From contig JAABSP010000007.1 of assembly GCA_011390345.1 (NCBI GenBank), forward strand, positions 1 through 64,000: DNA of 64,000 nt. Reading direction: 5' to 3'. The DNA is from Desulfobacteraceae bacterium. Its GTDB lineage: Bacteria; Desulfobacterota; Desulfobacteria; Desulfobacterales; JAABSP01. Below, in pieces: positions 1 through 64,000 of this stretch (positions within the stretch are counted from its first letter, which is position 1; every line of letters begins with the position of its first letter). The position numbers and the translations under genes were made by a program. Under the pieces are notes generated by a model. It made no database searches and was not told the origin of the DNA. It was given only the letters and a program-made list of their open reading frames with translations.

Positions 1-93
1 GGTGAGTCCGGAGACCGTTTCAGGAAACGGCTGCCTCTGGATTGCAGGATCTGCTAAGACCGCTCTGCCAAGAGATCAAAGATCATTCAAAGA

Positions 94-540
94 TCATTCG
101 ATGCCGAACTCAGAAGGACTCACTCCCAGCTCATAACATATCTCTTTGACCACGGCCTGCTCATCCGGGTCAAAATCCCCGTCGGCCGCGCCGATAGCAG
201 CACAGACCCGCACCAGCAATCTCGCCTCGTCCGATTTCTTCTTGATCTTGCCGATGCTCTTCAAGGCTTCGGCCTTTCCGATGGAATGGTCGAACTCGAA
301 GCTTTTCACATGGTGTTCAAAGCTGTCGATGACTTTTGTCATGTCAAAGACGCTCAAAGCCTCGTTTCGCTGGATGAAGCCGGCCATCTTGGCCTTCTCC
401 TCGGGCTTGATGATCCCGTCGGCATAGGCCACCAGCGCGCAGCCCGCAGTCACCGCCTCCATGAAGTTCTTGCTCTTGAACCGCTTGACCTCATCCTTGG
501 CATTCGTTGTCTGGGTTTTCAGCCAGTCCATTACGCCCAT
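94..540 (-). CDS. TerB-like tellurite-resistance family protein
   Basis: This 148-residue, largely helical cytoplasmic protein has no signal peptide. Two acidic ADG-type motifs typical of the TerB fold are visible: one near residues 40-48 (ADGIIKPEE) and one near 117-127 (ADGDFDPDEQ). In TerB proteins such motifs can bind metal. The family is linked to tellurite, phage and stress phenotypes, but no exact reaction is known. A GGAGG-containing ribosome binding site lies just upstream of the ATG. The gene stands alone, downstream of gatB on the same strand with about 160 bp between, and no other ter genes are present, so a role in a full ter system is unlikely. Family assignment is fairly sure; function is not. 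Confidence 0.8.
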   Translation of the reverse strand: MGVMDWLKTQTTNAKDEVKRFKSKNFMEAVTAGCALVAYADGIIKPEEKAKMAGFIQRNEALSVFDMTKVIDSFEHHVKSFEFDHSIGKAEALKSIGKIKKKSDEARLLVRVCAAIGAADGDFDPDEQAVVKEICYELGVSPSEFGIE

Positions 541-701
541 CTTACCTCCTTACGGTTTTTAAGGGAACAATTCTATCGGAAAAAAACATCTTCCATACAT
601 CCATGACAGAGTATAATCATCTTCAAAGAATCGTAAACCGGATCGGGATAAGAACCGCGTTGAACCGGAAGTCATGGACAGACCCTGTCCCTTCAGGTTT
701 T

Positions 702-2132
702 TTATCCCTCCAGCTTCTTCTGTAGCAGCTCGTTGACCAGCTTCGGGTTGGCCTTGCCTTTGGTCTTCTTCATCACCTGCCCTACGAAAAAGCCGATCAG
801 CTTCTTTTTGCCGCCCCGGTATGATGCCACCTCGTCCGGATTGGCCGCCAATATCTCATCCACCGTCGGCTCCAGGGCCGAAGTGTTCGAAACCTGGACC
901 AGTCCCTTCTCCTCCACGATGGTCTTTGGCGGTTTCCCGGTCCGGGCCATCTCGTCGAAGACGCTCTTAGCTATCTTTCCGCTGATGATGCCGTCGTCGA
1001 TCATTTTGAGCAGATTTCCCAGCTCTTCGGGGGGAATGGGAGATTCTTCGATGGTCTTCCCCTCGGCATTGAGAAGCCCCAGAAGGGTTCCCATGATCCA
1101 GTTGCCGGCCGGCTTGGGGTTTGGATAGACCGAAAGGCACGCTTCGAAGTAGTCCGCAATCTCCTTTGCCGATGTCAGCACTTGGGCATCCATCTCCGGA
1201 AGATCGTACTGGGAGATGAATCGTCCCCGTCTCGCCTCGGGAAGCTCGGGAAGTTCGGACTTCACCCGTTCGATCCACGCCTTGTCGATCTCCAGGGGCA
1301 GCAGGTCAGGGTCCGGAAAGTACCGGTAGTCATGGGCCTCCTCCTTGCTCCGCATGGAGGTGGTGACGTTCCGGTTCGGGTCCCAGAGCCGGGTCTCCTG
1401 CACTACTTTCCCGCCCTCTCCGATCAGCTCGATCTGGCGGCGGATCTCGTACTGAATCGCCTTTTCCACATTTTTGAAGGAGTTGAGGTTCTTCAGCTCA
1501 GTCCGGGTGCCGAAGGTCGAAGCGCCCCCCGGCATGACCGAGACATTCGCGTCACACCGGAAGCTTCCCTCCTCCATATTGCCATCTCCGATGGCCAGAT
1601 ACCGGATGATGGCCCGGAGGCGCCGGAGATATGCCCCGGCCTCTTCTGCGGAGCGGATGTCCGGCTCACTCACGATCTCCATTAGCGGGACCCCGGTGCG
1701 GTTCAGGTCCACCTTGCTGAAGGGAAGGTCCGGATGGTGGATCAGCTTTCCCGCGTCCTCCTCCATATGGATCCGGGTGATCCCGATCCGCTTTTTCGAG
1801 CCGTTGCTCCCGATCACCAGATGGCCGTCGGTGGCGATGGGCAGCTCATATTGGGAGATCTGATATCCCTTGGGCAGGTCCGGGTAGAAGTAGTTCTTCC
1901 GGGCGAATCGGCTGATGGGCTGGACCGTGCAGTCCGTGGCCAGCGCCATCCGCAGGGTATATTCCACCACCTTTCTGTTCAGCACCGGCAGCACCCCGGG
2001 CATCCCAAGGCAGACCGGACAGACATGGGTGTTGGGCGGCGAGCCGAACAGGGTAGAACAGGGGCAGAATATCTTGGTCTCGGTGTTGAGCTGGGCGTGA
2101 ACCTCCAGCCCGATAACGGATTCGAACTCCAT
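702..2132 (-). CDS. gatB: Asp-tRNA(Asn)/Glu-tRNA(Gln) amidotransferase subunit B
   Basis: GatB is the kinase and tRNA-binding subunit of the GatCAB amidotransferase, which converts mischarged Glu-tRNA(Gln) or Asp-tRNA(Asn) to the amidated form. The 476-residue length is normal. The N-terminus has the expected opening ([12 protein letters not shown]) followed by zinc-site cysteines C23, C25, C38 and C41, then the family signature [15 protein letters not shown]. The helical GatB/YqeY tail (residues about 330-476) is complete. It lies 6 bp downstream of the S1-domain gene on the same strand and is probably co-transcribed with it. GatA and GatC are not in the window. Identification is secure. Confidence 0.97.
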
Positions 2133-2138
2133 GATGGC

Positions 2139-3623
2139 CTACTGCTTTCTCTTCTTTTCGTTCATGGCCTGCTGCAGCTTCTCTCCGAGGGTTCCCAGGG
2201 AGGAAGAGGAAGGTGAAGAGGGGGCCGATGCGGCCTTGGGCTTTTCCGGGTTCACATATTTACGCCAGTCCCCTTCATCCCCCTTGTCTGTCGGGGCCAG
2301 GGTTATCTTCCGGGCATCGGTGTCGATCTCCTCGACCACGATGGTGATCGGCTCGCCCACCTTCAGCTTTTCGATGGATCCGGACAAAGGCGATTTGCTG
2401 ATCTTCGACTTGGGCAGCAGCCCCGTGATTCCCGGCTCCAGGGTGACAAAGCAGCCGAACCGCTCCCACTTCTCCACGGTTCCGGTGATGGTTCCGCCAA
2501 TGGCATATTTCTCTTTCATGCCGATCCAGGGATCGCCTTCCGCGTCCCGGATGCTCAGGGAGACCCGCTTCCGGTCCGTGTCGATCTCTTTTATGAGGAC
2601 ATCCGTTTCCTGTCCTTCTTTGACTACATCCTGGGGCTTGACGATTCTGCGGGTGTAGCTCATCTCGCTGATGTGGACCAGCCCTTCGATCCCGGGCGCG
2701 ATCTCCACAAATGCCCCGAAATCCGCGCACCGGGTCACCTTTCCCCGAACCTTCTGGCCGGCCGAGAAGTTCTCTTCGATGCTCTCCCACGGGTCCCGCT
2801 CAACCGCCTTGATGGAAAGAGAGATCCGGGTATCTTCGATCCGCTCCCGGGGCTTTATGTCGAGCACCTTTACGGTGACGCTCTGGCCCGGCGAGAGGAC
2901 ATCCTGAGGGTGATCCACCCTGGACCAGCTCACCTCCGAGACATGGATCATCCCTTCGATGCCGGGGAAAAGTTCCACGAACGCGCCGTAGGGGACGAGG
3001 CGCATCACCCGCCCCTCCAGCTCCGCGCCTTGGGAGAGCTTCTCTTCCATGAATTCCTTCTGAGCCTTCTCCTGCTCCTTTTTGAGCAGCGTGGACCGGC
3101 TGACCACGATGTTCCGGCCATCCTCCTCGAACCGGGTGATCAGAAACTCGAAGACCTGGCCCGTGTACTCCTCCGGGTTCTCCACATACCGGATGTCGAT
3201 CTGGCTGATGGGGCAGAAGGCTCTTCGGCCCAGCAGATCGATGTGGAAGCCGCCCTTGCAGGGCGCCTTGACCTTCCCCTCGACGGGCGTGCCGGTCTCA
3301 TGGGCCTCCTGCAGCATGTTCAGTCCGCCGACGCCGGAGATGGCCCGGGAAAGACGGATCTCGTTCTCCTCTGCGGCCACCACATACAGTTCGACAGTAT
3401 CCCCTACGGAAAGCGGAAGCTCGCCGTTCTCATCCACCAGTTCCGACTTCTCCACCGAACCGTCGATCTTGGTTCCGGTATTGACAAACACGGTGTCTCC
3501 GCCGATGGAGATAATCTCTCCGGTGACTTTATCTCCGACCTGCAGCTCTCCTTCCTCCCCGTCACCGGAGTAGGATTCGACCAGTTCGGCAAAGCTTTTG
3601 CTTTCGTTCTCCTCCGACATCAT
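2139..3623 (-). CDS. S1 RNA-binding domain protein (ribosomal protein S1-like)
   Basis: This 494-residue protein consists of five S1 (OB-fold) repeats, at about 25-95, 112-182, 197-272, 286-356 and 372-442. The typical motifs are strongest in repeats three and four (YGAFVELFPGIEG, FGAFVEIAPGIEGLVHISEM). It ends in a low-complexity Ser/Lys tail. Canonical S1 in many proteobacteria has six repeats, so this may be the shorter form or a paralogue. S1-type proteins bind mRNA at the ribosome and help translation start. A CAGGAG ribosome binding site precedes the double ATG. It heads a likely operon with gatB, and a small unknown gene lies 21 bp upstream. Confidence 0.9.
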   Translation of the reverse strand: MMSEENESKSFAELVESYSGDGEEGELQVGDKVTGEIISIGGDTVFVNTGTKIDGSVEKSELVDENGELPLSVGDTVELYVVAAEENEIRLSRAISGVGGLNMLQEAHETGTPVEGKVKAPCKGGFHIDLLGRRAFCPISQIDIRYVENPEEYTGQVFEFLITRFEEDGRNIVVSRSTLLKKEQEKAQKEFMEEKLSQGAELEGRVMRLVPYGAFVELFPGIEGMIHVSEVSWSRVDHPQDVLSPGQSVTVKVLDIKPRERIEDTRISLSIKAVERDPWESIEENFSAGQKVRGKVTRCADFGAFVEIAPGIEGLVHISEMSYTRRIVKPQDVVKEGQETDVLIKEIDTDRKRVSLSIRDAEGDPWIGMKEKYAIGGTITGTVEKWERFGCFVTLEPGITGLLPKSKISKSPLSGSIEKLKVGEPITIVVEEIDTDARKITLAPTDKGDEGDWRKYVNPEKPKAASAPSSPSSSSLGTLGEKLQQAMNEKKRKQ

Positions 3624-3644
3624 TTTTACTGCTCCTGAAATTCG

Positions 3645-3890
3645 TTATTCGACGATTATCACCAGCCGCTCGGTTGCGTTCTCCACCTCGATGAGCTTTC
3701 CTTTGGGCCCCTGTTTGGCAAAGAGACTTCCCAGCTCGGACAGATCGATCCCCTCTTTATCCAAGGATTCTTTGGCCCTTTTGGGCAGCAGCTTCTCGGA
3801 AATATGAAGCACCGAAAGGGGAATGGAGATCTTTGTCTCCGGCTCTGTCTTGCCCGGTCTGTAAATATGTAGCTTTAACGTCTGCATCAT
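3645..3890 (-). CDS. Small conserved-looking hypothetical protein
   Basis: This is an 81-residue soluble protein with no signal peptide, membrane segment or cysteine pair. The sequence is a mixed beta/alpha pattern with a charged centre and a hydrophobic end (LVIIVE). A good ribosome binding site (AGGAAAGG) sits a few bases before the ATG. It lies 21 bp upstream of the S1-domain gene in the same direction and is probably the first gene of that operon. I do not recognise a family. Codon use resembles that of its neighbours, so I regard it as a real gene. Confidence 0.65.
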   Translation of the reverse strand: MMQTLKLHIYRPGKTEPETKISIPLSVLHISEKLLPKRAKESLDKEGIDLSELGSLFAKQGPKGKLIEVENATERLVIIVE

Positions 3891-4064
3891 TGACCTTTCC
3901 TCCTGAAATAAACCCTACGATAATCTTATCACTTTTACCACAAACAGAAACTTTTGCAACCTGGAATCGGTGATTTATTCGGAAATCGGGCAGGTGAATA
4001 ATCTTCAGTTGATATGGTGGGATAAATCTGCTAAACATGATTCCTGAACTCAAGGGAGGTGGCT

Positions 4065-5297
4065 ATGGAATATGTCATTATCGGTAATGGGATAGCAGGA
4101 GTATCAGCGGCAGAGAGCATTCGCCCGATCGATCGGGAAGGTCGGATCACCATGATCGGCGATGAAACCTTTCCCCCCTACTGCCGGCCCATGATCAGCA
4201 TGGTGCTGGAGGGGGCGGTGGGGTCTGACAGGCTTCCCATTCGAGGGGCCGATTTCTATGAAAGACTCGATATCCGGCCGTTGTTGGGCGCCCGGGTCTC
4301 GGAGATCGACGTGGATGGGAAAACGGTGATCACCGAAAAGGGGGAGGCTGTTTCCTTTGATCGGCTCCTGATCGCTTCGGGCGCAGATCCGCGGCCGATC
4401 AAAGCCGAAGGGCTCGATCTGAAAAACATCTTCTTCATGCGCACCGAGGCCCATGTCCGGGGAATGGAGCGGGCGCTGCCGGATGTCCGGCGGGCCCTGG
4501 TGCTGGGCGGGGGGCTGGTAGGATTCAAGGCGGCATATGGATTGATGTGCCGCGGAATTGAAGTGACCCTGCTGATCCGATCCGGCCATCCCCTCTCCAT
4601 GCAGGCCGATGCCGCGGCCGGAAAGATGATCCTGGAAAAGCTGACGGGCCGCGGCCTGGATGTCCGCACCGGCCTTGCCGTAACCGCCTTTTCCGGAAAG
4701 GGTCGGGTACGTCAGGCTCATCTCACGGACGGATCGGAGCTTCCCTGCGATCTGGCCGTGATCGGAAAAGGGGTTCTTCCTTCCCGGAGCTTTATCCCGA
4801 GAGATCATATCGATTTGGATCTGGGGGTTCTGGTGGATGATTATCTGGAGACGAATGTGTCCGGTATCTTTGCCGCGGGAGATGTGGCCGAAACCACGGA
4901 TATTGCCAGGCGCAGCCGCTGGGTCAACGCGATCTGGCCCGAAGCCGAAGCCCAGGGAAGGATCGCGGGGATGAACATGGCGGGGCAGAAGATCCGTTAT
5001 GGGGGAAGCCTCAGCCGGAATGTCATCCGAATCTTCGACACCGATATTCTGACGGCCGGGATCGTCACCCCGGAATCGGATGCAGTTTATACGGCCATCC
5101 AAAGTAAAGATCCGCTCTACGGGACGTATCGGAAGATGGTCTTTCGGGAGGATCGGCTCGTCGGGGCCGTTCTGGTCAACCGGATCGAGCAGGGCGGAGT
5201 GCTGACAGCGCTCATCCGGAGTCAGATGCCGATCACAATTGAAAAAGAGCGGCTCCTCGATCCTCTGTTCAATGTAAAGATGCTGATGAAACAGTGA
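4065..5297 (+). CDS. CODH-associated FAD/NAD(P) oxidoreductase
   Basis: This 410-residue pyridine nucleotide-disulfide oxidoreductase-type flavoprotein has an N-terminal FAD-binding Rossmann motif (VIIGNGIAGVSAAE) and a second nucleotide-binding motif near residue 147 (VLGGGLVGFKAA). The later FAD signature (GIFAAGDVAE) is also visible. It resembles the NADH oxidase/rubredoxin reductase-like group. Such a gene directly before cooF and cooS is a known arrangement, in which electrons from CO oxidation are thought to pass through CooF to this enzyme and on to NAD(P). I chose the ATG at 4065 because an AGGGAGG ribosome binding site ends five bases before it; a GTG six bases upstream would overlap that site. 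Confidence 0.88.
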   Translation: MEYVIIGNGIAGVSAAESIRPIDREGRITMIGDETFPPYCRPMISMVLEGAVGSDRLPIRGADFYERLDIRPLLGARVSEIDVDGKTVITEKGEAVSFDRLLIASGADPRPIKAEGLDLKNIFFMRTEAHVRGMERALPDVRRALVLGGGLVGFKAAYGLMCRGIEVTLLIRSGHPLSMQADAAAGKMILEKLTGRGLDVRTGLAVTAFSGKGRVRQAHLTDGSELPCDLAVIGKGVLPSRSFIPRDHIDLDLGVLVDDYLETNVSGIFAAGDVAETTDIARRSRWVNAIWPEAEAQGRIAGMNMAGQKIRYGGSLSRNVIRIFDTDILTAGIVTPESDAVYTAIQSKDPLYGTYRKMVFREDRLVGAVLVNRIEQGGVLTALIRSQMPITIEKERLLDPLFNVKMLMKQ

Positions 5298-5361
5298 TCA
5301 TGCCGGCTGGGAAACCAGGTTCGAAAAAGAGTTCAAAAAAGAGTTTGAAAAAGGAGGCGCT

Positions 5362-5964
5362 ATGAAACAGATCATGATTCATCCGGAGCGATGTGTGGGC
5401 TGTATGCAGTGCATGGCCGCATGTGCTGCTGCCCACTCCCGATCCGGACACCTATTTGCCGCAACTCTGGAATCACCGCTTCCCAAGCCGAGAATCCATG
5501 TGGGGTCGGGGCTCTGGGAAGAGGGGTTTCCGAACCGGTGCCGCCACTGCGACCCCGCGCCATGTCTCTTCGCATGTCTGCCGGGCGCGATCTTCCGCGA
5601 TGAAAAGACAAATACCGTGCGCGTCGATCCGGATCGGTGCATCAACTGCGCATCCTGCGCGATGGCCTGCCCCTTCGGCGTGATCCGGTACCATGCGGTT
5701 CCCTTTAGGGGGGGGAAGAAGGTCGTTGCGGTCAAATGCGACAACTGCATCGAACGGCAGGGCAGGGGGGAGATACCTGCCTGTGTCGAGGTCTGCAAGT
5801 CCGGAGCCTTGACCTTCGAGGAGAGCGGGGAAGCGATGAAACGGAAGACGGATGCGGTTTCCAGGAGCGTGTCCGCCGGAGCTGAGGGAACTGAACTTCC
5901 CGAGGGATTTTCTCTGCTCAGGGCAATCAAAAAGGCCCGACTGCAGTTGCAGGAACGAAGATAA
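5362..5964 (+). CDS. cooF: CooF-like four-cluster ferredoxin subunit
   Basis: This 200-residue iron-sulfur protein has four cysteine groups fitting 4Fe-4S clusters: CVGCMQCMAAC near the N-terminus, CRHCDPAPCLFAC, CINCASCAMAC, and CDNC with a spaced CVEVC. In the CooF family it carries electrons from CO dehydrogenase to a partner, here probably the upstream flavoprotein. AAGGAGG precedes the ATG with normal spacing. It lies 64 bp after the oxidoreductase and 26 bp before cooS, consistent with one operon. The last 35 residues are a charged, variable tail. DMSO reductase-type ferredoxin subunits are similar, but the context favours CooF. Confidence 0.92.
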   Translation: MKQIMIHPERCVGCMQCMAACAAAHSRSGHLFAATLESPLPKPRIHVGSGLWEEGFPNRCRHCDPAPCLFACLPGAIFRDEKTNTVRVDPDRCINCASCAMACPFGVIRYHAVPFRGGKKVVAVKCDNCIERQGRGEIPACVEVCKSGALTFEESGEAMKRKTDAVSRSVSAGAEGTELPEGFSLLRAIKKARLQLQERR

Positions 5965-5990
5965 ACATTTTATCAATGAGGAGGATATCC

Positions 5991-7871
5991 ATGAGCCGGA
6001 AAGAGGAAAACAGAACCATTACCAAAGATGGTCAACTGCTGCTGGAGAAGGCGCATCGGGACGGCGTGGTGACGGCGTGGGATCGGCATGAGGCTCAGCA
6101 GCCCCACTGCGGCTACTGTGAGATGGGGTTGAGCTGCCGCATCTGCGTAATGGGGCCCTGCCGGATCGATCCTTTTAAAGAGGGCCCCCAGGTCGGGGTC
6201 TGCGGCGCGGATGCCGATATCATCGTGGCCAGAAATCTGGGGCGGATGATCGCGGCCGGCGCGGCCTCCCACTCGGATCATGGCCGGGATCTGGTGGAGG
6301 TGCTGGAGAATGTGGCACTTGGGAAGGGCGAGGGATACGGCATTAAAGATGAGGCAAAACTGAAGAAGGTCGCGGCCGAATACGGGATCTCCGCAGAGGG
6401 CAAGGATGTGAGAATGATTGCAGGAGAATTGGCCCATGCTATGCAGGAGGATTATGGGACCCGGAAGAAGGCGCTGACACTGATCTCCCGGGCTCCGGAA
6501 AAGCGCCGGGATATCTGGAAGAAGCTGGGGATCGTTCCCCGAGGCATCGACCGGGAGACTTCGGAGATGATGCACAGAACCCACATGGGGGTGGACAATG
6601 ACTGGGTGAGCATCCTGCTTCATGCCATGAGAAACGCGCTTTCCGATGGATGGGGCGGCTCTCTGATCGCATCGGAGGTCTCCGACATCCTCTTCGGGAC
6701 CCCGCAGCCGAAACCGACGTCGGCCAATGTCGGTGTACTCAAAGAGGATCAGGTCAATATCATTGTTCACGGTCACAATCCGGTGGTTTCGGAGATGGTG
6801 CTGCTGGCGGCCGGTTCCGATGCGCTGCTGGATCTGGCAGTGGAGAAGGGGGCAAAAGGGATCAATGTGGCCGGGGTCTGCTGCACGGGCAATGAGCTGC
6901 TGATGCGCCACGGTGTTCCCATGGCCGGGAATCATCTGACCACGGAGCTGGTGCTGGCGACCGGCGCGGTCGAGATGATGATCGTCGATTATCAGTGCAT
7001 TATGCCCTCACTCGGAACGGTGGCATCCTGCTATCATACGAAGATGATCAGCACCAGCGACAAGGCCAAGTTTCCCGGCATGGAGCATCGGGAGTTTTAT
7101 CCGGACAATGCCCGGGAGATGGCCCAGACCCTCGTGAAAGAGGCGGTGGAGAACTATGGAAGGCGGGGGGAGATATATCTGCCGGTGGCGCCGGTGGATG
7201 CGGTCGGCGGGTTTTCGGTGGAGGCCATTCTGGGGGCGCTGGGCGGAACGCCGGGGCCGCTGCTGGATGCCATCAAAGCCGGGAAGATCCGGGGGGCCGC
7301 AGGTGTTGTGGGCTGCAACAATCCGAAGATCAAGCAGGATTACGGCCATGTGACGCTGATTCGGCGGCTGATCGAGAATGATATTCTGGTGGTGGATACG
7401 GGGTGTGCGGCCGTGGCCACGGCAAAGGCGGGTTTGAAGACGGCCGAGGCGGCCCGGTTTGCAGGGCCCGGGCTGCAGGAGATCTGCGGTGCGCTGAAGA
7501 TTCCGCCGGTGCTCCATATGGGCAGTTGTGTGGACAATGTGCGGATTCTGGTGCTGGCTTCGGCGCTGGCTGATGCTCTGGGGACGGACATCAGCGATCT
7601 TCCGATTGCGGGGGCTGCGCCGGAGTGGTATTCTGAAAAGGCGGCCGCGATCGGGACCTATTTTGTGGCTTCGGGGGTTTATACTGTGCTGGGGCCCATG
7701 CCGCCGATTACCGGGAGCATGAATGTGGTGAAGCTGCTGACCCAGGGCCTGAATGATGTGGTGGGCGCGACTTTTGCAGTGGAGCCGGACCCGGAGAAGG
7801 CCGCGGTGCTGATTAGGCGGCATATTGAAGTGAAGAGAGAAAAATTGGGGCTCTCTTCGGTGAAGGTGTAA
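5991..7871 (+). CDS. cooS: Anaerobic Ni-Fe carbon monoxide dehydrogenase catalytic subunit
   Basis: CooS oxidises CO to CO2 at a Ni-Fe-S centre and acts as a homodimer in the cytoplasm. The 626-residue length is normal. Cysteines C40, C43, C49, C52 and C57 form the N-terminal iron-sulfur sites, followed by C71 in GVCGADAD. The motif AAGAASHSDHG carries conserved active-site-region histidines, and downstream CCTGNE, GCNN and HMGSCVDN supply cluster ligands. I chose the ATG at 5991 because AGGAGG lies six bases before it; the in-frame ATG at 5976 lies upstream of that site. No cooC nickel-insertion gene, ACS subunit or CooA regulator is in the window, so this is a monofunctional CODH. Confidence 0.97.
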   Translation: MSRKEENRTITKDGQLLLEKAHRDGVVTAWDRHEAQQPHCGYCEMGLSCRICVMGPCRIDPFKEGPQVGVCGADADIIVARNLGRMIAAGAASHSDHGRDLVEVLENVALGKGEGYGIKDEAKLKKVAAEYGISAEGKDVRMIAGELAHAMQEDYGTRKKALTLISRAPEKRRDIWKKLGIVPRGIDRETSEMMHRTHMGVDNDWVSILLHAMRNALSDGWGGSLIASEVSDILFGTPQPKPTSANVGVLKEDQVNIIVHGHNPVVSEMVLLAAGSDALLDLAVEKGAKGINVAGVCCTGNELLMRHGVPMAGNHLTTELVLATGAVEMMIVDYQCIMPSLGTVASCYHTKMISTSDKAKFPGMEHREFYPDNAREMAQTLVKEAVENYGRRGEIYLPVAPVDAVGGFSVEAILGALGGTPGPLLDAIKAGKIRGAAGVVGCNNPKIKQDYGHVTLIRRLIENDILVVDTGCAAVATAKAGLKTAEAARFAGPGLQEICGALKIPPVLHMGSCVDNVRILVLASALADALGTDISDLPIAGAAPEWYSEKAAAIGTYFVASGVYTVLGPMPPITGSMNVVKLLTQGLNDVVGATFAVEPDPEKAAVLIRRHIEVKREKLGLSSVKV

Positions 7872-7872
7872 A

Positions 7873-8000
7873 AAAGGACAAACGACCAAAAAGACAAAAA
7901 GGACATAAGGGACAAAGGACAGGATGGACAAAAGGACGGAGAGAGAGTCGGAGAGAGAGTCGGAGAGAGAGTCGGAGAGAGAGCTGGACAAAAGGACGGA
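7873..8000. repeat. GGAC/AAAA-rich repeat block with a 12-bp tandem array
   Basis: Immediately after the cooS stop the sequence becomes a run of GGACAAA-like words (7873-7935). Then follow four copies of the 12-bp unit GGAGAGAGAGTC at 7938-7985 (the last copy is altered), and a second TGGACAAAAGGACGGA word. The same word, reverse-complemented, returns at about 8197-8215 (GGTCCTTTTGTCC), so the two ends of the spacer could pair. A closely similar GGAC block lies at 42096-42155. I see no gene here. Confidence 0.85.
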
Positions 8001-8060
8001 CAAAGAACCGGAGAGAGATTGTGGTTGAGGGGTTTGTTCCGCCCCTCCAGCCCCTACCTC

Positions 8061-8177
8061 CTCTTAGTCCTCTTAGTCTTCTTAGTCTTCTTAGTCTTCT
8101 TAGTCTTCTTAGTCTTCTTAGTCTTCTTAGTCTTCTTAGTCTTCTTAGTCTTCTTAGTCTTCTTAGTCTTCTTAGTC
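8061..8177. repeat. Minisatellite: 13 copies of a 9-bp unit (TTCTTAGTC)
   Basis: Thirteen uninterrupted 9-bp units run from 8061 to 8177; the first two begin CTCTTAGTC, the rest TTCTTAGTC. Because 9 is a multiple of 3, every frame stays open, which produces false LLS-repeat and KKT-repeat reading frames on the two strands. It lies 53 bp upstream of the osmC start. Confidence 0.95.
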
Positions 8178-8230
8178 CTCTCCCCCCGGTCCTTTGGGTC
8201 CTTTTGTCCTTTTTCAAAGGAGAGAATCGC

Positions 8231-8632
8231 ATGAGAACCACCGTGGAAATTTCCTACGCCGGCGGCAAAAAAGTAAACGCACTGATCCAAGACCACCTCA
8301 TTCCAACCGACCAGTCCCCCGAAGACGGCGGAGAGGGCACCGCGCCGGACCCCTCACAACTGATGCTTGCAGCCCTTGCCACCTGCTCCGCAATCACGGC
8401 AAAGGCCTACTGCGAAGTCAAGGGAATCCCCACAGAGGGCCTCGGCTTCCGAATGGTCTGCGACTACGACCAGGATGCAGGCCGCTACACAAACATAAAA
8501 ATGGTGCTGAACCTGCCCCCGCTATTCCCGGAAGAGATGAAGCCCAAGCTGGAGCGTATCCTGGATCGATGCTTCGTCAAGCGCCACTTCATCATGCCGC
8601 CGGAATTCGAGGTCGATTTCCAGGAGAAATAA
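8231..8632 (+). CDS. OsmC/Ohr family protein
   Basis: This is a 133-residue OsmC-family protein, a group that reduces organic or fatty-acid hydroperoxides using two cysteines. The candidates here are C52 (LATCSAIT) and C114 (DRCFVKRHF), at the expected positions. I chose the ATG at 8231 because AAGGAGA lies just before it and the family's normal N-terminus begins there. The open frame continues upstream to 8021 only through the 9-bp repeat and should not be counted. It follows the CODH cassette but is separated by 359 bp of repeats, so it is probably transcribed separately. It fits oxidant protection of an anaerobe; the substrate is unknown. Confidence 0.85.
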   Translation: MRTTVEISYAGGKKVNALIQDHLIPTDQSPEDGGEGTAPDPSQLMLAALATCSAITAKAYCEVKGIPTEGLGFRMVCDYDQDAGRYTNIKMVLNLPPLFPEEMKPKLERILDRCFVKRHFIMPPEFEVDFQEK

Positions 8633-8661
8633 CGAGAAATAACAAGAAATAAGGGCAGGGA

Positions 8662-10620
8662 TCAGCGGTTCGGCTGAAAATCCTTTATCTTCTCCTGAAA
8701 GGCTTTCATCTTGCTTTCATCTCCGCCGCGCCCATATCGAAGCTGAACATAGAGATCGATAATCTCTTCAGATTTCCCTTTCAGATCCGGCCGTTTTTCC
8801 GAGATCAATGCCCCGTAATCCTGAGGCCCCTGCCCCGGGTTTCGGGACATCCCGGCCCTTGCCAGTTTCTGGCAGAATCTTTCATAGCTCTCCTGCGCCA
8901 AATCCCTTTTCCCAACATCCCGCCTGAGAATCCCTGCCGCAAACAGTCCGGCAAACAGCCCCGCAATAAAAAGCCCCAACAGCAGCGCCTTGACTGGCCC
9001 CTCCCAAGATCCCGCATCGATACCGATCCGCTTCAAAAGGCTCTGCTGCTGTTCGAAGGAGTAACCTGCAAACCAGATATCCCACCGGGTATTCACCGCG
9101 TCCCAGCCATATGTGATATTCTCCCAATATCCCGAGAACGATCCATATTTTCCTGATGTGAGAAAATCGGGAATCTCCCCCGGAGAAAGCGATGCTGCAA
9201 CCCCCTGCTCGATCCGCTCCGGAGAGACCGCGCCGGTCGGGTCCACCCGCACCCATCCCCGCTCATCAAACCCTATCTCCACCCAGGCATGCGCGTCCGA
9301 CTGGCGCACCGTCAGATAATTTCCATAGGGGTTCTTCTGCCCTCCGAGATAGCCGCCCACCACCCTGGCCGGAACTCCGGCCGCACGCATCAGAAAGGCA
9401 AAGGATGACGCGTAATGCTCGCAGTACCCTTTCCGGGATCTGAAAAGAAAGGAATCGATGACATTCACCCCCAGAGGAGGGGGATTCAAGGTATAGACAA
9501 AGTTGTTTTCGCGGATGTAGGCCAATCCCATTTCCACGATCTCCTCATCGGAGCCGGCACTTTCCCGCCACACCCGGGCCAGTTCCCGGGCTTCGGGATT
9601 TCCCGCGGGGGGAAGCTGCAGCCCAACGGTTTTTTCCACCTGGGTTAAGGGCCCGGTATCGTAATCGAGATAGGAGACCACCCGATAATGGCGCCTTCGG
9701 GAGACCCTCGATGATGAGATCATGGTATAGTCGCTGAACCGCTTTGCCCCCTCCGGCGCACCGGCCGGCAGCTCCAGGGCAAAGAGCCAGCGGCTGTCAT
9801 GAGGCTCCAGGCTCACATTGTATTCGGCCCGCTCTTCCCCGGTCAGAGCCGGCATGGGCAGCGGCGCGCGCAGCTCCCAGTGCCAGGCCCTGCCGTCAAA
9901 TTCATGAAAGACGATCCCCCGCCAGTACCGTCTGTTCATCCGCGGAATCTCTCCGCTGAACTCCGCACGAAACGCGATCTCCTCGCTTTTCACCAGACTG
10001 GTGATATTCCCCGGACTCAACGTATCGCTGAACCCGGACTTCCCTTCCCCCTGCCGAGGCATTCCCCAGAGGCTCCCCTGTATCCGGGGAAAGAGGAGAA
10101 AGAGAACGATCATCAGAGGCGCAGCCTGTGCCATGATGATCCCGGCCAGACGGAGATGGCTCCGGATGCGGCCTCCGGGATGGTTGATATGAATCAGCAC
10201 CGTGCTCGTCACCAGCACCGACAGGAGCATGTAAAGGGTCATCGCGAGGTTTTCATAGATGAAAAGACTGGTGATCACGATGAAATACGCGATGAAAACC
10301 GTCACCATCCGATCCCGGTGATCCCTGGTCTCCGAGGGCTTCAGCCCCGCCATCACCGCAAGGAGGCCCGTAAAGGTGTTTCCGCCAATCATGAGCCCCC
10401 CCAGAGTGACCATTGCCACGACAAAACCGGCACTGGCCAGAAACAGACGGAGATACTTTCCGGGCCGGGCCCATCCCCGCCCTGCGCCGATAAAGAGATA
10501 CCCCCACAAAATTAGACACCAGAGGATGATCCAGGCCGGTAGCCTCAGAAAATGGGGCGCGATGGCCACCAGCAGCGCAATGATGATGGGCCGAATATAG
10601 GGATCAACCGCTGTTTTCAT
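8662..10620 (-). CDS. TgpA-like membrane transglutaminase-domain protein
   Basis: This 652-residue inner-membrane protein begins with several hydrophobic segments (about 1-190, DUF3488 type). A large periplasmic part with a transglutaminase-like core follows, then one transmembrane helix near 555-575 and a cytoplasmic tail (DUF4129-like). The Cys-His-Asp triad is visible: Cys near 400 (KGYCEHYASSF), His near 443 (DAHAWVE) and Asp near 458 (VRVDPTG). Family members are thought to process peptides or cross-link at the envelope; the substrate is unknown. It overlaps the DUF58 gene by 17 bp, so the two are probably translated together. The MoxR ATPase that usually completes this set is not adjacent. 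Confidence 0.9.
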   Translation of the reverse strand: MKTAVDPYIRPIIIALLVAIAPHFLRLPAWIILWCLILWGYLFIGAGRGWARPGKYLRLFLASAGFVVAMVTLGGLMIGGNTFTGLLAVMAGLKPSETRDHRDRMVTVFIAYFIVITSLFIYENLAMTLYMLLSVLVTSTVLIHINHPGGRIRSHLRLAGIIMAQAAPLMIVLFLLFPRIQGSLWGMPRQGEGKSGFSDTLSPGNITSLVKSEEIAFRAEFSGEIPRMNRRYWRGIVFHEFDGRAWHWELRAPLPMPALTGEERAEYNVSLEPHDSRWLFALELPAGAPEGAKRFSDYTMISSSRVSRRRHYRVVSYLDYDTGPLTQVEKTVGLQLPPAGNPEARELARVWRESAGSDEEIVEMGLAYIRENNFVYTLNPPPLGVNVIDSFLFRSRKGYCEHYASSFAFLMRAAGVPARVVGGYLGGQKNPYGNYLTVRQSDAHAWVEIGFDERGWVRVDPTGAVSPERIEQGVAASLSPGEIPDFLTSGKYGSFSGYWENITYGWDAVNTRWDIWFAGYSFEQQQSLLKRIGIDAGSWEGPVKALLLGLFIAGLFAGLFAAGILRRDVGKRDLAQESYERFCQKLARAGMSRNPGQGPQDYGALISEKRPDLKGKSEEIIDLYVQLRYGRGGDESKMKAFQEKIKDFQPNR

Positions 10621-11581
10621 CCTGCCCCTCCCGGATGCCGAAGATGGCCAGCGCCTTCAGGCATCGGTGTTTATGAGATTGGCTGTTGTCCGGCTCGATC
10701 CGGATACCCGGCAGCATCAGTCCGTAGTTCTGATGGTATCGGCTGGCGGTCAGCACCATATGGCAGAGGCGGGAGAGCCGCATCTCCGGATCGGCTTCGG
10801 GAACCGCGGACCAGTCGAAAAAGAGGGATGCGCCCCTCTGGCCCACGAACTCCTTGGTGAACAGCCCCTGCCCCCGGGAGTATGCCTTCCAGTCGATCTG
10901 CTGGAGCGTATCTCCGGGCTGATAGGTCCGAAGCCCCATAAAATCCTCAGCACCTGGCCCTCCTGCGCCCTCATTTTCTCCTTCTGCTGCCTCTCCCTCC
11001 ACCGATCGCAGGGGGCCCGCTGCTGGCCTCGGATAGACCACACAGTCAACAGGAAGATGAAGCCGGGACCATGCCCGGAACAGCCCCAGCGGATATCGGG
11101 TGAAGATGTAGAGAAGCCCGGGCCGATAGATCCCGCGGCCCTTTGTCTTTGCCCGCACTTCGATATGCTGGCCAGAACCTGTATTCAGATCCCGGCTCGA
11201 CCGCCGCTCCTCGTCGGTGAATGAAAAGTGGATCATGGGCCGGGGGGGCAGCGGGGTTTTCACTAAAAATTCAAAGGCCGCGATCTCCCCGGAAAAGACG
11301 GGTCTGGCCTTGGCCGACAGGATCTCCAGACCCGAAAGGTTTTTCACCGTGTAGAAAAGGGAGATGAAGGTCATTCCCCCTAATAAAAAGGTGAGCAGAA
11401 ACCCGAGGTTGTTGTTGTAGTTGACCGAGCCGATCAGCATGGCTCCGAGAACGGCAATGAAGAGAATCCCGTGGCCTGTGGGCAGAATATAGATGTTTCT
11501 CCGGTTCAGCGTCACCGGAAAGGAGAGCAGGGGGGGGGGGCGGAACTTCATTTTCGATTTTATGCGGCCGAGTAGTTTCAT
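10604..11581 (-). CDS. DUF58 domain membrane protein
   Basis: This 325-residue protein has two N-terminal transmembrane helices (about 29-75), a beta-rich extracytoplasmic-type stretch, and the DUF58 signature near residues 215-235 (YQPGDTLQQIDWKAYSRG). DUF58 proteins are commonly encoded with MoxR AAA+ ATPases and TgpA-like transglutaminases and are assumed to assemble or activate envelope complexes. The downstream 17-bp overlap with the transglutaminase gene supports a shared role. An 11-base C run lies within codons about 14-17, at 11530-11540 on the other strand as G. The ribosome binding site is weak, so the start is less sure; an ATG at codon 11 is an alternative. Confidence 0.87.
   Translation of the reverse strand: MKLLGRIKSKMKFRPPPLLSFPVTLNRRNIYILPTGHGILFIAVLGAMLIGSVNYNNNLGFLLTFLLGGMTFISLFYTVKNLSGLEILSAKARPVFSGEIAAFEFLVKTPLPPRPMIHFSFTDEERRSSRDLNTGSGQHIEVRAKTKGRGIYRPGLLYIFTRYPLGLFRAWSRLHLPVDCVVYPRPAAGPLRSVEGEAAEGENEGAGGPGAEDFMGLRTYQPGDTLQQIDWKAYSRGQGLFTKEFVGQRGASLFFDWSAVPEADPEMRLSRLCHMVLTASRYHQNYGLMLPGIRIEPDNSQSHKHRCLKALAIFGIREGQDENSG
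11530..11540. repeat. 11-bp G/C homopolymer inside the DUF58 gene
   Basis: Eleven consecutive G on the plus strand (C in the gene) lie near codon 14-17 of the DUF58 gene. It is the longest G/C run I noticed in the window. Loss or gain of one base would shift the frame close to the start. Confidence 0.85.
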
Positions 11582-11812
11582 CTTTCAGAGAAAATTAATC
11601 CTGTTTACATCGGGTGTCAAACCCAAAGAAGTTATTCCTTTCAAATGATGCAGAGCCCAGATCTCCGGACCTCTTTCTTGATCATCTGCTCTTGAATGTG
11701 ATATTCTAAGATTTACGGATACTGTCTATCATTGCAGCTTTTGGCCTGTTAGGGCAGTATGCGGGCCGCATACCGGCGCTGCTGCATATCCATCAGAAAA
11801 AGGGAGGAGATT

Positions 11813-12076
11813 ATGTCAGAAAAGTGGAAGACATCGCTGACCTGTGCGCTCAATTGTACCCGGTGCGGAAAGGATCTGAAGGGATCTGAGGAACGCATCC
11901 TCTCGGTCTATGACCATGAGCCCATCTGCATGCCCTGCAAGAAGGAGGAGGAGAAGCGCTCCGACTACGAGGAGACGACAAAGCAGATGATCGGCAACTG
12001 CATGGCCGAGACCGAGGTGCTGTACAGCGATCCGGGCGGGTACTGCTATCACCATTTCTATCCCTTCAAGTGCTGA
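11813..12076 (+). CDS. Small Cys-rich putative zinc-ribbon protein
   Basis: This 87-residue protein contains CxxC pairs at C15/C18 and C39/C42, with further cysteines at C11, C63, C78 and C87. The two CxxC pairs 20 residues apart fit a zinc ribbon or iron-sulfur site, but no family is recognised. The ending YCYHHFYPFKC is unusual. AGGGAGGAG precedes the ATG at 11813; the open frame upstream of that lacks its own ribosome binding site. It is flanked by about 230 bp without genes upstream and converges on the large secreted-protein gene downstream. The cytoplasm is likely, since there is no signal peptide. Confidence 0.7.
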   Translation: MSEKWKTSLTCALNCTRCGKDLKGSEERILSVYDHEPICMPCKKEEEKRSDYEETTKQMIGNCMAETEVLYSDPGGYCYHHFYPFKC

Positions 12077-12083
12077 GGGATCG

Positions 12084-12105
12084 GCCGGGGAAGCGATTCC
12101 CCGGC
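12084..12105. terminator. Hairpin between convergent genes
   Basis: A perfect 9-bp stem (GCCGGGGAA, loop GCGA, TTCCCCGGC) lies between the stop codons of the Cys-rich gene and the large secreted-protein gene. There is no good T run on either side, so it may act as a weak or bidirectional terminator. Confidence 0.5.
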
Positions 12106-12126
12106 TTCACTCCCTCGGGCTGATCT

Positions 12127-15100
12127 TTACAGCCCCGCCACCCTTTGTAAAATATAGATCACTTCCACCAGTTCGATCACGCCGTTTCCATTCACATCGG
12201 CCCCGGAATCGGCATAGTTTTCCCGGATCTGTCCCGCGGTATCGATGCCGCTCAGCACCTTCAGCCCCAGAATTGCGTCATTGAGATCAACGACCTCATC
12301 CCGGTTGAGATTTCCCTTTTGAACCCGAGTGATGGTGTATTCGCCGACCGAGATCTCGCTGGGCTCCCAATCGGTTTTGAATGCCTTGGCCTTGATTGTC
12401 ATGTCCGTCAGCACCGGAATGGGATCGGTATAGATCGGATCGTTCTCCGTGGGATCGCTGCCATCCATTGTGTAGCGGATGACCGTACCCGTTGTCACGC
12501 AGGAGAGGGTGACATGGATCGGCTCGAAATAGTTCCCGGGCTCCGGAGCGAAGTAGGGTGCGTCAACCTTGCCGGTGATGACATAGGTTTCCCTGGCGAT
12601 ATGGCTGGGAATCCAGCCGGATTTGTAGGCTTTGGCCTTGATGGTGGTTGTTTCGGAGACGGGAATCGGTTCCGTATATAGGGTCGAATTCTCTGTGGGA
12701 TCGGTCCCGTCTGTTGTATAGCGGATCACCGCATCCCTGGTGCCGGAGAACAGCGAAACCGTCTGCGCGGTTGTATAGATACCAGTATCCGGCGACATGA
12801 ACGGTGTCAGAACAGTGAGGGCGATGCCTTCGGTGACGGTGAATACCGTGGCCGGGGAGATCGCCATGGTGTTGTCTTTGCTTCTGGCGTAGAAGGTAAA
12901 CAGATATTCGCCATTGTAGGTGAAATCGGTGTACGCGGCCTCGAATCGTCCGTCTTGGTCCGGGTCCGTCAGGGAAACCGTCGGCAGATTGACCGGTGGC
13001 GCCTCGAGATCGTCCGTGGTCTCCGGCGGGACGTAGTATGGCGGAAGAACAATGGCCCATACCGCCTCCACGATTCCGGGGTCCGAAACCACTGCATAGA
13101 CGGTCCTGACGATGTTTGCCCTCACCGTTTCATCCGATGGGGTTTCAGTGATCTCCGGGAAAACGGGGTCTATGGGAAAATCGCCGCCCGGGACAATGGC
13201 CGCGGCAGTTTCCCCGGAAAGTCGGGGCTGCATGGTGTCGAAGGGAACGCCCATTTCCGAGAGTCTGGTTTTCGCGCTCTCCCAACTCTGCTGCAGTGAA
13301 TCTCCCGCCAGAATCCGATCCATGAAGAACTGGGTGAAAGAGGCGCTTCCCTTCAGTTGGATATAGGCGTTCCCCTCATCTGCTGCCGTGATGACGACCC
13401 GGTTCTCTCCGGAGAGATCGTCGATGAAACTGCCCGATTTTGGGGATTCGATCATCACCACAACCGGACGGCCCGTGGCGCTCTGAAAGGTATCGAGGAA
13501 TCCGGAGAGCTGCGCGGCCGTGAGGATCTCCTCGGGAGCGATCATGAAGGTGTCGATGCCGCCGTGATCGATCAGGTAGAGGTAGAGGGGGCCGTCGCTA
13601 TTCTGCTGCGGGGCCCATTCGGTTATCGCGCTGCCGAATTCCGATACTGTAGGAGTTGCGTCGTCCACAATGCCGTTATCCAGGCCGTCGCGGTTGAGGT
13701 CATGGAAGGGGACCGGATTGAAGTAGCGGATGTCCTTCTCATTGAAAAACCGGTCTTGAAACCGCCGGTAGACCAGATCGGAGAGATACTGGGTCGATGC
13801 GAAGAGCGGATCGGCCGGATCGGTTCCGCCGCCGGCCCCTATGATCAGGTTGCCCCGGTGCTGAATGATATCGGCCGGGGGATCGCCCACGGTGATGTCG
13901 AATCGGCCGGCCATATCTCCGTGGGTGGCAATGATGGCCGTGGTTCCGGCTCCCGCGGCCGTGACCTGTCCGGAATCATCCACTGCCGCGACTCCGGGGT
14001 TCAGGGAAGTCCATGTGGGGGCGGAAATCGGCTCTTCAGTGGCGTCCGAATAGACCATAGCGGCGGAGAGGGTCTGGGCTCCATCCAGGGCCATCTCACG
14101 GCCCTCCCCGGATACGGCGATCGCGACCATTCGGCGGAGCCCGGTCAGGGAGACCGTGCTGCTGATTTCCAGTTCATAGGGATGGTCCGGATCGATGCCA
14201 ATGCCGGGTTCGATCTCGATATGGAAATCGCCGGCCGGAATGTCGGCCGAAAAGCTCCTGTCTGCACCATCTGTGGACATACCCTGGGTCATGACATTAC
14301 CGCTGCTGTCCATGATCTCGATGAAATAGTCGCCGGTGGTGGTTGTCGGTCTGAAATCCAGGGAAATGGAGGCGGCCTCCGGGACATGGAATCCGAAATA
14401 GTCCGTGTCCGAAGCAGAAGAGATGGTGCCGCTGATGGGGATGTCGGGTTCGATCGCGCTGGCGAACTTGCGGGTGTTGTTGGACTCGATCTCCAGATCG
14501 GTTCTGTCGGAATTCTGCAGGGAAAGAGTGTAGAAATGGATGGTTTCGGCCTCGCCAAGGGGAGTTATCCGGATGAAGTACCTGCCCATATTCAGGCCCA
14601 TGTGCAGGGAAACATCCTCTCCGTCTTGGGTCTTGATTGCCCTGATCCGGTTCGCCACGGCATCTTTGAAGATGTCGATGGCAAAATCCTTTTCGCTTTC
14701 GGGGCTGGAGAAGGTCAGTTCGAGGTATTGGGGCACGGCCAGGTCAAAGGCGAAATAATCGACGTCGGCCGAATCCGAAACGCGGCCGGTAATGGAAGAT
14801 GCCGGATGGAAATCCGTGGCCTCTGGGGCCGTGTCATTGGGCTCGGACTCCAGTTGCTTCTCACTGGGGTTCATGGAGATGGTGAAGGCCGCTGCGGCAT
14901 CCACCGCATCGACCGGAAGCACCCGGAGGGTGTAGTCGGCCGCGCGGTATGCGCCTTCCATATAGACCGGCCCATGCTCCAGCGCATCGACGGTGTCGAT
15001 GATCCTTCCGGTGCTGTCCGTGAGTTCCATCCGGTATTTTCCGATGCCTCCCGAAGGCGACAGCCCGATCCGAATCGGCTGTGTTTCCGAAAGGCTGAAG

Positions 15101-17142
15101 GTAAAGACCGATTCATCCTGGAGATGATAGATAAAGCTCTGCGCAGTTTGGCCCATCTCCAGAGGGGTCGGCGACTTTAAAGAGAGGTCGTCTTTGTTCT
15201 TGTAGGTGATGATATAGGGATGGGTGACGTCGATCTCGCCGGCCGATGTCACTTTTGCATAGTAGGTTCCGGCGGTCATGCCCAGGGGAAAGTTCATGAA
15301 TGCGCCGTTGAAAGATGTCCCGGAGGCCATGAGGGTTCCGCCGGCATCAAGGATTTCGACCTTCAGATCCGCACTCCTGCTTTCGGAGAGAAAGCCGACA
15401 ACCACAACAGCATCCGAAGGCAGGGAGAACTCGAAAACGTCGGCGTCGGTTTCGGCAAGGAGCTTTGCCTCGTAAAATGCCCCTTCCGAGATCCCAAAGG
15501 CTTCCCCGGCTGTGTCGTTGGGCTCGCTCTCCATGATGCCGTCGCCGGTGTAGACAAAGACGTCCTGGACATAGGTCTTTTCGATGTGGGATGCAAAGAC
15601 TTGGACCCATCCGCTTTGAAGCCCCGTGAGAAGATCCCCATCGACTTCAGCAACCGCGGGGTCAGAAGCGGTCCAAGCGGTCTCGATGGGAAGGATGCCG
15701 TCGGTGCATTTTCCGTTCAGGCGCAGGCGGTATCTATCGGGTGTTTCGATCGGTTCCGCGGTGATCCAGGCGTTTTTCAGCTCGCAGATGGCAAATAGAC
15801 TCTGAGTGCTTCCGAAGGCCGGTCCATCGACCGGTTCGATTCGGAGGGCGCAATTCAGGGATTCCGGCCCCGTGACGGTCCAGGGAAAACTGCCGCTGTT
15901 TTCGGTGGTCTCGGCAATCGTTTCGAATGTCTCCGGCCTTCCGGCCTCCCGGGAAAGGGAGATGCGGACATTGCCGGCGATCTCCCGGGCCTCCCATGTG
16001 ATCGTCTTCTGCTCATCCACATACCAGCGGGATGCCTGTGCAGGGGCTGTGATGAAAATGCCCTCGGAGAGCCGGGGCTGACCCCCGCGCACCGCGCGGA
16101 CGTATCGGTTGTAGGATTTCTCATTGTAGTTGTCATAGCCGGTTTCAAAGTTCATATTCCAAGCATATTCCGGATTTTTGAAAAAGGTCGTTGATGACCA
16201 GTAATTGGCGGGGAGCGTATCCGGGAAAGCCTTTCCGTCTATCGCTGGATTTCGGCGGCTAAGATCCAAAATCGCGGATAATTCCTTCAGATTCGGCAGA
16301 CGCCAGTCCGTATACCCCCCGAGAGAGAAGTTTTCGCAGTGCTCCAAGGCATTGGACCAGTTCATCTCCATATCCGTTGACTGCTGCCACATCAGACCGG
16401 TTCCCGTATCCGTAACCGTTCCGTCATCATTGATGATCAGGTGTCCGGTAGTCTGTTTTCTCTCCCCGCGCACCGCGCGGACGTACCCGTTGTACCCCTT
16501 GTCAGCGGGAAAGTCGTTGCCGAGATTGAAGTTGATATACCATGCGTTGCTCATGTCTCCGGCAACTGAGGTGGCGGACCAGTAGTCGGACGGTACGGAA
16601 TTTGGAAAATAGGCGGTATCGATGGCCGGATTGATGCGGTCATAATGGACGATGGTCCGGAGTTCGTCTCTCTTCGGTATCCGCCAGTCGGAAAACCCGC
16701 CGAAATTTTGGGCATTCAGTGCATAGATGAAATCCTGGGTATCGGTTCCATCCCCCGGATTTCCCGCGCCTATGCCTTCGAGATGGCTGTCATACCAGGT
16801 ATATTGATTGTCCGCATCATGGGGATTGTCATGATTGATCTGATTGTCCTGATTCTGCTTCACCTCCCAAATCAACCCGGTCACATTGTCTTGCACCATG
16901 ACCCATTCCGTGGCATCGTCCGTCAGTTCATTCCCATCGACATCCATCTTTGTATAGGATGGGGGATGGATGAGATAGGTGGCGTCCTGTCCGTAGAAAG
17001 GAGACCCGGGCTCTCCGCAGGAAATCTCCCCGGTCGCATCATAGCACCCGGTCTGACCCGTATCGACAACGGGCCCCGCAAAGACATTGAAAGGAAGGGC
17101 CAGACAGATCGCCAGGAAAATAATATGGAATTTGCTTTTCAT
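12127..17142 (-). CDS. Large secreted multidomain protein: DUF1566 pair, pre-peptidase domains, Ig-like, C13-like, dockerin
   Basis: This 1671-residue protein has a clear signal peptide ending FNVFA-G. In order: two DUF1566/Lcl-type domains (about 75-230 and 240-360, each with a DWR(I/L)P motif and ending RYVRAVRG or YVRAVRG); several pre-peptidase C-terminal-type beta domains opened by ESEPNDT or ESNNT (about 540-1010); a Big_2-like Ig domain; a caspase/legumain-like C13 domain (about 1105-1290); two chitobiase C-terminal-type repeats with IRYTTDGTDPT and IRYTMDGSDPT; and a dockerin-like calcium-binding end. The C13 domain keeps the DHGG histidine, but where the family has ESC or DAC before SGS it reads ESPKSGS, so it is probably inactive. 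The ATG at 17142 fits AAGGAG and the signal peptide better than the ATG at 17169. Confidence 0.88.
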   Translation of the reverse strand: MKSKFHIIFLAICLALPFNVFAGPVVDTGQTGCYDATGEISCGEPGSPFYGQDATYLIHPPSYTKMDVDGNELTDDATEWVMVQDNVTGLIWEVKQNQDNQINHDNPHDADNQYTWYDSHLEGIGAGNPGDGTDTQDFIYALNAQNFGGFSDWRIPKRDELRTIVHYDRINPAIDTAYFPNSVPSDYWSATSVAGDMSNAWYINFNLGNDFPADKGYNGYVRAVRGERKQTTGHLIINDDGTVTDTGTGLMWQQSTDMEMNWSNALEHCENFSLGGYTDWRLPNLKELSAILDLSRRNPAIDGKAFPDTLPANYWSSTTFFKNPEYAWNMNFETGYDNYNEKSYNRYVRAVRGGQPRLSEGIFITAPAQASRWYVDEQKTITWEAREIAGNVRISLSREAGRPETFETIAETTENSGSFPWTVTGPESLNCALRIEPVDGPAFGSTQSLFAICELKNAWITAEPIETPDRYRLRLNGKCTDGILPIETAWTASDPAVAEVDGDLLTGLQSGWVQVFASHIEKTYVQDVFVYTGDGIMESEPNDTAGEAFGISEGAFYEAKLLAETDADVFEFSLPSDAVVVVGFLSESRSADLKVEILDAGGTLMASGTSFNGAFMNFPLGMTAGTYYAKVTSAGEIDVTHPYIITYKNKDDLSLKSPTPLEMGQTAQSFIYHLQDESVFTFSLSETQPIRIGLSPSGGIGKYRMELTDSTGRIIDTVDALEHGPVYMEGAYRAADYTLRVLPVDAVDAAAAFTISMNPSEKQLESEPNDTAPEATDFHPASSITGRVSDSADVDYFAFDLAVPQYLELTFSSPESEKDFAIDIFKDAVANRIRAIKTQDGEDVSLHMGLNMGRYFIRITPLGEAETIHFYTLSLQNSDRTDLEIESNNTRKFASAIEPDIPISGTISSASDTDYFGFHVPEAASISLDFRPTTTTGDYFIEIMDSSGNVMTQGMSTDGADRSFSADIPAGDFHIEIEPGIGIDPDHPYELEISSTVSLTGLRRMVAIAVSGEGREMALDGAQTLSAAMVYSDATEEPISAPTWTSLNPGVAAVDDSGQVTAAGAGTTAIIATHGDMAGRFDITVGDPPADIIQHRGNLIIGAGGGTDPADPLFASTQYLSDLVYRRFQDRFFNEKDIRYFNPVPFHDLNRDGLDNGIVDDATPTVSEFGSAITEWAPQQNSDGPLYLYLIDHGGIDTFMIAPEEILTAAQLSGFLDTFQSATGRPVVVMIESPKSGSFIDDLSGENRVVITAADEGNAYIQLKGSASFTQFFMDRILAGDSLQQSWESAKTRLSEMGVPFDTMQPRLSGETAAAIVPGGDFPIDPVFPEITETPSDETVRANIVRTVYAVVSDPGIVEAVWAIVLPPYYVPPETTDDLEAPPVNLPTVSLTDPDQDGRFEAAYTDFTYNGEYLFTFYARSKDNTMAISPATVFTVTEGIALTVLTPFMSPDTGIYTTAQTVSLFSGTRDAVIRYTTDGTDPTENSTLYTEPIPVSETTTIKAKAYKSGWIPSHIARETYVITGKVDAPYFAPEPGNYFEPIHVTLSCVTTGTVIRYTMDGSDPTENDPIYTDPIPVLTDMTIKAKAFKTDWEPSEISVGEYTITRVQKGNLNRDEVVDLNDAILGLKVLSGIDTAGQIRENYADSGADVNGNGVIELVEVIYILQRVAGL

Positions 17143-17184
17143 GTTTTCACTCCTTGACAGGTTATCCATATGATGAGGAAATGA

Positions 17185-19818
17185 TTATTCAAATGCTCGA
17201 TGCTTATTATCCGGAAAGGCATGGGAACGCAGCCTTTCAAACTCCTCTGACAGATAGAAGGAGAACAGGGATGCGATGCGGATGGCCAGTTCGAAATGAC
17301 GCAGACTGCCGTCGGCTTCGGTTTCCGAGAGAAAGTTTTTCAGACCTTGGGACCTGGCCGCCGGCAGCGATCTGATTCGGCTCCGGTTCGATTTGAACAT
17401 GGCCCGGACTGCGGCGTCTATATCGGCGCATAGCACCAGCCCGACCCGGTCCGCGGTCAACTGCATGACCCGGAACGCGCCCATCAGCTCCTCTTTTTCC
17501 GCATCCTTTTCATCCATCTGCCGGCCCTCCTTCTCATCTGTTCCCAGTTCGGTTCCCACATACCGGCCATAGTAGTCCGTGGCCGTGGAGGCCACATCCC
17601 GGGCCTGGGAAAGATATCGGTGAATCCCGCCGATCCTTTTTGCCGCGCCCGCGGCCTTTGCGAACTTTCCCAATCGACCCAGTTTCTCCATGTATGTCCC
17701 GAAGACCGGAATCACGCCCATCACCGACAGGGTTTTGGAGAAGACCCCCTCCCAGACCTCGCGGGAGGTGATCCGCTCATGGCCGAACCGGATGTGTCCC
17801 AGCTCCGCGCCGATGAGAAAGCGGGCCTCCGCGGCATCCAGAAGAAAGGGGGAATCGGTTTGGGTATGCTGCCCTCCGATAAGAATGAAAGGGGGCTTTC
17901 CCTCGTGTCCCCGGACTCCGACATCGAGATCGCCGTAGGTGATATATCCCTCCGCATCTCCTGCATCTCCCAGGTTGAGCATCTTTGCGCCGTCTGCGAT
18001 GGCTTTGAACAGCTCCGGATGCTCATTTGGCGTCACCCGCTTGGCAAAGGATTTGAGCGCGCTGTGATCGGGCGCGTGCTTTTCGGCCAGAAACCCCTGA
18101 ATCCGGTTGAAGGTCGTCCCCTCCCGGGCCGCGGGATGGCGCAGGCCCTCTTCCACCTCCTTTGCGGAGAGCGGAACCGCATCTCGGGCCGATACTTCAT
18201 GGGGCTCCCCCATTCCAGGTTCGGCCAGCATATGAAAGGCTGCCTGCGCTCTTTTTCGGATTTTCCCTTGGCCATAAAGGCTCAGGGCTTCCAGCCGTTC
18301 GGAGACCAGGGGCTGAAGCACGGCCAGTTCCGCCAAGGTGTCGGGATCGGCCATTTCCGGATCTCCCCGGAGATCGATCAGCAGCTCCAGGATTCTGGCC
18401 CGGACGAGCTGCCCGCCCTCTCCCTGGGTCAATCGGGCATCCTGTTCCGGGAGCAGATCGCTTTCGCGCTCGTCCGGAAGGGCCGAAAACCGCCCCTCCA
18501 GGATCTCGGCCGCCTCTTTTCTGCGGCCCTGTCGGGTGAGATTTTCCGCATAGGCAATATCTGCAATGGTCTGGAATTCAATGGCTTTTTTCGATTCCTT
18601 CTGCCTCCGCTCCCGGGCCTCGAAGATGAGCTTTTCCGTCACGCGGGCGTGGGGAACTGATTCGGGGTGCGCGTTGCCGATCCAGCCGCCGATGGTGAGC
18701 CGGTCCCAGGTGTTCATGTTCCAGGATTTTGCCCATTGGAGCAGTTCCGTAGCGGTGAGACGGTTCGGGAGAGGGGCTGTGATCCCGGGGAAATCCGGGG
18801 GGAGAACCGCCCCGTCAAACGCGCCGTTGGAGCCTTTTTTCTGCCGGATGAGGGCTTGGACATAGAAGCGGGCCAACTGGTGCAGGGGGTCATTTCGGCG
18901 ACGGCAGAGGCGGTCCATCAGGGTCAGGGCATGCTTTCCCTGCTGGCTTTTGGGATCTCCCTCCTGCAGGACAAGACGCGCGGCCCCGGCCATCCGGCCC
19001 TCGGGGTCAAGGTCCGTTATCTCGGCAATCCTTCGGAACAGATGGTCGTTGCTCAGTTCTGTTCTTAAGGTGACAGCGTCGATGGTGGCCGTATCCCGTC
19101 CGAACGCGTTGGTGACATGCATGGGAGAGTGGGGAATCTCTTTGCCAGCTTCCAACCCTCTGGCAGAGACGGCGGCAAGATATATCTTTTCCGAAGTGAG
19201 GGCAAAGGCCCACTCCTCAGAAAGCCCCTCCTCCCGGGTCGATGTCTTCAGCCAGGCCAGCAGGATCTCCCCCGGCTTTAGGATGCTGTCGATCCAGTTG
19301 GTCTCCATCATCGAAAGGGGCTCGATAAAGGGGGAGGGATGGTCGAGCCTTCCATCGGTAGCCGGAAAGTTTTTTCCGATATTGCGGCCGATGAATTCCA
19401 GTATCTGGGTGAACGTATTCCTTTCGGTCCAGACGTCGCCGATGCCTTCTGCCACCTCTCCGGCCAGTCCGGCCGCACGGTTCAGGGCCCGGGACGCGGT
19501 TCCGAAGATCCCGCGGGAATCCTCCTTTTCCGAAGCTTCGGATGCAGCGCCGCGGTCCGGGAAAGAGACCGAAAGGATTCCATCCCCGCGGACCAGGGCC
19601 ACGGCATATCCCGAAGCCTTCCGCCGCACCAGCCGGGAGACCGCGCTTCTGGTATGCCGGGCTTCTACCTGAAAACCACCGGGGATTTCCCGGATATCGC
19701 TCTCCATCCCCTCCTTTTCCCGGAGCCAGGAAGAAAGGTCGGCCGCAAGCTTTCCATGATCATATCCTTCCGGGATCTGGAATCGCCATTCCGCTCCATT
19801 TTCATTTTCTGTTTCCAT
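17185..19818 (-). CDS. Large protein with degenerate M48-like peptidase motif, coupled to sigma-54 activator
   Basis: This 877-residue, mostly soluble protein of unknown function has a charged, helix-rich middle (about 380-520) that could form repeats. Near residue 670 is GAELGHIRFGH, which matches the M48 helix HELGHI..GH except that the first zinc histidine is Ala. Downstream runs of Gly/Ala-rich hydrophobic residues (VIPVFGTYMEKLG) may be a membrane-associated segment. If the M48 relation holds, the enzyme has lost a metal ligand or uses a different one. It starts at the ATG at 19818, sharing one base with the stop of the sigma-54 activator gene (TGATG), so the two are translationally coupled. 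No other assignment is offered. Confidence 0.75.
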   Translation of the reverse strand: METENENGAEWRFQIPEGYDHGKLAADLSSWLREKEGMESDIREIPGGFQVEARHTRSAVSRLVRRKASGYAVALVRGDGILSVSFPDRGAASEASEKEDSRGIFGTASRALNRAAGLAGEVAEGIGDVWTERNTFTQILEFIGRNIGKNFPATDGRLDHPSPFIEPLSMMETNWIDSILKPGEILLAWLKTSTREEGLSEEWAFALTSEKIYLAAVSARGLEAGKEIPHSPMHVTNAFGRDTATIDAVTLRTELSNDHLFRRIAEITDLDPEGRMAGAARLVLQEGDPKSQQGKHALTLMDRLCRRRNDPLHQLARFYVQALIRQKKGSNGAFDGAVLPPDFPGITAPLPNRLTATELLQWAKSWNMNTWDRLTIGGWIGNAHPESVPHARVTEKLIFEARERRQKESKKAIEFQTIADIAYAENLTRQGRRKEAAEILEGRFSALPDERESDLLPEQDARLTQGEGGQLVRARILELLIDLRGDPEMADPDTLAELAVLQPLVSERLEALSLYGQGKIRKRAQAAFHMLAEPGMGEPHEVSARDAVPLSAKEVEEGLRHPAAREGTTFNRIQGFLAEKHAPDHSALKSFAKRVTPNEHPELFKAIADGAKMLNLGDAGDAEGYITYGDLDVGVRGHEGKPPFILIGGQHTQTDSPFLLDAAEARFLIGAELGHIRFGHERITSREVWEGVFSKTLSVMGVIPVFGTYMEKLGRLGKFAKAAGAAKRIGGIHRYLSQARDVASTATDYYGRYVGTELGTDEKEGRQMDEKDAEKEELMGAFRVMQLTADRVGLVLCADIDAAVRAMFKSNRSRIRSLPAARSQGLKNFLSETEADGSLRHFELAIRIASLFSFYLSEEFERLRSHAFPDNKHRAFE

Positions 19819-21380
19819 CAATTCCCTTCCTCACCCTTTCCATCGGAAAGTGCCTGCCACTGCAGGATGTATTTTTTGACGGTGCGGCGGTCCAATCCTG
19901 CGGCCTTTGCCGCGGCCTCATATGTCCCGTGACGTTCATAGAGGAGCGCACAGTAGCCGGTCAACACCGCCTGTGCTTCCATCTCCCCCTTTTCGATACC
20001 CTCAGCAAGGTGTGCCGCGATATCCTGATCCGCAGCCCGCAGATCCCCCTGGTAATCCCGGCGCAGCAGCACCCGGCGCACGCACTGCTCCAGCTCCCGG
20101 ACATTGCCGGGCCACGGATATCCCTTTCCCAGACGGGTGTCGATCACGTTCCGCACCATCTCCGAAAGTTCGGTGGAGGGGCTCCCGACGATCCGGCAGA
20201 CCGTGTGTGCGATGAGATCATCCAGCTCTCTCTCATTCTCACCGATCCGCTGCCGAAGCGGGGGAACCGTGATGATGTCCGAACAGAGCCGGTAGAAGAA
20301 ATCGTCTCTGAAGATCCCCTTTTGACGGATATGGGTCAATGGGCGGTTGGTCGCGCCGATGACCCGCCCCTCGAACCGGCATCCCTCGTGGCTGCCCACC
20401 GGCGAGAATGTCCGCTCCTGCAGCACCCGAAGCAGCTTGATCTGCACCGGAACCGAGACCTCCCCGATCTCGTCCAAAAAGATCGACCCGCAGGGGCTGC
20501 ACCGGTGAAAAATTCCCTTGTAATCTTCGGTTGCGCCCGTGAATGCTCCTTTTTTGTGGCCGAAAAGCTCCGATTCGATCAGGGTCTCCGGGAACTGAGA
20601 GAGGTTTAGAGTGATGAAGGTCTTGACAAAGCTTTCGGCAAAGCTCCCCTTTTTTGCGTCAAAGGGTATGAATCCGGACTGGCCGATGGCCGCGGCCGCG
20701 GTCCCCTTGCCGGTTCCGGTCTCTCCCAGCAGCAGTGTGGAGAAGTCCTCCATCCGGTTCCAGAGGTATTGGTCGTAGAGGCCGATGTCGTGGGTGAAGA
20801 CGTTGTTCCATAGATTGCGCCGCAGCCGCTTCATGGAGGGGCTGCTGCCCACCAGCCGATGGTCGATGAAGTAGTAGGCTCGCCGGAGCTGGAAACAGAG
20901 GGAGAAGTACCTTGCGGCCCCATCCGGGTCGAACCCCCGCTGCCGGAGAAGCCGAAGGGCCTCGGCCGCGAAGGGAACCGGAACGGGTCTGTCTCCGGCC
21001 TCGATCTGTTCGGGGATGAGCCTGTCGAACCGGTCCAGGTACTGGTGGAAGAAATCGAAGAGAAAGACATTCTCCATGAGCTGCCGATCCCGTTTCTCGA
21101 AATCATCGAGACCGATCCTCCCGCGGCTTTCCAGCCGGGCGATCCGACCGTGAACCTCGCGCGTGATGGCCGCCACCCGGTCCGGCGCAGGGGTCTCTGC
21201 AGGCAGACCGCTGATCGAAAGATCGATCTGCACCCGCTCATCGCTGAAGGGATTGGCAAAGGTGGCCTTTCGGACCAAAGAGAAGAAGTCCCGGTCTTCC
21301 GGGTCGAGCTTTCGGAATGCGGCCATTTTGGATTCGGAGGCTTTGGATGTATGCATTGCCCTCTGTTTTTTTTTAATCAT
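19818..21380 (-). CDS. Sigma-54-dependent transcriptional activator with unusual N-terminal domain
   Basis: This AAA+ enhancer-binding protein has Walker A GETGTGKG (about 219-226), the sigma-54 contact motif GAFTGA (278-283), Walker B GSIFLDEIGE and a C-terminal Fis-type helix-turn-helix (TYEAAAKAAGLDRRTVKKYI). The first 170 residues are a helical domain I cannot name. There is also an insertion (HDIGLYDQYLWNRMEDF) between the usual SPSM motif and Walker A. It has no receiver, PAS, GAF or CARF domain that I can see, so the signal is unknown. It is coupled to the pseudo-M48 gene and divergent from htpX, suggesting one regulated unit. The start is uncertain: ATG 21380 or TTG 21389. Confidence 0.88.
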   Translation of the reverse strand: MIKKKQRAMHTSKASESKMAAFRKLDPEDRDFFSLVRKATFANPFSDERVQIDLSISGLPAETPAPDRVAAITREVHGRIARLESRGRIGLDDFEKRDRQLMENVFLFDFFHQYLDRFDRLIPEQIEAGDRPVPVPFAAEALRLLRQRGFDPDGAARYFSLCFQLRRAYYFIDHRLVGSSPSMKRLRRNLWNNVFTHDIGLYDQYLWNRMEDFSTLLLGETGTGKGTAAAAIGQSGFIPFDAKKGSFAESFVKTFITLNLSQFPETLIESELFGHKKGAFTGATEDYKGIFHRCSPCGSIFLDEIGEVSVPVQIKLLRVLQERTFSPVGSHEGCRFEGRVIGATNRPLTHIRQKGIFRDDFFYRLCSDIITVPPLRQRIGENERELDDLIAHTVCRIVGSPSTELSEMVRNVIDTRLGKGYPWPGNVRELEQCVRRVLLRRDYQGDLRAADQDIAAHLAEGIEKGEMEAQAVLTGYCALLYERHGTYEAAAKAAGLDRRTVKKYILQWQALSDGKGEEGN

Positions 21381-21407
21381 CCTTTCCAATCCATCTATAC
21401 CTCTTCC

Positions 21408-21423
21408 TTGACAGGGATGTCAA
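21408..21423. promoter_or_regulatory. Perfect inverted repeat between sigma-54 activator and htpX
   Basis: TTGACA-GGGA-TGTCAA is a perfect 6-bp palindrome with a 4-bp centre, 28 bp upstream of the activator's start and about 130 bp upstream of htpX. It could be an operator for either gene. A poor sigma-54-like pair (GG at 21448-21449, TTGC at 21458-21461) lies between it and htpX; the -12 matches well but the -24 does not. Confidence 0.45.
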
Positions 21424-21556
21424 ACCTTTGGCTTCTTTGTGATTTTGGGTTTTGGGCTTGCGTTTCTGCGGGAGTTAACTATAATTATATAGAAGGAATT
21501 AAACGGGTTATCGTTTAAAGACTTTCATTTTTACCCCTTTTAAGGAGGTGAATTGT

Positions 21557-22486
21557 ATGGGAAATCAATTAAAAACGCTCTTTTTGCTGGCACTTTTGAC
21601 CGGCATTATCATCGGTATCGGAAATCTGATCGGAGGCCGCGCGGGGATGGTGATCGCGCTGGTCCTGGCCGGGGCCATGAACTTCTTAAGCTACTGGTAT
21701 TCGGACAAGATCGTGCTTCGGATGTATCGGGCAGAGGAGGTGGCTCGGAGCGACGCGCCCGATCTGTACGGGATCGTGGAAAATCTGGCACGGGATGCGG
21801 GAATGCCCATGCCCCGGCTCTACATCATCCCCCAGGAGCAGCCCAACGCGTTTGCAACCGGAAGAAATCCGTCCCATGCGGTGGTTGCGGTGACTCAGGG
21901 GCTGACGGAGATCATGGATCGGGAGGAGATCCGGGGGGTGTTGGCCCATGAGATATCCCACGTCAAGGACCGGGATATTTTGATCAGCTCCATTGCGGCC
22001 ACCCTTGCCGGCGCGATCATGGTGATCGCCAGCATGGCCCGCTGGTCCGCGATTTTCGGCGGGTTCGGCGGCAGCGATGAGAGAGGGGGGTTTTTCAGCC
22101 TGATCCTCATGTCGATCTTTGCGCCCATCGGGGCCATGATCATCCAGATGGCCGTCTCCCGCTCCAGAGAGTATCTGGCCGATGCCGAAGGGGCAAAACT
22201 TGCGGGCCATCCCGAGGGGCTGGCCCGGGCTCTGGAGAAGCTTGGGGCCCATTCCCGGAGGGTTCCTCTGCGGGGCAACCCTTCGACCGCGCATATGTTT
22301 ATCGTCAATCCCTTCGCGGGACAGCGGCTTGCCAGCCTCTTCTCCACCCATCCGCCCCTGGAGGAACGAATTGCCAGACTTCGGGGCACTCGGCCTCCTT
22401 CCGGCCGGATTCGGGAGAAGGAGGAGATGGACCCGGAAGAGCGGCAGAAAGCCCAGGGCGAGGCCATGTGGGATCGTCTTCGATAG
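21557..22486 (+). CDS. htpX: HtpX-type membrane zinc metalloprotease (M48B)
   Basis: HtpX degrades misfolded membrane proteins at the inner membrane. This 309-residue protein has N-terminal hydrophobic helices (about 7-47), the zinc motif HEISH (131-135) with a following helix pair, and the third-ligand region SREYLADAEGA near 204-214. Length and layout are standard, although the C-terminus carries an acidic Glu-rich extension. I chose the ATG at 21557 because AAGGAGGTG precedes it by a normal gap; a GTG at 21548 lies inside that site. It is divergent from the sigma-54 activator/pseudo-M48 pair, and shared stress control is likely but not shown. Confidence 0.95.
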   Translation: MGNQLKTLFLLALLTGIIIGIGNLIGGRAGMVIALVLAGAMNFLSYWYSDKIVLRMYRAEEVARSDAPDLYGIVENLARDAGMPMPRLYIIPQEQPNAFATGRNPSHAVVAVTQGLTEIMDREEIRGVLAHEISHVKDRDILISSIAATLAGAIMVIASMARWSAIFGGFGGSDERGGFFSLILMSIFAPIGAMIIQMAVSRSREYLADAEGAKLAGHPEGLARALEKLGAHSRRVPLRGNPSTAHMFIVNPFAGQRLASLFSTHPPLEERIARLRGTRPPSGRIREKEEMDPEERQKAQGEAMWDRLR

Positions 22487-22510
22487 CCATTATCAGAAAC
22501 AGGGGATCTT

Positions 22511-24481
22511 ATGACGACACTGATCGATATCCGTGAGCGCTGTCCGGAGAAAGTGGTGACGGCAGAGGAGGCCATCGGGAAGATCCGGCAGGGAAGCCGG
22601 GTCTTCCTCGGCTCCGGGTGCGGGGAGCCCCAGCACCTGATCCGGACCCTGGTGGAGAACCGTCAGATGCAGGATATCCTGCTCTACCAGATGATCTCCT
22701 TCACCCTGGCCGACTACATGGATGACGAGGATTTTCTAAAGCGCTTTGCCGTGAAGCTCTTCTTCATCAGCCAGCCCATGCGGAAGGCCGCGTTCGAAGG
22801 GAAGATCGACTATCTCCCGGTCTATCTCTCGGAGATCCCCCAACTCTTCGACAGCAACCAGATCGGCTTGGAGGCCGCGCTGGTGCAGGTGAGCCCCCCG
22901 GACAAATTCGGCTACTGCAGCCTCGGGGTTTCGGTGGATGTGACCAAGCCGGGAGCAAAGAACGCACGATCCATCATCGCGCAGGTCAATCCGAGGATGC
23001 CCCGCACCTGGGGAGACTCCTTTCTCCATATGGATGAGATCGACTACTTGGTCCCGTATGAGGAGCAGCTCGTGCAGGCGATCCCCTCCATCCCGGACGA
23101 GACCGTGGCGCGGCGGATCGGCTTCTACGTCTCGGAGCTGGTGGAGGATGGCGCGACGCTTCAGATCGGCTTCGGCCGGCTCCCCTATGTGATCCTCGGC
23201 TGCCTCATGGACAAGAAGGAGCTGGGCATCCATACCCAGATGATCACGGACGCCTTTATTCCCCTCTTCGAAAAGGGGGTGATCACCAATACCCGGAAGA
23301 ATTTCCTGCCGGAGAAGGCGGTCGCCACCATCTGCATGGGATCGGACAGACTCTACGAATATCTGGATGACAACCCGCGCTTCTATCTCCGGTCCTCTGA
23401 TTTCGTCAATGATCCCGCGGTCGCGGCCCAAAACGACAACCTCATCTCCATCAGCTCGGCTCTGGAGGTGGACCTGACTGGCCAGGTCTGCTCCGATTCC
23501 GTGGGCCATCTCTTCTACAGCGGCATCGGGGATCAGGCCAACTTCATCCGGGGGGCCTCCATGTCCAAAGGTGGTTTCTCGATCATCGCGCTCCCCTCCA
23601 CGGCCAAAGGGGGAACCGTCTCCCGGATCGTCCCCAATCTGAGCGAGGGCGCGGGAGTGGCCACACTGCGGGGGGATGTCAACTATGTGGTGACGGAGTA
23701 CGGGATCGCGCAACTGCGGGGAAAGAGCATCTATCAGCGGGTCATCGAGCTGGCGCAGATCGCACACCCTAATTTCCGAAAGGAGCTGATCGAGGCGGCC
23801 AAGCGGTACCACTACATCTTTGTGGATCAGAAAGCTCCCCATGAGGAGGATCTCCTCTTCTTGGAGAAGTACAAGAGCCGGACCACGCTGAAGAACGGCC
23901 GGCGGATATCGGTGCGGCCCCTGTTGCCGGCCGACGAGTTCGCATACAGGAACTTCTTCTATTCCCTGAAAGAGGAGACGATCTACTACCGCTTCTTCCG
24001 GAAGGTCCGGGTCTTTCCCCGGGATGTGGTTCAGCGCCAGTGGGCCAGCGTCGATTACCGGAAGAACATGTCATTGATCGGCCTGGTGCAGAAGAAGGGG
24101 CACAAGGAGATCATGGCCATCGGGACCTACATGGAGGACGAAGAGAACCGGGCCGAGGTGGCCTTTGTGGTTCAGGACGAGTTTCAGGGAGCGGGGGTGG
24201 CCGGCTATCTTATGTGTGAGCTGGAGAAGATCGCAATCGAAAATGGTTACAAGGGCTTTACCGCAACGGTGCTGCCCGAAAACCGTGCCATGATCCATGT
24301 CTTCAAGAAGCGGTATCCGGATGCAAGAACCCAATTCCAGGACGGGGAGATCCGGGTGATCATCGATTTTCCCCAAGAGCGGCTGAATCAGGAGAATCCC
24401 GCGGCATTCGATTCCTGCGGAGATCCGATCATCGGGGAATATCTGAATTGTCCGATACCGCCCGAAAAGCCCGCAGAATAG
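22511..24481 (+). CDS. Acetyl-CoA hydrolase/transferase fused to GNAT acetyltransferase
   Basis: This 656-residue fusion has two parts. Residues about 1-440 are a class I CoA-transferase/acetyl-CoA hydrolase, with the nucleotide-binding-like GSGCGEP loop at the start and the catalytic-region features GIGDQANFIRGA and VVTEYGIAQLRG. Residues about 465-630 are a GNAT fold, including a V-FVVQDEFQGAGVAGYLM acetyl-CoA-binding stretch. The first part would move CoA between acetate or other acids and acyl-CoA. The second could acetylate a protein lysine, possibly the enzyme itself or a metabolic partner. Such fusions are known in deltaproteobacteria. It follows htpX by 24 bp but is functionally unrelated; the operon link is unclear. 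Confidence 0.88.
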   Translation: MTTLIDIRERCPEKVVTAEEAIGKIRQGSRVFLGSGCGEPQHLIRTLVENRQMQDILLYQMISFTLADYMDDEDFLKRFAVKLFFISQPMRKAAFEGKIDYLPVYLSEIPQLFDSNQIGLEAALVQVSPPDKFGYCSLGVSVDVTKPGAKNARSIIAQVNPRMPRTWGDSFLHMDEIDYLVPYEEQLVQAIPSIPDETVARRIGFYVSELVEDGATLQIGFGRLPYVILGCLMDKKELGIHTQMITDAFIPLFEKGVITNTRKNFLPEKAVATICMGSDRLYEYLDDNPRFYLRSSDFVNDPAVAAQNDNLISISSALEVDLTGQVCSDSVGHLFYSGIGDQANFIRGASMSKGGFSIIALPSTAKGGTVSRIVPNLSEGAGVATLRGDVNYVVTEYGIAQLRGKSIYQRVIELAQIAHPNFRKELIEAAKRYHYIFVDQKAPHEEDLLFLEKYKSRTTLKNGRRISVRPLLPADEFAYRNFFYSLKEETIYYRFFRKVRVFPRDVVQRQWASVDYRKNMSLIGLVQKKGHKEIMAIGTYMEDEENRAEVAFVVQDEFQGAGVAGYLMCELEKIAIENGYKGFTATVLPENRAMIHVFKKRYPDARTQFQDGEIRVIIDFPQERLNQENPAAFDSCGDPIIGEYLNCPIPPEKPAE

Positions 24482-24493
24482 GGGATAAAATTC

Positions 24494-24628
24494 ACTCTTG
24501 ACACTCTTTTGCCAAAATCAGGCTAATTGGTTGATTTTGTTTTGATAAAAAATGGACACTCAAATCAGCCCGAAACCCGCATGGATATTGGATTTTGTAT
24601 GTCCATTTTCCAAAACAGTGTCAGGAGT
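24494..24628. repeat. 135-bp nested inverted-repeat element upstream of pyrC
   Basis: Outer arms at 24494-24511 and 24611-24628 are inverted copies matching at 16 of 18 bases (core TGACACT and TTTTG). Just inside, AAAATGGACA (24549-24558) pairs perfectly with TGTCCATTTT (24600-24609). The left side also holds a separate perfect hairpin, CAAAATCA (24513-24520) with TGATTTTG (24532-24539). As RNA it would form a branched structure in the pyrC leader; as DNA it looks like a small MITE-like element. No gene is seen in it. Confidence 0.75.
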
Positions 24629-24663
24629 AAGTAAAAGAGAAGAGAAAGGAAAACAGACCGATC

Positions 24664-25743
24664 ATGCCGACCTTACGCCTTCCTGGGCTGGTGGATGTTC
24701 ATGTCCACATGAGAGATCCGGGCGCGACCCATAAAGAGGACTGGGATACGGGAACGGCCGCGGCACTGGCCGGCGGGATAACCGCAGTTCTGGCCATGCC
24801 CAACACCGCTCCGCCCATTGCCGATGCAGAGAGCTTCGATGGGGCACTGGCGCAGGCCCGGAAAAAGGCCCGGTGCGATTATGCCCAGTTTCTTGGGGCA
24901 GGGCCCGAAACAAAAGGGGCCGTTTTCCATGCAGCAGAAAGGGCTGCGGGTTTGAAGATGTATCTGGATCAGACCTTCGGGCCCTTGCGGCTGGATGAGA
25001 TGACATTATGGGCCGAGGCCATCGAGCAGTGGCCCCGGGATCTGCCCATCGCGATCCATGCTGAAAGCAGAACTCTGGCGGCCGCGGTCCTCATGGCGCA
25101 TCTTTATGACCGGCCTCTGCATCTATGCCATGTCTCCACAAGAGAGGAGATCCTGCTGATCCGAAAGGCAAAGGAGAGAGGCGTTCCCGTCACCTGCGAG
25201 GTCTGCCCCCATCACCTTTTCCTGTCTCAGGCCGATATTCCCCGGATCGGGGAAGGGCGTGCGGAGGTCCGGCCCCGCTTGGCCGCGCCGGAGGATCAGG
25301 CCGCTCTATGGGAGAACCTCGATATCATCGATGTCTTTGCAACGGATCATGCCCCGCATACTCTGGCGGAAAAGGACGGAGAAAATCCGCCGCCCGGTTT
25401 TCCGGGGCTGGAGACCGCTTTGCCGCTTCTCCTTACCGCTGTGGGCGAGGGAAGGTTGACCCTCGAGGATATCATCTCCCGGATGCACGAAAATCCGCGG
25501 CGGATCTTCAATCTCCCGGAACAGCCCCACACCTGGATCGAGGTCGATCCGGATGCGGAATGGGAGATTCGAGGGGAGGCGCAATTGACCCGGTGCGGAT
25601 GGACTCCTTTTGAGGGGAAAAATGTGCGGGGAAAGGTGAAGAAGGTGGTGTTACGGGGAAGCACCGCTTACGAAAACGGAAAAGTGATTGTCCGGACCGG
25701 CTACGGCCGAAACCTCCGGGAAAATCCATCTGAAGAACCTTAG
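24664..25743 (+). CDS. pyrC: Dihydroorotase, CAD-like
   Basis: Dihydroorotase closes carbamoyl aspartate to dihydroorotate in pyrimidine synthesis. This 359-residue protein has all the metal-site residues expected: H13 and H15 (DVHVH), K98 (GLKMYLD), H132 (AIHAES), H156 (LCHVS) and D228 (FATDHAPH). It is short and starts right at the barrel, and from recalled sequence it follows the DHOase domain of animal CAD unusually closely (for example GTAAALAGGIT, PPPGFPGLET, NPRRIF, WTPFEGK). It is followed after 64 bp by pyrB, matching the DHOase-ATCase order in CAD. The leader contains the 135-bp inverted-repeat element. Family is secure; the special closeness to CAD needs a tree. Confidence 0.93.
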   Translation: MPTLRLPGLVDVHVHMRDPGATHKEDWDTGTAAALAGGITAVLAMPNTAPPIADAESFDGALAQARKKARCDYAQFLGAGPETKGAVFHAAERAAGLKMYLDQTFGPLRLDEMTLWAEAIEQWPRDLPIAIHAESRTLAAAVLMAHLYDRPLHLCHVSTREEILLIRKAKERGVPVTCEVCPHHLFLSQADIPRIGEGRAEVRPRLAAPEDQAALWENLDIIDVFATDHAPHTLAEKDGENPPPGFPGLETALPLLLTAVGEGRLTLEDIISRMHENPRRIFNLPEQPHTWIEVDPDAEWEIRGEAQLTRCGWTPFEGKNVRGKVKKVVLRGSTAYENGKVIVRTGYGRNLRENPSEEP

Positions 25744-25807
25744 AACCTTACTGCGAGTCTGCCGATTAAAACCGATTATAAACGCATAAACAGGAGCAGA
25801 ACAGACA

Positions 25808-26797
25808 ATGGAGTGTTTACCCGCAAAAGGACCGGTCAGCCCCCATCTCCCCTTCGGGGATCAGCGGAGCGCCCCCTTCTATGGAAAGGACATCCTCTCG
25901 GTCAAGCAGTTCACCCGGGAGGATCTGGAGTACATCTTCGGCGTGGCCCATGAGATGCGGGAGATGGTGGCTAGGGTCGGCTCCTTTGATCTTCTCAAGG
26001 GCAAGATCATGGCCAGCTTGTTTTACGAGCCCTCCACCCGGACATCCTCCTCCTTTCTGTCGGCCATGAAGCGTCTGGGCGGGGATGTGATCCCGATCAA
26101 CGAGGTGCGCTATTCCTCGGTCTCCAAGGGGGAGTCCCTGCCCGATACGGTGCGGACCCTGGAGTGCTATGTGGACGTAATCGTCCTGCGCCATCCCGAG
26201 GTGGGGGCATCAGCGCTCGCGGCCCGGTACGCGCGGAAACCTGTGATCAATGCCGGTGACGGGGTCGGAGAGCATCCGACCCAGGCCCTGCTCGATCTTT
26301 TCACCATCATCGAGGAGCTGGGCCGTGTCCAGGGGCTGACCGTAACGATGCTCGGAGATCTCAAATACGGCAGAACGGTCCATTCTCTGGCCTATCTCCT
26401 CTCGCTTTACGGGGTGAAGATAAATTTCGTCTCGCCGGAGATTTTAAAGATGCCTGCCGACATTTTAAGCCAGATCGAGGAGAAGGAGATCACCGGGGCC
26501 GAGTTCACGGATCTGGACCAGGCTTTGCCCGAGACGGACGTGCTCTATGTGACACGGGTGCAGAAGGAGCGTTTTGAAGATATTGCAGAGTACGAAATCG
26601 TCAAAAATGCCTACACCATCACCCCCGAAACCCTGAAAGCGGCAAAGGAGCAGATGATCATCATGCATCCCCTGCCCCGGGTGGGAGAGATCAGCATCGC
26701 GGTGGATGACGATCCCAGGGCCGCCTATTTCCGGCAGATGGAGTACGGCCTCTATGTCCGGATGGCGCTGCTGGCGATGGTATTGGGAAAGGCTTGA
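25808..26797 (+). CDS. pyrB: Aspartate carbamoyltransferase catalytic chain, CAD-like
   Basis: ATCase joins carbamoyl phosphate and aspartate at the first committed step of pyrimidine synthesis. This 329-residue protein has the carbamoyl phosphate loop S76-T77-R78-T79, the HPTQALLD motif and the HPLPRVGEI motif. A 26-residue N-terminal extension precedes the usual start of the fold. From recalled sequence the body resembles the ATCase domain of eukaryotic CAD, including the end DPRAAYFRQ and RMALLA.VLG. No pyrI regulatory chain is adjacent. AGGAG lies about 11 bp before the ATG. It is probably co-transcribed with pyrC. Confidence 0.95.
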
Positions 26798-26829
26798 TTT
26801 TTTTTAAGAATAAATCGAAAAAGGTTTGA

Positions 26830-28038
26830 ATGGAGCAATCGATGGCAGTGGATTACTACAAGATTTTAGGTGTCTCCAAAGATGCAACCGAGGACCAGAT
26901 CAAAAAGGCCTATCGAAAGCTTGCCCGCAAATGGCACCCCGATATCAACCCGGGGGATGCCGGGGCCGAAAAGAAGTTCAAGGATATCTCGGAAGCCTAT
27001 CATGCGCTCTCCGACAAGGAGCGGCGGAAGCTATATGATGAGTTTGGGGAGGAGGGGCTGAAATCCGGGTTCGATGCGGAGCAGGCCCGGCAGTATCAGC
27101 AGTGGCAGAAGTCCGGTTTCCGCGGAGGCGGCGGCAGCGGCAGCGCTTCATGGGGCGGCAGTGCCGGCGCGGATCAGGGCTTTGGCCGGTATCAGAGCTA
27201 CGAGGACATCTTCGGCGGGTTCGAGGATATGGGCGATCTCTTCGGCTTCGGCGGAAGATCGGGCAGCCGCCAGGAGTTTGGCCGAACCCCGCGGGGGCGA
27301 AAGGGCCGGGACCTCGAGCATGAGATGACCATCGACCTGATGCAGGCCCTCCGGGGATTTGAGACCGAGCTGGCCCTGCAGAAGCCCTCCACATGCTCGG
27401 CCTGCAGCGGAACCGGAACCGATCGGGCTGGCGCGGCCTCCACCTGCGGAACCTGCGGCGGCAGCGGCCGGATCAATGTGGGGGAGGGCCCCATGAACTT
27501 CACAAAAGTCTGCCCCCAGTGCAACGGAACCGGAACCGTGGGCCCGGCCTGCGGAACCTGCCGCGGAACCGGGCAGGAGATGCGAACGGAACGGATCAGG
27601 GTCAATATCCCCAAAGGGGTCCGGGAGGGGGCAAAGGTCCGGGTTTCGGGCAAAGCAGAGCCCGGGGCCAGCGGAGGCCCGTCCGGGGATCTCTATCTGA
27701 AAGTCCGGATCCGGCCCCACCCCCTGATCGAGCGGAAGGGCGACGATCTCCAGATGGAGGTTCCCCTCACGGTGCAGGAGGCGATTGCCGGCGCGACCAT
27801 CACCATCCCCACGGTGGAGGGAATGGTCAACCTGAAGATCCCGCCCAAAAGCCAGAGCGGAAAGACATTGAAGCTCAAGGGAAAGGGCGCGGTCAACATG
27901 AAGACCAAAAAACCGGGGGATCTTCTGGTGAAGCTGACGGTGCAGGTGCCGGCCACGGACGACGAAGGGGCCGTGGCCGCGGCTAAGGAGATGGAGAAGT
28001 TCTACAAAGGGGATGTGCGGGAGAAGCTGCGGCTGTAG
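26830..28038 (+). CDS. dnaJ: DnaJ-type (class A) Hsp40 co-chaperone
   Basis: This 402-residue protein has, in order: a J domain (about 6-72) with the DnaK-stimulating H36-P37-D38; a long Gly/Phe-rich linker (about 88-165); a four-repeat zinc domain (CSACSGTG, CGTCGGSG, CPQCNGTG, CGTCRGTG, about 190-258); and a C-terminal substrate-binding part. It delivers unfolded proteins to DnaK and stimulates its ATPase. A ribosome binding site (AAAAAGG) precedes the ATG at 26830. It lies 32 bp after pyrB in the same direction, and no dnaK or grpE is nearby. A CbpM-like gene converges on it from the other side. It may be a second DnaJ rather than the one encoded with dnaK. Confidence 0.92.
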   Translation: MEQSMAVDYYKILGVSKDATEDQIKKAYRKLARKWHPDINPGDAGAEKKFKDISEAYHALSDKERRKLYDEFGEEGLKSGFDAEQARQYQQWQKSGFRGGGGSGSASWGGSAGADQGFGRYQSYEDIFGGFEDMGDLFGFGGRSGSRQEFGRTPRGRKGRDLEHEMTIDLMQALRGFETELALQKPSTCSACSGTGTDRAGAASTCGTCGGSGRINVGEGPMNFTKVCPQCNGTGTVGPACGTCRGTGQEMRTERIRVNIPKGVREGAKVRVSGKAEPGASGGPSGDLYLKVRIRPHPLIERKGDDLQMEVPLTVQEAIAGATITIPTVEGMVNLKIPPKSQSGKTLKLKGKGAVNMKTKKPGDLLVKLTVQVPATDDEGAVAAAKEMEKFYKGDVREKLRL

Positions 28039-28075
28039 TTGTCCGCGGCTGAAGCGGGTTCAGCCGCCGGAAAGC

Positions 28076-28414
28076 CTAGCCCTTTTCCCCTTCGGACCTC
28101 TTCTCCGAAATCAGATTCTGCTGCAGATGCTCTGCCAGATCAAAGAGGATGTCATCGAACTGCCGGCGCATCTCGAGCATATTCTGCCGCATCCGCAGAA
28201 TCACCTCGACCCCCGGCAGGTTGACATCCATCTCCTCGGTCAGCAGCTTGGCCAGCCGGAGCTTCTCCAGGTCTCGGGCGCAGTAAGTGCGGGTCTGCGT
28301 TCCTTCCCGAACCGTTCCGCAGATGATCTCCTCGCTCTCCAGCTCCCGGATGAAACGCTCCTTTACCGAGAATATCTCCACCACCTCTGTAATGCTCCAG
28401 TACTCCTTTTCCAT
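28076..28414 (-). CDS. MerR-type HTH protein, CbpM-like chaperone modulator
   Basis: This 112-residue protein has an N-terminal MerR-like helix-turn-helix (WSITEVVEIFSVKERFIRELE) and a helical C-terminal half rich in Arg, Gln and Glu. It resembles CbpM, which binds the J domain of CbpA-type Hsp40s and blocks their work with DnaK. Its position head-on to a dnaJ gene supports this, although cbpM normally lies downstream in the same direction as its partner. The ATG at 28414 has GAGGAG just upstream; a TTG six codons earlier is less likely. A transcription factor of the MerR group (heat-shock HspR-like) is the main alternative. Confidence 0.7.
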   Translation of the reverse strand: MEKEYWSITEVVEIFSVKERFIRELESEEIICGTVREGTQTRTYCARDLEKLRLAKLLTEEMDVNLPGVEVILRMRQNMLEMRRQFDDILFDLAEHLQQNLISEKRSEGEKG

Positions 28415-28441
28415 GATCTCCTCATCTGCCAATCATCTTAT

Positions 28442-28792
28442 TCAAACCATCGAGGGGATGCCTCTGTCTTCCGAATTGACCAGACGGTTCAACTCCTTCG
28501 TGGTCGGCGTATGCGGCGCGATATCCTGAAGAAATTTATTGAAGTTTCGAGCCGTTTCGGGCTTTCCGATCATCATGAAATATTTTCCCATAATCCCGCA
28601 GAAGGTGGCGAACTCCGTAATATGAAATTTCTCCCTTTCCGGACACACGGCTTTCAAATCGAATTTATTGTCGAATATCTCCGGAATTTTTTCATGTTCC
28701 TCGTTGGCGAGACAGAGTTGGGCATAGTTCAGCTTTCCGAACAGGTAATCGGGATTTACAAAGAGATTCTCCTTTACAATCTGCCTTTCTCT
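28442..28792 (-). pseudogene. Remnant of a TPR-type protein, start missing
   Basis: An open frame runs from just after a TAG at 28793-28795 to a stop at 28442 and encodes about 116 residues of protein-like sequence. It includes NPDYLFGKLNYAQLC and FHITEFATFCGIMGKYF, which fit the last repeats of TPR-containing proteins. There is no ATG or GTG in frame; the only usual alternative is a TTG at 28657, which would cut the conserved part in half. A three-copy repeat lies right at the upstream break. I read it as the 3' end of a deleted gene. A gene using a rare start codon is possible but less likely. Confidence 0.6.
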
Positions 28793-28810
28793 CTATTTAT
28801 TTTTCTTTCT

Positions 28811-28864
28811 GATCCACTCTCAGCAGCCCTGATGTACTCTCAGCAGTGATCCACTCTCAGTAGT
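28811..28864. repeat. Three imperfect copies of a GATCCACTCTCAGCAG unit
   Basis: The units begin at about 28811, 28830 and 28847 (GATCC or GATGT followed by ACTCTCAG, then CAG or TAG). They sit at the truncated end of the TPR remnant and may mark the rearrangement point. The rest of 28793-29028 holds no gene; it contains the tRNA terminator at its right end. Confidence 0.65.
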
Positions 28865-28984
28865 AAGCTGCGCGGATGCATCAGGAGAAGGTTTTTCCAT
28901 CTACACTCGATTTGAAAATATCATATGCACCGGGACGATGGCAAGGAGGGAAGGGATGACAAAAAATAAGAGTGACTCCCAAAA

Positions 28985-29019
28985 CAAAAAAAGGGTTCAG
29001 CCTGCGGCTAAACCCTTTT
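28985..29019 (-). terminator. Rho-independent terminator of tRNA-fMet
   Basis: Read on the minus strand, a 12-bp stem (AAGGGTTTAGCC with GGCTGAACCCTT, one G-U-like mismatch) and a 3-base loop are followed by a run of T. It lies ten bases downstream of the tRNA 3' end. Confidence 0.85.
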
Positions 29020-29028
29020 ATTTATTTT

Positions 29029-29105
<77 letters not shown>

Positions 29106-29213
29106 TCAACTAATCAAACAATATAAAGGAAGTGTCGGGGGAAGTCAAGGAGTTTTTCAAAAAAAAATCGACCGCCCGCTCTTCCAAAATCGTCAGCTCC
29201 ACCTTTTCCCGCG

Positions 29214-30194
29214 TCAATTCATCAAAAAAGTGCCGCACCCGTAATGGGTGTATCTTCCCACATGGAAGAGGGAGGCCAGAGCAAGATACGGGATCACTGG
29301 CCCCATGACCTTTCCGGTCAGCGTCATGTTGCCGTGCCAGTGTCCGGGCCATTCCCGGTGATGATTCTTCATGTCGGTCTGCAGCACCAGAAGCTCCTGT
29401 GCCAGCCGAAGGGCATTCAGCAGGGACAATTGCTCCTCATCGCTCATCATCCCCCAGAACGCGTCGATGTCATAGTGCTTGCCAAAGAGGATCCGGCTGA
29501 TCCGATGGATGAAGTTTTCGATGATCTGGGCAAGAATCGGCCCCTGGAAATCCCCGGCGCTTGGGAGGTCAAAGGGGGTGACCCAGGTGATCCGGTCGTA
29601 TGTTCGATCCGGATTGAAGTTCAATGTCCACCCGTCGGACCACTGGTTGAGTGTGGCCCGGTAGTCGAGGTCCATCCGCCCCTCCTGCACAAAGGGCTCC
29701 CATCGGTTTCCCCTGGCCGCATAGACGCTCTGGATGTCGAACTGCCCCCAGAGGCAGTTGGGATAGGTGCGATCCTTCCGAATGCTTCTTCCCAGCTCCT
29801 CCAGGGCCGGCAGGATCACCTCCAGAAAGAAGATATGATCCGCATTGTCGCCCATGAGCTTAAGCTCCAAAAATATCGGCTCCCCCTGGCCCAGGCTCTT
29901 TTTGGAGGACCGGTAGAAGAGAAGGGTCGCATCGATGGGCCACGGCTCCTCGGGCGGGTCCACATATTCCTTTGACCAGAGCAAAGTCTTTTTGAACTTC
30001 CGGTTTTTAGGCCGCTCCTCCCAGGCGCCCATGGACTTTCGCCAGGGACGGGCCTCCGTTGTGGGAAGGCGCTCCGCGATGGCCTCCCCCAAAAGGCGGG
30101 AGAGTTCCGTCTCCGGGGAGAGGGAGAGATAGGCTAAGGGGCCGTTGACCTTCAAGACGATCAGGTAGCGGATCAGGTTAATGGGTATAAAAGA
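29214..30194 (-). CDS. Cas6-like RAMP protein (PF10040 type)
   Basis: This 326-residue protein reads like the Cas6/DUF2276 RAMP family. After an N-terminal ferredoxin-like half there is IFLELKLMGDNADHIFFLEVILPALEELG, then ITWVTPFDLPS with a helix ending RISRILFGKHYDI. It ends in a glycine-rich loop (HVGRYTHYGCGTFL, about 311-324) where Cas6 proteins have their G-loop. Cas6 cuts CRISPR precursor RNA. No CRISPR array is visible here, so it may process RNA made elsewhere or do another job. The ATG at 30194 overlaps the preceding gene by 17 bp; the reading frame upstream of that is just a shadow of that gene. Confidence 0.75.
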   Translation of the reverse strand, partial: SFIPINLIRYLIVLKVNGPLAYLSLSPETELSRLLGEAIAERLPTTEARPWRKSMGAWEERPKNRKFKKTLLWSKEYVDPPEEPWPIDATLLFYRSSKKSLGQGEPIFLELKLMGDNADHIFFLEVILPALEELGRSIRKDRTYPNCLWGQFDIQSVYAARGNRWEPFVQEGRMDLDYRATLNQWSDGWTLNFNPDRTYDRITWVTPFDLPSAGDFQGPILAQIIENFIHRISRILFGKHYDIDAFWGMMSDEEQLSLLNALRLAQELLVLQTDMKNHHREWPGHWHGNMTLTGKVMGPVIPYLALASLFHVGRYTHYGCGTFLMN

Positions 30195-31056
30195 CATAGT
30201 CCAGCAGATCGTAGAGGAGTCGGATTTGGGGTTTGGGCCACTGACGGATCTTCCAGGCGTTGAGCATGTCCCTGGCCTCCGGGGTGAGAAAGCCCATGAA
30301 GCGTCCCCAGTAGAAGCGCTCTTCCTTGATATCGTCGATGCGGAAGAGATCGAAGAGCATCTGCTGGGCCTCGGGCCGGAGAAGGGATTTGAATACCGCT
30401 GCCATCTCCAGCAGGCGGATGAACTCCGGGGCTTCGAAGATCGTATTCTCCTCCATGTCCCGACGGTGCGCTCCAAAGACCTGATAGGTGTGGGAGAAGA
30501 AGCGGACGCGCAACTGGTTCATGGGGTAGCGGCTCTCCTGCTGGATGACCCGGCAGAGGGCATCTCCCATGTTTCCCTGTTTTATCTCTCCTGTGGTGGG
30601 AAAGAACTGGAGAAGCCCCTTCATCCGGTGGCCGTTATACATGAGCAGCTCCTGGAGCCAGGGCTTGATCTCCCGTCGGTCCATGGCCAGGAGAAAGCGG
30701 TGGAGATCATGGACATACGCGCCGCAGATCCGATCCTCGTAAAACCCCTGCCGCCGGCGGAGCGGGTCCGGGATCTCGTTGACATATCCCCAGACCAGCA
30801 GGGTCTGTCTCGATTGCTTTCCCAGCTTTCTGGAGCGGATATAGATCGACTCGCAGGTGGTGCAGAAATCTCTGGGGGATTTATCGTCCGGTCGATAGAT
30901 CCAGCAGCGGCTGCAGGGATGGTCGAAGAGGGAGAGGGGCGGCGCGATCTCATTCTCTTCGGTGTAGAGATCGATTCCGCCCTTCTCCCCCTCCAGCGCA
31001 GCCATCAGCTCTCCGCCGGTGCGGCACTCCCGGAGCCAATCAAAGGGCGTCAGCAT
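30178..31056 (-). CDS. Unknown zinc-ribbon protein of the RAMP operon
   Basis: This 292-residue soluble protein has one four-cysteine group, C48, C51, C65 and C68 (CSRC and CTTC 13 residues apart), which should bind zinc. The rest is mixed and helix-rich, with many Arg and aromatic residues (HRMKGLLQFF, RVRFFSHTYQVFG), compatible with RNA binding. I do not recognise a family. It overlaps the multi-RAMP gene upstream and the Cas6-like gene downstream, each by 17 bp, so all three should be translated together and their products probably act together. It is too small for Cas10 and lacks GGDD or HD motifs. It could be a small-subunit or large-subunit replacement. Confidence 0.7.
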   Translation of the reverse strand: MLTPFDWLRECRTGGELMAALEGEKGGIDLYTEENEIAPPLSLFDHPCSRCWIYRPDDKSPRDFCTTCESIYIRSRKLGKQSRQTLLVWGYVNEIPDPLRRRQGFYEDRICGAYVHDLHRFLLAMDRREIKPWLQELLMYNGHRMKGLLQFFPTTGEIKQGNMGDALCRVIQQESRYPMNQLRVRFFSHTYQVFGAHRRDMEENTIFEAPEFIRLLEMAAVFKSLLRPEAQQMLFDLFRIDDIKEERFYWGRFMGFLTPEARDMLNAWKIRQWPKPQIRLLYDLLDYVFYTH

Positions 31057-34000
31057 TCAGCCCCTGTTTGAGGTCATTGTAGTGCGCGATGTACTTGGCG
31101 TTCATGAACTTCTCCGGCTCCACGGTCCTGCGCCATTCCGATTCCGCTTTTTTGGCATAACGCTTCTCCCAGTCGATGAGAAAGCTCTCGGGCGCAAGGG
31201 AGAGGCGCAGGCTTCCGAAGCCGAGATACCGGTTGTTTCCCATCTTATGGGCCATGTTCTTCTCCAGCAGAATGCACCAGAGCAGCCGGCCCAGCTCCTC
31301 GTCCGTCAGGTTCCAGAACCGGAGGGTGAAGCGGGCCTTCTCCCCGGGCAGAATTGCCCTGAAATAGCGGGCCGCCACAGTGTCGGGCTTGAAATCACCG
31401 AGCGGCTCCACAATGGGGGCCAGGGGCACATTGGGAAAGATCCGCCAGTGGCCGGCGATCCGCAGTTTCTGCGCGGCCGCGTCCGGCCTCTGAATCCATT
31501 TGCCGGCCGTAAACTCCCATTCGCCGTAAGGATAGGGGACTTTGAACCAGGCCGGGGCCTTCTGCAGGGGCTCGAAGGCGGCAAAGCCAAAGGAGAGCCG
31601 GCCCATCAGCGCCTGGTTGGGGCCGTTGCCCACCCAGCCGAAGAGGGAATCGGCCGGGTTGAGCTTCCCGATCTCCTTGCTCTCAGCCCGGGTGTCGGTG
31701 GTGATGGAATAGATGTGGCGGATCATCCCCTTGATGCTGCGGCCCGGCATGGCATAGACTCGATCTGTCTCCCGGAGATCGTTTTCCGGAGGGGACATGG
31801 AGAAGAAATCCCAGCCGTTGACGGGGCCTTCTTCGAGTTCGATTGTGGCGGTGGGCTCCCCGCTCTCCTGGATGTTCATGGGGGTGAGCAGCTCCGCATC
31901 GATGTGAAGGGTGCCGCAGTTCCCGCCAAAGGAGCGGTGGGAGATAAAGCCGACCGGAGTTACGGGGGGCTGATCCGTGACCGCGCCCTTTTCCGCGGTG
32001 ATGGGGGCGATGGGCGTCAGTGCCTTTTTCGCGGCCTCGCTCTCCAGGGTCATGGCCTGCCATGCGCCCTTATGCTCTAACTTGGGATTCTCAAAGAGCT
32101 TCCCTGTCACCCCTTTTTCCGAACCGGTGAGCCAGGTCAGCCCCTCTACCCTCACCTCGGCCCAGCCAAAGCCGGAGGTCTTCTCACCCCCCAGTGGGAT
32201 GTCGCCCCGCTGAAAGTCTTCGATCAGATGGAAGAGGATGGAGATCAGCTCCAGATCCTTGTCCGAGATGTCCTGCAGGTCCATCCGCAGATGGAACCGG
32301 AGCTTTTCACCGTAGGCAAAGAGATAGTCCCGTTTGGCCGTCTCTACGGGCTGTCCTGTCTTCGGGTCCATCCGGATGCCGTCCATAGAGCACCAGGATT
32401 TTCTTGAATCGTCCGGGTCTTTAAGGTACGCGTCCGAGAAGAAGATGATCCCCCGCCGGCCCTGTGCCCCGAAGAGCGCGCTGATCGCCTCCTGGGTCTT
32501 CCGGTTGTCCCCCCAGAGCGTCTTGAGCGCCTGGGATGCCCGCTTCCGGAACGCGCCCTTGATGGTGCTGCCCGGAATGTAGATCTCCCATGATCCCTCC
32601 TCCTGCTGGGACGGGGCCCAGGAGAGCATACGCATGAAGACCTTATCATAGGGCTTGCCGTACTTTTTCGAGATCACCCGGTTGGCGGGGCCCCCGGCCC
32701 GGTAGTCGATATGGTGAGGCTGGGCCAGCTCCTGCCGGGTCCTGTCCCGGTAGGTTTTTAAAAATTCGATCTGATTCTTGTCGTTGGTGATGCTCTTGTT
32801 CAGGTTTTTCTCGTTGAGCATGTGACGGTACTGTACCCGGTTGTGCGCATCGAGAAACTCCCGCCAGATCGCAGAGCGGATCCCCTCGGGAACCATGCCC
32901 GGATCGTTCCACTGGTACTCGGTGATCTTCCCCTCCTTGAGCATCTTCTTGATGAGCATGTGCTCTTCGCGGTTCTTGATCTCCTCTTCGACCCATGCAT
33001 CGCTTTGAAGGAGCCGGATCTGCTGATCCACCTGCTCGTAGAGGCGGGGGAGCGCGTTCTTCACCGCAGGGGTCAATGCCTTGATCATCCCGAGTTCGTC
33101 GTTGAGCTTTTCGGAGAGCCGGGCCGCGGCCTTTTCCTTCATCTCCTTGTCCATCCCCAGGCCGTCAGCCACCTGATCCCATGCCTTCTGGTTCAGCTCC
33201 TTTTCGGCAGCCGTGGTCTTCTCCACCAGATCCGTGACCCGTTTGGCCATGTTGGCCTTTTTTCCCAGGGCCTCTTTAAAGGCTTCGTCTGCGGCCTCCA
33301 GGCTTTCAAAGGGCTGATCCGCAAAGGGTTTGATCTTGTTCAACAGTTTCTTCTGAAGCGCGTGCTTCCCCTTGCTCAGCTTTGCGATCGCGCTCTCGGG
33401 CAGCACATATGCCTCGGATTCGCCCGAGGACTGTTCATTGAGCCAGATCGCGGTGATCCGGGGCAGAAAATCGGCAAATTTGGCCTTCCAGTCGTCGGGG
33501 TTTAAGATCGCGCCGCCCAGAGCCATCTCCAGCCGCTCCCGGATAGGGGCCGGCAGATCCTTCATGGCCTCCACCAACTGCCGCCCCTCCACCGCGGAGA
33601 AGGCTGCGGTCTCGGGATCGATCTTGCCCCAGTTCCAGCCCACCAGGATCGGGTTTTCCGAGTTGAAGGAGAAGTCGATGGTGAGGTGGTTGGCATTGTC
33701 CCGCAGGGTCGGGGCATTGTCCGGCTCGGGGATCGGAAGCTTTGTGGTCAGGCGCAGCCGGCCCAGCCCCTTGCTCTTGCCCGCGCCGAACCAGAAGCGG
33801 CCCTCCTGCAGCTCTTTGAGGAGATAGTAGAGCTTTGCGCTGTTGTCCCCTTTTTGAAGGACCGCGTCGGAGGCCTCCATGACCATGTCGAAGTTGCTGT
33901 GGCGGAGTACGGTCTCCATCTTATAGTTGGCATTGGCTTCCGCGGCCCACCGGTCCTCGTCCAGCTTGATGCCCATGCGCATGTCAAAGAAGTTGTTCTT

Positions 34001-34282
34001 GGGATAGCTACCCTTGTCCAGCTTGCAGTCCACCTTGGAGATGATCCCGTCCGGCATGGCCGAACCGTAGAGCCTGCCCCAGAGCTGGTTGAGAAGGCCC
34101 GTGTTCTTGCCGTTTTTGGACTGGCCCACAAACGCATCCATCAGGGCCTGAGCCGTGCCGGAGATCTCGCCGGCCAGTGAGACCAGCCGGTGGGTTCCGT
34201 CCCCGTCCCGGGTGAATAGGGTCTTTCTGGCATTTCCCCGATAGATCGGTGCTTCGGCAAATAGCTTTCCCTTGATGATCAT
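31040..34282 (-). CDS. Multi-domain RAMP protein with three Cas7-like units
   Basis: This is a 1080-residue fusion. Unit 1 (about 1-180) has the glycine loop GAGKSKGLGRLRL and a Csm3-like thumb. A long charged helical block follows (about 225-545). Unit 2 (about 546-715) is the clearest Cas7/Csm3: IPGSTIKGAFR (569-579), FFSDAYL, DGIRMDPKTG and GGEKTSGFGWAEV. Unit 3 (about 780-1030) has MPGRSIKGMIR, LFGWVG and GNNRYLGFGSLRL. Such proteins hold crRNA along target RNA and may cut it with an Asp in each unit. The layout recalls Cas7-11 but is shorter, with no zinc-finger cysteines. The ATG at 34282 follows AAAGGA; upstream sequence in the same frame is not protein-like. Confidence 0.82.
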   Translation of the reverse strand: MIIKGKLFAEAPIYRGNARKTLFTRDGDGTHRLVSLAGEISGTAQALMDAFVGQSKNGKNTGLLNQLWGRLYGSAMPDGIISKVDCKLDKGSYPKNNFFDMRMGIKLDEDRWAAEANANYKMETVLRHSNFDMVMEASDAVLQKGDNSAKLYYLLKELQEGRFWFGAGKSKGLGRLRLTTKLPIPEPDNAPTLRDNANHLTIDFSFNSENPILVGWNWGKIDPETAAFSAVEGRQLVEAMKDLPAPIRERLEMALGGAILNPDDWKAKFADFLPRITAIWLNEQSSGESEAYVLPESAIAKLSKGKHALQKKLLNKIKPFADQPFESLEAADEAFKEALGKKANMAKRVTDLVEKTTAAEKELNQKAWDQVADGLGMDKEMKEKAAARLSEKLNDELGMIKALTPAVKNALPRLYEQVDQQIRLLQSDAWVEEEIKNREEHMLIKKMLKEGKITEYQWNDPGMVPEGIRSAIWREFLDAHNRVQYRHMLNEKNLNKSITNDKNQIEFLKTYRDRTRQELAQPHHIDYRAGGPANRVISKKYGKPYDKVFMRMLSWAPSQQEEGSWEIYIPGSTIKGAFRKRASQALKTLWGDNRKTQEAISALFGAQGRRGIIFFSDAYLKDPDDSRKSWCSMDGIRMDPKTGQPVETAKRDYLFAYGEKLRFHLRMDLQDISDKDLELISILFHLIEDFQRGDIPLGGEKTSGFGWAEVRVEGLTWLTGSEKGVTGKLFENPKLEHKGAWQAMTLESEAAKKALTPIAPITAEKGAVTDQPPVTPVGFISHRSFGGNCGTLHIDAELLTPMNIQESGEPTATIELEEGPVNGWDFFSMSPPENDLRETDRVYAMPGRSIKGMIRHIYSITTDTRAESKEIGKLNPADSLFGWVGNGPNQALMGRLSFGFAAFEPLQKAPAWFKVPYPYGEWEFTAGKWIQRPDAAAQKLRIAGHWRIFPNVPLAPIVEPLGDFKPDTVAARYFRAILPGEKARFTLRFWNLTDEELGRLLWCILLEKNMAHKMGNNRYLGFGSLRLSLAPESFLIDWEKRYAKKAESEWRRTVEPEKFMNAKYIAHYNDLKQGLNADAL

Positions 34283-34443
34283 GACTGCATCCTTTCTCCC
34301 TGCATAGTAAGTATCGAACATCAGATGGCCGGGGAGCGGTTCCCGACATTGATCCTGCGGAACAGACTCATGTTTACCACATTTCGGTATGTTGATCAAT
34401 CTGCTATTTGGAGAAAAATCGGAGTGGTGAAAAAGTGGGATTT

Positions 34444-35226
34444 TCAGGGAATGCAGCGGCCCACGGAGCCCTCTTTGCACCGGGTTCCGTCGGTCCAGAT
34501 GGCATGGTCCAGGCGGGCATCCTTGAAGCATCCCATCCATCGGTCGTGGGGCTGGCAGACCCTCCGGGGATAGGTCTGCCAGATATTGGCATTCTTCAGA
34601 TCCGCCCGGGTGAGATCTGCTTTTATGAACAGGGCATCCACCAGGTTGGCCCCGTAAAGATTGGCATCGGTGAGATCCGCGTTGTTCAGCTCGGCGCGGA
34701 GCATGTCCGCCTCTTTGAGACGAGCCCCCCGCAGATCCGCATCCGAAAGGATTGCCGAAATGAGTCGGGTCCCTTCGAGGTTGGCATCGGTAAAACGGGC
34801 TCCAAAAGCCCTCACTCCATGCAGCCCTGCTCCCCGGAGGTCGGCCCTGGAAAGATCCGCACCGGAGAGATCGGCCGATAAGAGATGTGCGCCCATGAGA
34901 TAGGCATCTTTCAGATTCGCCCCTCTCAGGTCCGCCTTCTGCAGAGAGGCTCCGGCAAGGTTTGCGCTGCTCAGATCCGCATCCTTGAGATCGGCCCCGA
35001 GAAGATTGGCCTCAAATAGATCGGCTCCGGACAGATCTGACCCTTTGAGCTGGGCCCGGACAAGATATGCGCTTTTGAGGTCCGCTTCCTTTAGATCACA
35101 GGCCTCGCACCGGTTCTCCCCCTGCAGACGGCTGAGATCTGCCGGATCAAAGCATAGAACCGGGGAGAACCCGGTCGAGGCCGTGATAAAGGATAAAAGG
35201 AAAAGAGGGAAACGATACCGGATCAG
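34444..35226 (-). CDS. Secreted pentapeptide-repeat protein with probable CTG start
   Basis: This 260-residue protein is mostly A(D/N)LxxA pentapeptide repeats (about 28-205), which fold into a square helix. It ends with a Cys-containing tail. The frame stays open, in good repeat register, well upstream of the first ATG (34896) and reaches a signal-peptide-like start (LIRYRFPLFLLSFITAS). No ATG, GTG or TTG exists in that stretch. A CTG at 35226 overlaps the stop of the preceding gene as CTGA, with a GGGGGA ribosome binding site before it, so I propose a coupled CTG start. If translation began at 34896 about half of the repeats and the export signal would be lost. Function is unknown. Confidence 0.72.
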   Translation of the reverse strand: MIRYRFPLFLLSFITASTGFSPVLCFDPADLSRLQGENRCEACDLKEADLKSAYLVRAQLKGSDLSGADLFEANLLGADLKDADLSSANLAGASLQKADLRGANLKDAYLMGAHLLSADLSGADLSRADLRGAGLHGVRAFGARFTDANLEGTRLISAILSDADLRGARLKEADMLRAELNNADLTDANLYGANLVDALFIKADLTRADLKNANIWQTYPRRVCQPHDRWMGCFKDARLDHAIWTDGTRCKEGSVGRCIP

Positions 35227-35531
35227 GGCGCATCCCCCGGCGGAACATTGCTGTTCAAAGCCTTGCTGGAGGGGCGGCCCACCATGCCGGCCATCTGCCG
35301 GGCTCCTTCCTTCTCCTCTCCCTCCCGGTTGAGCGTGCCGAAGATCCGCTCTCCCTCATGGGGCTCCTCCGCTTTTACCGCAGGAGCTTCCCGCTGATCC
35401 GCGTCCCCCTTTTCCGGGTTCAATTGACCAAAGATCCGGTAGTGGCTGCTGAAGTCATCAGCCCATGCCGCACCGGTCAGCAGAAAGATCCCTGCCGCCG
35501 CAACCAGTGTAAGTAATGTAAATTTTCTCAT
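35223..35531 (-). CDS. Small exported hypothetical protein
   Basis: This 102-residue protein has a clear signal peptide (MRKFTLLTLVAAAGIFLLTGAAWA). The mature part is short, hydrophilic and probably disordered. Two related motifs, YRIFGQLNPE and ERIFGTLNRE, about 20 residues apart look like an internal repeat. The stop codon overlaps the proposed CTG start of the pentapeptide gene, so the two are likely made together and act in the periplasm or at the surface. I do not recognise the family. Confidence 0.72.
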   Translation of the reverse strand: MRKFTLLTLVAAAGIFLLTGAAWADDFSSHYRIFGQLNPEKGDADQREAPAVKAEEPHEGERIFGTLNREGEEKEGARQMAGMVGRPSSKALNSNVPPGDAP

Positions 35532-35723
35532 TTCGTCCTCCCTTCAGGTAAAGGGTCTTTGGAGTGCAGGCTTTCTCGGATTCCCGATTTTCAAAGCCTG
35601 CGGCCTTTTAAAAAAACATCATGAAGATTATTCAGAATATGATGAAAAAAAATTTATTTTTTCTATTCCAATTTTATGTGTTTTATGATAAAAAATCAAC
35701 AAAATTCTGATTCGATCGGAAAT

Positions 35724-35749
35724 TGTCGGTCCGTTACGTTGGTCCGACA
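35724..35749. promoter_or_regulatory. Inverted repeat in the 35.5-35.9 kb spacer
   Basis: TGTCGGTCC and GGTCCGACA (one mismatch, 8-bp centre) form a possible operator or hairpin in the 359-bp AT-rich spacer between two divergent exported-protein genes. A second small hairpin, GGCGATC-GGAT-GATCGCC, lies at 35835-35852 in the leader of the Cache gene. I see no gene in this spacer and no clear riboswitch match. Confidence 0.4.
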
Positions 35750-35890
35750 GGAAATCCAAAGATAAATATCGATAAATAAACAATAAGAATGAAAAGGAGG
35801 TGAGTCCATACAAAAGTTTTCGACCGGAGGCGAGGGCGATCGGATGATCGCCGGTAATGGTAACCAACTGAAAATGGAGGCTGAAACGAG

Positions 35891-36367
35891 ATGAAAAGAT
35901 ATCTGACCATCGGAATGGCTGTTGCCTTGTGTCTTCTTTTGAGCGGACAGGCCTTTGGGGCCGGCGCAACCCGGGGCGAATGCGTTTCCAAGGTTCGGGA
36001 GGCGGCAGAACTGATCGAAAGCAAAGGGGTTGACGCGGCCATTAAACAGATCAATGACAAAGACGGCCCCTTTGTCTGGAAGGACAGCTATGTCTTCCTG
36101 ATGAACCTGGACGGGAAGATGCTGGCCCATCCGGTCAAGCCGGAGCTGACGGAAAGGGACCACCTGCTGCTGGTGACGGACCCCAACAACAAGGCGCTCT
36201 TTGTCCATTTCGTCAACATGGCCAGAAACCAGAGCGAAGGGTGGGTCGATTATCTCTGGCCCAAGCCGGGCGAGACGATCCCTTCTGAAAAGGTCACCTA
36301 CATCTATCGGATTCCAGGAAAGGATCTTTTCCTGGGCGCCGGCATCTATACCAGTATGATGCACTAA
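35891..36367 (+). CDS. Periplasmic single-Cache domain protein
   Basis: This 158-residue exported protein has a signal peptide ending QAFG-A and one Cache-type ligand-binding domain (about 30-155). Typical features are the helix CVSKVREAAELIESKG, the strand YVFLMNLDGKMLAHP and the end PSEKVTYIYRIPGKDLFLGAGIY. Stand-alone Cache proteins bind small molecules such as organic acids and may feed a transporter or receptor. It converges on satP across a shared terminator, so a role linked to acetate or similar acids is tempting but unproven. GGAGG lies about ten bases before the ATG. Confidence 0.85.
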   Translation: MKRYLTIGMAVALCLLLSGQAFGAGATRGECVSKVREAAELIESKGVDAAIKQINDKDGPFVWKDSYVFLMNLDGKMLAHPVKPELTERDHLLLVTDPNNKALFVHFVNMARNQSEGWVDYLWPKPGETIPSEKVTYIYRIPGKDLFLGAGIYTSMMH

Positions 36368-36425
36368 GGGTCCGGGAATAATCGGAACAGAGCAGCCTTG
36401 AAAAGGCTGGAAATGAAGCGGAAAA

Positions 36426-36471
36426 AAAAGGCGTCTGACCAAAGCTTCAGGGCTTTGGCGACGCCTTTTTT
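36426..36471. terminator. Bidirectional terminator between Cache gene and satP
   Basis: AAAAGGCGTC pairs with GACGCCTTTT and an inner CCAAAGC pairs with GCTTTGG. T runs follow on both strands, so it can stop transcription from both convergent genes. Confidence 0.85.
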
Positions 36472-36542
36472 ATTCATTTCTCTGCCCGGCAGGAGTGCTG
36501 CCGGGCAGAGCGGAAGGCTCCTAAAAGGAACCTGTCACGGGA

Positions 36543-37109
36543 TTACTTGATCCAGGGCTTTCCGACCGGCAGCACATCCTTGCCAAAGACATCGGCATAG
36601 ATGATGTGGGCCATCACATACCACGCGTTGAGCGCGCAGACCATCAACACATAGCCGGCCACCTTGGTCAACTGCGGATAGCCGAAATGGGCCAGATCCA
36701 GCAGGATGAAGCCGAGCAGCAGCAGGGTGAAGGTGGAGGCGAGTGCGCCATTGATCTTCATGGAGCCGACCCACATGATCGCGGTATAGAGGGTCCAGAC
36801 CACCAGGAACCAGCCCACGTCCGTTGTGCTCGATTTATAGACGCCCAGATAGTTGAGGATGAAGATCAGCCCCAGAGCCATCCAGAAGCAGCCGTATGCG
36901 GTGAATGCGCTGTAGCCGAAGTTGTTTCCGGTCTTCATCTCCTGGAGTCCTGCGATCATCTGGGCCAGTCCGCCGAAGACCAGCCCCAGCACCAGCACAG
37001 GCCCCACACCGCACCATCCCACGTTGTGGAACTGCAGAATCAACGTCGTCAAACCAAAACCTGCCAGACCGACCACCGCGGGATTTCCCAGTTTTACCTC
37101 TTCTGCCAT
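36543..37109 (-). CDS. satP: Acetate/succinate permease, SatP/YaaH family
   Basis: This 188-residue membrane protein of the GPR1/FUN34/YaaH family has about six transmembrane helices. The family signature NPAVVGLAGFG lies near the start, and N-terminal helix 1 follows directly. It carries acetate (and sometimes succinate) with protons. The ATG at 37109 fits a GGAGGAAAG upstream site; an ATG at 37127 overlaps that site. It lies downstream of an acyl-CoA synthetase gene on the same strand, about 200 bp away and behind a terminator-like hairpin, which suggests related function but separate transcripts. Confidence 0.93.
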   Translation of the reverse strand: MAEEVKLGNPAVVGLAGFGLTTLILQFHNVGWCGVGPVLVLGLVFGGLAQMIAGLQEMKTGNNFGYSAFTAYGCFWMALGLIFILNYLGVYKSSTTDVGWFLVVWTLYTAIMWVGSMKINGALASTFTLLLLGFILLDLAHFGYPQLTKVAGYVLMVCALNAWYVMAHIIYADVFGKDVLPVGKPWIK

Positions 37110-37225
37110 TTCTCTTCTTTCCTCCATTTAGAAAAATTAATAAAAAAACTGCTTGGAAAAAATTAATACTATACTGCAAATCCAACCCTTAAGATCGGAT
37201 CTTTCCTACGGCTGCGATTGTCCGA

Positions 37226-37258
37226 AGAAAAGCCGGGGCCGGACCTTCTGCCGGCCCC
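37226..37258 (-). terminator. Terminator after acyl-CoA synthetase gene
   Basis: Read on the minus strand, GGGGCCGG and CCGGCCCC form an 8-bp stem around an 8-base loop, followed by GGCTTTTCTT. It lies downstream of the synthetase stop. Confidence 0.65.
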
Positions 37259-37314
37259 GTCACGATTCATAGCAATTTATCCGCCGTTTGGCAAAGTGAA
37301 ATGATGGGCCGCTT

Positions 37315-39219
37315 CTATTTTCTCGACTTGGCCAACCCGATCTTGTTCAGCGCATCCTCCATCTCGCCGAGGATGGCCGGATCGTCGATGGTGGCCGGCG
37401 CCTTGAACTCCTTGTTATCCGCGATCTTCTGGATGGTTCCCCGGAGGATCTTTCCAGAGCGGGTCTTGGGCAGCCGTTTGACCACGGTCGCGGTCTTGAA
37501 GGCCGCAACGGGTCCGATCCGGTCCCGGACCATCCCCACCACCTCTTTGACGATCTCCTCGTCGGGGCGATCCACCCCGGCCTTGAGCACGATGAATCCC
37601 ACGGGGACCTGTCCCTTGAGCTGGTCTTCAACCCCTAAGACCGCACACTCGGCCACATCCTGGTGATCCGAGAGGACCTCTTCCATCGCGCCGGTGGAGA
37701 GGCGGTGGCCCGCGACGTTGATGATGTCGTCGGTTCTCGACATCACATAGACATAGTCTTCCTCGTCGATGAAGCCGGCATCTGCGGTCTTGTAGTATCC
37801 CGGAAACTCCTCCAGATAGGATTCCACAAACCGGTCGTCGTTCTGCCACAGGGTCGGCAGGGTTCCCGGGGGCAGGGGCAGCTTGACCACCAGTGCGCCG
37901 ATCTCCCCGGCCTTGACCTCCTTTGCGGCCTCGTCCACCACCCGCACATCCCAGCCCGGCACCGCCTTTGTGGGGGAGCCGTATTTTACCGGGAAGTAGT
38001 GCAGGCCCATGCAGTTGGCGCAGATGGCCCAGCCGGTCTCGGTCTGCCACCAGTGGTCGATGACTGGGACGTTGAGGTTCCGCTCGGACCACTGGATCGT
38101 GTCCGGATCGGAGCGCTCGCCCGCGAGAAAGAGGATCTTGAAGTTGGAGAGGTCGTGCTTTTTGATCATTTCGCCCTTGGGGTCGTCCCGCTTGATGGCC
38201 CTGAACGCGGTGGGCGCGGTGAAGAGGCTCTTGACGCCGTGTTCGGAGATGATCCGCCAGAAGACGCCAGCGTCCGGAGTTCCCACGGGTTTGCCCTCGA
38301 AGAGGATGGTGGTGGCGCCCTTGAAGAGCGGTGCATAGATGATGTAGGAGTGGCCCACGACCCAGCCCACGTCCGACGCGGCCCAGTATACATCCCCGGC
38401 GTCGATATCGTAGACGGCCTTCATTGTCCATTTCAGGGCTACCATATGGCCGCCGTTGTCCCGGACCACGCCCTTGGGCTGTCCCGTGGTGCCGGAGGTG
38501 TAGAGGATGTAGAGGGGGTCGGTTGCGGCCACTGGTACGCAGTCGGCCGGTTTGGCTTTGGCCATGGCCTCTTCCCAGTCAACATCCCGGCCCTCGATCA
38601 TGGTGGCCTTCTCCATGGGGCGCTGGATGATGACGCACTTCTCCGGCTTGTAGTCCGAAAAATCGATGGCCTTGTCCAGAAGCGGCTTGTACGCGATCAC
38701 CTTCTTGACCTCGATGCCGCAGGAGGCCGTTACGATCACTCTGGGCTTGGCGTCGTTGATGCGGGTGGCCAGCTCTTTGGCGGCAAATCCGCCGAAGACC
38801 ACGGAATGGATCGCGCCGATCCGGGCGCAGGCCAGCATCGAGATGGCCGCTTCCGCGATCATGGGCATGTAGATGATCACCCGGTCTCCCTTGACCACGC
38901 CCTGATCCTGGAGAACCCCGGCGAACTTGGCCACTTCGTCCCGGAGTTCGGTGTAGGTGTATTTCCTGATGGTGTCCGTCACAGGGCTGTCATAGATCAG
39001 CGCGAGCTGATCCCCGCGGCCATTGTCAACATGGTAGTCCAAAGCATTGTACGCGGTGTTCATTTCACCGCCGACAAACCATCGGTAAAAGGGTTTGTTG
39101 GAATCATCCAGCACCTTGTCCCACTTCTTGTACCAATGGCAATCCTCGGCAGCCTCCCCCCAAAAGCCTTCGGGGTCCTTCAGTGATCTCTCATACGCTT
39201 CCTGATACTTGTTAGCCAT
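37315..39219 (-). CDS. prpE: Propionyl-CoA/acetyl-CoA synthetase (AMP-forming)
   Basis: This 634-residue ANL-superfamily enzyme activates a short acid with ATP to acyl-AMP and then acyl-CoA. The phosphate loop YTSGTTGQPKG, the GWVVGHSYIIYAPL region, the WWQTETG motif and the C-terminal LPKTRSGKILRG with its acylatable lysine are all present. The opening (DPEGFWGEAA, KPFYRWFVGGEMNTAYNALD) is closer to PrpE/ACSS3-type propionyl-CoA synthetases than to Acs, but the substrate cannot be fixed by eye. The ATG at 39219 follows AAGGAG. It fits with SatP as an uptake-and-activation pair for acetate or propionate. Confidence 0.92.
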   Translation of the reverse strand: MANKYQEAYERSLKDPEGFWGEAAEDCHWYKKWDKVLDDSNKPFYRWFVGGEMNTAYNALDYHVDNGRGDQLALIYDSPVTDTIRKYTYTELRDEVAKFAGVLQDQGVVKGDRVIIYMPMIAEAAISMLACARIGAIHSVVFGGFAAKELATRINDAKPRVIVTASCGIEVKKVIAYKPLLDKAIDFSDYKPEKCVIIQRPMEKATMIEGRDVDWEEAMAKAKPADCVPVAATDPLYILYTSGTTGQPKGVVRDNGGHMVALKWTMKAVYDIDAGDVYWAASDVGWVVGHSYIIYAPLFKGATTILFEGKPVGTPDAGVFWRIISEHGVKSLFTAPTAFRAIKRDDPKGEMIKKHDLSNFKILFLAGERSDPDTIQWSERNLNVPVIDHWWQTETGWAICANCMGLHYFPVKYGSPTKAVPGWDVRVVDEAAKEVKAGEIGALVVKLPLPPGTLPTLWQNDDRFVESYLEEFPGYYKTADAGFIDEEDYVYVMSRTDDIINVAGHRLSTGAMEEVLSDHQDVAECAVLGVEDQLKGQVPVGFIVLKAGVDRPDEEIVKEVVGMVRDRIGPVAAFKTATVVKRLPKTRSGKILRGTIQKIADNKEFKAPATIDDPAILGEMEDALNKIGLAKSRK

Positions 39220-39484
39220 GCTTTCTTCTCCTTCTGTGCTTTCAAGGTTAAACAAACATCCCGGCAGGGGGGGTATCCCCGTGCGGATCAAACCGAATTT
39301 CGATACATATTATAAGATGTATGCGGCTGTCAAGTAGAATCAATGAATCCGATACAGTCGATGAATGAAGGACATGCAGTGACTGATCTTCTCTGGGGCC
39401 AAAACGCGGTTGACTTTTCCGGGTGTTCCCGCTATTGCCATAGATTTTGCAAACCTTTCTTTATGGAATACAGGACTTAAAGAG

Positions 39485-41041
39485 ATGATCATAACGGAGA
39501 TATTGACAAGAAATGCCCGTTGCTTCGGAAGCGATACCGCACTGATCGAAAGGGAGCCGGAAAAGAACCTGCGCCGGGAGATCGACTGGGTGGAATTTCA
39601 CCGCCAGAGCAATAGACTGGCCAACGCGCTTCTCGCCTGCGGTATTGGAAAGGGAGACAGAGTCATTCAGCTCATGATGAACAGCCTGGAGTGGCTGCCG
39701 GTCTACTTCGGGATTCTCCGGACCGGAGCGTGGGCCGTTCCCCTCAACTTCCGGTTCTCCGAAAGAGGGATTCGCGGCTGCAACGAGACCGCAGGGGCCA
39801 AGGCCATGATCTTCGGCCCCGAATTCATAGAGCGGATCGAGGCGATCAAGGGGGATCTGGATATCAGCGTCAACTGCTATATCTATGTGGGGGAGAAAGA
39901 GAGCTGTCCGGACTGGGCCGCGTTTTTGCCGGATTTTATCGATGGCGTCTCCGCGCAGGACCCGAAGATTCCCATCGAACTGATGGATACGGCTGGCCTC
40001 TATTTCACCTCCGGAACTACGGGCCTGCCCAAGGCGGTCCGCCTCACCCACAGAAATCTTGAATTCGCCTGCTATCTGGAAAATCGGCACCACAACCAGA
40101 CCCCTGGGGACAATTTCCTCTGCATTCCGCCGCTGTACCATACCGGAGCCAAGATGCACTGGTTCGGCAACTTTATTGTCGGGGCAAAGGCTGTGATTCT
40201 GAAGGGGGTGAAGCCCCAATGGATACTGGAGGCTGTATCCGAGGAGCGGGTGACGCTGGTCTGGCTGCTGGTTCCGTGGGCCCACGATATCCTCATCGAG
40301 ATCGAGGCCGGAAGGATCGACCTCTCCCGATACCGGTTGGATCAGTGGCGCTTCATGCATATCGGCGCGCAGCCGGTGCCGCAGAGCCTGATCCGGAACT
40401 GGATGAAGGTCTTTCCGGGCCACCAGTATGATACCAACTACGGGCTGACCGAGGCCACAGGGCCGGGATGTGTTCATCTCGGGATGGGGAATCTCCACAA
40501 AGTTGGGGCCATCGGACTGCCGGGATTCGACTGGGAGTGCCGGATCGTGGATATGGAGATGAATCCTGTTGAGAACGGAACCCCGGGGGAGCTGATCGTC
40601 AAAGGTCCTGGTGTGATGCAGGAATATTACAAAAATCCCGAGGCCACGGCCGAAGTCCTGCAGGATGGCTGGCTCCTGACCGGGGATGTGGCCCGCAAGG
40701 ACGAGGAGGGCTTCATATGGCTGGTTGACCGGAAAAAGGATGTGATCATCACCGGCGGCGAAAATATCTATCCGGTGGAGATCGAGGATTTTCTCATGGA
40801 GCATCCGGATATCGGGGATGTCGCGGTCATCGGCCTTCCGGACGAGCGGCTGGGGGAGATTGTGGCCGCGGTGGTCCAGCTCAAGCCGGGACGGAATCTG
40901 GAAGAGGAGGAGATCCGGGAGTTCTGCAAGGGGCTTCCGCGATACAGACGGCCCCGCCGCTTCTTCTTCGATCCGGTTCCGAGAAATCCTACCGGAAAGA
41001 TCGAAAAGCCGAAGCTGAGAAATATGTACCGGGATCAATAG
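39485..41041 (+). CDS. AMP-dependent acyl-CoA synthetase/ligase
   Basis: This 518-residue ANL enzyme is of the medium/long-chain acyl or aryl-CoA ligase type. The phosphate loop is YFTSGTTGLPKAVRLTH, followed by NYGLTEATGPG and TGDVARKDEEGFIWLVDRKKDVI. The C-terminal lysine region is NPTGKIEKPKLR. The substrate is unknown. The ATG at 39485 has AGGA nine bases upstream; a start at 39410 would add a stretch without homology. It is divergent from the propionyl-CoA synthetase gene, with about 265 bp between. The stop codon lies inside the first unit of an 11-bp tandem repeat. Confidence 0.85.
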   Translation: MIITEILTRNARCFGSDTALIEREPEKNLRREIDWVEFHRQSNRLANALLACGIGKGDRVIQLMMNSLEWLPVYFGILRTGAWAVPLNFRFSERGIRGCNETAGAKAMIFGPEFIERIEAIKGDLDISVNCYIYVGEKESCPDWAAFLPDFIDGVSAQDPKIPIELMDTAGLYFTSGTTGLPKAVRLTHRNLEFACYLENRHHNQTPGDNFLCIPPLYHTGAKMHWFGNFIVGAKAVILKGVKPQWILEAVSEERVTLVWLLVPWAHDILIEIEAGRIDLSRYRLDQWRFMHIGAQPVPQSLIRNWMKVFPGHQYDTNYGLTEATGPGCVHLGMGNLHKVGAIGLPGFDWECRIVDMEMNPVENGTPGELIVKGPGVMQEYYKNPEATAEVLQDGWLLTGDVARKDEEGFIWLVDRKKDVIITGGENIYPVEIEDFLMEHPDIGDVAVIGLPDERLGEIVAAVVQLKPGRNLEEEEIREFCKGLPRYRRPRRFFFDPVPRNPTGKIEKPKLRNMYRDQ

Positions 41042-41130
41042 GAAACCTATAGGGGATCAACAGGAAACCAATAGGAGACCAATAGGGGATCAATAGGGGA
41101 TCAATAGGGGATCAACAGGGGATCAACAGG
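41032..41130. repeat. Nine copies of an 11-bp unit (GGATCAATAGG) overlapping a stop codon
   Basis: Nine 11-bp units run without gaps from 41032 to 41130, with variants in units 2, 4 and 5. The first unit contains the last two codons and TAG stop of the acyl-CoA ligase gene, so the array seems to have grown out of that gene's end. The rest of the spacer to 41278 shows no gene. Confidence 0.93.
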
Positions 41131-41278
41131 AAAAGGGCAGGAAGAAGGATATTCCTTCCCCGGGTTTACCGTCTCCTCCCCATTGATCTTCCCGCCGCTT
41201 CATTCCATTGTAAAGGGGGCGATTGCGATCTTCAAAAGAGATCTGTTCTCAAATGATGAAAGATGAGATGGGGCGGAG

Positions 41279-42073
41279 GTGGTTTTTTTCTTTGGTTTGC
41301 GAGGGCGCTGGTTTGCTGCGTGCGGGATGTTTTTGCTCTTTCTGCTCTTTTTTGACCGGGCTGCCGCAGTGGGCTATTCGGTTCGTCTCATTCCCCTGCT
41401 GGTCATTTCAGAATCTTCTCAAATCGACAACCCTTTTTCTACAAATCCGAACAATTTTTTGCTTGAAAATGCGCTTAGGGCCAGGCTTCTGGAGAAGGAG
41501 ATGGCGGTCCAATGGCTGCGGATTTCCAAAGAAGCGGAGGATCGGTACAAGGGATATCTGCCCATCTTATGGGAGGCGGGGTTTTACGACTGGGAGATGG
41601 TGAAAAGCACTGAGATGCGGGAGGATATAGCATCGGACGTGATCTCCAAGGCGGCCGCGGATCTCTTTCAATGGACGCCGCTGGGGAGTACGCTGAAGCG
41701 GATCGAACAACAGTTGAGAAGGTATTTCAAGGCGGAATACAGCAGGGGAGTGAACGAAAGCGAAGGATCTTTCTATCTGCCGGGGCAGGTGACGGAGGCG
41801 GTGGAGGAGAAGGAGAAGCTCTATTCCCTGTCCCTCTCCTCCTATATCTATGTGGATCTGGATCGGATGCAGCCCCACGCCTCTTTGCGGGCCCATTTCG
41901 ACTATTATGAGGCCGAGGCCGGGTTCAAATACGAATCCGAGGAGGCGCTGTGGGAATTGGAATACATCCACCCGGCCATCGGTTCCTTTTTCGGCAGCAG
42001 GCCGACTTTCAGCCTCGCGTATGACCGGAATCGGGTCTGGACCTGCATGATCCGGATGGTTCTGCGGCTATGA
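41279..42073 (+). CDS. Exported hypothetical protein
   Basis: This 264-residue protein has a hydrophobic N-terminal segment (FAACGMFLLFLLFFDRAAAVG) that looks like a signal peptide, then a charged helical part and a probable beta-strand C-terminal half with many aromatic residues (YSLSLSSYIYVDLDRM, LRAHFDYYEAEAGFKY). This could sit at the outer membrane. I do not recognise the family. The GTG at 41279 is the best available start but overlaps its own GGAGG; an internal TTG is possible. Repeat arrays lie on both sides (41032-41130 and 42096-42155). Confidence 0.6.
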   Translation: MVFFFGLRGRWFAACGMFLLFLLFFDRAAAVGYSVRLIPLLVISESSQIDNPFSTNPNNFLLENALRARLLEKEMAVQWLRISKEAEDRYKGYLPILWEAGFYDWEMVKSTEMREDIASDVISKAAADLFQWTPLGSTLKRIEQQLRRYFKAEYSRGVNESEGSFYLPGQVTEAVEEKEKLYSLSLSSYIYVDLDRMQPHASLRAHFDYYEAEAGFKYESEEALWELEYIHPAIGSFFGSRPTFSLAYDRNRVWTCMIRMVLRL

Positions 42074-42095
42074 TTTTTGCAGCCTCGATGCCGGA

Positions 42096-42155
42096 GAAAG
42101 GACAAAATGACCAAAACGACATAAAGGACCTAAACGACAAATGACATAAACGACG
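42096..42155. repeat. Second GGAC/AAAA repeat block
   Basis: A run of GGACAAAA- and ACGACATAAA-like words follows the unknown exported gene. It aligns well with the block after cooS at 7873-7925, sharing GGACAAA, GACCAAAA and AAAGGAC in the same order and spacing. It is probably one dispersed repeat family. No gene is seen here. Confidence 0.75.
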
Positions 42156-42205
42156 CAACCCGATGCTATCTGTTTTTCAACCAGACGATCAGGCCGGCAG
42201 AGGGA

Positions 42206-44713
42206 TCAGGTCGGCAGATCTGCCTTGAACCGCTTCAGCAGACCGTCTGCAATGGCCTTGTGGACATGGTTGATCTCCTCGTCCTCCAGAGTCCTGTCCG
42301 GAGACCGATAGACTATGCGGAATGAAAGGCTCCGTTTTCCATCGGGGATGTTTCCCCCCTCATATGCGCCGAAGACGTAGCTCTCCTCCACCAGTTCCAC
42401 GCCGGAAACGCCGGTATCCCGGATGGCTTCCAGGATTCTTTCCGACTCCAAGGTCTTATCCACAATCAATGTGATATCCCGGGAGACGGACGGATATTTG
42501 GGAATGGGATCGCTCTGCAGGATCGGCCGGATCGCGCGGCGCATCCGCTCCGGATAGAATTCAAAGATAAAGAGCGGCTGCTTGATCTCATATTTTTCCA
42601 GCACTTCGGGCCGGATCTCGCCTACCCAGCCGATCGTAGCTTCTTCGTTCGCAGCTTCTTCGGTCGTTACATCACCGGCCCTGATCTCCGCGGCATGGCC
42701 GTACCGGAGATAGGTGCATTTCGCCTTCTCCATGCCCGAAAACCGGGCTCCTTCCACACGAAGTCCGTGGAGCAATCCCTCGGCCGCGCCTTTGATGTCG
42801 TAGAAATCGATGGGGGCATCCTTCGCGTACCAGGAGGTGTGGCCTTCCCTCATACCGGTCCAGATGCATGCGAGCATCTCAGGCTCGTCCGGCAGGGCAT
42901 CTGCCGGATCTTCGGCCTTTGGGAGAAAGACCTTTCCCACCTCAAAGAGCTTGATGGTCCGGATCTGCCAGGAGAGGTTCCGGCTCACCACGGAGAGCAG
43001 CCCCGGAACCAGAGATGTCCGCATGACCGCCTGATCCTCGGTGAGTGGGTTTACGATCGGCACGGTCCGGCGCCGGTCATCTTCCGGGTCCAGACCGAGA
43101 TGATCCGGAAATTCGGCATGGATGAAGCTGTAGTTGATGGCCTCCATGAATTCGAGACCTGTCAGGATCATCCGGATCTCGTTCCGAAGCCCCAATGGTC
43201 CTGCGGGGGGCTTGGCCTCCACTGGCAGCACCGGCACGGTTGTCGGGATGTTGTTGTACCCCCAGCGCCGGGCCACCTCCTCCATAAGATCTTCGGGACG
43301 GGAGACATCTACCCGGAAGGAGGGGGGGGTGACGGTCAAAGTGTCCCCTTCGGTATCCTCTATTTGATCATTGGGTTTTTGATCATTGGGGCTCTTTGAT
43401 GCAACGGCAAACTCCAGGGATTTCAGGTACTGTTTGATCGCTTCGCCGTCCAGATCCGTTCCCAGATGGCGGTTGGTCCCGGAGATGCTTAAAGTGATGG
43501 GACTTGTGCCGATGACTTTGGGCCGCGCATCGATGCGGCCGCTCACCAGCTCTCCGCCGGCCACTTCCAGCATGAGTTGGGCCGCCCGGTCCAAAGCTTT
43601 CAGTGTCCCTTCCGGGTCCACCCCCCGCTCGAACCGGTGGGAGGCATCGGTGGCAAGCCCCAGCCGTTTCGCGGTCTTTCTTATGCTGACCGGATCGAAA
43701 TAGGCGCTTTCGATGAGCACCCGGGTGGTCCCATCCTCGATCTCCGAGTTGAGGCCGCCCATGACGCCGCCCACGGCCACCGGTTTTACGCCGTCGCAGA
43801 TCATGAGCATATCCCCGGCAAGGGTCCGCTCCTTATCATCCAGGGTGATGAATTTTTCTCCCTCTCTGGCGGTCCGCACAACGATCCGGCCTTCTTCCAG
43901 ATGGTCGAAGTCAAACGCATGAAGGGGCTGGCCCATCTCCATCATCACAAAGTTGGTCACATCCACGATGTTGCTGATCGGCTTCAGCCCGATCGAAAGC
44001 AGCCGGTTCCGGAGCCATTCCGGGGAGGGGCCGATCTTTATCCCGGAAATAAGCCGCGCGGCATATCTGGGGCAGTGATCCGGATCTTGGATGGTCACGG
44101 ATGTCTCTTCATCGATCCGCCCTTTCCCCTCGGGCAGTTGGATATCGGGATAGCCAAGCGCTTTTCCCGCGATCGCGGCCACCTCCCGGGCCACACCCAG
44201 AATGGAGAGGCAGTCAGGACGGTTCGGGGTGAGGCCGATCTCAAAGACGATGTCGGAAAGATTCAGGGCATCGGCAATGGGCGCGCCGATCGGCAGATCA
44301 GGGGGAAGGGACATCAGTCCGCTTCTGTCAGCGCCGAGTCCGATCTCTCCGGCACTGCAGAGCATCCCTTCGGAATCGATGCCCCGGATGCGGCTGCGAA
44401 AGAGTTCAAGGCCATCCGGCAGCACCGTGCCGGGCAGGGCCAGCGGCGCCATCATTCCCTGTTCCGCGTTGGGCGCGCCGCAGACCACCGTCACACGCTT
44501 TTTTCCGGCATCCACTGTGCAGACCCGGAGCCGGTCCGCATCGGGATGGGGCCGGACATCTTCGATACGGCCCACCACCACCGATGAGAGGTGGGCATAC
44601 CGGTCATCCACGGCCTCCACCTCCAGGCCGGCCATGGTGAGGGCATCGGCCAGCTCCGTCGGAGAAAGATCGAAGGAGACGTACTCTTTGAGCCAACTCA
44701 AGCTTACCTTCAT
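42206..44713 (-). CDS. pheT: Phenylalanyl-tRNA synthetase beta subunit
   Basis: This 835-residue subunit is of standard length. The N-terminus (MKVSLSWLKEYVSFDLSP) leads into a tRNA-binding OB domain (about 40-150, with PHPDADRLRVC), then the B3/B4 editing domain, the B5 domain and the catalytic-like core. It ends with the anticodon-binding FDX-ACB domain (YPSVSRDITLIVD). With PheS it forms the alpha2-beta2 enzyme that charges tRNA-Phe. The ATG is one base after the pheS stop, so translation is coupled. A low-complexity insert rich in Asp, Pro and Asn (SPNDQKPNDQIEDT) near residue 440 is unusual and shows an internal repeat. Confidence 0.97.
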   Translation of the reverse strand: MKVSLSWLKEYVSFDLSPTELADALTMAGLEVEAVDDRYAHLSSVVVGRIEDVRPHPDADRLRVCTVDAGKKRVTVVCGAPNAEQGMMAPLALPGTVLPDGLELFRSRIRGIDSEGMLCSAGEIGLGADRSGLMSLPPDLPIGAPIADALNLSDIVFEIGLTPNRPDCLSILGVAREVAAIAGKALGYPDIQLPEGKGRIDEETSVTIQDPDHCPRYAARLISGIKIGPSPEWLRNRLLSIGLKPISNIVDVTNFVMMEMGQPLHAFDFDHLEEGRIVVRTAREGEKFITLDDKERTLAGDMLMICDGVKPVAVGGVMGGLNSEIEDGTTRVLIESAYFDPVSIRKTAKRLGLATDASHRFERGVDPEGTLKALDRAAQLMLEVAGGELVSGRIDARPKVIGTSPITLSISGTNRHLGTDLDGEAIKQYLKSLEFAVASKSPNDQKPNDQIEDTEGDTLTVTPPSFRVDVSRPEDLMEEVARRWGYNNIPTTVPVLPVEAKPPAGPLGLRNEIRMILTGLEFMEAINYSFIHAEFPDHLGLDPEDDRRRTVPIVNPLTEDQAVMRTSLVPGLLSVVSRNLSWQIRTIKLFEVGKVFLPKAEDPADALPDEPEMLACIWTGMREGHTSWYAKDAPIDFYDIKGAAEGLLHGLRVEGARFSGMEKAKCTYLRYGHAAEIRAGDVTTEEAANEEATIGWVGEIRPEVLEKYEIKQPLFIFEFYPERMRRAIRPILQSDPIPKYPSVSRDITLIVDKTLESERILEAIRDTGVSGVELVEESYVFGAYEGGNIPDGKRSLSFRIVYRSPDRTLEDEEINHVHKAIADGLLKRFKADLPT

Positions 44714-44714
44714 G

Positions 44715-45719
44715 TCAAAACTGCCTCAAGAACCTGAGATCGTTTTCAAAAAACCGCCGGATGTCATCGATGCCGTACTTGAGCATGGCGATCCGCTCCA
44801 CCCCCATACCAAAGGCAAATCCGGTATATTCGGAGGTGTCGTAGTTGACATTCTCAAAGACCGCGGGATGCACCATCCCGGAGCCGAGCACTTCCAGCCA
44901 TCCGGTCCTGGAACAGACCCGGCAACCCTTTCCCCGGCAGATCACGCAGAGGATATCCACCTCCGCACTCGGCTCCGTAAAGGGAAAGAAGCTGGGCCGG
45001 AACCTGAGCGCTGTCCGGTCGTCGAACATCTGATGGACAAAGACGGTCAGGATGCCCTTGAGATCCCCAAAGGAGATGTTCTTGTCCACCAGCAGCCCCT
45101 CCACCTGATGGAACATGGGGGTGTGGGTGATGTCCGAGTCGCACCGGTAAACCTTTCCGGGTGCGATCACCCGCACCGGCGGGGGGGTTTTTTCCATGAT
45201 CCGGACCTGGATCGGCGAAGTATGGGTGCGCAGTACCACATTGTCCGACACATAGAACGTATCCTGCATGTCCCGGGCCGGATGGTTCTTCGGGATGTTC
45301 AATGCCTCGAAGTTGTAATAGTCCTGCTCCACCTCGGGGCCCTCCGCGATGTCGAAGCCGAGCTGGATAAAGATCTCGCAGATCCGGCGGTTGACCTGGG
45401 TGATGGGGTGGAGCCGTCCCGGGAGATGTGCCCGTCCCGGGAGGGTGACATCGATGGCATCTCCGCCTTCTCCGGACCCGGCCAGGCGCTCTGCCGCGGC
45501 TTTCAGTGCGGTCTCCAGCTCTTTTTTGACCGCGTTTGCCCGCTTCCCGGCCTCGGGCCGCTCCGCTTGGGGCAGGCTCGATATATTCCTCAGAAAACGG
45601 GTGATCTGGCCCTTGCGGCCGATATAGCGAACCGAAAGTGTTTCGACCGCTTCCGGGGTCGAAACCTCTTCAATGGCTGCAATGGCCTCGTCCCGGATCT
45701 CTTGTATGGACTTGTCCAC
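44715..45719 (-). CDS. pheS: Phenylalanyl-tRNA synthetase alpha subunit
   Basis: This 334-residue catalytic subunit has an N-terminal coiled coil and the class II core with motif 2 ([15 protein letters not shown]) and motif 3 ([18 protein letters not shown]). An insert with four cysteines ([12 protein letters not shown]) is typical of many bacterial PheS proteins. I place the start at GTG 45719, which follows AGGAAAG. Sequence upstream in the same frame belongs to the overlapping end of rplT and is not PheS-like. Gene order infC-rpmI-rplT-pheS-pheT is the classical one. Confidence 0.95.
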
Positions 45720-45753
45720 GATGATCTTTCCTGTCGAATAGACGATCTTTTGC

Positions 45754-46101
45754 TTAGGCGTTTGCCGCGATGGCCGAGATCCTGGAAAATCCGTCCGGAT
45801 CGGAGATAGCCAGTTCCGCAAGCACCTTCCGGTCCAGATCGATGTTTGCCTTTTTCAGGCCGTGCATGAAACGGCTGTAGCTCAGATCATTCATCCGGGC
45901 GGCCGCATTGATGCGGATGATCCAGAGTCTTCTGAAATCCCGCTTCCGGACCTTGCGGTCCCGATAGCTGTACATCAGGGCCTTGTCCAGGGAATCGGCC
46001 GCTGTCCGAAAGAGCTTGCTGCGGCCCCCGCGGAAGCCCTTGGCCAGTTTCAATACCTTCTGCCGGCGTCTTCTCGACTTGAATCCTCTTTTGACACGCA
46101 T
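45754..46101 (-). CDS. rplT: 50S ribosomal protein L20
   Basis: This 115-residue basic protein has the standard start [26 protein letters not shown] and the conserved globular end. L20 binds 23S rRNA early in 50S assembly and in some bacteria represses its own operon by binding the leader or the infC-rpmI region. GGAGGATC precedes the ATG. It lies 29 bp after rpmI. Confidence 0.97.
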
Positions 46102-46130
46102 GGTGATCCTCCTTAGTGTTCAGAACTGCG

Positions 46131-46334
46131 CTACCCGTTGGGCAGCATCAGTTTCAACTCTTTTACGTTGGTTTTATCGATCAGTTGGCTCTGGCGCAGA
46201 GAGCGCTTTCTCTTCCGGCTCTTTTTGGTCAGGATGTGGCTGGCATGGGATTTGTTGTAGACGAATTTGCCGCTTCCTGTCCGTTTGAAGCGCTTGGCCG
46301 CCGCTCGATTGGTCTTTATCTTGATCTTCGGCAT
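46131..46334 (-). CDS. rpmI: 50S ribosomal protein L35
   Basis: This 67-residue protein has the L35 signature (MPKIKIKTNRAAAKRFKRTGSGKF) and the basic KKSRKRKRSLR stretch. It is part of the 50S subunit. GGAGAAAC precedes the ATG. It is separated from infC by 268 bp that contain a strong hairpin, and followed by rplT. Confidence 0.97.
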   Translation of the reverse strand: MPKIKIKTNRAAAKRFKRTGSGKFVYNKSHASHILTKKSRKRKRSLRQSQLIDKTNVKELKLMLPNG

Positions 46335-46379
46335 GGTCGTTTCTCCTTGAGGACTGTTGAAACATATTCGATAATATTA

Positions 46380-46428
46380 CAAAAAACAGGTGGCGTGAGC
46401 CATCACACATATGTGCGCACGCCACCTT
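46380..46428 (-). terminator. Terminator-like attenuator between infC and rpmI
   Basis: On the minus strand AGGTGGCGTG pairs with CACGCCACCT. A loop of about 20 bases holds its own CACATATGTG palindrome, and TGTTTTTT follows. It lies inside the operon, about 50 bp before rpmI, so it should lower or regulate read-through from infC to the ribosomal genes, perhaps in answer to L20. Confidence 0.7.
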
Positions 46429-46602
46429 TTGAGATATCTACAGGCAGATACCATTTCCATGATAACGCTGTTCAGGGCAGATGCTCGCCTTCCGCTACAA
46501 AGAGAACATCCGGGAGAACATCCGGGTGAAGATCCGGCCCACTGCGAGGGAATAGGCTGCGGAGACTTATCCGATCTTTTCGATGGTCTTTTTAAGCGGC
46601 CT

Positions 46603-47127
46603 TCAGCTCCTGGGGGAGAGGATCATCACCATGGTGCGGCCCTCGAATTTTGGCATCTGCTCCACAACCGCGATATCCCCTGTTTCCTGAGCGATCCGAC
46701 CAAGCAGTTCCCTTCCGAGGACTGAAAGGGTGATCTCCCGCCCCCGGAACATTACTGTGACCTTGACCTTATCCTTCTTTTCGATAAACCGCCGGATATG
46801 GCCGAGTTTGACCTCCAGGTCGTGATCTCCGGTCTTGGGCCGCACCTTGATCTCTTTGATCTGGAAGGTACTCTGCTTCTTCTTCGCCTCCTGCTGCTTT
46901 TTGTCCTGCTCGTACTTATACCGCCCGTAGTCCATGATCTTACAGACCGGCGGGTTCGCGTTGGGCGATACTTCCACAAGATCGAGGCCGAACTCCATCG
47001 CTGTGGAGATGGCCTTATCGGTGGGGACGACACCGATCTGATTGCCGTCGGGGTCGATCACCCGAACCTCTTTGGCTTTGATCTTGTGATTGATGTTGAC
47101 CTGATTGGTTTGTCGGGACCGAGCTAT
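46603..47127 (-). CDS. infC: Translation initiation factor IF-3, ATA start
   Basis: This 174-residue IF-3 has an N-terminal domain (INHKIKAKEVRVIDPDGNQIG), a Lys-rich linker (KYEQDKKQQEAKKKQ) and a C-terminal 30S-binding domain. It keeps subunits apart and checks the start codon. The conserved N-terminus continues upstream of the first GTG (47061) to an ATA at 47125-47127, preceded by AGGAGGTAGGC. A rare start codon is usual for infC because IF-3 represses such starts, giving self-control. Of the ATA and the GTG, only the ATA gives the full N-terminal domain. Confidence 0.93.
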   Translation of the reverse strand: MARSRQTNQVNINHKIKAKEVRVIDPDGNQIGVVPTDKAISTAMEFGLDLVEVSPNANPPVCKIMDYGRYKYEQDKKQQEAKKKQSTFQIKEIKVRPKTGDHDLEVKLGHIRRFIEKKDKVKVTVMFRGREITLSVLGRELLGRIAQETGDIAVVEQMPKFEGRTMVMILSPRS

Positions 47128-47171
47128 GCCTACCTCCTATTATTCTATTATCAATAAAGGTCTAACCTATA

Positions 47172-47200
47172 TAGATATAGTACAATATCAGTGATTGCAA
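47172..47200 (-). promoter_or_regulatory. Probable sigma-70-type promoter for the infC operon
   Basis: On the minus strand, a TTGCAA -35 (47195-47200) and a TATCTA -10 (47172-47177) are separated by 17 bp, placing the start site about 40 bp before infC. The match is moderate. Confidence 0.4.
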
Positions 47201-47260
47201 GAAAAAAATAAAACCGCTCTCCAAAAAAATTGAAGGTTGAGATTTTTCCGGCGCTCTGTT

Positions 47261-47304
47261 ATACCATTTTACATGATTTTCCGGCAGCATGTAGTCTTTG
47301 GTAT
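47261..47304. promoter_or_regulatory. Nested inverted repeat upstream of selA
   Basis: ATACC/GGTAT (47261-47265, 47300-47304) encloses TACATG/CATGTA (47270-47275, 47288-47293) with a 12-base centre. It is 109 bp before selA in an AT-rich spacer and could be a hairpin or operator. Confidence 0.35.
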
Positions 47305-47412
47305 GGAAAATATGAATACACCCGCTCTTTTTTCGATATTGAATTCTTGAAACAATGGTAGAATCGAGTTGGACGATCATCGTATCCCGGCCCTGGTCCG
47401 GAGCATGACATC

Positions 47413-48900
47413 ATGGCATTGACGCCCCGTCAACAACATTTGCTGCGGCAGATTCCCGGCGTGGATCATATTCTCGAGCTGGTTCTGACGGCAGGAAAAA
47501 CGGTCGATTTCGACCCCCGGAAGATCCCCCGTTCGGTCCTGACCCGTTCGGCCCGATCGGTTGCCGATGATTTCCGGCAGGCAATCCTGAAAGAAGAGGG
47601 CTTTGACGAGAAGCGGCTCTCCGATGAGGATCTTCTTTTTGAGATCCGGGGCCGGATCGAGCAGGAGATGCGGCACAACCTCATCCCCCTCATCAATGCC
47701 ACGGGGGTGGTGGTTCATACAAACCTGGGCCGTTCCCTGCTGCCCCGGGAGGCCATCGAGAATATCTGTGCGGTCGCCGGCCAGTACTCCAACCTCGAAT
47801 TCGATCTGGCCCGCGGAGAGCGGGGATCGCGTTATACCGCAGTGGAGGAGATCCTCTGCGAGATCAGCGGCGCTGAGGCCGCGATGGTGGTCAACAACAA
47901 TGCCGGTGCGGTGCTGCTCTGCCTGGAAACCCTGGCGGCCGGAAAAAAGGTGATCGTCTCCCGCGGAGAGCTGGTGGAGATCGGCGGCGCGTTTCGAATT
48001 CCCGATGTCATGGCCCGGAGCGGCTGTATCCTCGTGGAGGTGGGAAGCACGAACCGAACCCATCTGCGGGATTATGAAGGCGCGATCGATGCGGATACGG
48101 GCCTGCTGCTCAAGGTCCACAAGAGCAACTATACCATTGTCGGCTTCACCAAAGAGGTGGCCATCGATGAACTGGCGGGGCTGGGGCGTTCCGTGAACCT
48201 TCCGGTAATGGAGGATCTGGGCAGCGGAACCTTTATCGATTTCTCCCGGTACGGGCTGGCCAGGGAGCCGACGGTGCAGGACTCGGTGGGGGCCGGCGCG
48301 GACATTGTTACCTTCAGCGGAGACAAGCTGCTGGGGGGGCCTCAAGCCGGCATTATCCTGGGAAAAAAGGAATACATCGACCGGATCAAGAAAAATCCCA
48401 TCACCCGGGCCCTTCGCATCGATAAATTGACGCTCGCGGGCCTGGAGAGCGTTCTGCGCCTGTACCGGGATCCGCAAAAGGCTGTTGAGGCCATCCCGAC
48501 CCTGAAGGCCATGACCAGTTCCTATGCCGAGATCTCCCTTCAGGCCCAAGCCCTTGCCGAAACCCTTGGAACCATCGAAGATCCGAACCTGAAACTGACC
48601 CTGACCGATCTTTCTTCCCGGGCCGGGGGCGGCGCGCTGCCCCTCCAGAATCTGCCGAGCCGCGGTGTGGCCGTCGAAGTTTTGGGCATATCCGCAAATG
48701 CTTTGGAAAAGCGATTCCGGAAGGGGCAGCCCCCGCTGATCGGTAGAATCGAAAACGACCTTTTCATTATGGACCCCCGAACCATTGAACCGGCTTCCCA
48801 TCCCCTTATCCGAAGCCTTCTGGAGGGGATACTGAAAACGAGTGATGAAAAGCAGGATGGTCACCGTGCTGAAACAACGAAACGAGCGCCAACCGGATGA
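47413..48900 (+). CDS. selA: L-seryl-tRNA(Sec) selenium transferase
   Basis: SelA converts Ser-tRNA(Sec) to Sec-tRNA(Sec) using selenophosphate and pyridoxal phosphate. This 495-residue protein is of normal length, with an N-terminal tRNA-binding helical part, ATGVVVHTNLGRSLL and the PLP lysine motif TFSGDKLLGGPQAG. Its presence means the organism inserts selenocysteine. SelB, SelD and tRNA-Sec are not visible here; selB is often next to selA. Its last 59 bp overlap the next gene, and the C-terminal tail after about 470 is not conserved. Confidence 0.96.
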   Translation: MALTPRQQHLLRQIPGVDHILELVLTAGKTVDFDPRKIPRSVLTRSARSVADDFRQAILKEEGFDEKRLSDEDLLFEIRGRIEQEMRHNLIPLINATGVVVHTNLGRSLLPREAIENICAVAGQYSNLEFDLARGERGSRYTAVEEILCEISGAEAAMVVNNNAGAVLLCLETLAAGKKVIVSRGELVEIGGAFRIPDVMARSGCILVEVGSTNRTHLRDYEGAIDADTGLLLKVHKSNYTIVGFTKEVAIDELAGLGRSVNLPVMEDLGSGTFIDFSRYGLAREPTVQDSVGAGADIVTFSGDKLLGGPQAGIILGKKEYIDRIKKNPITRALRIDKLTLAGLESVLRLYRDPQKAVEAIPTLKAMTSSYAEISLQAQALAETLGTIEDPNLKLTLTDLSSRAGGGALPLQNLPSRGVAVEVLGISANALEKRFRKGQPPLIGRIENDLFIMDPRTIEPASHPLIRSLLEGILKTSDEKQDGHRAETTKRAPTG

Positions 48901-50197
48901 ATTCCTCCTTTCCGGAGCAGATGTTCCCGATCCGAAGAAGGGGGTTGTCCATAAATCTTCGGTGACGCTGGATCGATTCTCCCGGCGGTTCCCAGATATC
49001 GAGACCGGCGCTGCATTTGCCGAGGCGCTGCTTGACTCTTCAAACCGTGAGAATCGATTTTCCGTTCTGCTCCTTCAGGCCGACACCTTCCGCTGCAAGG
49101 GGCGGATCAACAGAAGCTATGGGGAAAAACTGCTCCTGGATGTGGCATGGGCCCTGGAACTGAGCCGGAGCCGGGGCATTGGCCTGTGGGGCCTGCTGGA
49201 CCGGAAGCGTTTCGCCTGTCTTCTGCCGAAGATGACTCCCAAAGGAGCCCTGGACGCGGCCAGATACATTCGCAAGACCCTGGCCAGGGTGCGGGAGGAA
49301 ACTCTCACCATCGGCATCGCATCCTATCCCTTTGCCCAATATCCCCGATCCCGGATTCTCCGGAATGGACGCAAGGCCCTGGAACATGCCATGATCCTGG
49401 GGGAGAGCAGCACCGTCGTATTTGATGGAAAGAGCCTCAACATCAGCGGAGATCTCTTCTACAGCAAAGGCGACCTCCAGGCTGCGATCACGGCATATGC
49501 AGAGGCCATTCTCCTGGATCCGAAGGATTTCAACGCGCACAACAGCCTTGGCGTCTGCTGCGGGATGATGGGCAGAACAAAGGATGCCCTCCGGGTCTTC
49601 AAGGCTGCGGCCGTGATCGATCCGGATGCGGCCATGCCACTTTACAATATGGGGCTGATCGATCTGATGGAGGGAGAGAGGGAGCGTGCCCTCAGACATT
49701 TTCTAAAGGCAATGGCCGCAGATGAGAACCTCTTCGAGGCCGCCTATCAGATCGGAAAGATCCAGATGGAGGCAAAAGCCCATGAAGAGGCATGGAAATA
49801 TCTGAAGGATGGGGTCCGGCTTCGGCCCGAATCGGCCCCTGCACAGCGCCTTTACGGGGAGTGCTGCCTGCAACTGGAAAAATTCGAAGATGCCCTTCGG
49901 GCCTTTAAGGCGGTTTTGAAGGTGAGGCCGGACGATGGGGCCGCGTTTTCCGGAATCGGCTCCATTTTTGACCGGATCGATGAAAATATGGAGATTGCCA
50001 TTCTTCTCTGCCGACACAGTGTTAATATCCAGCCGGACAACGGCCTTTTCCGGTATCGGCTGGGCCGGCTCTATCTAAAACAGAACCACATGGATGCGGC
50101 CGTTGAGGAGCTGGAGAGGGCTTTGCGGCTAGGATACCCCTGCGATCATCTTTTGGATCGGCTGCGGCCGAGGCAGAAAAGGGCCCGGGCATCCTGA
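48842..50197 (+). CDS. Degenerate GGDEF domain plus TPR repeat protein
   Basis: This 451-residue soluble protein has an N-terminal part (about 45-195) that keeps the shape of a GGDEF domain, including the late strand LTIGIASYPF. The catalytic GGDEF site is replaced by LLDRKRF, so it should not make c-di-GMP. Residues about 200-445 are six to seven TPR-like helix pairs (for example GDLQAAITAYAEAILLDPKDFNAHNSLG), which bind partner proteins. It overlaps selA by 59 bp. The start is uncertain: GTG 48842, the adjoining ATG 48845, or a later one. A regulatory scaffold role is a guess. Confidence 0.8.
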   Translation: MMKSRMVTVLKQRNERQPDEFLLSGADVPDPKKGVVHKSSVTLDRFSRRFPDIETGAAFAEALLDSSNRENRFSVLLLQADTFRCKGRINRSYGEKLLLDVAWALELSRSRGIGLWGLLDRKRFACLLPKMTPKGALDAARYIRKTLARVREETLTIGIASYPFAQYPRSRILRNGRKALEHAMILGESSTVVFDGKSLNISGDLFYSKGDLQAAITAYAEAILLDPKDFNAHNSLGVCCGMMGRTKDALRVFKAAAVIDPDAAMPLYNMGLIDLMEGERERALRHFLKAMAADENLFEAAYQIGKIQMEAKAHEEAWKYLKDGVRLRPESAPAQRLYGECCLQLEKFEDALRAFKAVLKVRPDDGAAFSGIGSIFDRIDENMEIAILLCRHSVNIQPDNGLFRYRLGRLYLKQNHMDAAVEELERALRLGYPCDHLLDRLRPRQKRARAS

Positions 50198-50238
50198 TCG
50201 AAATTACGGCCATCCCTTACGGAGAAAAAAGGTAAAGA

Positions 50239-50841
50239 ATGCAGAAGCTGGTGTTGGAGATCGTCGAGGAGAGCATACAGGTCAAACGGGAATGCATCAA
50301 ATCCCATCTGGAAACATTGATCGCGGCCGCGGAACGGCTCTCTCAGGCATTGAAGGCCGGGGGAAAGATCCTGATCTTCGGAAACGGCGGAAGCGCGGCC
50401 GATGCCCAGCATATCGCGGCCGAGTTCGTCAACCGGTATCAGATGGACCGCCCCCCGCTTCCGGCCATCGCGCTGACCACGGATACCTCAATCATCACCA
50501 GCATCGCCAATGACTTCTCCTTTGACGAGATCTTTTCAAAGCAGATTCGGGCCCTCGGGAGAAAAACGGATGTGGCCATCGGCATCAGCACCAGCGGCAA
50601 TTCCGAAAATGTGGTTCAGGCCTTTTCCCTTGCCCGGGACGCGGAAATCTTTACCATTGGATTGACGGGCCGGCGCGGGGGGCGCATGGGAGAACATTCG
50701 GATCTGCTCTTTGCTGTTCCCTCAGATACCACGGCCCGGATTCAGGAGACCCATATTCTCATTGGCCATCTGCTCTGTGATCTGACGGATCGCATACTCT
50801 ACGGAAAGCCGGGACCGAAACCCGGTACGGAATCCCGGTAA
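50239..50841 (+). CDS. gmhA: Phosphoheptose isomerase (sedoheptulose 7-phosphate isomerase)
   Basis: This 200-residue SIS-domain enzyme has the GmhA features GNGGSAADAQHIAAEFVNRY and ISTSGNSENVVQA, plus the zinc/active-site region TARIQETHILIGHLLCD. It makes D-glycero-D-manno-heptose 7-phosphate, the first step towards the heptose of lipopolysaccharide, so the cell has a Gram-negative envelope. It begins a likely transcript with the deoxyhypusine-synthase-like gene, 59 bp downstream. Confidence 0.95.
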   Translation: MQKLVLEIVEESIQVKRECIKSHLETLIAAAERLSQALKAGGKILIFGNGGSAADAQHIAAEFVNRYQMDRPPLPAIALTTDTSIITSIANDFSFDEIFSKQIRALGRKTDVAIGISTSGNSENVVQAFSLARDAEIFTIGLTGRRGGRMGEHSDLLFAVPSDTTARIQETHILIGHLLCDLTDRILYGKPGPKPGTESR

Positions 50842-50900
50842 TGAAAGCCGGCCGAATCTGACCTGTAGAAAAATCCAAACGTAAGAAGGAAAAACGGAAC

Positions 50901-51854
50901 ATGCCCATTCCCGACCCCATTCATCTGTCGGCCCTCAAGACCTATTCCCTGAAGGAGCGGAAAAGCAAGGTAAAGGCCGGGGATCTGGCCCGCGCCTGGA
51001 GCAGAGGCGATACCTTCTCTGGATTTCTCGACACTCTGCCCCGGATTCTGGGAGCCGCGGATCTCCGAAGGGTTGTCGATTCGGTCTCGACAGCCGTGAA
51101 GGCCGGGCGGCCCGTGGTCTTTGCAATGGGAGCGCATGTGATCAAGGTGGGATTGAGCCCCATTCTCATCGATCTGATGGAGCGGGGGATCATCACCGCG
51201 ATCGCGATGAACGGCGCGGGGATCATCCATGATTTCGAGATGGCGGCCACGGGCGGGACATCCGAGGATGTGGCCGCAGCCCTTGGCGATGGGGCATTCG
51301 GGATGGCAAAGGAGACGGCCGAGTTTCTCAGCGAAGCCATTCTCCGGGCTAAAAAGGATTCCATTGGGCTGGGCAGGGCAGTGGGGCTGTCGATTCTGGA
51401 TGCAAAGCTTCCCCTTGCCCAGAAGAGCCTCTTTGCGGCCGCGGCCCGGCTCGATATTCCGGCAACGGTTCATATCGCAATGGGAACAGACATCATCCAT
51501 ATCCATCCCGCGTTCGACCCGGCAGCGGCCGGGGCCGCGTCCCATCGGGATTTCAGAACATATGCCGCGGTGATCTCGGAACTGGAGCGCGGGGTCTATT
51601 TCAATGTGGGATCGGCCGTTCTGCTGCCCGAGGTCTTTTTAAAGGCCGTCACCCTGGTCCGAAACCTGGGCCATCAGCTTCAGGAATTTACCGCAATCAA
51701 TCTCGACTTCATCCGCCATTATCGGCCCATGACCAATGTGGTGGGCCGTCCCACCGCATCGGGCGGGGTTGGGATCAGCCTTGTGGGCCATCATGAAATC
51801 CTGATCCCCCTAATTGCCGCCGGCGTCATCGAAGCCCTGCCGGACCCGGTATGA
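50901..51854 (+). CDS. Deoxyhypusine synthase-like protein
   Basis: This 317-residue NAD-binding-type protein is of a bacterial group annotated as deoxyhypusine synthase family. Conserved blocks include AMGAHVIKVGLSPILIDLMERG, AMNGAGIIHDFEMA and the Gly-rich NVGSAVLLPEVFLKAV. True deoxyhypusine synthase modifies eukaryotic and archaeal eIF5A, which bacteria lack, so the bacterial members must do something else, perhaps a polyamine reaction such as homospermidine formation. The catalytic lysine expected near the end of the true enzyme is not obvious here. Its last 45 bp overlap the convergent zincin gene. Confidence 0.75.
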   Translation: MPIPDPIHLSALKTYSLKERKSKVKAGDLARAWSRGDTFSGFLDTLPRILGAADLRRVVDSVSTAVKAGRPVVFAMGAHVIKVGLSPILIDLMERGIITAIAMNGAGIIHDFEMAATGGTSEDVAAALGDGAFGMAKETAEFLSEAILRAKKDSIGLGRAVGLSILDAKLPLAQKSLFAAAARLDIPATVHIAMGTDIIHIHPAFDPAAAGAASHRDFRTYAAVISELERGVYFNVGSAVLLPEVFLKAVTLVRNLGHQLQEFTAINLDFIRHYRPMTNVVGRPTASGGVGISLVGHHEILIPLIAAGVIEALPDPV

Positions 51855-53252
51855 GACCTCAAGCCGCTGGTCCAAAAACTCCCGGTCCAATCCGGCCGAC
51901 GCGATTTCCTCCATCTCCTTACGGATAGCCTCCAGAATCTTCTGATACTCCCGGGCCACGGATGCGGCCTCGGCCGGCGTCAGGGACTGTTCTATATAGG
52001 GAAAGCCGCCCGATGTCCGAATGGGCCGTTTCAGGTTTGCTTCGAGCCGGTCGATATGGATCAGGGAATGGATAAAGGAGGTGCAGAACTCATCGAGATT
52101 CTCGTCGGCATGGCCCCCTTTCCGGTTTTCCAAAAAGTTCTTTTCATTGATGAAGTCGAAGAAGAGGGCTCCCTCGGGATTGGCACCGGTCGCATCCTCT
52201 ATGAGGATACCCTCGGTGACGAGAAGAAACCGTTCCTTTGTAAACAGGGAAAAACCCTTCAGATCCGCAAACAGGGTCCGGATGTCCCGGTCTTTGGTCA
52301 ACCGCCGCAGATCCACATATTTGTGCAGGGTTTCATGCGCGGCGATGGTGGCCAGCTCATCCGGAGGCTCGTCAATGAAGGTTCTGATATAAAACCAGAT
52401 GTCGTCGGATTCCTCCCGGGTGATAGCGTTCTTGATCCCGTCATAGTCGATGATCACGACCCGGTGGATCAGATCGGTTCGGAAGATCCCGTTCACCTGC
52501 GCGATGCCATCGGCGATCCTGACAAGGCGCGCGTCAAAGTCTTGAATCCGGGCTTTCTGCTGATTCAGCCGGGTTCCCAGATAGAAGAAATCGGTCTCTT
52601 TGTGTGCGCCAAGGGGAGTGAGGCCGCCATATTCCTGATAGATTTCCACTTCTTTATTCTTTTGGCCCGAAGTGAACCGGAGTCTAAAGTTTTTCCGGGG
52701 CCATACCTGATCCCCGGTCACTTTGGGGAAATAGGAGTATGACCCTTTTAAAAAGACCTCTTTCCGGTTTTCGGTCTGCTCCTGTGGGGTTTCGGAATCG
52801 AAATAGCCATTTTCCCGCACTTTCCGGGGAATCCCTTCCGGGTCCAGGAGTCCGTAATATCGTGCCGAATAGGTTCCGTCCCGGTTGATTCGGATTCGGC
52901 TCATGGGGTGATCTTCCATCTGAACCGTAACATCAGCATCGCAGAAGGCCACCAGGCCGACCACATATCCCTTTACCGGGAGAATGTACTCCTTCTGTCG
53001 GATCTCCTGTCTGGAGACAAGGGTCTGCCGCTCTTTGCCGTCTCTGATCCAGTGGATCTGGATGGCCTCGATTTTGGATTCCAAGGAATTGGATTCGAGG
53101 GAGTCGGCTCCGGACCCCTGAGTATATAGGATCTGTTCCGTATGTCCGATGCCTGCGGCTGAAAGAAGAAGAAAAATGGCGCAGAAGATGATCCGGAAGC
53201 AGAGAATCGGTCGAATCGGGCGGAAGGATTGGTTTTGGTTGCAAAATTGCAT
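51810..53252 (-). CDS. Exported protein with HExxH zincin motif
   Basis: This 480-residue protein has a long N-terminal signal segment (IIFCAIFLLLSAAGIGHTE). A beta-rich part (about 60-200) comes first, then a helical part with AAHETLHKYVD near residue 300, a plausible HExxH zinc motif of a metallopeptidase, followed by a Glu-containing helix region (TEGILIEDATG). I do not recognise the exact family. AGGGGG lies five bases before the ATG. The end overlaps the convergent neighbouring gene by 45 bp, which is unusual and may reduce expression of one or the other. Confidence 0.7.
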   Translation of the reverse strand: MQFCNQNQSFRPIRPILCFRIIFCAIFLLLSAAGIGHTEQILYTQGSGADSLESNSLESKIEAIQIHWIRDGKERQTLVSRQEIRQKEYILPVKGYVVGLVAFCDADVTVQMEDHPMSRIRINRDGTYSARYYGLLDPEGIPRKVRENGYFDSETPQEQTENRKEVFLKGSYSYFPKVTGDQVWPRKNFRLRFTSGQKNKEVEIYQEYGGLTPLGAHKETDFFYLGTRLNQQKARIQDFDARLVRIADGIAQVNGIFRTDLIHRVVIIDYDGIKNAITREESDDIWFYIRTFIDEPPDELATIAAHETLHKYVDLRRLTKDRDIRTLFADLKGFSLFTKERFLLVTEGILIEDATGANPEGALFFDFINEKNFLENRKGGHADENLDEFCTSFIHSLIHIDRLEANLKRPIRTSGGFPYIEQSLTPAEAASVAREYQKILEAIRKEMEEIASAGLDREFLDQRLEVSYRVRQGFDDAGGN

Positions 53253-53349
53253 GTTACCCCCTGTGGTTGATACAGGATTGCCTTACCTTTGATTTAGGGA
53301 TATCTACTGTAAAACCCGTAGAATCCCGGTCAACCCTACCTTCTTTATG

Positions 53350-53361
53350 GGGTAAATACCC
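53350..53361. other. 323-bp spacer with a small GGGTA-AA-TACCC palindrome
   Basis: The spacer 53253-53575 between the divergent zincin and PRC-barrel genes shows no gene. The only regular structure I see is this 12-bp palindrome, which may be an operator. Confidence 0.35.
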
Positions 53362-53575
53362 TATTGAATCCCCTTTGTCAATTCCTGAAGTCGGAAAAAA
53401 AAGAGGAGTACCCATCTTTTATGGCGAATATGGGCATATATGGGTATTGAAGGAAAACCAGTTCTTCTCTATCTTGTAAACTAAGGACGGCTGGAATTTC
53501 CTTCTCATTGGGAGAGGCTGGATTCCGGCCGGACCAGTTGAACATCCAAACGATGTACGGAGGAGGGGTCCCATT

Positions 53576-54211
53576 ATGAAAAACATGATGAAAAATCAGA
53601 TGAAGAAAACGATTATGCTGATCGCTTTTGTCTTTACCTTTACCACGGCTGCGGCTGTCGGAAATGTCCAGGCCCGGGATCATAAAGGCGATACCAAGGA
53701 TATGAACCAGCAGCAGAACTGGACCGAGCAGCAGCGGCTGAACCAAAACGATCGAAATCCGACCGCGCAGAATCGGGATCACCGTTCCGACATGGCATTG
53801 AGAGCCTCGAGCCTGCTGGACAGAGAACTGATGAGCCGCACCGGCGAAGAACTGGGGAAGGTCTCCGATATTATCATCAATCGGAAGGGCGAGATCAGTT
53901 ATCTCATCGTCTCCCACGGCGGATGGCTCGGCATGGGGAATGATTTGGTCCCGATTCCCTGGCATGCCGTGAATGTGGTTCGTCAGGGGGAAGAGAGCCG
54001 ACTCGTCGCGAACTTCAACCGCAAGGATCTGGAAAAGGCTCCGACACTGAGCGAGAATGACCTGGAGAATCTCAACAGCGAGAGCTGGCAGAGAGAGCTT
54101 CGAGGCTACTATAATAGCATGAAGCAGGGTGCGAAGCAGGGGTATCAGAAGATTAAGGAAAAGACTCAAGAGGGCTACCAGGACTTGAAGCGCGAGTTCA
54201 AGCAGGAATAG
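53576..54211 (+). CDS. Exported PRC-barrel domain protein
   Basis: This 211-residue protein has a signal peptide (KTIMLIAFVFTFTTAAAVG) and a Gln/Asn/Asp-rich linker (about 36-70). A PRC-barrel follows (about 73-150; LMSRTGEELGKVSDIIINRKGEISYLIV). It ends in a charged helical tail containing repeats of the KxGYQxxK type. PRC-barrel proteins of this kind are common stress or surface proteins; the tail resembles CsbD or YtxH-like helices. GGAGGAGG lies about ten bases before the ATG. A strong terminator follows. Confidence 0.85.
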   Translation: MKNMMKNQMKKTIMLIAFVFTFTTAAAVGNVQARDHKGDTKDMNQQQNWTEQQRLNQNDRNPTAQNRDHRSDMALRASSLLDRELMSRTGEELGKVSDIIINRKGEISYLIVSHGGWLGMGNDLVPIPWHAVNVVRQGEESRLVANFNRKDLEKAPTLSENDLENLNSESWQRELRGYYNSMKQGAKQGYQKIKEKTQEGYQDLKREFKQE

Positions 54212-54337
54212 AACGAGATAGATCAGGATATCCAGCAGCAGTAAGATCCTCCTGAAAAAACCGGCAGCCATTTGGGCAGCCATCTGATTGTTGAATGGCC
54301 AGGGTAATGGATAACATTGTCCCGGCCAACTGGATCG

Positions 54338-54391
54338 ATGTCCCGGCCCCTGGATGGAGAAAACCTCCATCGGGCCGGGACATTTTTTTTA
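54338..54391 (+). terminator. Strong rho-independent terminator
   Basis: ATGTCCCGGCCC and GGGCCGGGACAT, with inner GGATGGAG/CCTCCATC and an AAAA loop, make an almost unbroken 20-bp stem followed by eight T. It ends the PRC-barrel transcript. The rest of the 334-bp spacer 54212-54545 holds no gene. Confidence 0.93.
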
Positions 54392-54469
54392 AAATCCGGG
54401 GCCGACCGTTTTTTTGCGGACCCTTCTTGATTTTATCGAAAAAAATGGTTATCAATCGGTGTTGCTTTA

Positions 54470-54501
54470 ACTTTAAGTCAAGTTGCCAGTCGACTTAAAG
54501 T
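54470..54501. promoter_or_regulatory. 10-bp perfect inverted repeat upstream of fmdB-hemC operon
   Basis: ACTTTAAGTC (54470-54479) and GACTTAAAGT (54492-54501) are perfect inverted copies with a 12-base centre, 45 bp before fmdB. The size and spacing fit an operator for a dimeric regulator of the tetrapyrrole operon; an RNA hairpin is the alternative. Confidence 0.55.
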
Positions 54502-54545
54502 AAAGGATCGAAAATGGCTATACTTATTGATAAAGGATTAGAATC

Positions 54546-54776
54546 ATGCCGATTTATGAATATCGATGCGAAAAATGCGGCTGTCAGTTCGAGAGCCTGG
54601 TCTTTGGTGCGGAGACGCCCGAATGCCCCTCCTGTGAATGCAGGGAGGTCAACAAGCTCATGTCCGCGTGCGGCTTTGTCAGCAAAGGCAGCGGCGGAGA
54701 GACCACCCGGACCGCCGCGGCCGATACCTCCTGCGGCGGATGTGCGGCAAACAGTTGTGCAGGCTGCGGCCACTGA
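54546..54776 (+). CDS. FmdB family zinc-ribbon protein
   Basis: This 76-residue protein has the FmdB/CxxC_CxxC_SSSS pattern: it starts MPIYEYRCEKCG, has a second pair CPSC, and ends in a Gly/Ser/Cys-rich tail (CGGCAANSCAGCGH) that adds further cysteines. It is probably a small regulatory or metal-binding protein; exact function is unknown. Its stop shares a base with the hemC start (TGATG), so the two are coupled. Confidence 0.88.
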   Translation: MPIYEYRCEKCGCQFESLVFGAETPECPSCECREVNKLMSACGFVSKGSGGETTRTAAADTSCGGCAANSCAGCGH

Positions 54777-55708
54777 TGGGAAAGATCATCAAAATCGGAA
54801 CCCGGGGGAGCAAGCTGGCCCTCTGGCAGGCCCAATGGGTCAAATCTGCGCTGATGAAAAACGACCCCTCCCTCGATGTGGAACTGGTCATCATCAAGAC
54901 CAAAGGGGATAAGATCCAAGATGTTCCCCTGGCCAAGGTCGGCGGCAAGGGGCTCTTTGTCAAGGAGATCGAAGAGGCGATTCTGGATGGCCGGGTGGAT
55001 CTGGCTGTCCACAGTATGAAGGACATGCCGGCCGAGATCCCCCAAGGGCTGACCATCGGCGCGGTTCCCGAGCGGGAGAACCCTTTTGACGTTCTCATCT
55101 CCCGGACCGGAAAGAAGCTCTTCGAGCTTCCGAAAGGCGCGGTCATCGGCACCAGCAGCCTGCGCCGGGGCGCACAGTTGAAGCACCTTCGGCCAGACCT
55201 CGAGATCGTCTCCCTCCGGGGAAATCTGGACACGCGCCTGCGGAAGCTGGAAGAGGAGAATCTGGATGCGGTGATTCTGGCCGCGGCCGGGGTCCGGCGT
55301 ATGGAACTTGCCCATCGGATCACCCAGTATCTGGACGATGCCGAGATGCTGCCGGCCGTGGGGCAGGGGGCTTTATGCATCGAGACCCGCAAAGATGATC
55401 CGGCCATCGGCCCTCGAATCGATGCTCTGAACCATCCCCTCACCCGGACGGCCGTCATGGCCGAGCGGGCATTTCTCCATCGGCTGGAGGGGGGGTGCCA
55501 GGTCCCCATTGCGGCCCACGGAACTATCGAGGGCGATACTCTGCAGATCACCGGACTTGTTGCAGAGCTGGACGGATCTTCGGTGATCCGGGAGACCCTG
55601 TCGGGACCGGCGGCCGATCCCGGAGCCATTGGGCTGGATCTGGCCAACCGCCTGCTTGCCGCAGGGGCAGGCTCCATTCTCGATAAGCTGAAGGCGGTTG
55701 AACTATGA
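54776..55708 (+). CDS. hemC: Hydroxymethylbilane synthase
   Basis: This 310-residue enzyme links four porphobilinogens into hydroxymethylbilane. The start KIGTRGSKLALWQAQWV, the active-site SMKDMP and SLRRGAQL segments, and the cofactor-bearing Cys near residue 240 (EGGCQVPIAAHG) are present. The ATG at 54776 overlaps the fmdB stop. The end overlaps the next gene by 4 bp (ATGA). Together they form a coupled tetrapyrrole operon. Confidence 0.97.
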   Translation: MGKIIKIGTRGSKLALWQAQWVKSALMKNDPSLDVELVIIKTKGDKIQDVPLAKVGGKGLFVKEIEEAILDGRVDLAVHSMKDMPAEIPQGLTIGAVPERENPFDVLISRTGKKLFELPKGAVIGTSSLRRGAQLKHLRPDLEIVSLRGNLDTRLRKLEEENLDAVILAAAGVRRMELAHRITQYLDDAEMLPAVGQGALCIETRKDDPAIGPRIDALNHPLTRTAVMAERAFLHRLEGGCQVPIAAHGTIEGDTLQITGLVAELDGSSVIRETLSGPAADPGAIGLDLANRLLAAGAGSILDKLKAVEL

Positions 55709-57276
55709 GTTCTTTTGGGAGTTCATTTGTGAATTCATCGGGCGAAAACGGCAAAACCGGAAAGGTCTATCTCGTCGGCGCAGGCCCCGGTGATCCGGGA
55801 CTCATCACCGTAAAGGGGCTCTCCTGCATTCAGAAGGCCGATGTGATCATCTACGACTATCTGGCCTCTCCGACACTCCTGAAATATGTCTCCCCGGATG
55901 CCGATGCCATCTATGTAGGAAAAAAGGGCGGAGATCACACCCTCTCCCAGGATGGGATCAACGCTCTCATCGTGGAGAAGGCAAAGACCGGTGCGACCGT
56001 CACCCGGCTCAAGGGCGGAGACCCCTACATCTTCGGCCGGGGCGGCGAAGAGGCCGAGGTGCTGGTCGAAAACAACATCCCCTTCGAGGTCGTGCCCGGC
56101 GTCACCTCTGCGGTCGCGGCCCCGGCCTATGCCGGTATTCCCCTGACCCATCGGGACTTTACCTCGACGCTCGCCTTCATCACCGGCCATGAAGACCCCG
56201 CAAAAGAGGAATCGAGCATCCACTGGGAGCATCTGGCCAAGGGGATCGGAACCCTTGTCTTCTTCATGGGGGTGAAAAACCTTCCCAACATCGTTGCCCG
56301 GCTTACCGAAAACAGCATGGCAGAGGATACACCCGTGGCCCTGGTCCGCTGGGGGACCACAACGGAGCAGGTCACGGTATCCGGAACCCTGGAGAACATT
56401 GTCGAACGGGTGAGGGCCGCGGGAATGAAGGCCCCTGCCATCATCGTGGTGGGAAAAGTGGTGGGGCTTCGAGAGAGGCTCGGTTGGTTCGAGCATCGGC
56501 CCCTGCTGGGAAAGCGGATCATCGTCACCCGGGCCCGGGAGCAGGCCAGCGACCTGGTGGAAAAACTGACCGATCTCGGCGCACACTGCATCGAGTGTCC
56601 GACCATCAAAGTCGTTCCCCCGAATGACTGGTCTCTTCTGGATGAAGCCATCCGTAACCTTGCCGATTACGACTGGATCGTCTTCACCAGTGTCAACGGT
56701 GTCCGCTTCTTCTTTGACCGCCTCTTTGAGACCGGATTCGACGCCCGTGCCTTTGGGGGCCTCCGGACCGCGGCCATCGGCCCGGCCACCGCAGGGCGGC
56801 TTTTCGATTTCGGCATCAGAACCGATATCATCCCAGAAACCTTTCGGGCCGAATCGGTGGTTGCGGCATTTGAAAAGGAAGAGATCGCGGGAAAAAAGGT
56901 GCTGCTACCCCGCGCGGCCGAGGCAAGACCTGTGCTGCCCGTGGAACTCCGGAAGATGGGCGCGGCCGTGGATGAGATCATCACCTACCATACCGATCCG
57001 GACACCAGCGGAAGGGAGACCTTGCTCCGGGAATTGGAGGCGGGCCGGGTGGATCTGGTGACCTTCACCAGCTCTTCAACCGTGCGGAATTTCAAATCTC
57101 TTCTTCCTGAAGATGAGGATCTGGCCGGGCTCATGAAAGGCGTTACCGTGGCCTGCATCGGCCCGATCACCGCAGAGACCGCTCAAGAACTCGGTTTTGA
57201 TGTGCATCTGGTGGCAAAAACCTATACCATTGACGGATTGTGCAGCGAGATCAATCAATACTTTCAAAAGGATTGA
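55705..57276 (+). CDS. cobA/hemD: Uroporphyrinogen-III methyltransferase/synthase fusion
   Basis: This 523-residue two-domain enzyme has an SUMT methyltransferase in residues about 18-260 (VYLVGAGPGDPGLITVKG, RLKGGDPYIFGRGGEE) that makes precorrin-2. Residues about 265-520 are HemD uroporphyrinogen-III synthase (RIIVTRAREQASDL, VFTSVNGVRFF, TSSSTVRNF). The fusion closes hydroxymethylbilane to uroporphyrinogen III and steers it to sirohaem, cobalamin or the alternative haem route; it is common in Desulfobacterota and Firmicutes. It overlaps hemC by 4 bp. Confidence 0.96.
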   Translation: MSSFGSSFVNSSGENGKTGKVYLVGAGPGDPGLITVKGLSCIQKADVIIYDYLASPTLLKYVSPDADAIYVGKKGGDHTLSQDGINALIVEKAKTGATVTRLKGGDPYIFGRGGEEAEVLVENNIPFEVVPGVTSAVAAPAYAGIPLTHRDFTSTLAFITGHEDPAKEESSIHWEHLAKGIGTLVFFMGVKNLPNIVARLTENSMAEDTPVALVRWGTTTEQVTVSGTLENIVERVRAAGMKAPAIIVVGKVVGLRERLGWFEHRPLLGKRIIVTRAREQASDLVEKLTDLGAHCIECPTIKVVPPNDWSLLDEAIRNLADYDWIVFTSVNGVRFFFDRLFETGFDARAFGGLRTAAIGPATAGRLFDFGIRTDIIPETFRAESVVAAFEKEEIAGKKVLLPRAAEARPVLPVELRKMGAAVDEIITYHTDPDTSGRETLLRELEAGRVDLVTFTSSSTVRNFKSLLPEDEDLAGLMKGVTVACIGPITAETAQELGFDVHLVAKTYTIDGLCSEINQYFQKD

Positions 57277-58439
57277 CAGAAGATGGGGCGGCAAAGGCTA
57301 TCAAAAAGAGCGCCGGCCTTTACATCCATGTCCCCTTCTGCTTATGCAAATGCCAGTATTGTGATTTCAATTCCGATACCAATCTATCCCTGATTCCCGT
57401 CTATATAAATGCGCTATTCCGGGAGATGCGCCTTCTGGCCGATGTGCCGCTCTGTTTCGACACGATCTATCTCGGCGGCGGCACCCCATCTGTGCTGAAG
57501 CCGACGCAGATCCGCCGGATTTTTACAGCCATCTATACGATTTTCCGCATCGATCCAAACCCTGAAGTGACCATCGAGGTAAACCCAAAAACCGCGGATT
57601 TCAAGGCATTCGAGATGTACCGCAGCGCGGGAATCAACCGGATCAATTTCGGGGTCCAATCCTTTAAAAATGAAAATCTGAAGTTTTTAGGCCGCATCCA
57701 CTCCTGGGAGGATGCGGTCTATGGGATTGCCCAAGCCCAAAGAGCCGGTTTTGAAAACATCGGTCTCGACCTCATCTACGGCCTTCCGGGGCAGACCCGG
57801 AATGCCTGGATGGATGATCTCAAACGGGCCGTGGATCATCGGCCCGCGCACCTCTCCTGCTATATGCTCACCTATGAGCCCGGAACCCCGCTGGATGAGA
57901 AGCGCCGGAAGGGAATCATCACCCCCATGCCTGATGAGGAGGCGGCCGAACTTTTCGATCTGACAATCGCCTTTCTGGAAGATCAGGGGTATGATCAGTA
58001 TGAGATCTCCAACTATGCCTGCTCTCCGGAGACCCGCTCCAGGCACAATCTCAAATACTGGAACTTCATGCCTTACCTGGGGCTTGGACCCGGCGCACAC
58101 TCCTATCTCCATCCATTTCGGAGCTGGAACTATCTGAATCTGTCCGATTATGTAGAGCGCTTGTCGAAATGGCAGGTTCCGTCGGAGGGAAAGGAGAAGC
58201 CTGACCCGGAGCAGCGGATGATCGAGGCCATCTATCTGGGGCTCCGGAAGCGGGAGGGAATCGACATCCCCCAGTTCGAGGGGATATTCGATCTCGACTT
58301 CAGGAAGATTTTCGGCAAAACCCTGAAAGAGCTTGAAAATGAAGGAATGGTCCGGACAGGCCGGGGCCGATGCAGGCTTACCCGGTACGGTATGCGTTTT
58401 CTGGACAGTGTGGCCAGCCGGCTCTGTGCGGCCTTCTAG
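57273..58439 (+). CDS. hemW: HemW-like radical SAM protein (haem chaperone family)
   Basis: This protein of about 388 residues is of the HemN/HemW radical SAM group. The cluster motif is CLCKCQYC (three-and-two spacing), followed by YLGGGTPS, GVQSF and IYGLPGQT, with a C-terminal HemN-type domain. It lacks the extra N-terminal features of true HemN, so it is more likely HemW, which handles haem, than coproporphyrinogen dehydrogenase. The start is unsure: TTG 57273 overlapping the previous stop as TTGA, or GTG 57240. Its TAG stop shares bases with the stop of the convergent GTPase gene. Confidence 0.88.
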   Translation: MTEDGAAKAIKKSAGLYIHVPFCLCKCQYCDFNSDTNLSLIPVYINALFREMRLLADVPLCFDTIYLGGGTPSVLKPTQIRRIFTAIYTIFRIDPNPEVTIEVNPKTADFKAFEMYRSAGINRINFGVQSFKNENLKFLGRIHSWEDAVYGIAQAQRAGFENIGLDLIYGLPGQTRNAWMDDLKRAVDHRPAHLSCYMLTYEPGTPLDEKRRKGIITPMPDEEAAELFDLTIAFLEDQGYDQYEISNYACSPETRSRHNLKYWNFMPYLGLGPGAHSYLHPFRSWNYLNLSDYVERLSKWQVPSEGKEKPDPEQRMIEAIYLGLRKREGIDIPQFEGIFDLDFRKIFGKTLKELENEGMVRTGRGRCRLTRYGMRFLDSVASRLCAAF

Positions 58440-59470
58440 ACATTGAAGCGAACATTGATTATGTCTCCGTTCTGCACGATATAGGTCTTCCCCTCCAGCC
58501 GAAGGGTTCCCTGCTTTCTCGCCTCAGCCATGTTGCCGGCTCTCATCAGATCAGAATAGGAGATCACTTCTGCCCGGATGAAGCCCTTTTTCAGATCCGT
58601 GTGGATGGTTCCGGCCGCATCCTGCGCATCGGTTCTCTCCCGGATGGTCCATGCCCGCACCTCATCTTCGCCCACCGTAAAAAAGGAGATGAGCCCCTGA
58701 AGATCATAGGAACTTTGGATCACCCGGTCCATTGCCGAAGCCGTGATGTTGAACTCATTTAAAAATTCCTCGGCCTCTTCCGAAGACATCTGACAGAGTT
58801 CATGCTCCAGCTTCCCCTTGATCACCATCGATTTTTCCTGATCGACCAGCCCTTTGGCCTCGGGAAGTTCATCATCGTCATCCTCGTTGTTGAAGAGCAT
58901 CAGCATCGGCTTTGCCGACAGAAAGGCAAATCCGCGCAGCAGCGGAGAGAATGCGATCTCCGGAATCCGGCGCAGGGGCGTTTCCGCCTCCAGATGCTCT
59001 TTTGCCTGGTGCAGCAGATCGATCTCCTCCTGAACAACCGGCTTGCCCCGCTTCCGATCCGCATCCAGCCGTTCCAGCCGTTTCTCCGCCACCATCAGAT
59101 CCGCGATCACAAGCTCCTGGTCCAGTGCAGTAAAATCCCCCGCAGGATCGGGCGTCTCATAGCCGTACCCGCCGAAGTTCCGGATCACATGGATCAGCGC
59201 ATCACAATCCCGGACCCCGCGCCAGATCGCTGGATCATCCTTTTTCTTCTCCGATGCACCGGTCATTCCCGGCAGAAAGTACTCCACCTGCGCATAGGTG
59301 GTCTTTTTCGGCTTGTACATCTCGCTCAATATATCCACCCGCTCATCCGGAACCTTCACGGTTCCGATCCGGCTTTCGGCCTTGTTTGCGGTATCGGAGA
59401 AATTGCCGGTCAATGCTTCGAATATGGTCGTCTTCCCGACGCCGGGAAGACCGGTAATGCCCAGTTTCAT
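58436..59470 (-). CDS. YchF/Obg-type P-loop ATPase with TGS-like C-terminus
   Basis: This 344-residue TRAFAC-class nucleotide-binding protein has Walker A GLPGVGKTT at the N-terminus, a coiled-coil middle (about 125-165) and a C-terminal TGS/DUF933 domain (LISFFTVGEDEVRAWTI, KGFIRAEVISYSDL). YchF proteins bind ribosomes and prefer ATP. The length and the altered middle suggest the shorter paralogue found in deltaproteobacteria rather than canonical YchF of about 363 residues. It converges on hemW with overlapping stop codons. Confidence 0.87.
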   Translation of the reverse strand: MKLGITGLPGVGKTTIFEALTGNFSDTANKAESRIGTVKVPDERVDILSEMYKPKKTTYAQVEYFLPGMTGASEKKKDDPAIWRGVRDCDALIHVIRNFGGYGYETPDPAGDFTALDQELVIADLMVAEKRLERLDADRKRGKPVVQEEIDLLHQAKEHLEAETPLRRIPEIAFSPLLRGFAFLSAKPMLMLFNNEDDDDELPEAKGLVDQEKSMVIKGKLEHELCQMSSEEAEEFLNEFNITASAMDRVIQSSYDLQGLISFFTVGEDEVRAWTIRERTDAQDAAGTIHTDLKKGFIRAEVISYSDLMRAGNMAEARKQGTLRLEGKTYIVQNGDIINVRFNV

Positions 59471-59595
59471 TTCAACACTCCTGATGTGGGGGACTTAACA
59501 AAGATTCAAACGAAAATTTTATAGTCTGCGCGATAATGGTATGAAGGTCAAGCCCTTTTTCAGATTCGGCTTTCGAATCCTGCCGCTTTTGCCGT

Positions 59596-59624
59596 TTGAC
59601 AACCCTCACCATTTCCGATAGCAT
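59596..59624 (+). promoter_or_regulatory. Sigma-70-type promoter before the hydantoinase gene
   Basis: A perfect TTGACA -35 (59596-59601), a 17-bp spacer and TAGCAT as -10 (59619-59624) lie about 44 bp before the ATG. Confidence 0.55.
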
Positions 59625-59667
59625 CAAAGATGCAGGAGAAAACATCGGATAACAGGGGGAATCTCTT

Positions 59668-61353
59668 ATGATCATCGGGCTGGATGTGGGCGGTACGCAT
59701 ACGGATGTGGTTCTGCTGGGAAAAGATGGGCTGATCCGGGAGGTCAAGGTCGCAACCGATACCGCGGCGCTTTTCGATGCGGTGCTGAGCGGTATCGAGA
59801 AGATCACCGAGGGCATCGATCCGGAGGATATCCATCGGGTGGTGTTGAGTACCACTTTGACCACCAATGCCATTGTTCAGGGAAAAAATCCAGAGGTGGG
59901 GATGATCGTGGCCTCGGGCCCCGGCATCGATCCGGAACTCTTTCGGACCAATCCCCACTACTATGCGGTCTCGGGCGCGATGGATCACCGGGGGCGGGAG
60001 ACCGAACCGGTTGACAGGGACGAGATCGCGGGGATTGCCAAAAAGCTCGAGGAGGCCGGCATCCGTAATGTGGGGATTGTGGGCAAGTTCTCCACCCGGA
60101 ATCCGAGCCATGAACTGGCCATCCATGAACAGCTCAAGCCCGATTTCGGCAAGATGTTCATGGGGCATCAGATCTCCGGCAATCTCAACTTCCCCCGGCG
60201 GATCGCCACAACCTTTTTAAATGCCACTGTCAGGCCCATCCACAGAAAATTCTACGAGGCAGTGCAAAATTCCCTTGCAGACAAAGGGCTTGCAGTTCCC
60301 ATCCATGTACTCAAGGCAGACGGCGGGACCATGAGCTTTGAGGCCTCCCTCGATTTTCCCGCGCAGAGCATCCTTTCAGGCCCGGCCGCCAGCGTCATGG
60401 GCGCGATCGGATTTGCGCCGAAAAAGGGAGACTGCCTGGTGCTCGATATAGGCGGAACCACCACGGATATGGCCGTGCTCACCGACGGGGTTCCCCTGCT
60501 CGACCCGCTGGGCATCACCCTGGGGGAGCACAAGACCCTTATTCGTTCATTGGAGACCCGCTCCATCGGCATCGGCGGCGACAGCGCGGTCTCGGTGGAA
60601 AATGGGGAATTGAAGATCGGCCCGGGACGTCTGGGGCCAGCAATGGCCTTCGGCGGAAGAAATCCCACGCCCACCGATGCGGTTCTCGTGCTGGGGCTTA
60701 TGGAGAACGGTGATAAAGACGCCGCACGGAAGGGAATTCAAACGATTGCAGATGTGCTTTCGATCTCATTGGAGGAGGCCGCAACCCGGATCTTCGACGG
60801 GGCCTGCGACCGGATACTGAAGAGCGCAGGAGAGATGATCGACATGATCAACAGCAAGCCGGTCTATACCATCCATGAGCTTCAGGAGGGATTGACGGTG
60901 AAGCCGGAGAAGATCCTGATTCTCGGCGGCCCTGCCCCCGATTTTGCCCGCCGCCTTTCCCAGCGCAGCACCTATGAGGTCCAAGTGGTTCCCCGATGGC
61001 ATGTGGCCAATGCCATCGGCGCGGCCCTTGCCCGGACTACCTGCGAGGTGACGCTCTTCGGCGATACCCAGCGGGGGATTTCGGCAGCGCCCGAAGAGGG
61101 CTTCGAAGAAGCGGTGAAAAAGGATTTCTCCAAAGAACTTGCTGTGAAAAAGGCATTTGAGCTGCTGAAGAACAAGGCGGTCCGGATCGGGGCATCCGAA
61201 GACGATCTCGCGATGGAAGTGGTGGAGGAGATGCAGTTCAACATGGTGCAGGGCTTTTACACCACGGGCCGGAACATCCGGGTGAAGGTGCAGGTCAAGC
61301 CGGGGCTGATCCACGGTTATGAAACGATCATCAGCTCTCTTTCCGTCGGTTGA
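59668..61353 (+). CDS. Hydantoinase/oxoprolinase family protein
   Basis: This 561-residue protein is of the HyuA/ASKHA group. The phosphate-loop motif MIIGLDVGGTHTDVVL opens the protein, a second nucleotide motif VLDIGGTTTDMAVL lies near 255, and the typical LSGPAASVMGA follows the hydantoinase N-terminal domain. Related enzymes use ATP to open cyclic amides or carboxylate ketones such as acetone; the true substrate here cannot be told. It is shorter than HyuA of about 700 residues, and no HyuB partner lies beside it, so an alternative activity is likely. It has its own promoter. Confidence 0.85.
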   Translation: MIIGLDVGGTHTDVVLLGKDGLIREVKVATDTAALFDAVLSGIEKITEGIDPEDIHRVVLSTTLTTNAIVQGKNPEVGMIVASGPGIDPELFRTNPHYYAVSGAMDHRGRETEPVDRDEIAGIAKKLEEAGIRNVGIVGKFSTRNPSHELAIHEQLKPDFGKMFMGHQISGNLNFPRRIATTFLNATVRPIHRKFYEAVQNSLADKGLAVPIHVLKADGGTMSFEASLDFPAQSILSGPAASVMGAIGFAPKKGDCLVLDIGGTTTDMAVLTDGVPLLDPLGITLGEHKTLIRSLETRSIGIGGDSAVSVENGELKIGPGRLGPAMAFGGRNPTPTDAVLVLGLMENGDKDAARKGIQTIADVLSISLEEAATRIFDGACDRILKSAGEMIDMINSKPVYTIHELQEGLTVKPEKILILGGPAPDFARRLSQRSTYEVQVVPRWHVANAIGAALARTTCEVTLFGDTQRGISAAPEEGFEEAVKKDFSKELAVKKAFELLKNKAVRIGASEDDLAMEVVEEMQFNMVQGFYTTGRNIRVKVQVKPGLIHGYETIISSLSVG

Positions 61354-61404
61354 TCCATGCCGCCGCTTCGGACCGTGCTGGCCCGGGACGAACTCGAAAC
61401 CACA

Positions 61405-61641
61405 TCAAGCCTCTTTGTCATGTCCCCTCGTCAGGGCCATGATCTCGTCCGTTGTCATGTCAACAGTGGCCAGCCCCCGCAGTTTCGAAAATTTTCCACG
61501 GATGTTCTCCTTTCCCCTGCGCTTGACCAGATAAACCCGGTCATCTTCCTCGATGAAATCGATTTCCGTGTATGGGGTTATTCCCAGTTTCCGGCGAATG
61601 TTCTGGGGGATAGTGACTTGACCTTTTATGGTGACTTTCAT
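61405..61641 (-). CDS. AbrB/MazE-type antitoxin-like DNA-binding protein, orphan
   Basis: This 78-residue protein has an N-terminal swapped-hairpin AbrB domain (VTIKGQVTIPQNIRRKLGI) and a C-terminal acidic tail of the type that blocks PIN toxins (DMTTDEIMALTRG). Normally a PIN toxin gene follows at once. Here only about 50 bp separate its stop from the end of the hydantoinase gene, which reads the other way, and no PIN sequence is recognisable, so the toxin seems lost. It may now act only as a small regulator. Confidence 0.85.
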   Translation of the reverse strand: MKVTIKGQVTIPQNIRRKLGITPYTEIDFIEEDDRVYLVKRRGKENIRGKFSKLRGLATVDMTTDEIMALTRGHDKEA

Positions 61642-61767
61642 GGCATGACCTTCGGAAATGGAGATTGACGATAATGGATATTACCGGAAATGGTATTACA
61701 AAAAAGATCGCTATGTCAAGATCAACAAATCCTTGCAAAATCTCCGATGAAATCATATCCTTGAATA

Positions 61768-62241
61768 ATGAGCATATCATCTTTCAGGCTCAGGGATAAC
61801 GGGGCGGCCGAAAAATGTTTCGAGGATCGCTTCAGGAAATTTTTTCTGCTGAATGCAAAGGGCGGCAGCGGAGAAAGGGGCGGCGCTTCCGGGGCCGCGC
61901 CCGATCCCGGAACACAGGACAAAACCGATCTCGAAGCGGAAAAGGCCATCCGCTGCGGCGCCTGCCGCCATGAGATCACCACCGCAGACCGGATCATCTC
62001 CGTCAACGGGGGCCATATACATACCTTTGCCAATCCCGGGGGCTTTGTCTTCGACATCGGCTGCTTTTCCGATGCCCCGGGCTGTATGAACCGGGGAGAC
62101 TTCACCTCGGAGTTCACCTGGTTTGCCGGCTACAGTTGGCGCTTCTCTCTCTGTTCGAGCTGCTACGCCCATCTGGGCTGGCAGTATCAGGGAAAGGAAT
62201 ACGGTTTTTACGGGCTGATTCTGGCCAATCTGATCCAGTAG
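61768..62241 (+). CDS. CULT domain (cereblon-like) protein
   Basis: This 157-residue protein has a C-terminal 95 residues forming a CULT domain, the thalidomide-binding fold of eukaryotic cereblon. Zinc cysteines C63, C66, C129 and C132 and the three cage tryptophans W118, W124 and W138 (TWFAGYSWRF, HLGWQY) are all present. The spacing from the second tryptophan to the last cysteine pair and third tryptophan equals that in human cereblon. The first 60 residues are a charged, Gly-rich tail with no known domain. Bacterial CULT proteins are known but their natural ligand is not. The ribosome binding site is poor, so the start could be later. Confidence 0.88.
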   Translation: MSISSFRLRDNGAAEKCFEDRFRKFFLLNAKGGSGERGGASGAAPDPGTQDKTDLEAEKAIRCGACRHEITTADRIISVNGGHIHTFANPGGFVFDIGCFSDAPGCMNRGDFTSEFTWFAGYSWRFSLCSSCYAHLGWQYQGKEYGFYGLILANLIQ

Positions 62242-62301
62242 CTAAGGCTTTTCAAAACTTAAAAAAATCAATATCCATCGACTTATGGGAAAGGAAATCT
62301 A

Positions 62302-63804
62302 GTGCTGCATCTGCAAAGCGCCGATCTGAGCAAGGAAAAGGTAGAGACCCTGGTGATTCCGGTCTGCGAGGACAAGGAGATTCACGAGGATAAAGTCATT
62401 ACCGGGCTGATCCGCCGGGCAAAGAAGATCAAAACCTTCAAGGGAGAAAAAGATGATGAGCTGATCTTCTATTCCGATGAGAAGGTATCGGCCGATCAGA
62501 TCATCTTCAAGGGGATCGGAAAGGCTGAAAAGCTCGATCCGGAAGCCTTCCGGGCCCTCTGTGGAAAGGCGGTTCAGGGGCTGGTGAAACAGAAGATCAA
62601 AGAGGTTCTCTTTGCGGTTCCCTCCGCGAAAAAGTGCGGCTTGGACCCGGAGGCGCTGACAACGGCCATGATGGAAGGGGCATTTCTGGGCAACCATGTC
62701 TTTGACCGGTACAAGAAGGAGAAAAAGGAGAGGCCGGTCGAAAAAATCGAATTCCTGGTCAAGGCCGATCTTGAAAAAAAGCTCGCCGATCTGCCCCGGC
62801 GGATAGAGACGATCTGTGCCGGAACGGTCATGGCAAGGGAGTGGATCTCCATGCCCTCCAACCACAAGACCCCGGATCAATTTGCCCACGAGATCGCTAA
62901 ACAGGCAGAAGAGACCGATCTTCAGGTGACGGTGCTGGATGAAAAGGCACTGGAAGAGAAGGGCTTCGGCGCACTCCTTGCGGTCGGGGCCGGCAGTCTG
63001 CGGCCCCCGCGGCTGGTGATCCTCGACTATGCGCCCAAAGGAGCCGAAAAGACCATCGCGATCGTCGGCAAAGGCGTCACCTTCGATTCCGGGGGGCTGG
63101 ACATCAAATCCAGAGACGGCATGGAGACTATGAAGAGCGATATGTCCGGGGCCGCGGCCGTGGGCGCTGCGCTCATCACTCTATCAAATCTCGGGCCGGC
63201 AAATCTCGGGCTGGCAAAGATCGGGGCTTCGGACAAGCGGATCATCGGCATTCTTCCCCTCGCGGAGAACATGCCCTCGGGAGGCGCAGCCCGGCCCGGT
63301 GACATCATCTGCACCTATTCCGGAAAGACCGTGGAGATCGGCAACACCGACGCGGAGGGCCGCCTCATCCTGGCCGACGCGATCGCCTATGCCGTGGAAA
63401 CCTACAAGCCCGATGCACTCATCGACATGGCCACCCTTACCGGGGCCTGTCTCATGGCACTGGGGGAGAAGATCGCGGCCGTCTTCTCCTTTGAAGACGA
63501 ATTGCCCCAAAAAATTCTCGAGTCCGCAGACAAGACCCATGAGCGGTGCTGGCGCATGCCCCTGCCCGAGGATTACAAAGAACTGCTGAAGAGCGAGTTT
63601 GCCGATATCAACAATATGCCCAACAGCCCCTGGGGCGGCGCGATCACCGCGGCCCTCTTTCTTTCCGAGTTCGTTGGCGAGACCCGATGGGCTCATATCG
63701 ACATCGCAGGGCCTTCCTACTCGAAAAAGAAGGACGCGTATGCGGGCCCCGGCGGAAAGGGCTTTGGAGTGCGCCTGCTCTGTGATCTCATGGAGCAGCT
63801 TTAA
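62302..63804 (+). CDS. pepA: Leucyl aminopeptidase (M17)
   Basis: This 500-residue cytosolic aminopeptidase is of standard length. Metal-site motifs KGVTFDSGGLDIKS (near 255-268) and NTDAEGRLILADA (near 348) are intact, as is the closing GPSYSKKKDAYAGPGGKGFGVRLL. It removes N-terminal residues from peptides as a hexamer; in E. coli it can also bind DNA. The start is GTG 62302, preceded by AAAGGAAA. It lies 60 bp after the CULT gene in the same direction and may be co-transcribed with it. Confidence 0.95.
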   Translation: MLHLQSADLSKEKVETLVIPVCEDKEIHEDKVITGLIRRAKKIKTFKGEKDDELIFYSDEKVSADQIIFKGIGKAEKLDPEAFRALCGKAVQGLVKQKIKEVLFAVPSAKKCGLDPEALTTAMMEGAFLGNHVFDRYKKEKKERPVEKIEFLVKADLEKKLADLPRRIETICAGTVMAREWISMPSNHKTPDQFAHEIAKQAEETDLQVTVLDEKALEEKGFGALLAVGAGSLRPPRLVILDYAPKGAEKTIAIVGKGVTFDSGGLDIKSRDGMETMKSDMSGAAAVGAALITLSNLGPANLGLAKIGASDKRIIGILPLAENMPSGGAARPGDIICTYSGKTVEIGNTDAEGRLILADAIAYAVETYKPDALIDMATLTGACLMALGEKIAAVFSFEDELPQKILESADKTHERCWRMPLPEDYKELLKSEFADINNMPNSPWGGAITAALFLSEFVGETRWAHIDIAGPSYSKKKDAYAGPGGKGFGVRLLCDLMEQL

Positions 63805-63808
63805 ATCC

Positions 63809-64000
63809 CTATTCCTCCTCGTCGGCCTTCTCGTCGGCAAAATTTTTCAGGGCATCATCGGGGCCCAGCACCACGAGGATATCCCCGGCCTTCAGGGTAT
63901 AGATCCCGGTGGGGATGATGTTCATCTTTCCCATCGGGTTCTCCTCCACTGCGATCACCTGCACCCCGAATTTGTTGATCATGTCCAGCTCCCGGAGACT
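63809..64000 (-). CDS. TrkA/KtrA-type potassium channel regulator, C-terminal part (cut by window edge)
   Basis: Sixty-three residues end at a TAG at 63809. They match the RCK/TrkA-C domain (INKFGVQVIAVEENP, IYTLKAGDILVVLGPDDAL) and close with an acidic tail. The protein would gate potassium uptake through a Trk or Ktr channel on binding nucleotide or c-di-AMP. The N-terminal NAD-binding part lies beyond the window. It is convergent with pepA, with 4 bp between stops. Confidence 0.82.
   Translation of the reverse strand, partial: SLRELDMINKFGVQVIAVEENPMGKMNIIPTGIYTLKAGDILVVLGPDDALKNFADEKADEEE

Follow-up and report, generated by a model that had tools for sequence, protein, structure and literature searches.

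A probable MITE inserted in front of pyrC in a Desulfobacteraceae genome

Introduction

The closest known systems to the element described here are the bacterial MITEs RUP of Streptococcus pneumoniae, Correia (also NEMIS) of Neisseria and ERIC of the enterobacteria. According to the passages on them in PMC2229807, these elements are shorter than 200 bp, non-coding and bounded by terminal inverted repeats and target duplications, and long hairpins are predicted for their transcripts; effects on transcripts, through RNase III for Correia and through RNase E for ERIC, are also described in passages of PMC10969869 and PMC2229807. As far as those passages go, the element in front of pyrC in the window (the whole 64-kb stretch of DNA analysed) shares with them its size, its non-coding nature, inverted repeats, duplications and predicted hairpin transcripts, and its parent is proposed from shared ends, as was done for RUP and IS630-Spn1. 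Unlike them, it has ends of the form CWGACTCCTGACA that are not TA-ended, a 5-bp duplication and distinct left and right ends with a AAAATGGACA motif, and its family, with few copies per genome, extends across numerous genera of a single order of sulfate reducers and to Parabeggiatoa.

An initial annotation had offered two readings of this locus, a structured leader that senses a pyrimidine-related signal and a MITE-like mobile piece. Our results favor the second and speak against the first: with a probability of roughly 0.94, the stretch in front of pyrC is an inserted MITE that is non-coding and derives from an insertion sequence (IS), of which it keeps only the ends. The element is of an ordinary kind, and the family is new; we found no description of it or of its transposase in the open-access literature, and the matches listed there for TGTCAGGAGT were all off-topic.

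Results and discussion

Structure and extent of the element

The inverted repeats of the initial annotation were all recovered: the outer arms match at 16 of 18 bases (24494-24511 with 24611-24628), AAAATGGACA and TGTCCATTTT form a perfect inner 10-bp pair, and CAAAATCA and TGATTTTG form a separate perfect 8-bp hairpin (24513-24520 with 24532-24539). A separate inverted-repeat computation returned the outer arms as 23-nt arms with 83% identity. The 135-bp extent did not hold, however, as 3 bp more are needed on each side (Table 1), and outside these widened boundaries lies a 5-bp direct repeat, TAAAA, that is absent from the earlier description. No open reading frame (ORF) of at least 80 aa overlaps the element, which is short and free of a transposase gene, as a MITE must be, and has the terminal inverted repeats of one. 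A scan of the window for the terminal motif (up to 1 mismatch) gave nothing beyond both element ends and a single further site, at 55875.

Table 1. Positions of the probable MITE, its parts and the neighboring genes in the window.
Feature	Position	Strand	Basis or remark
Upstream gene, acetyl-CoA hydrolase/transferase with C-terminal GNAT domain	22511-24481	+	
Target-site duplication, left copy TAAAA	24486-24490		Direct repeat, offset rule
Probable MITE, 141 bp	24491-24631	+	5-bp direct repeat and terminal motif common to 12 elements; left end (LE) faces the upstream gene, right end (RE) faces pyrC
Left terminal inverted repeat TTCACTCTTGACACTCTTTTG	24491-24511	+	17/21 match to right repeat
Left-end 8-bp stem-loop CAAAATCA/TGATTTTG	24513-24539	+	Partly kept in related left ends
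Subterminal repeat AAAATGGACA, left end	24549-24558	+	Kept in related elements
Subterminal repeat AAAATGGACA, right end	24600-24609	-	Present too at right end of putative parent IS
Right terminal inverted repeat, read inward CTTACTCCTGACACTGTTTTG	24611-24631	-	
Target-site duplication, right copy TAAAA	24632-24636		Direct repeat, offset rule
Downstream gene, dihydroorotase-like amidohydrolase (pyrC)	24664-25743	+	
Aspartate carbamoyltransferase (pyrB), after pyrC	25808-26797		

Boundaries were drawn from 12 elements with both ends, whose core-to-core lengths range from 76 to 200 bp; in G078 the left end is irregular, and the two ends of this element were paired by eye. In 9 of the 12, 5 bp are exactly repeated in direct orientation at a constant distance from the terminal motif CTGACTCCTGACA. 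When 11 of the elements were compared with mispaired flanks of different elements, a 5-bp repeat 3 bp outside the core ACTCC was found in 8 of the 11 versus 2 of 110, and the other offsets from 0 to 8 gave no exact 5-bp repeat among these elements. The duplicated sequences are TAAAA (window), TTGAA, TTATA, TTTAA, TATTA, TTAGA, TTCAA and ATAAA, with ATAAT in the twelfth element, G037; the C36, C126 and G331 elements have no duplication. HSG8 (L135) offered a further candidate, about 400 bp long, with a poorer right end and no duplication; it was left out of the 12, and its inclusion would give 9 of 13. The fixed offset thus sets the extent of the element in the window, with terminal repeats of the form CWGACTCCTGACA, and the target duplication is 5 bp long and A+T-rich.

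In alignments of the related elements, the terminal repeat of the right end is followed by TTT and then by AAAATGGACAT about 24 bases in, and that of the left end by CTTTTG, a stem-loop AAAATCA/TGATTTT (in several members) and AAAATGGACA near base 60; CWGACTCCTGACA is the consensus of the terminal inverted repeat, and both ends carry AAAATGGACA motifs. Left and right are thus distinct from each other, and the three arms of the initial annotation correspond to the terminal repeats, the subterminal motifs and a stem in the left end.

From the upstream stop codon (24479-24481) to the pyrC ATG the spacer measures 182 bp, and the gene order downstream is pyrC, pyrB, dnaJ. The element had been said to fill almost the whole of this spacer; it does fill most of it, but its share is about three quarters. 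From the stop codon there are 4 bases to the first TAAAA and 9 to the element, and subtraction of the element and one TAAAA leaves a spacer of 36 bp. The pyrC genes of three relatives (G001, G002 and G026) have different neighbors or upstream stretches that cannot be aligned and do not show an empty site, and no relative with both flanking genes was found.

Copies within the genome and related elements elsewhere

The genome that contains the window (4,794,238 bases, or 4.79 Mb, in 199 contigs; 97% complete) was searched for copies, as the initial annotation had suggested as a check on mobility, and the element proved to be multi-copy. The C36 copy is nearly full length (94% over query 15-157), the C25 copy comprises the right half only (99% over query 87-153), the C126 copy covers 49 bases (84% over query 101-149), and C104 holds the right end alone. 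Next to the C36 copy is a 93-aa ORF that resembles a ParE toxin by eye and has no Pfam match, and another copy adjoins a repeat-containing ORF; the copies are dispersed at unrelated sites, as those of a MITE would be, and the copies examined have unrelated neighbor genes. Because the element is multi-copy, the outcome that the initial annotation had named as counting against its proposal, a single copy with no conserved pairing in relatives, is not what we observe.

Relatives extend beyond this genome. The right-end pattern (up to 3 mismatches) occurs in 9 of 389 genomes of the order, and the exact end pattern in 13 stretches of assembled contigs, 11 of which belong to Desulfobacterales or Parabeggiatoa: Desulfamplus (4), Desulfococcaceae HSG8 (2), Desulfobacter latus (1), a Desulfobacterales MAG (1) and Candidatus Parabeggiatoa (3). 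The two Bacteroidota matches (L090 and L091) lie inside ORFs, look like chance and were rejected. Several contig matches are not independent of the matches in G-numbered genomes, since L083 repeats G040 and L093 repeats G093, both pairs being identical in sequence around the end, and L084/L088 repeat G076, with contigs of identical length. A sequence search matched 14 of 146 genomes, mostly through short A+T-rich matches, and on reading we accepted those in the genome of the window, G078, G040 and G093. The 141-bp form aligns end to end with elements of G331 and G040. The element itself had no match in plasmids or phages, and the end pattern had 0 matches in viral contigs. A second terminal class, CTGACACCTGACAC, consisted mostly of runs of CTGACAC heptamers and was dropped; such runs are present in several genomes of the order, for example at L143:6746-7135 (G078).

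The reading of the element as mobile is based on the target-site duplication together with the further copies and the related elements of other bacteria, and with copies in its own genome, relatives in other genera and a 5-bp duplication in 9 of 12 elements, the MITE-like piece of the initial annotation is borne out.

A likely parent insertion sequence

Sequence comparison points to a likely parent, an IS about 1.8 kb long whose right end is that of our element. Against two transposase-bearing elements of Desulfamplus, the right end of our element scores 39 and 39, with shuffle maxima of 23 and 21; the match at the left end is weak, with a score of 25 versus a shuffle maximum of 29, or 24 versus 20 once the first 16 nt are removed. 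In Desulfamplus nTSbin21 (L085) and nTSbin20 (L089), a transposase-like ORF has its stop codon about 60-75 bp inside the right end, and at another nTSbin21 locus (L100) the other end of the IS adjoins the gene start and has the terminal repeat CTGACTCCTGACAG. Loci of the transposase-like family with element-like ends also include L095, which covers the greater part of a degenerate copy interrupted by a frame break, and L096. Pieces of the putative parent are present in two Desulfamplus MAGs, G165, G078, G795 and others; none that we saw was intact, with its two ends and a target duplication, and a parent was likewise not found in plasmids, phages or viral contigs. At L100:1027-1866 the putative parent directly borders an ORF that resembles an ISAzo13-type transposase by eye, an arrangement that looks like an insertion of the putative parent into that ORF.

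Homologs of the transposase are rare: searches of the order, of the Desulfamplus family and of a chosen set returned them for 3 of 389, 5 of 86 and 3 of 12 genomes, respectively. In the chosen set, G078, G391 and G392 are the only element-bearing genomes with one, and none was found in G040, G331, G357, G116, G118, G389, G390 or G393. The genome of the window gave no homologous transposase in the order-wide, 12-genome or phylum searches; the phylum search with a profile of fragments was empty throughout (0 of 395), a result that shows nothing without a known positive. Since the transposase is missing both here and from 5 of 6 other element-bearing genomes tested in the order, most copies look orphaned. 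Either the enzyme was lost, or the assemblies missed it, or another enzyme serves.

For the closer transposase proteins, Pfam, NCBIfam and PDB gave nothing convincing, and a distant relative (L159, G816) matches NCBIfam NF033592 transpos_IS4_1 with E 7.2e-06 and 25.3 bits, far under the curated cut-off of 115. The putative parent enzyme has, read by eye, DGH, DRE and (Y..R..E)-like motifs, as do the DDE transposases of the IS4 superfamily; it differs from that superfamily in the sub-cut-off score of its distant relative and in the lack of a convincing match for the closer proteins. From this we infer a divergent DDE type, possibly IS4-like. DDE_Tnp_1 (PF01609) genes were also considered as the parent in ten element-bearing genomes, with 30 fetched loci scanned for paired terminal motifs; the scan gave no more than a 4-bp AAAA coincidence, in five copies of G118, and on this evidence the candidate was rejected.

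Under the MITE reading, a transposase supplied in trans would bind both ends, and the element would have moved into a TAAAA site just behind the upstream stop codon, expanding the 36-bp spacer to its present length. The outer arms would then be the terminal repeats, the inner arms putative subterminal binding motifs and the hairpin a part of the left end, with the rare IS and its putative DDE-type enzyme as the source of transposase. If the flanking genes are co-transcribed, the mRNA would contain a strong hairpin, as for known MITEs, and an effect of the element on pyrC expression is a possibility.

The finding is most probably a mobile-element insertion, and it cautions that a strong fold before a pyr gene should not be taken for a riboswitch. 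The family ties MITEs in numerous genera of sulfate reducers to a transposase outside the curated libraries searched, and annotators gain from it a pair of ends and a 5-bp duplication rule with which members can be found.

Alternative explanations

One may postulate, although we consider it unlikely, that an element of mobile origin has been domesticated and now acts in RNA processing or stability between co-transcribed genes. The 36-bp spacer that remains without the element is compatible with an operon, and passages of PMC10969869 and PMC2229807 describe cleavage of Correia by RNase III and an effect of ERIC on RNase E cleavage. Nothing shows selection at the site, however, and because the target duplication is still perfect, the insertion is not necessarily old.

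A structured pyrC mRNA leader sensing a pyrimidine-related signal, as a riboswitch or attenuator, is far less probable, despite its position in front of pyrC and a strong predicted fold. As RNA, 24486-24636 folds at -47.5 kcal/mol (z -5.9), and as DNA at -25.6 (z -4.4), with 0 of 200 shuffles as good in either case. Pairing is kept modestly more often than in shuffles: 85.3% of cells are paired versus 81.3% in 5 related elements, with 12 cells changed on both sides versus 5.6, and 78.7% are paired versus 74.9% in 11 related elements; matched changes are seen at terminal positions 2 and 4, among others. These covarying sequences come from dispersed elements and not from pyrC leaders, however, and we did not count this signal in favor of an RNA because one transposase reading both ends gives the same signal. 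Copies adjoin an acyltransferase gene, the small ParE-like ORF (by eye) and the repeat-containing ORF, and the exact 5-bp duplication likewise speaks against a leader. Rfam gave no match at the gathering score or at E<=1. We found no sigma-70-like promoter, and the single terminator-like site, at 24655-24673, is on the strand opposite to that of pyrC. A look at the same place in relatives, also suggested in the initial annotation, found the terminal motif (up to 2 mismatches) in 0 of 3 stretches upstream of pyrC (350, 211 and 356 bases in G001, G002 and G026), a comparison that is thin since, at E<=1e-40, 36 of 40 genomes had no match and one of the four matches was the genome of the window itself. 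Given the unrelated neighbors of the copies, the three pyrC genes of relatives without the element and the lack of an Rfam match, the pyrimidine-sensing leader is not sustained.

A REP/BIME-type palindrome mobilized by a RAYT, a Y1 transposase, would also be short, dispersed, palindromic and intergenic. This reading is barely credible, as the genome of the window has no PF01797 match (0 of 1, at 97% completeness; 5 of 14 controls were positive) and the element has a 5-bp target duplication, and to our knowledge a fixed duplication of this length is not expected of REP-associated Y1 enzymes.

Outward-facing ends

Read outwards, the terminal repeat is TGTCAGGAGTCWG, with a Shine-Dalgarno-like CAGGAG at both ends of the element. 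This raises the idea, formed post hoc and in our judgment improbable, that the elements belong to an undescribed IS group whose outward CAGGAG gives a ribosome-binding site to genes when inserted before a start codon. An ATG stands 6-7 nt after the core AGGAGT at 5 of 24 element ends (in C36, G331, G357, G118 and Desulfamplus) and 10 nt after it at a sixth, the left end of G040b. Two of the 12 elements, C36 (93 aa) and G331 (with an acyltransferase domain), have an ORF of at least 90 aa that begins 6-7 nt beyond their terminal AGGAGT. At both of these (L034:1378-1797 for C36, L040:1396-2430 for G331) the outward CAGGAGT precedes the start codon by 6-7 nt, as if the element supplied the ribosome-binding site.

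Follow-up and report, generated by a model that had tools for sequence, protein, structure and literature searches.

No ligase is used more in targeted protein degradation than cereblon, and in the human protein a LON domain is paired with the CULT domain. The CULT family itself has been known since 2015, and its bacterial members were described as the domain and nothing else (Lupas et al., 2015). One of them, MsCI4 of Magnetospirillum, binds glutarimides in crystals, in a pocket that is shaped by Glu76, Phe77, Pro51 and Tyr101 (PMC8900816). The degron of cereblon was established to be a C-terminal cyclic imide (PMC11974815, PMC12117711). Here, a CULT protein is described that is encoded in a stretch of 64,000 nucleotides (the window) from a Desulfobacteraceae bacterium, together with a sister clade of CULT proteins, termed CULT-D, that is found beside a Lon-type protease.

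The open reading frame is present as the preliminary description had it and is a single copy in the 4.8 Mb source genome (Table 1). A phmmer search of solved structures gave E 4.6e-22 for MsCI4 and about 1e-9 for human cereblon; Pfam returned Yippee-Mis18 alone, at E 0.03 and below the cut-off, thus the protein would be missed by Pfam alone. In the AlphaFold2 model the CULT domain (residues 61-157) reaches pLDDT of 85-98, and Foldseek places it at 1.2 Å from thalidomide-bound MsCI4 (4v2y) over 100 residues, with 39% identity and E of about 1e-10; the model is also close to the deoxyuridine complex of MsCI4. The homology to the CULT family is far beyond chance and the window protein is a genuine, typical member of it (Lupas et al., 2015). 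These searches, the model and the kept pocket residues bear out the earlier view of a cereblon-like protein with a complete cage.

Table 1. Coordinates of the described features (window positions, unless a locus is named).
Feature	Position	Strand	Basis or remark
CULT protein ORF	61768..62241	+	157 aa, ATG at 61768, stop at 62241
N-terminal tail	61768..61944	+	predicted disordered; pLDDT means 46-61, no strand (AlphaFold2)
Likely true start: AGGA 61834-61837 + CTG 61846-61848	61834..61848	+	inferred from alignment to orthologue starts
CULT domain, residues 60-157	61945..62238	+	predicted beta-tent fold with zinc site and Trp cage (AlphaFold2, Foldseek)
First zinc CxxC, C63 + C66	61954..61965	+	invariant in alignment A2
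Second zinc CxxC, C129 + C132	62152..62163	+	invariant in alignment A2
Cage Trp W118 (human W380, MsCI4 W79)	62119..62121	+	alignment
Cage Trp W124 (human W386, MsCI4 W85)	62137..62139	+	alignment
Cage Trp W138 (human W400, MsCI4 W99)	62179..62181	+	alignment
Leucyl aminopeptidase pepA (M17)	62302..63804	+	Pfam E 1.6e-116; NCBIfam NF002073 above cut-off
Hydantoinase/oxoprolinase (HyuA-type), upstream of CULT	59668..61353	+	Pfam E 1.4e-44
MazE/AbrB-type antitoxin-like gene, between hyuA and CULT	61405..61641	-	Pfam MazE_antitoxin E 6e-7
CULT-D/LonB/BFN blocks	L148:8744-12581, L149:8279-12419, L159:4929-8408		
CULT-D/LonB/BFN blocks	L160:3414-6712, L161:1921-5569		

The four zinc cysteines and three cage tryptophans are kept with the spacing of human cereblon, whose sequence was verified against PDB chains. 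The tryptophan offsets, +6 and +14, are those of human W380/W386/W400, as had been stated, except that the residues in between number five and thirteen and not six and fourteen. Further equivalents of the MsCI4 pocket are E115 (Glu76), F116 (Phe77), P90 (Pro51) and Y140, two residues past W138 (Tyr101); N89-P90 is also part of the complete pocket. The alignment A2 comprises 30 sequences, and the invariance of EFTWFAGY within it is inflated, since the same stretch seeded the search for relatives. As the pocket is the same as that of MsCI4, the residues argue strongly that the window protein would bind glutarimides and other cyclic imides.

The preliminary description also gave the protein an extra N-terminal tail of 60 residues. 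This length depends on ATG 61768 being the start, which leaves 62 residues before the first zinc cysteine and is preceded by no visible Shine-Dalgarno sequence. The real start is probably the CTG that lies eight bases past an AGGA and aligns with the codon at which the nearest same-family orthologues start (MLLAKG, MLEAKN), so that the tail would have about 36 residues to the first cysteine. Moreover, disordered N-terminal tails are the rule among CULT relatives, thus the window tail is not distinctive. In 81 window-type relatives (below 75% domain identity) the tails contain a motif that recurs in approximately the form hydrophobic-[LFY]-[FL]-R-x-P-[SA]-[DE], with log-likelihood of 262 against 138-153 in 12 shuffles; it lies 18-48 residues (median 28) before the first cysteine and can be seen, e.g., in L018 (residues 9-18), L218, L140 and L097. 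Among the 39 sequences below 55% domain identity the signal is modest (151, against 121.7 ± 4.3 when shuffled and 124-143 for unrelated N-termini). The window's version, FFLLNAKGG, is degenerate, with a score of 4.6 against 7-12 in good cases. Both tails are disordered in the models of the window protein and L018, and the motif is left unpacked.

Of 46 good genomes sampled from the order of the window, 31 contain CULT; across the phylum the figure is 28 of 245. CULT-D forms a distinct sister clade (16 tree rows, SH-aLRT 99), in which the tail motif was not found. Six CULT-D genomes belong to the class of G187, and all six contain a second, type-2 LonB, composed of AAA_32, LonB lid, LonC helical and Lon_C domains. 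Outside family f122 this protease is present in 11 of 67 genomes, and the hypergeometric value for its co-occurrence with CULT-D is 4.6e-6 (0.006 within family f91), although both values overstate independence, the genomes being related. In five of the six genomes CULT-D adjoins LonB and a gene for a bifunctional nuclease (BFN), and the order of the genes is of two kinds: CULT-LonB-BFN in G187, G344 and G419 (gaps of about 87, 444 and 13 bases, respectively) and LonB-BFN-CULT in G415 and G416. The congener of G187, G405, whose LonB is 88.6% identical, has a metallo-lactamase-LonB-BFN block that is intact without CULT (L225:1645-5295). Taken with the five CULT-bearing blocks, this makes CULT-D look like an optional accessory of the LonB-BFN operon. 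A literature search in open-access papers found no description of a CULT-LonB-BFN operon, and the association is apparently undescribed; it constitutes a valuable lead. In family f117, of another class, CULT-D stands beside yifB/comM and dsbD, with LonB elsewhere. In the class of G190 co-occurrence is uninformative, since LonB is present in 55 of 56 genomes, and the same holds for isoaspartyl methyltransferase (PCMT), which all 58 of 58 relatives contain. No CULT-D was found in viral contigs.

We consider it somewhat probable, taking the explanation as a whole, that CULT is a reader of cyclic imides on damaged proteins which may feed proteolysis. The window protein would be a small, probably cytosolic, non-enzymatic reader, in which the zinc-pinned CULT domain, with the cage and fold that sequence and model indicate, would hold cyclic-imide, lactam or uracil-type rings between three tryptophans. 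By analogy with human cereblon, the likeliest natural ligand would be a C-terminal cyclic imide on damaged or cleaved proteins. As to what the reading may serve, the handing of damaged proteins to an AAA+ protease is the most likely use, put forward here tentatively. In CULT-D delivery would be direct, through the operon partnership with LonB, and in the window's clade it may perhaps proceed via the disordered N-terminal tail, in the manner in which SspB tethers to ClpX. The CULT-D operons with a Lon-type protease suggest that CULT may single out damaged proteins for degradation, and a function as protease adaptor is plausible, with gene context pointing to the delivery step. They also lend indirect support to the binding of degradation products, an idea raised in the preliminary description. 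Four LonA-type proteases and a ClpX that includes the zinc domain are encoded in the window genome, so that a candidate AAA+ partner is available there; LonB is discarded as a partner in this organism, since no AAA_32 match was found in its genome. The LonA-type proteases (G000 C60, C156, C12 and C5) have 805-838 aa. The absence of AAA_32 LonB from the window genome speaks against the adaptor reading, as do the degenerate window motif, the modest motif signal among the more divergent relatives, the unrelated neighbours of most CULT genes and the f117 CULT-D that stands apart from LonB. It is rather unlikely, though conceivable, that bacterial CULT proteins are protease adaptors in a ubiquitin-free cyclic-imide degron pathway, in which CULT would recognise the C-terminal imide and pass the protein on to Lon/Clp-type AAA+ proteases.

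CULT might instead be a small-molecule sensor or buffer, with a cage that binds free uracil, dihydrouracil, hydantoin and lactams and with no link to proteolysis; we regard this as possible, if rather doubtful. MsCI4 crystals contain deoxyuridine and valerolactam (4v31, 5ohb), and in a census of 92 non-redundant CULT loci the neighbours are mostly unrelated and differ widely. The hydantoinase/oxoprolinase gene upstream in the window is a tempting imide-related partner as well, but cross-locus comparison found no homologue of it at any other CULT locus, and it was set aside as unique to the window genome. Furthermore, an output domain is absent from the CULT protein, and the linkage of CULT-D to LonB would be left unexplained. 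The neighbours that do recur are lineage-specific: cobA-hemD at 11 loci, elongation factor G at 7, an EI24-like membrane protein at 6 and pepA at 4. cobA-hemD lies 25-340 bases upstream of CULT in about 11 loci (11-12; including L003, L004, L005, L006, L007, L028, L134, L135, L137 and L139). As a functional partner it was rejected and taken for one-lineage synteny, since it has no apparent link to imides and is not nearby in same-family relatives of the window. In the window itself hemC and cobA-hemD lie at 55705-57276, 4.5 kb upstream of CULT. The space between the MazE/AbrB-type gene and hyuA is too small for the usual toxin partner. Long upstream frames at L117, L121 and L032, considered as CULT-LON fusions, look like out-of-frame readings of neighbours, and no LON domain is recognisable in them by eye. 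Some CULT copies contain in-frame stops and are thus decaying (G211 C149, G528 C114). In the tree, the CULT domain of human cereblon groups weakly (SH-aLRT 82-88) with two Myxococcota sequences, L031 and L032.

Joint processing of blocked or damaged peptides by CULT and PepA is improbable. The preliminary description took the neighbouring aminopeptidase gene as a hint of peptide or degradation-product binding, which is a weak argument. The gene is indeed next door, on the same strand and after a gap of 60 bases, and a CULT-(HAD)-pepA-trkA-trkH-coaX block is common to the window and to G002 and G003, two genomes of the same family. Upstream of CULT in G003, and also in same-family G001, stands a DJ-1/PfpI gene whose end shares eight bases with the CULT start (L064:8823-9777, L065:9316-10315), and both the DJ-1/PfpI and CULT families are tied to damage control. 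One further locus, from another family, has pepA upstream of CULT at a distance of about 1.1 kb. However, pepA is missing near CULT in 88 of the 92 loci, and when the recurrence of the linkage is followed it proves to be the local synteny of one taxonomic family (three of the four loci) plus one stray case, which gives no support for a general CULT-PepA function. PepA also works from the N-terminus, while the degron known for CULT lies at the C-terminus. Aromatic cages of other proteins bind methyl-lysine, but a housekeeping zinc beta-tent protein, with a cage unrelated to imides that holds, e.g., methylated or cationic groups, is likewise improbable here. That bacterial CULT was assigned no function (PMC4287342) would agree with such a role, but no binding of choline, carnitine or betaine was seen in the MsCI4 system (PMC4287342), and the entire pocket is conserved, beyond the tryptophans.

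For the bacterial role of a domain that is common in Desulfobacterota, the CULT-LonB-BFN operons offer a concrete and genetically simple hypothesis, namely that a Lon-type protease would deal with cyclic-imide damage in a ubiquitin-independent manner. Should this be true, the cereblon degron would predate eukaryotes, and a bacterial degrader handle would be open to probing with thalidomide analogues. If the adaptor reading holds, the eukaryotic LON-CULT pairing would echo a bacterial partnership of CULT and Lon.

With MsCI4 (MGR_0879 of Magnetospirillum gryphiswaldense, 4v2y) the window protein shares the fold, the zinc site, the three tryptophans, the Phe/Glu/Tyr pocket residues and the form of a free-standing single domain; the two are 39% identical (Foldseek), and the N-terminal stretch of MsCI4 is shorter. 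The cage, the zinc site and the tryptophan offsets are also common to human cereblon, in which His378 and Phe402 correspond to Phe and Tyr of the window protein, whereas the LON domain (Pfam found none in the 157 aa) and the DDB1-binding region are absent from the latter. CULT-D proteins (L148, L149, L159, L160, L161) have the domain, cage and zinc site of the window protein, but contain E-H-[TS]-W, like human cereblon, in place of E-F-T-W, have a short N-terminus and adjoin AAA_32 LonB, a protease that is missing from the window genome. SspB, a tethering adaptor of ClpXP that binds the zinc domain of ClpX through its C-terminal peptide (PMC12373786), offers a mechanistic analogy and not a family membership. 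It likewise joins a small degron-binding domain to a disordered linker, and a short terminal hydrophobic-basic peptide, a candidate counterpart of that of SspB, is present in many CULT relatives, in a degenerate version in the window protein. SspB differs in that it has no homology to CULT, whose tail is N-terminal.
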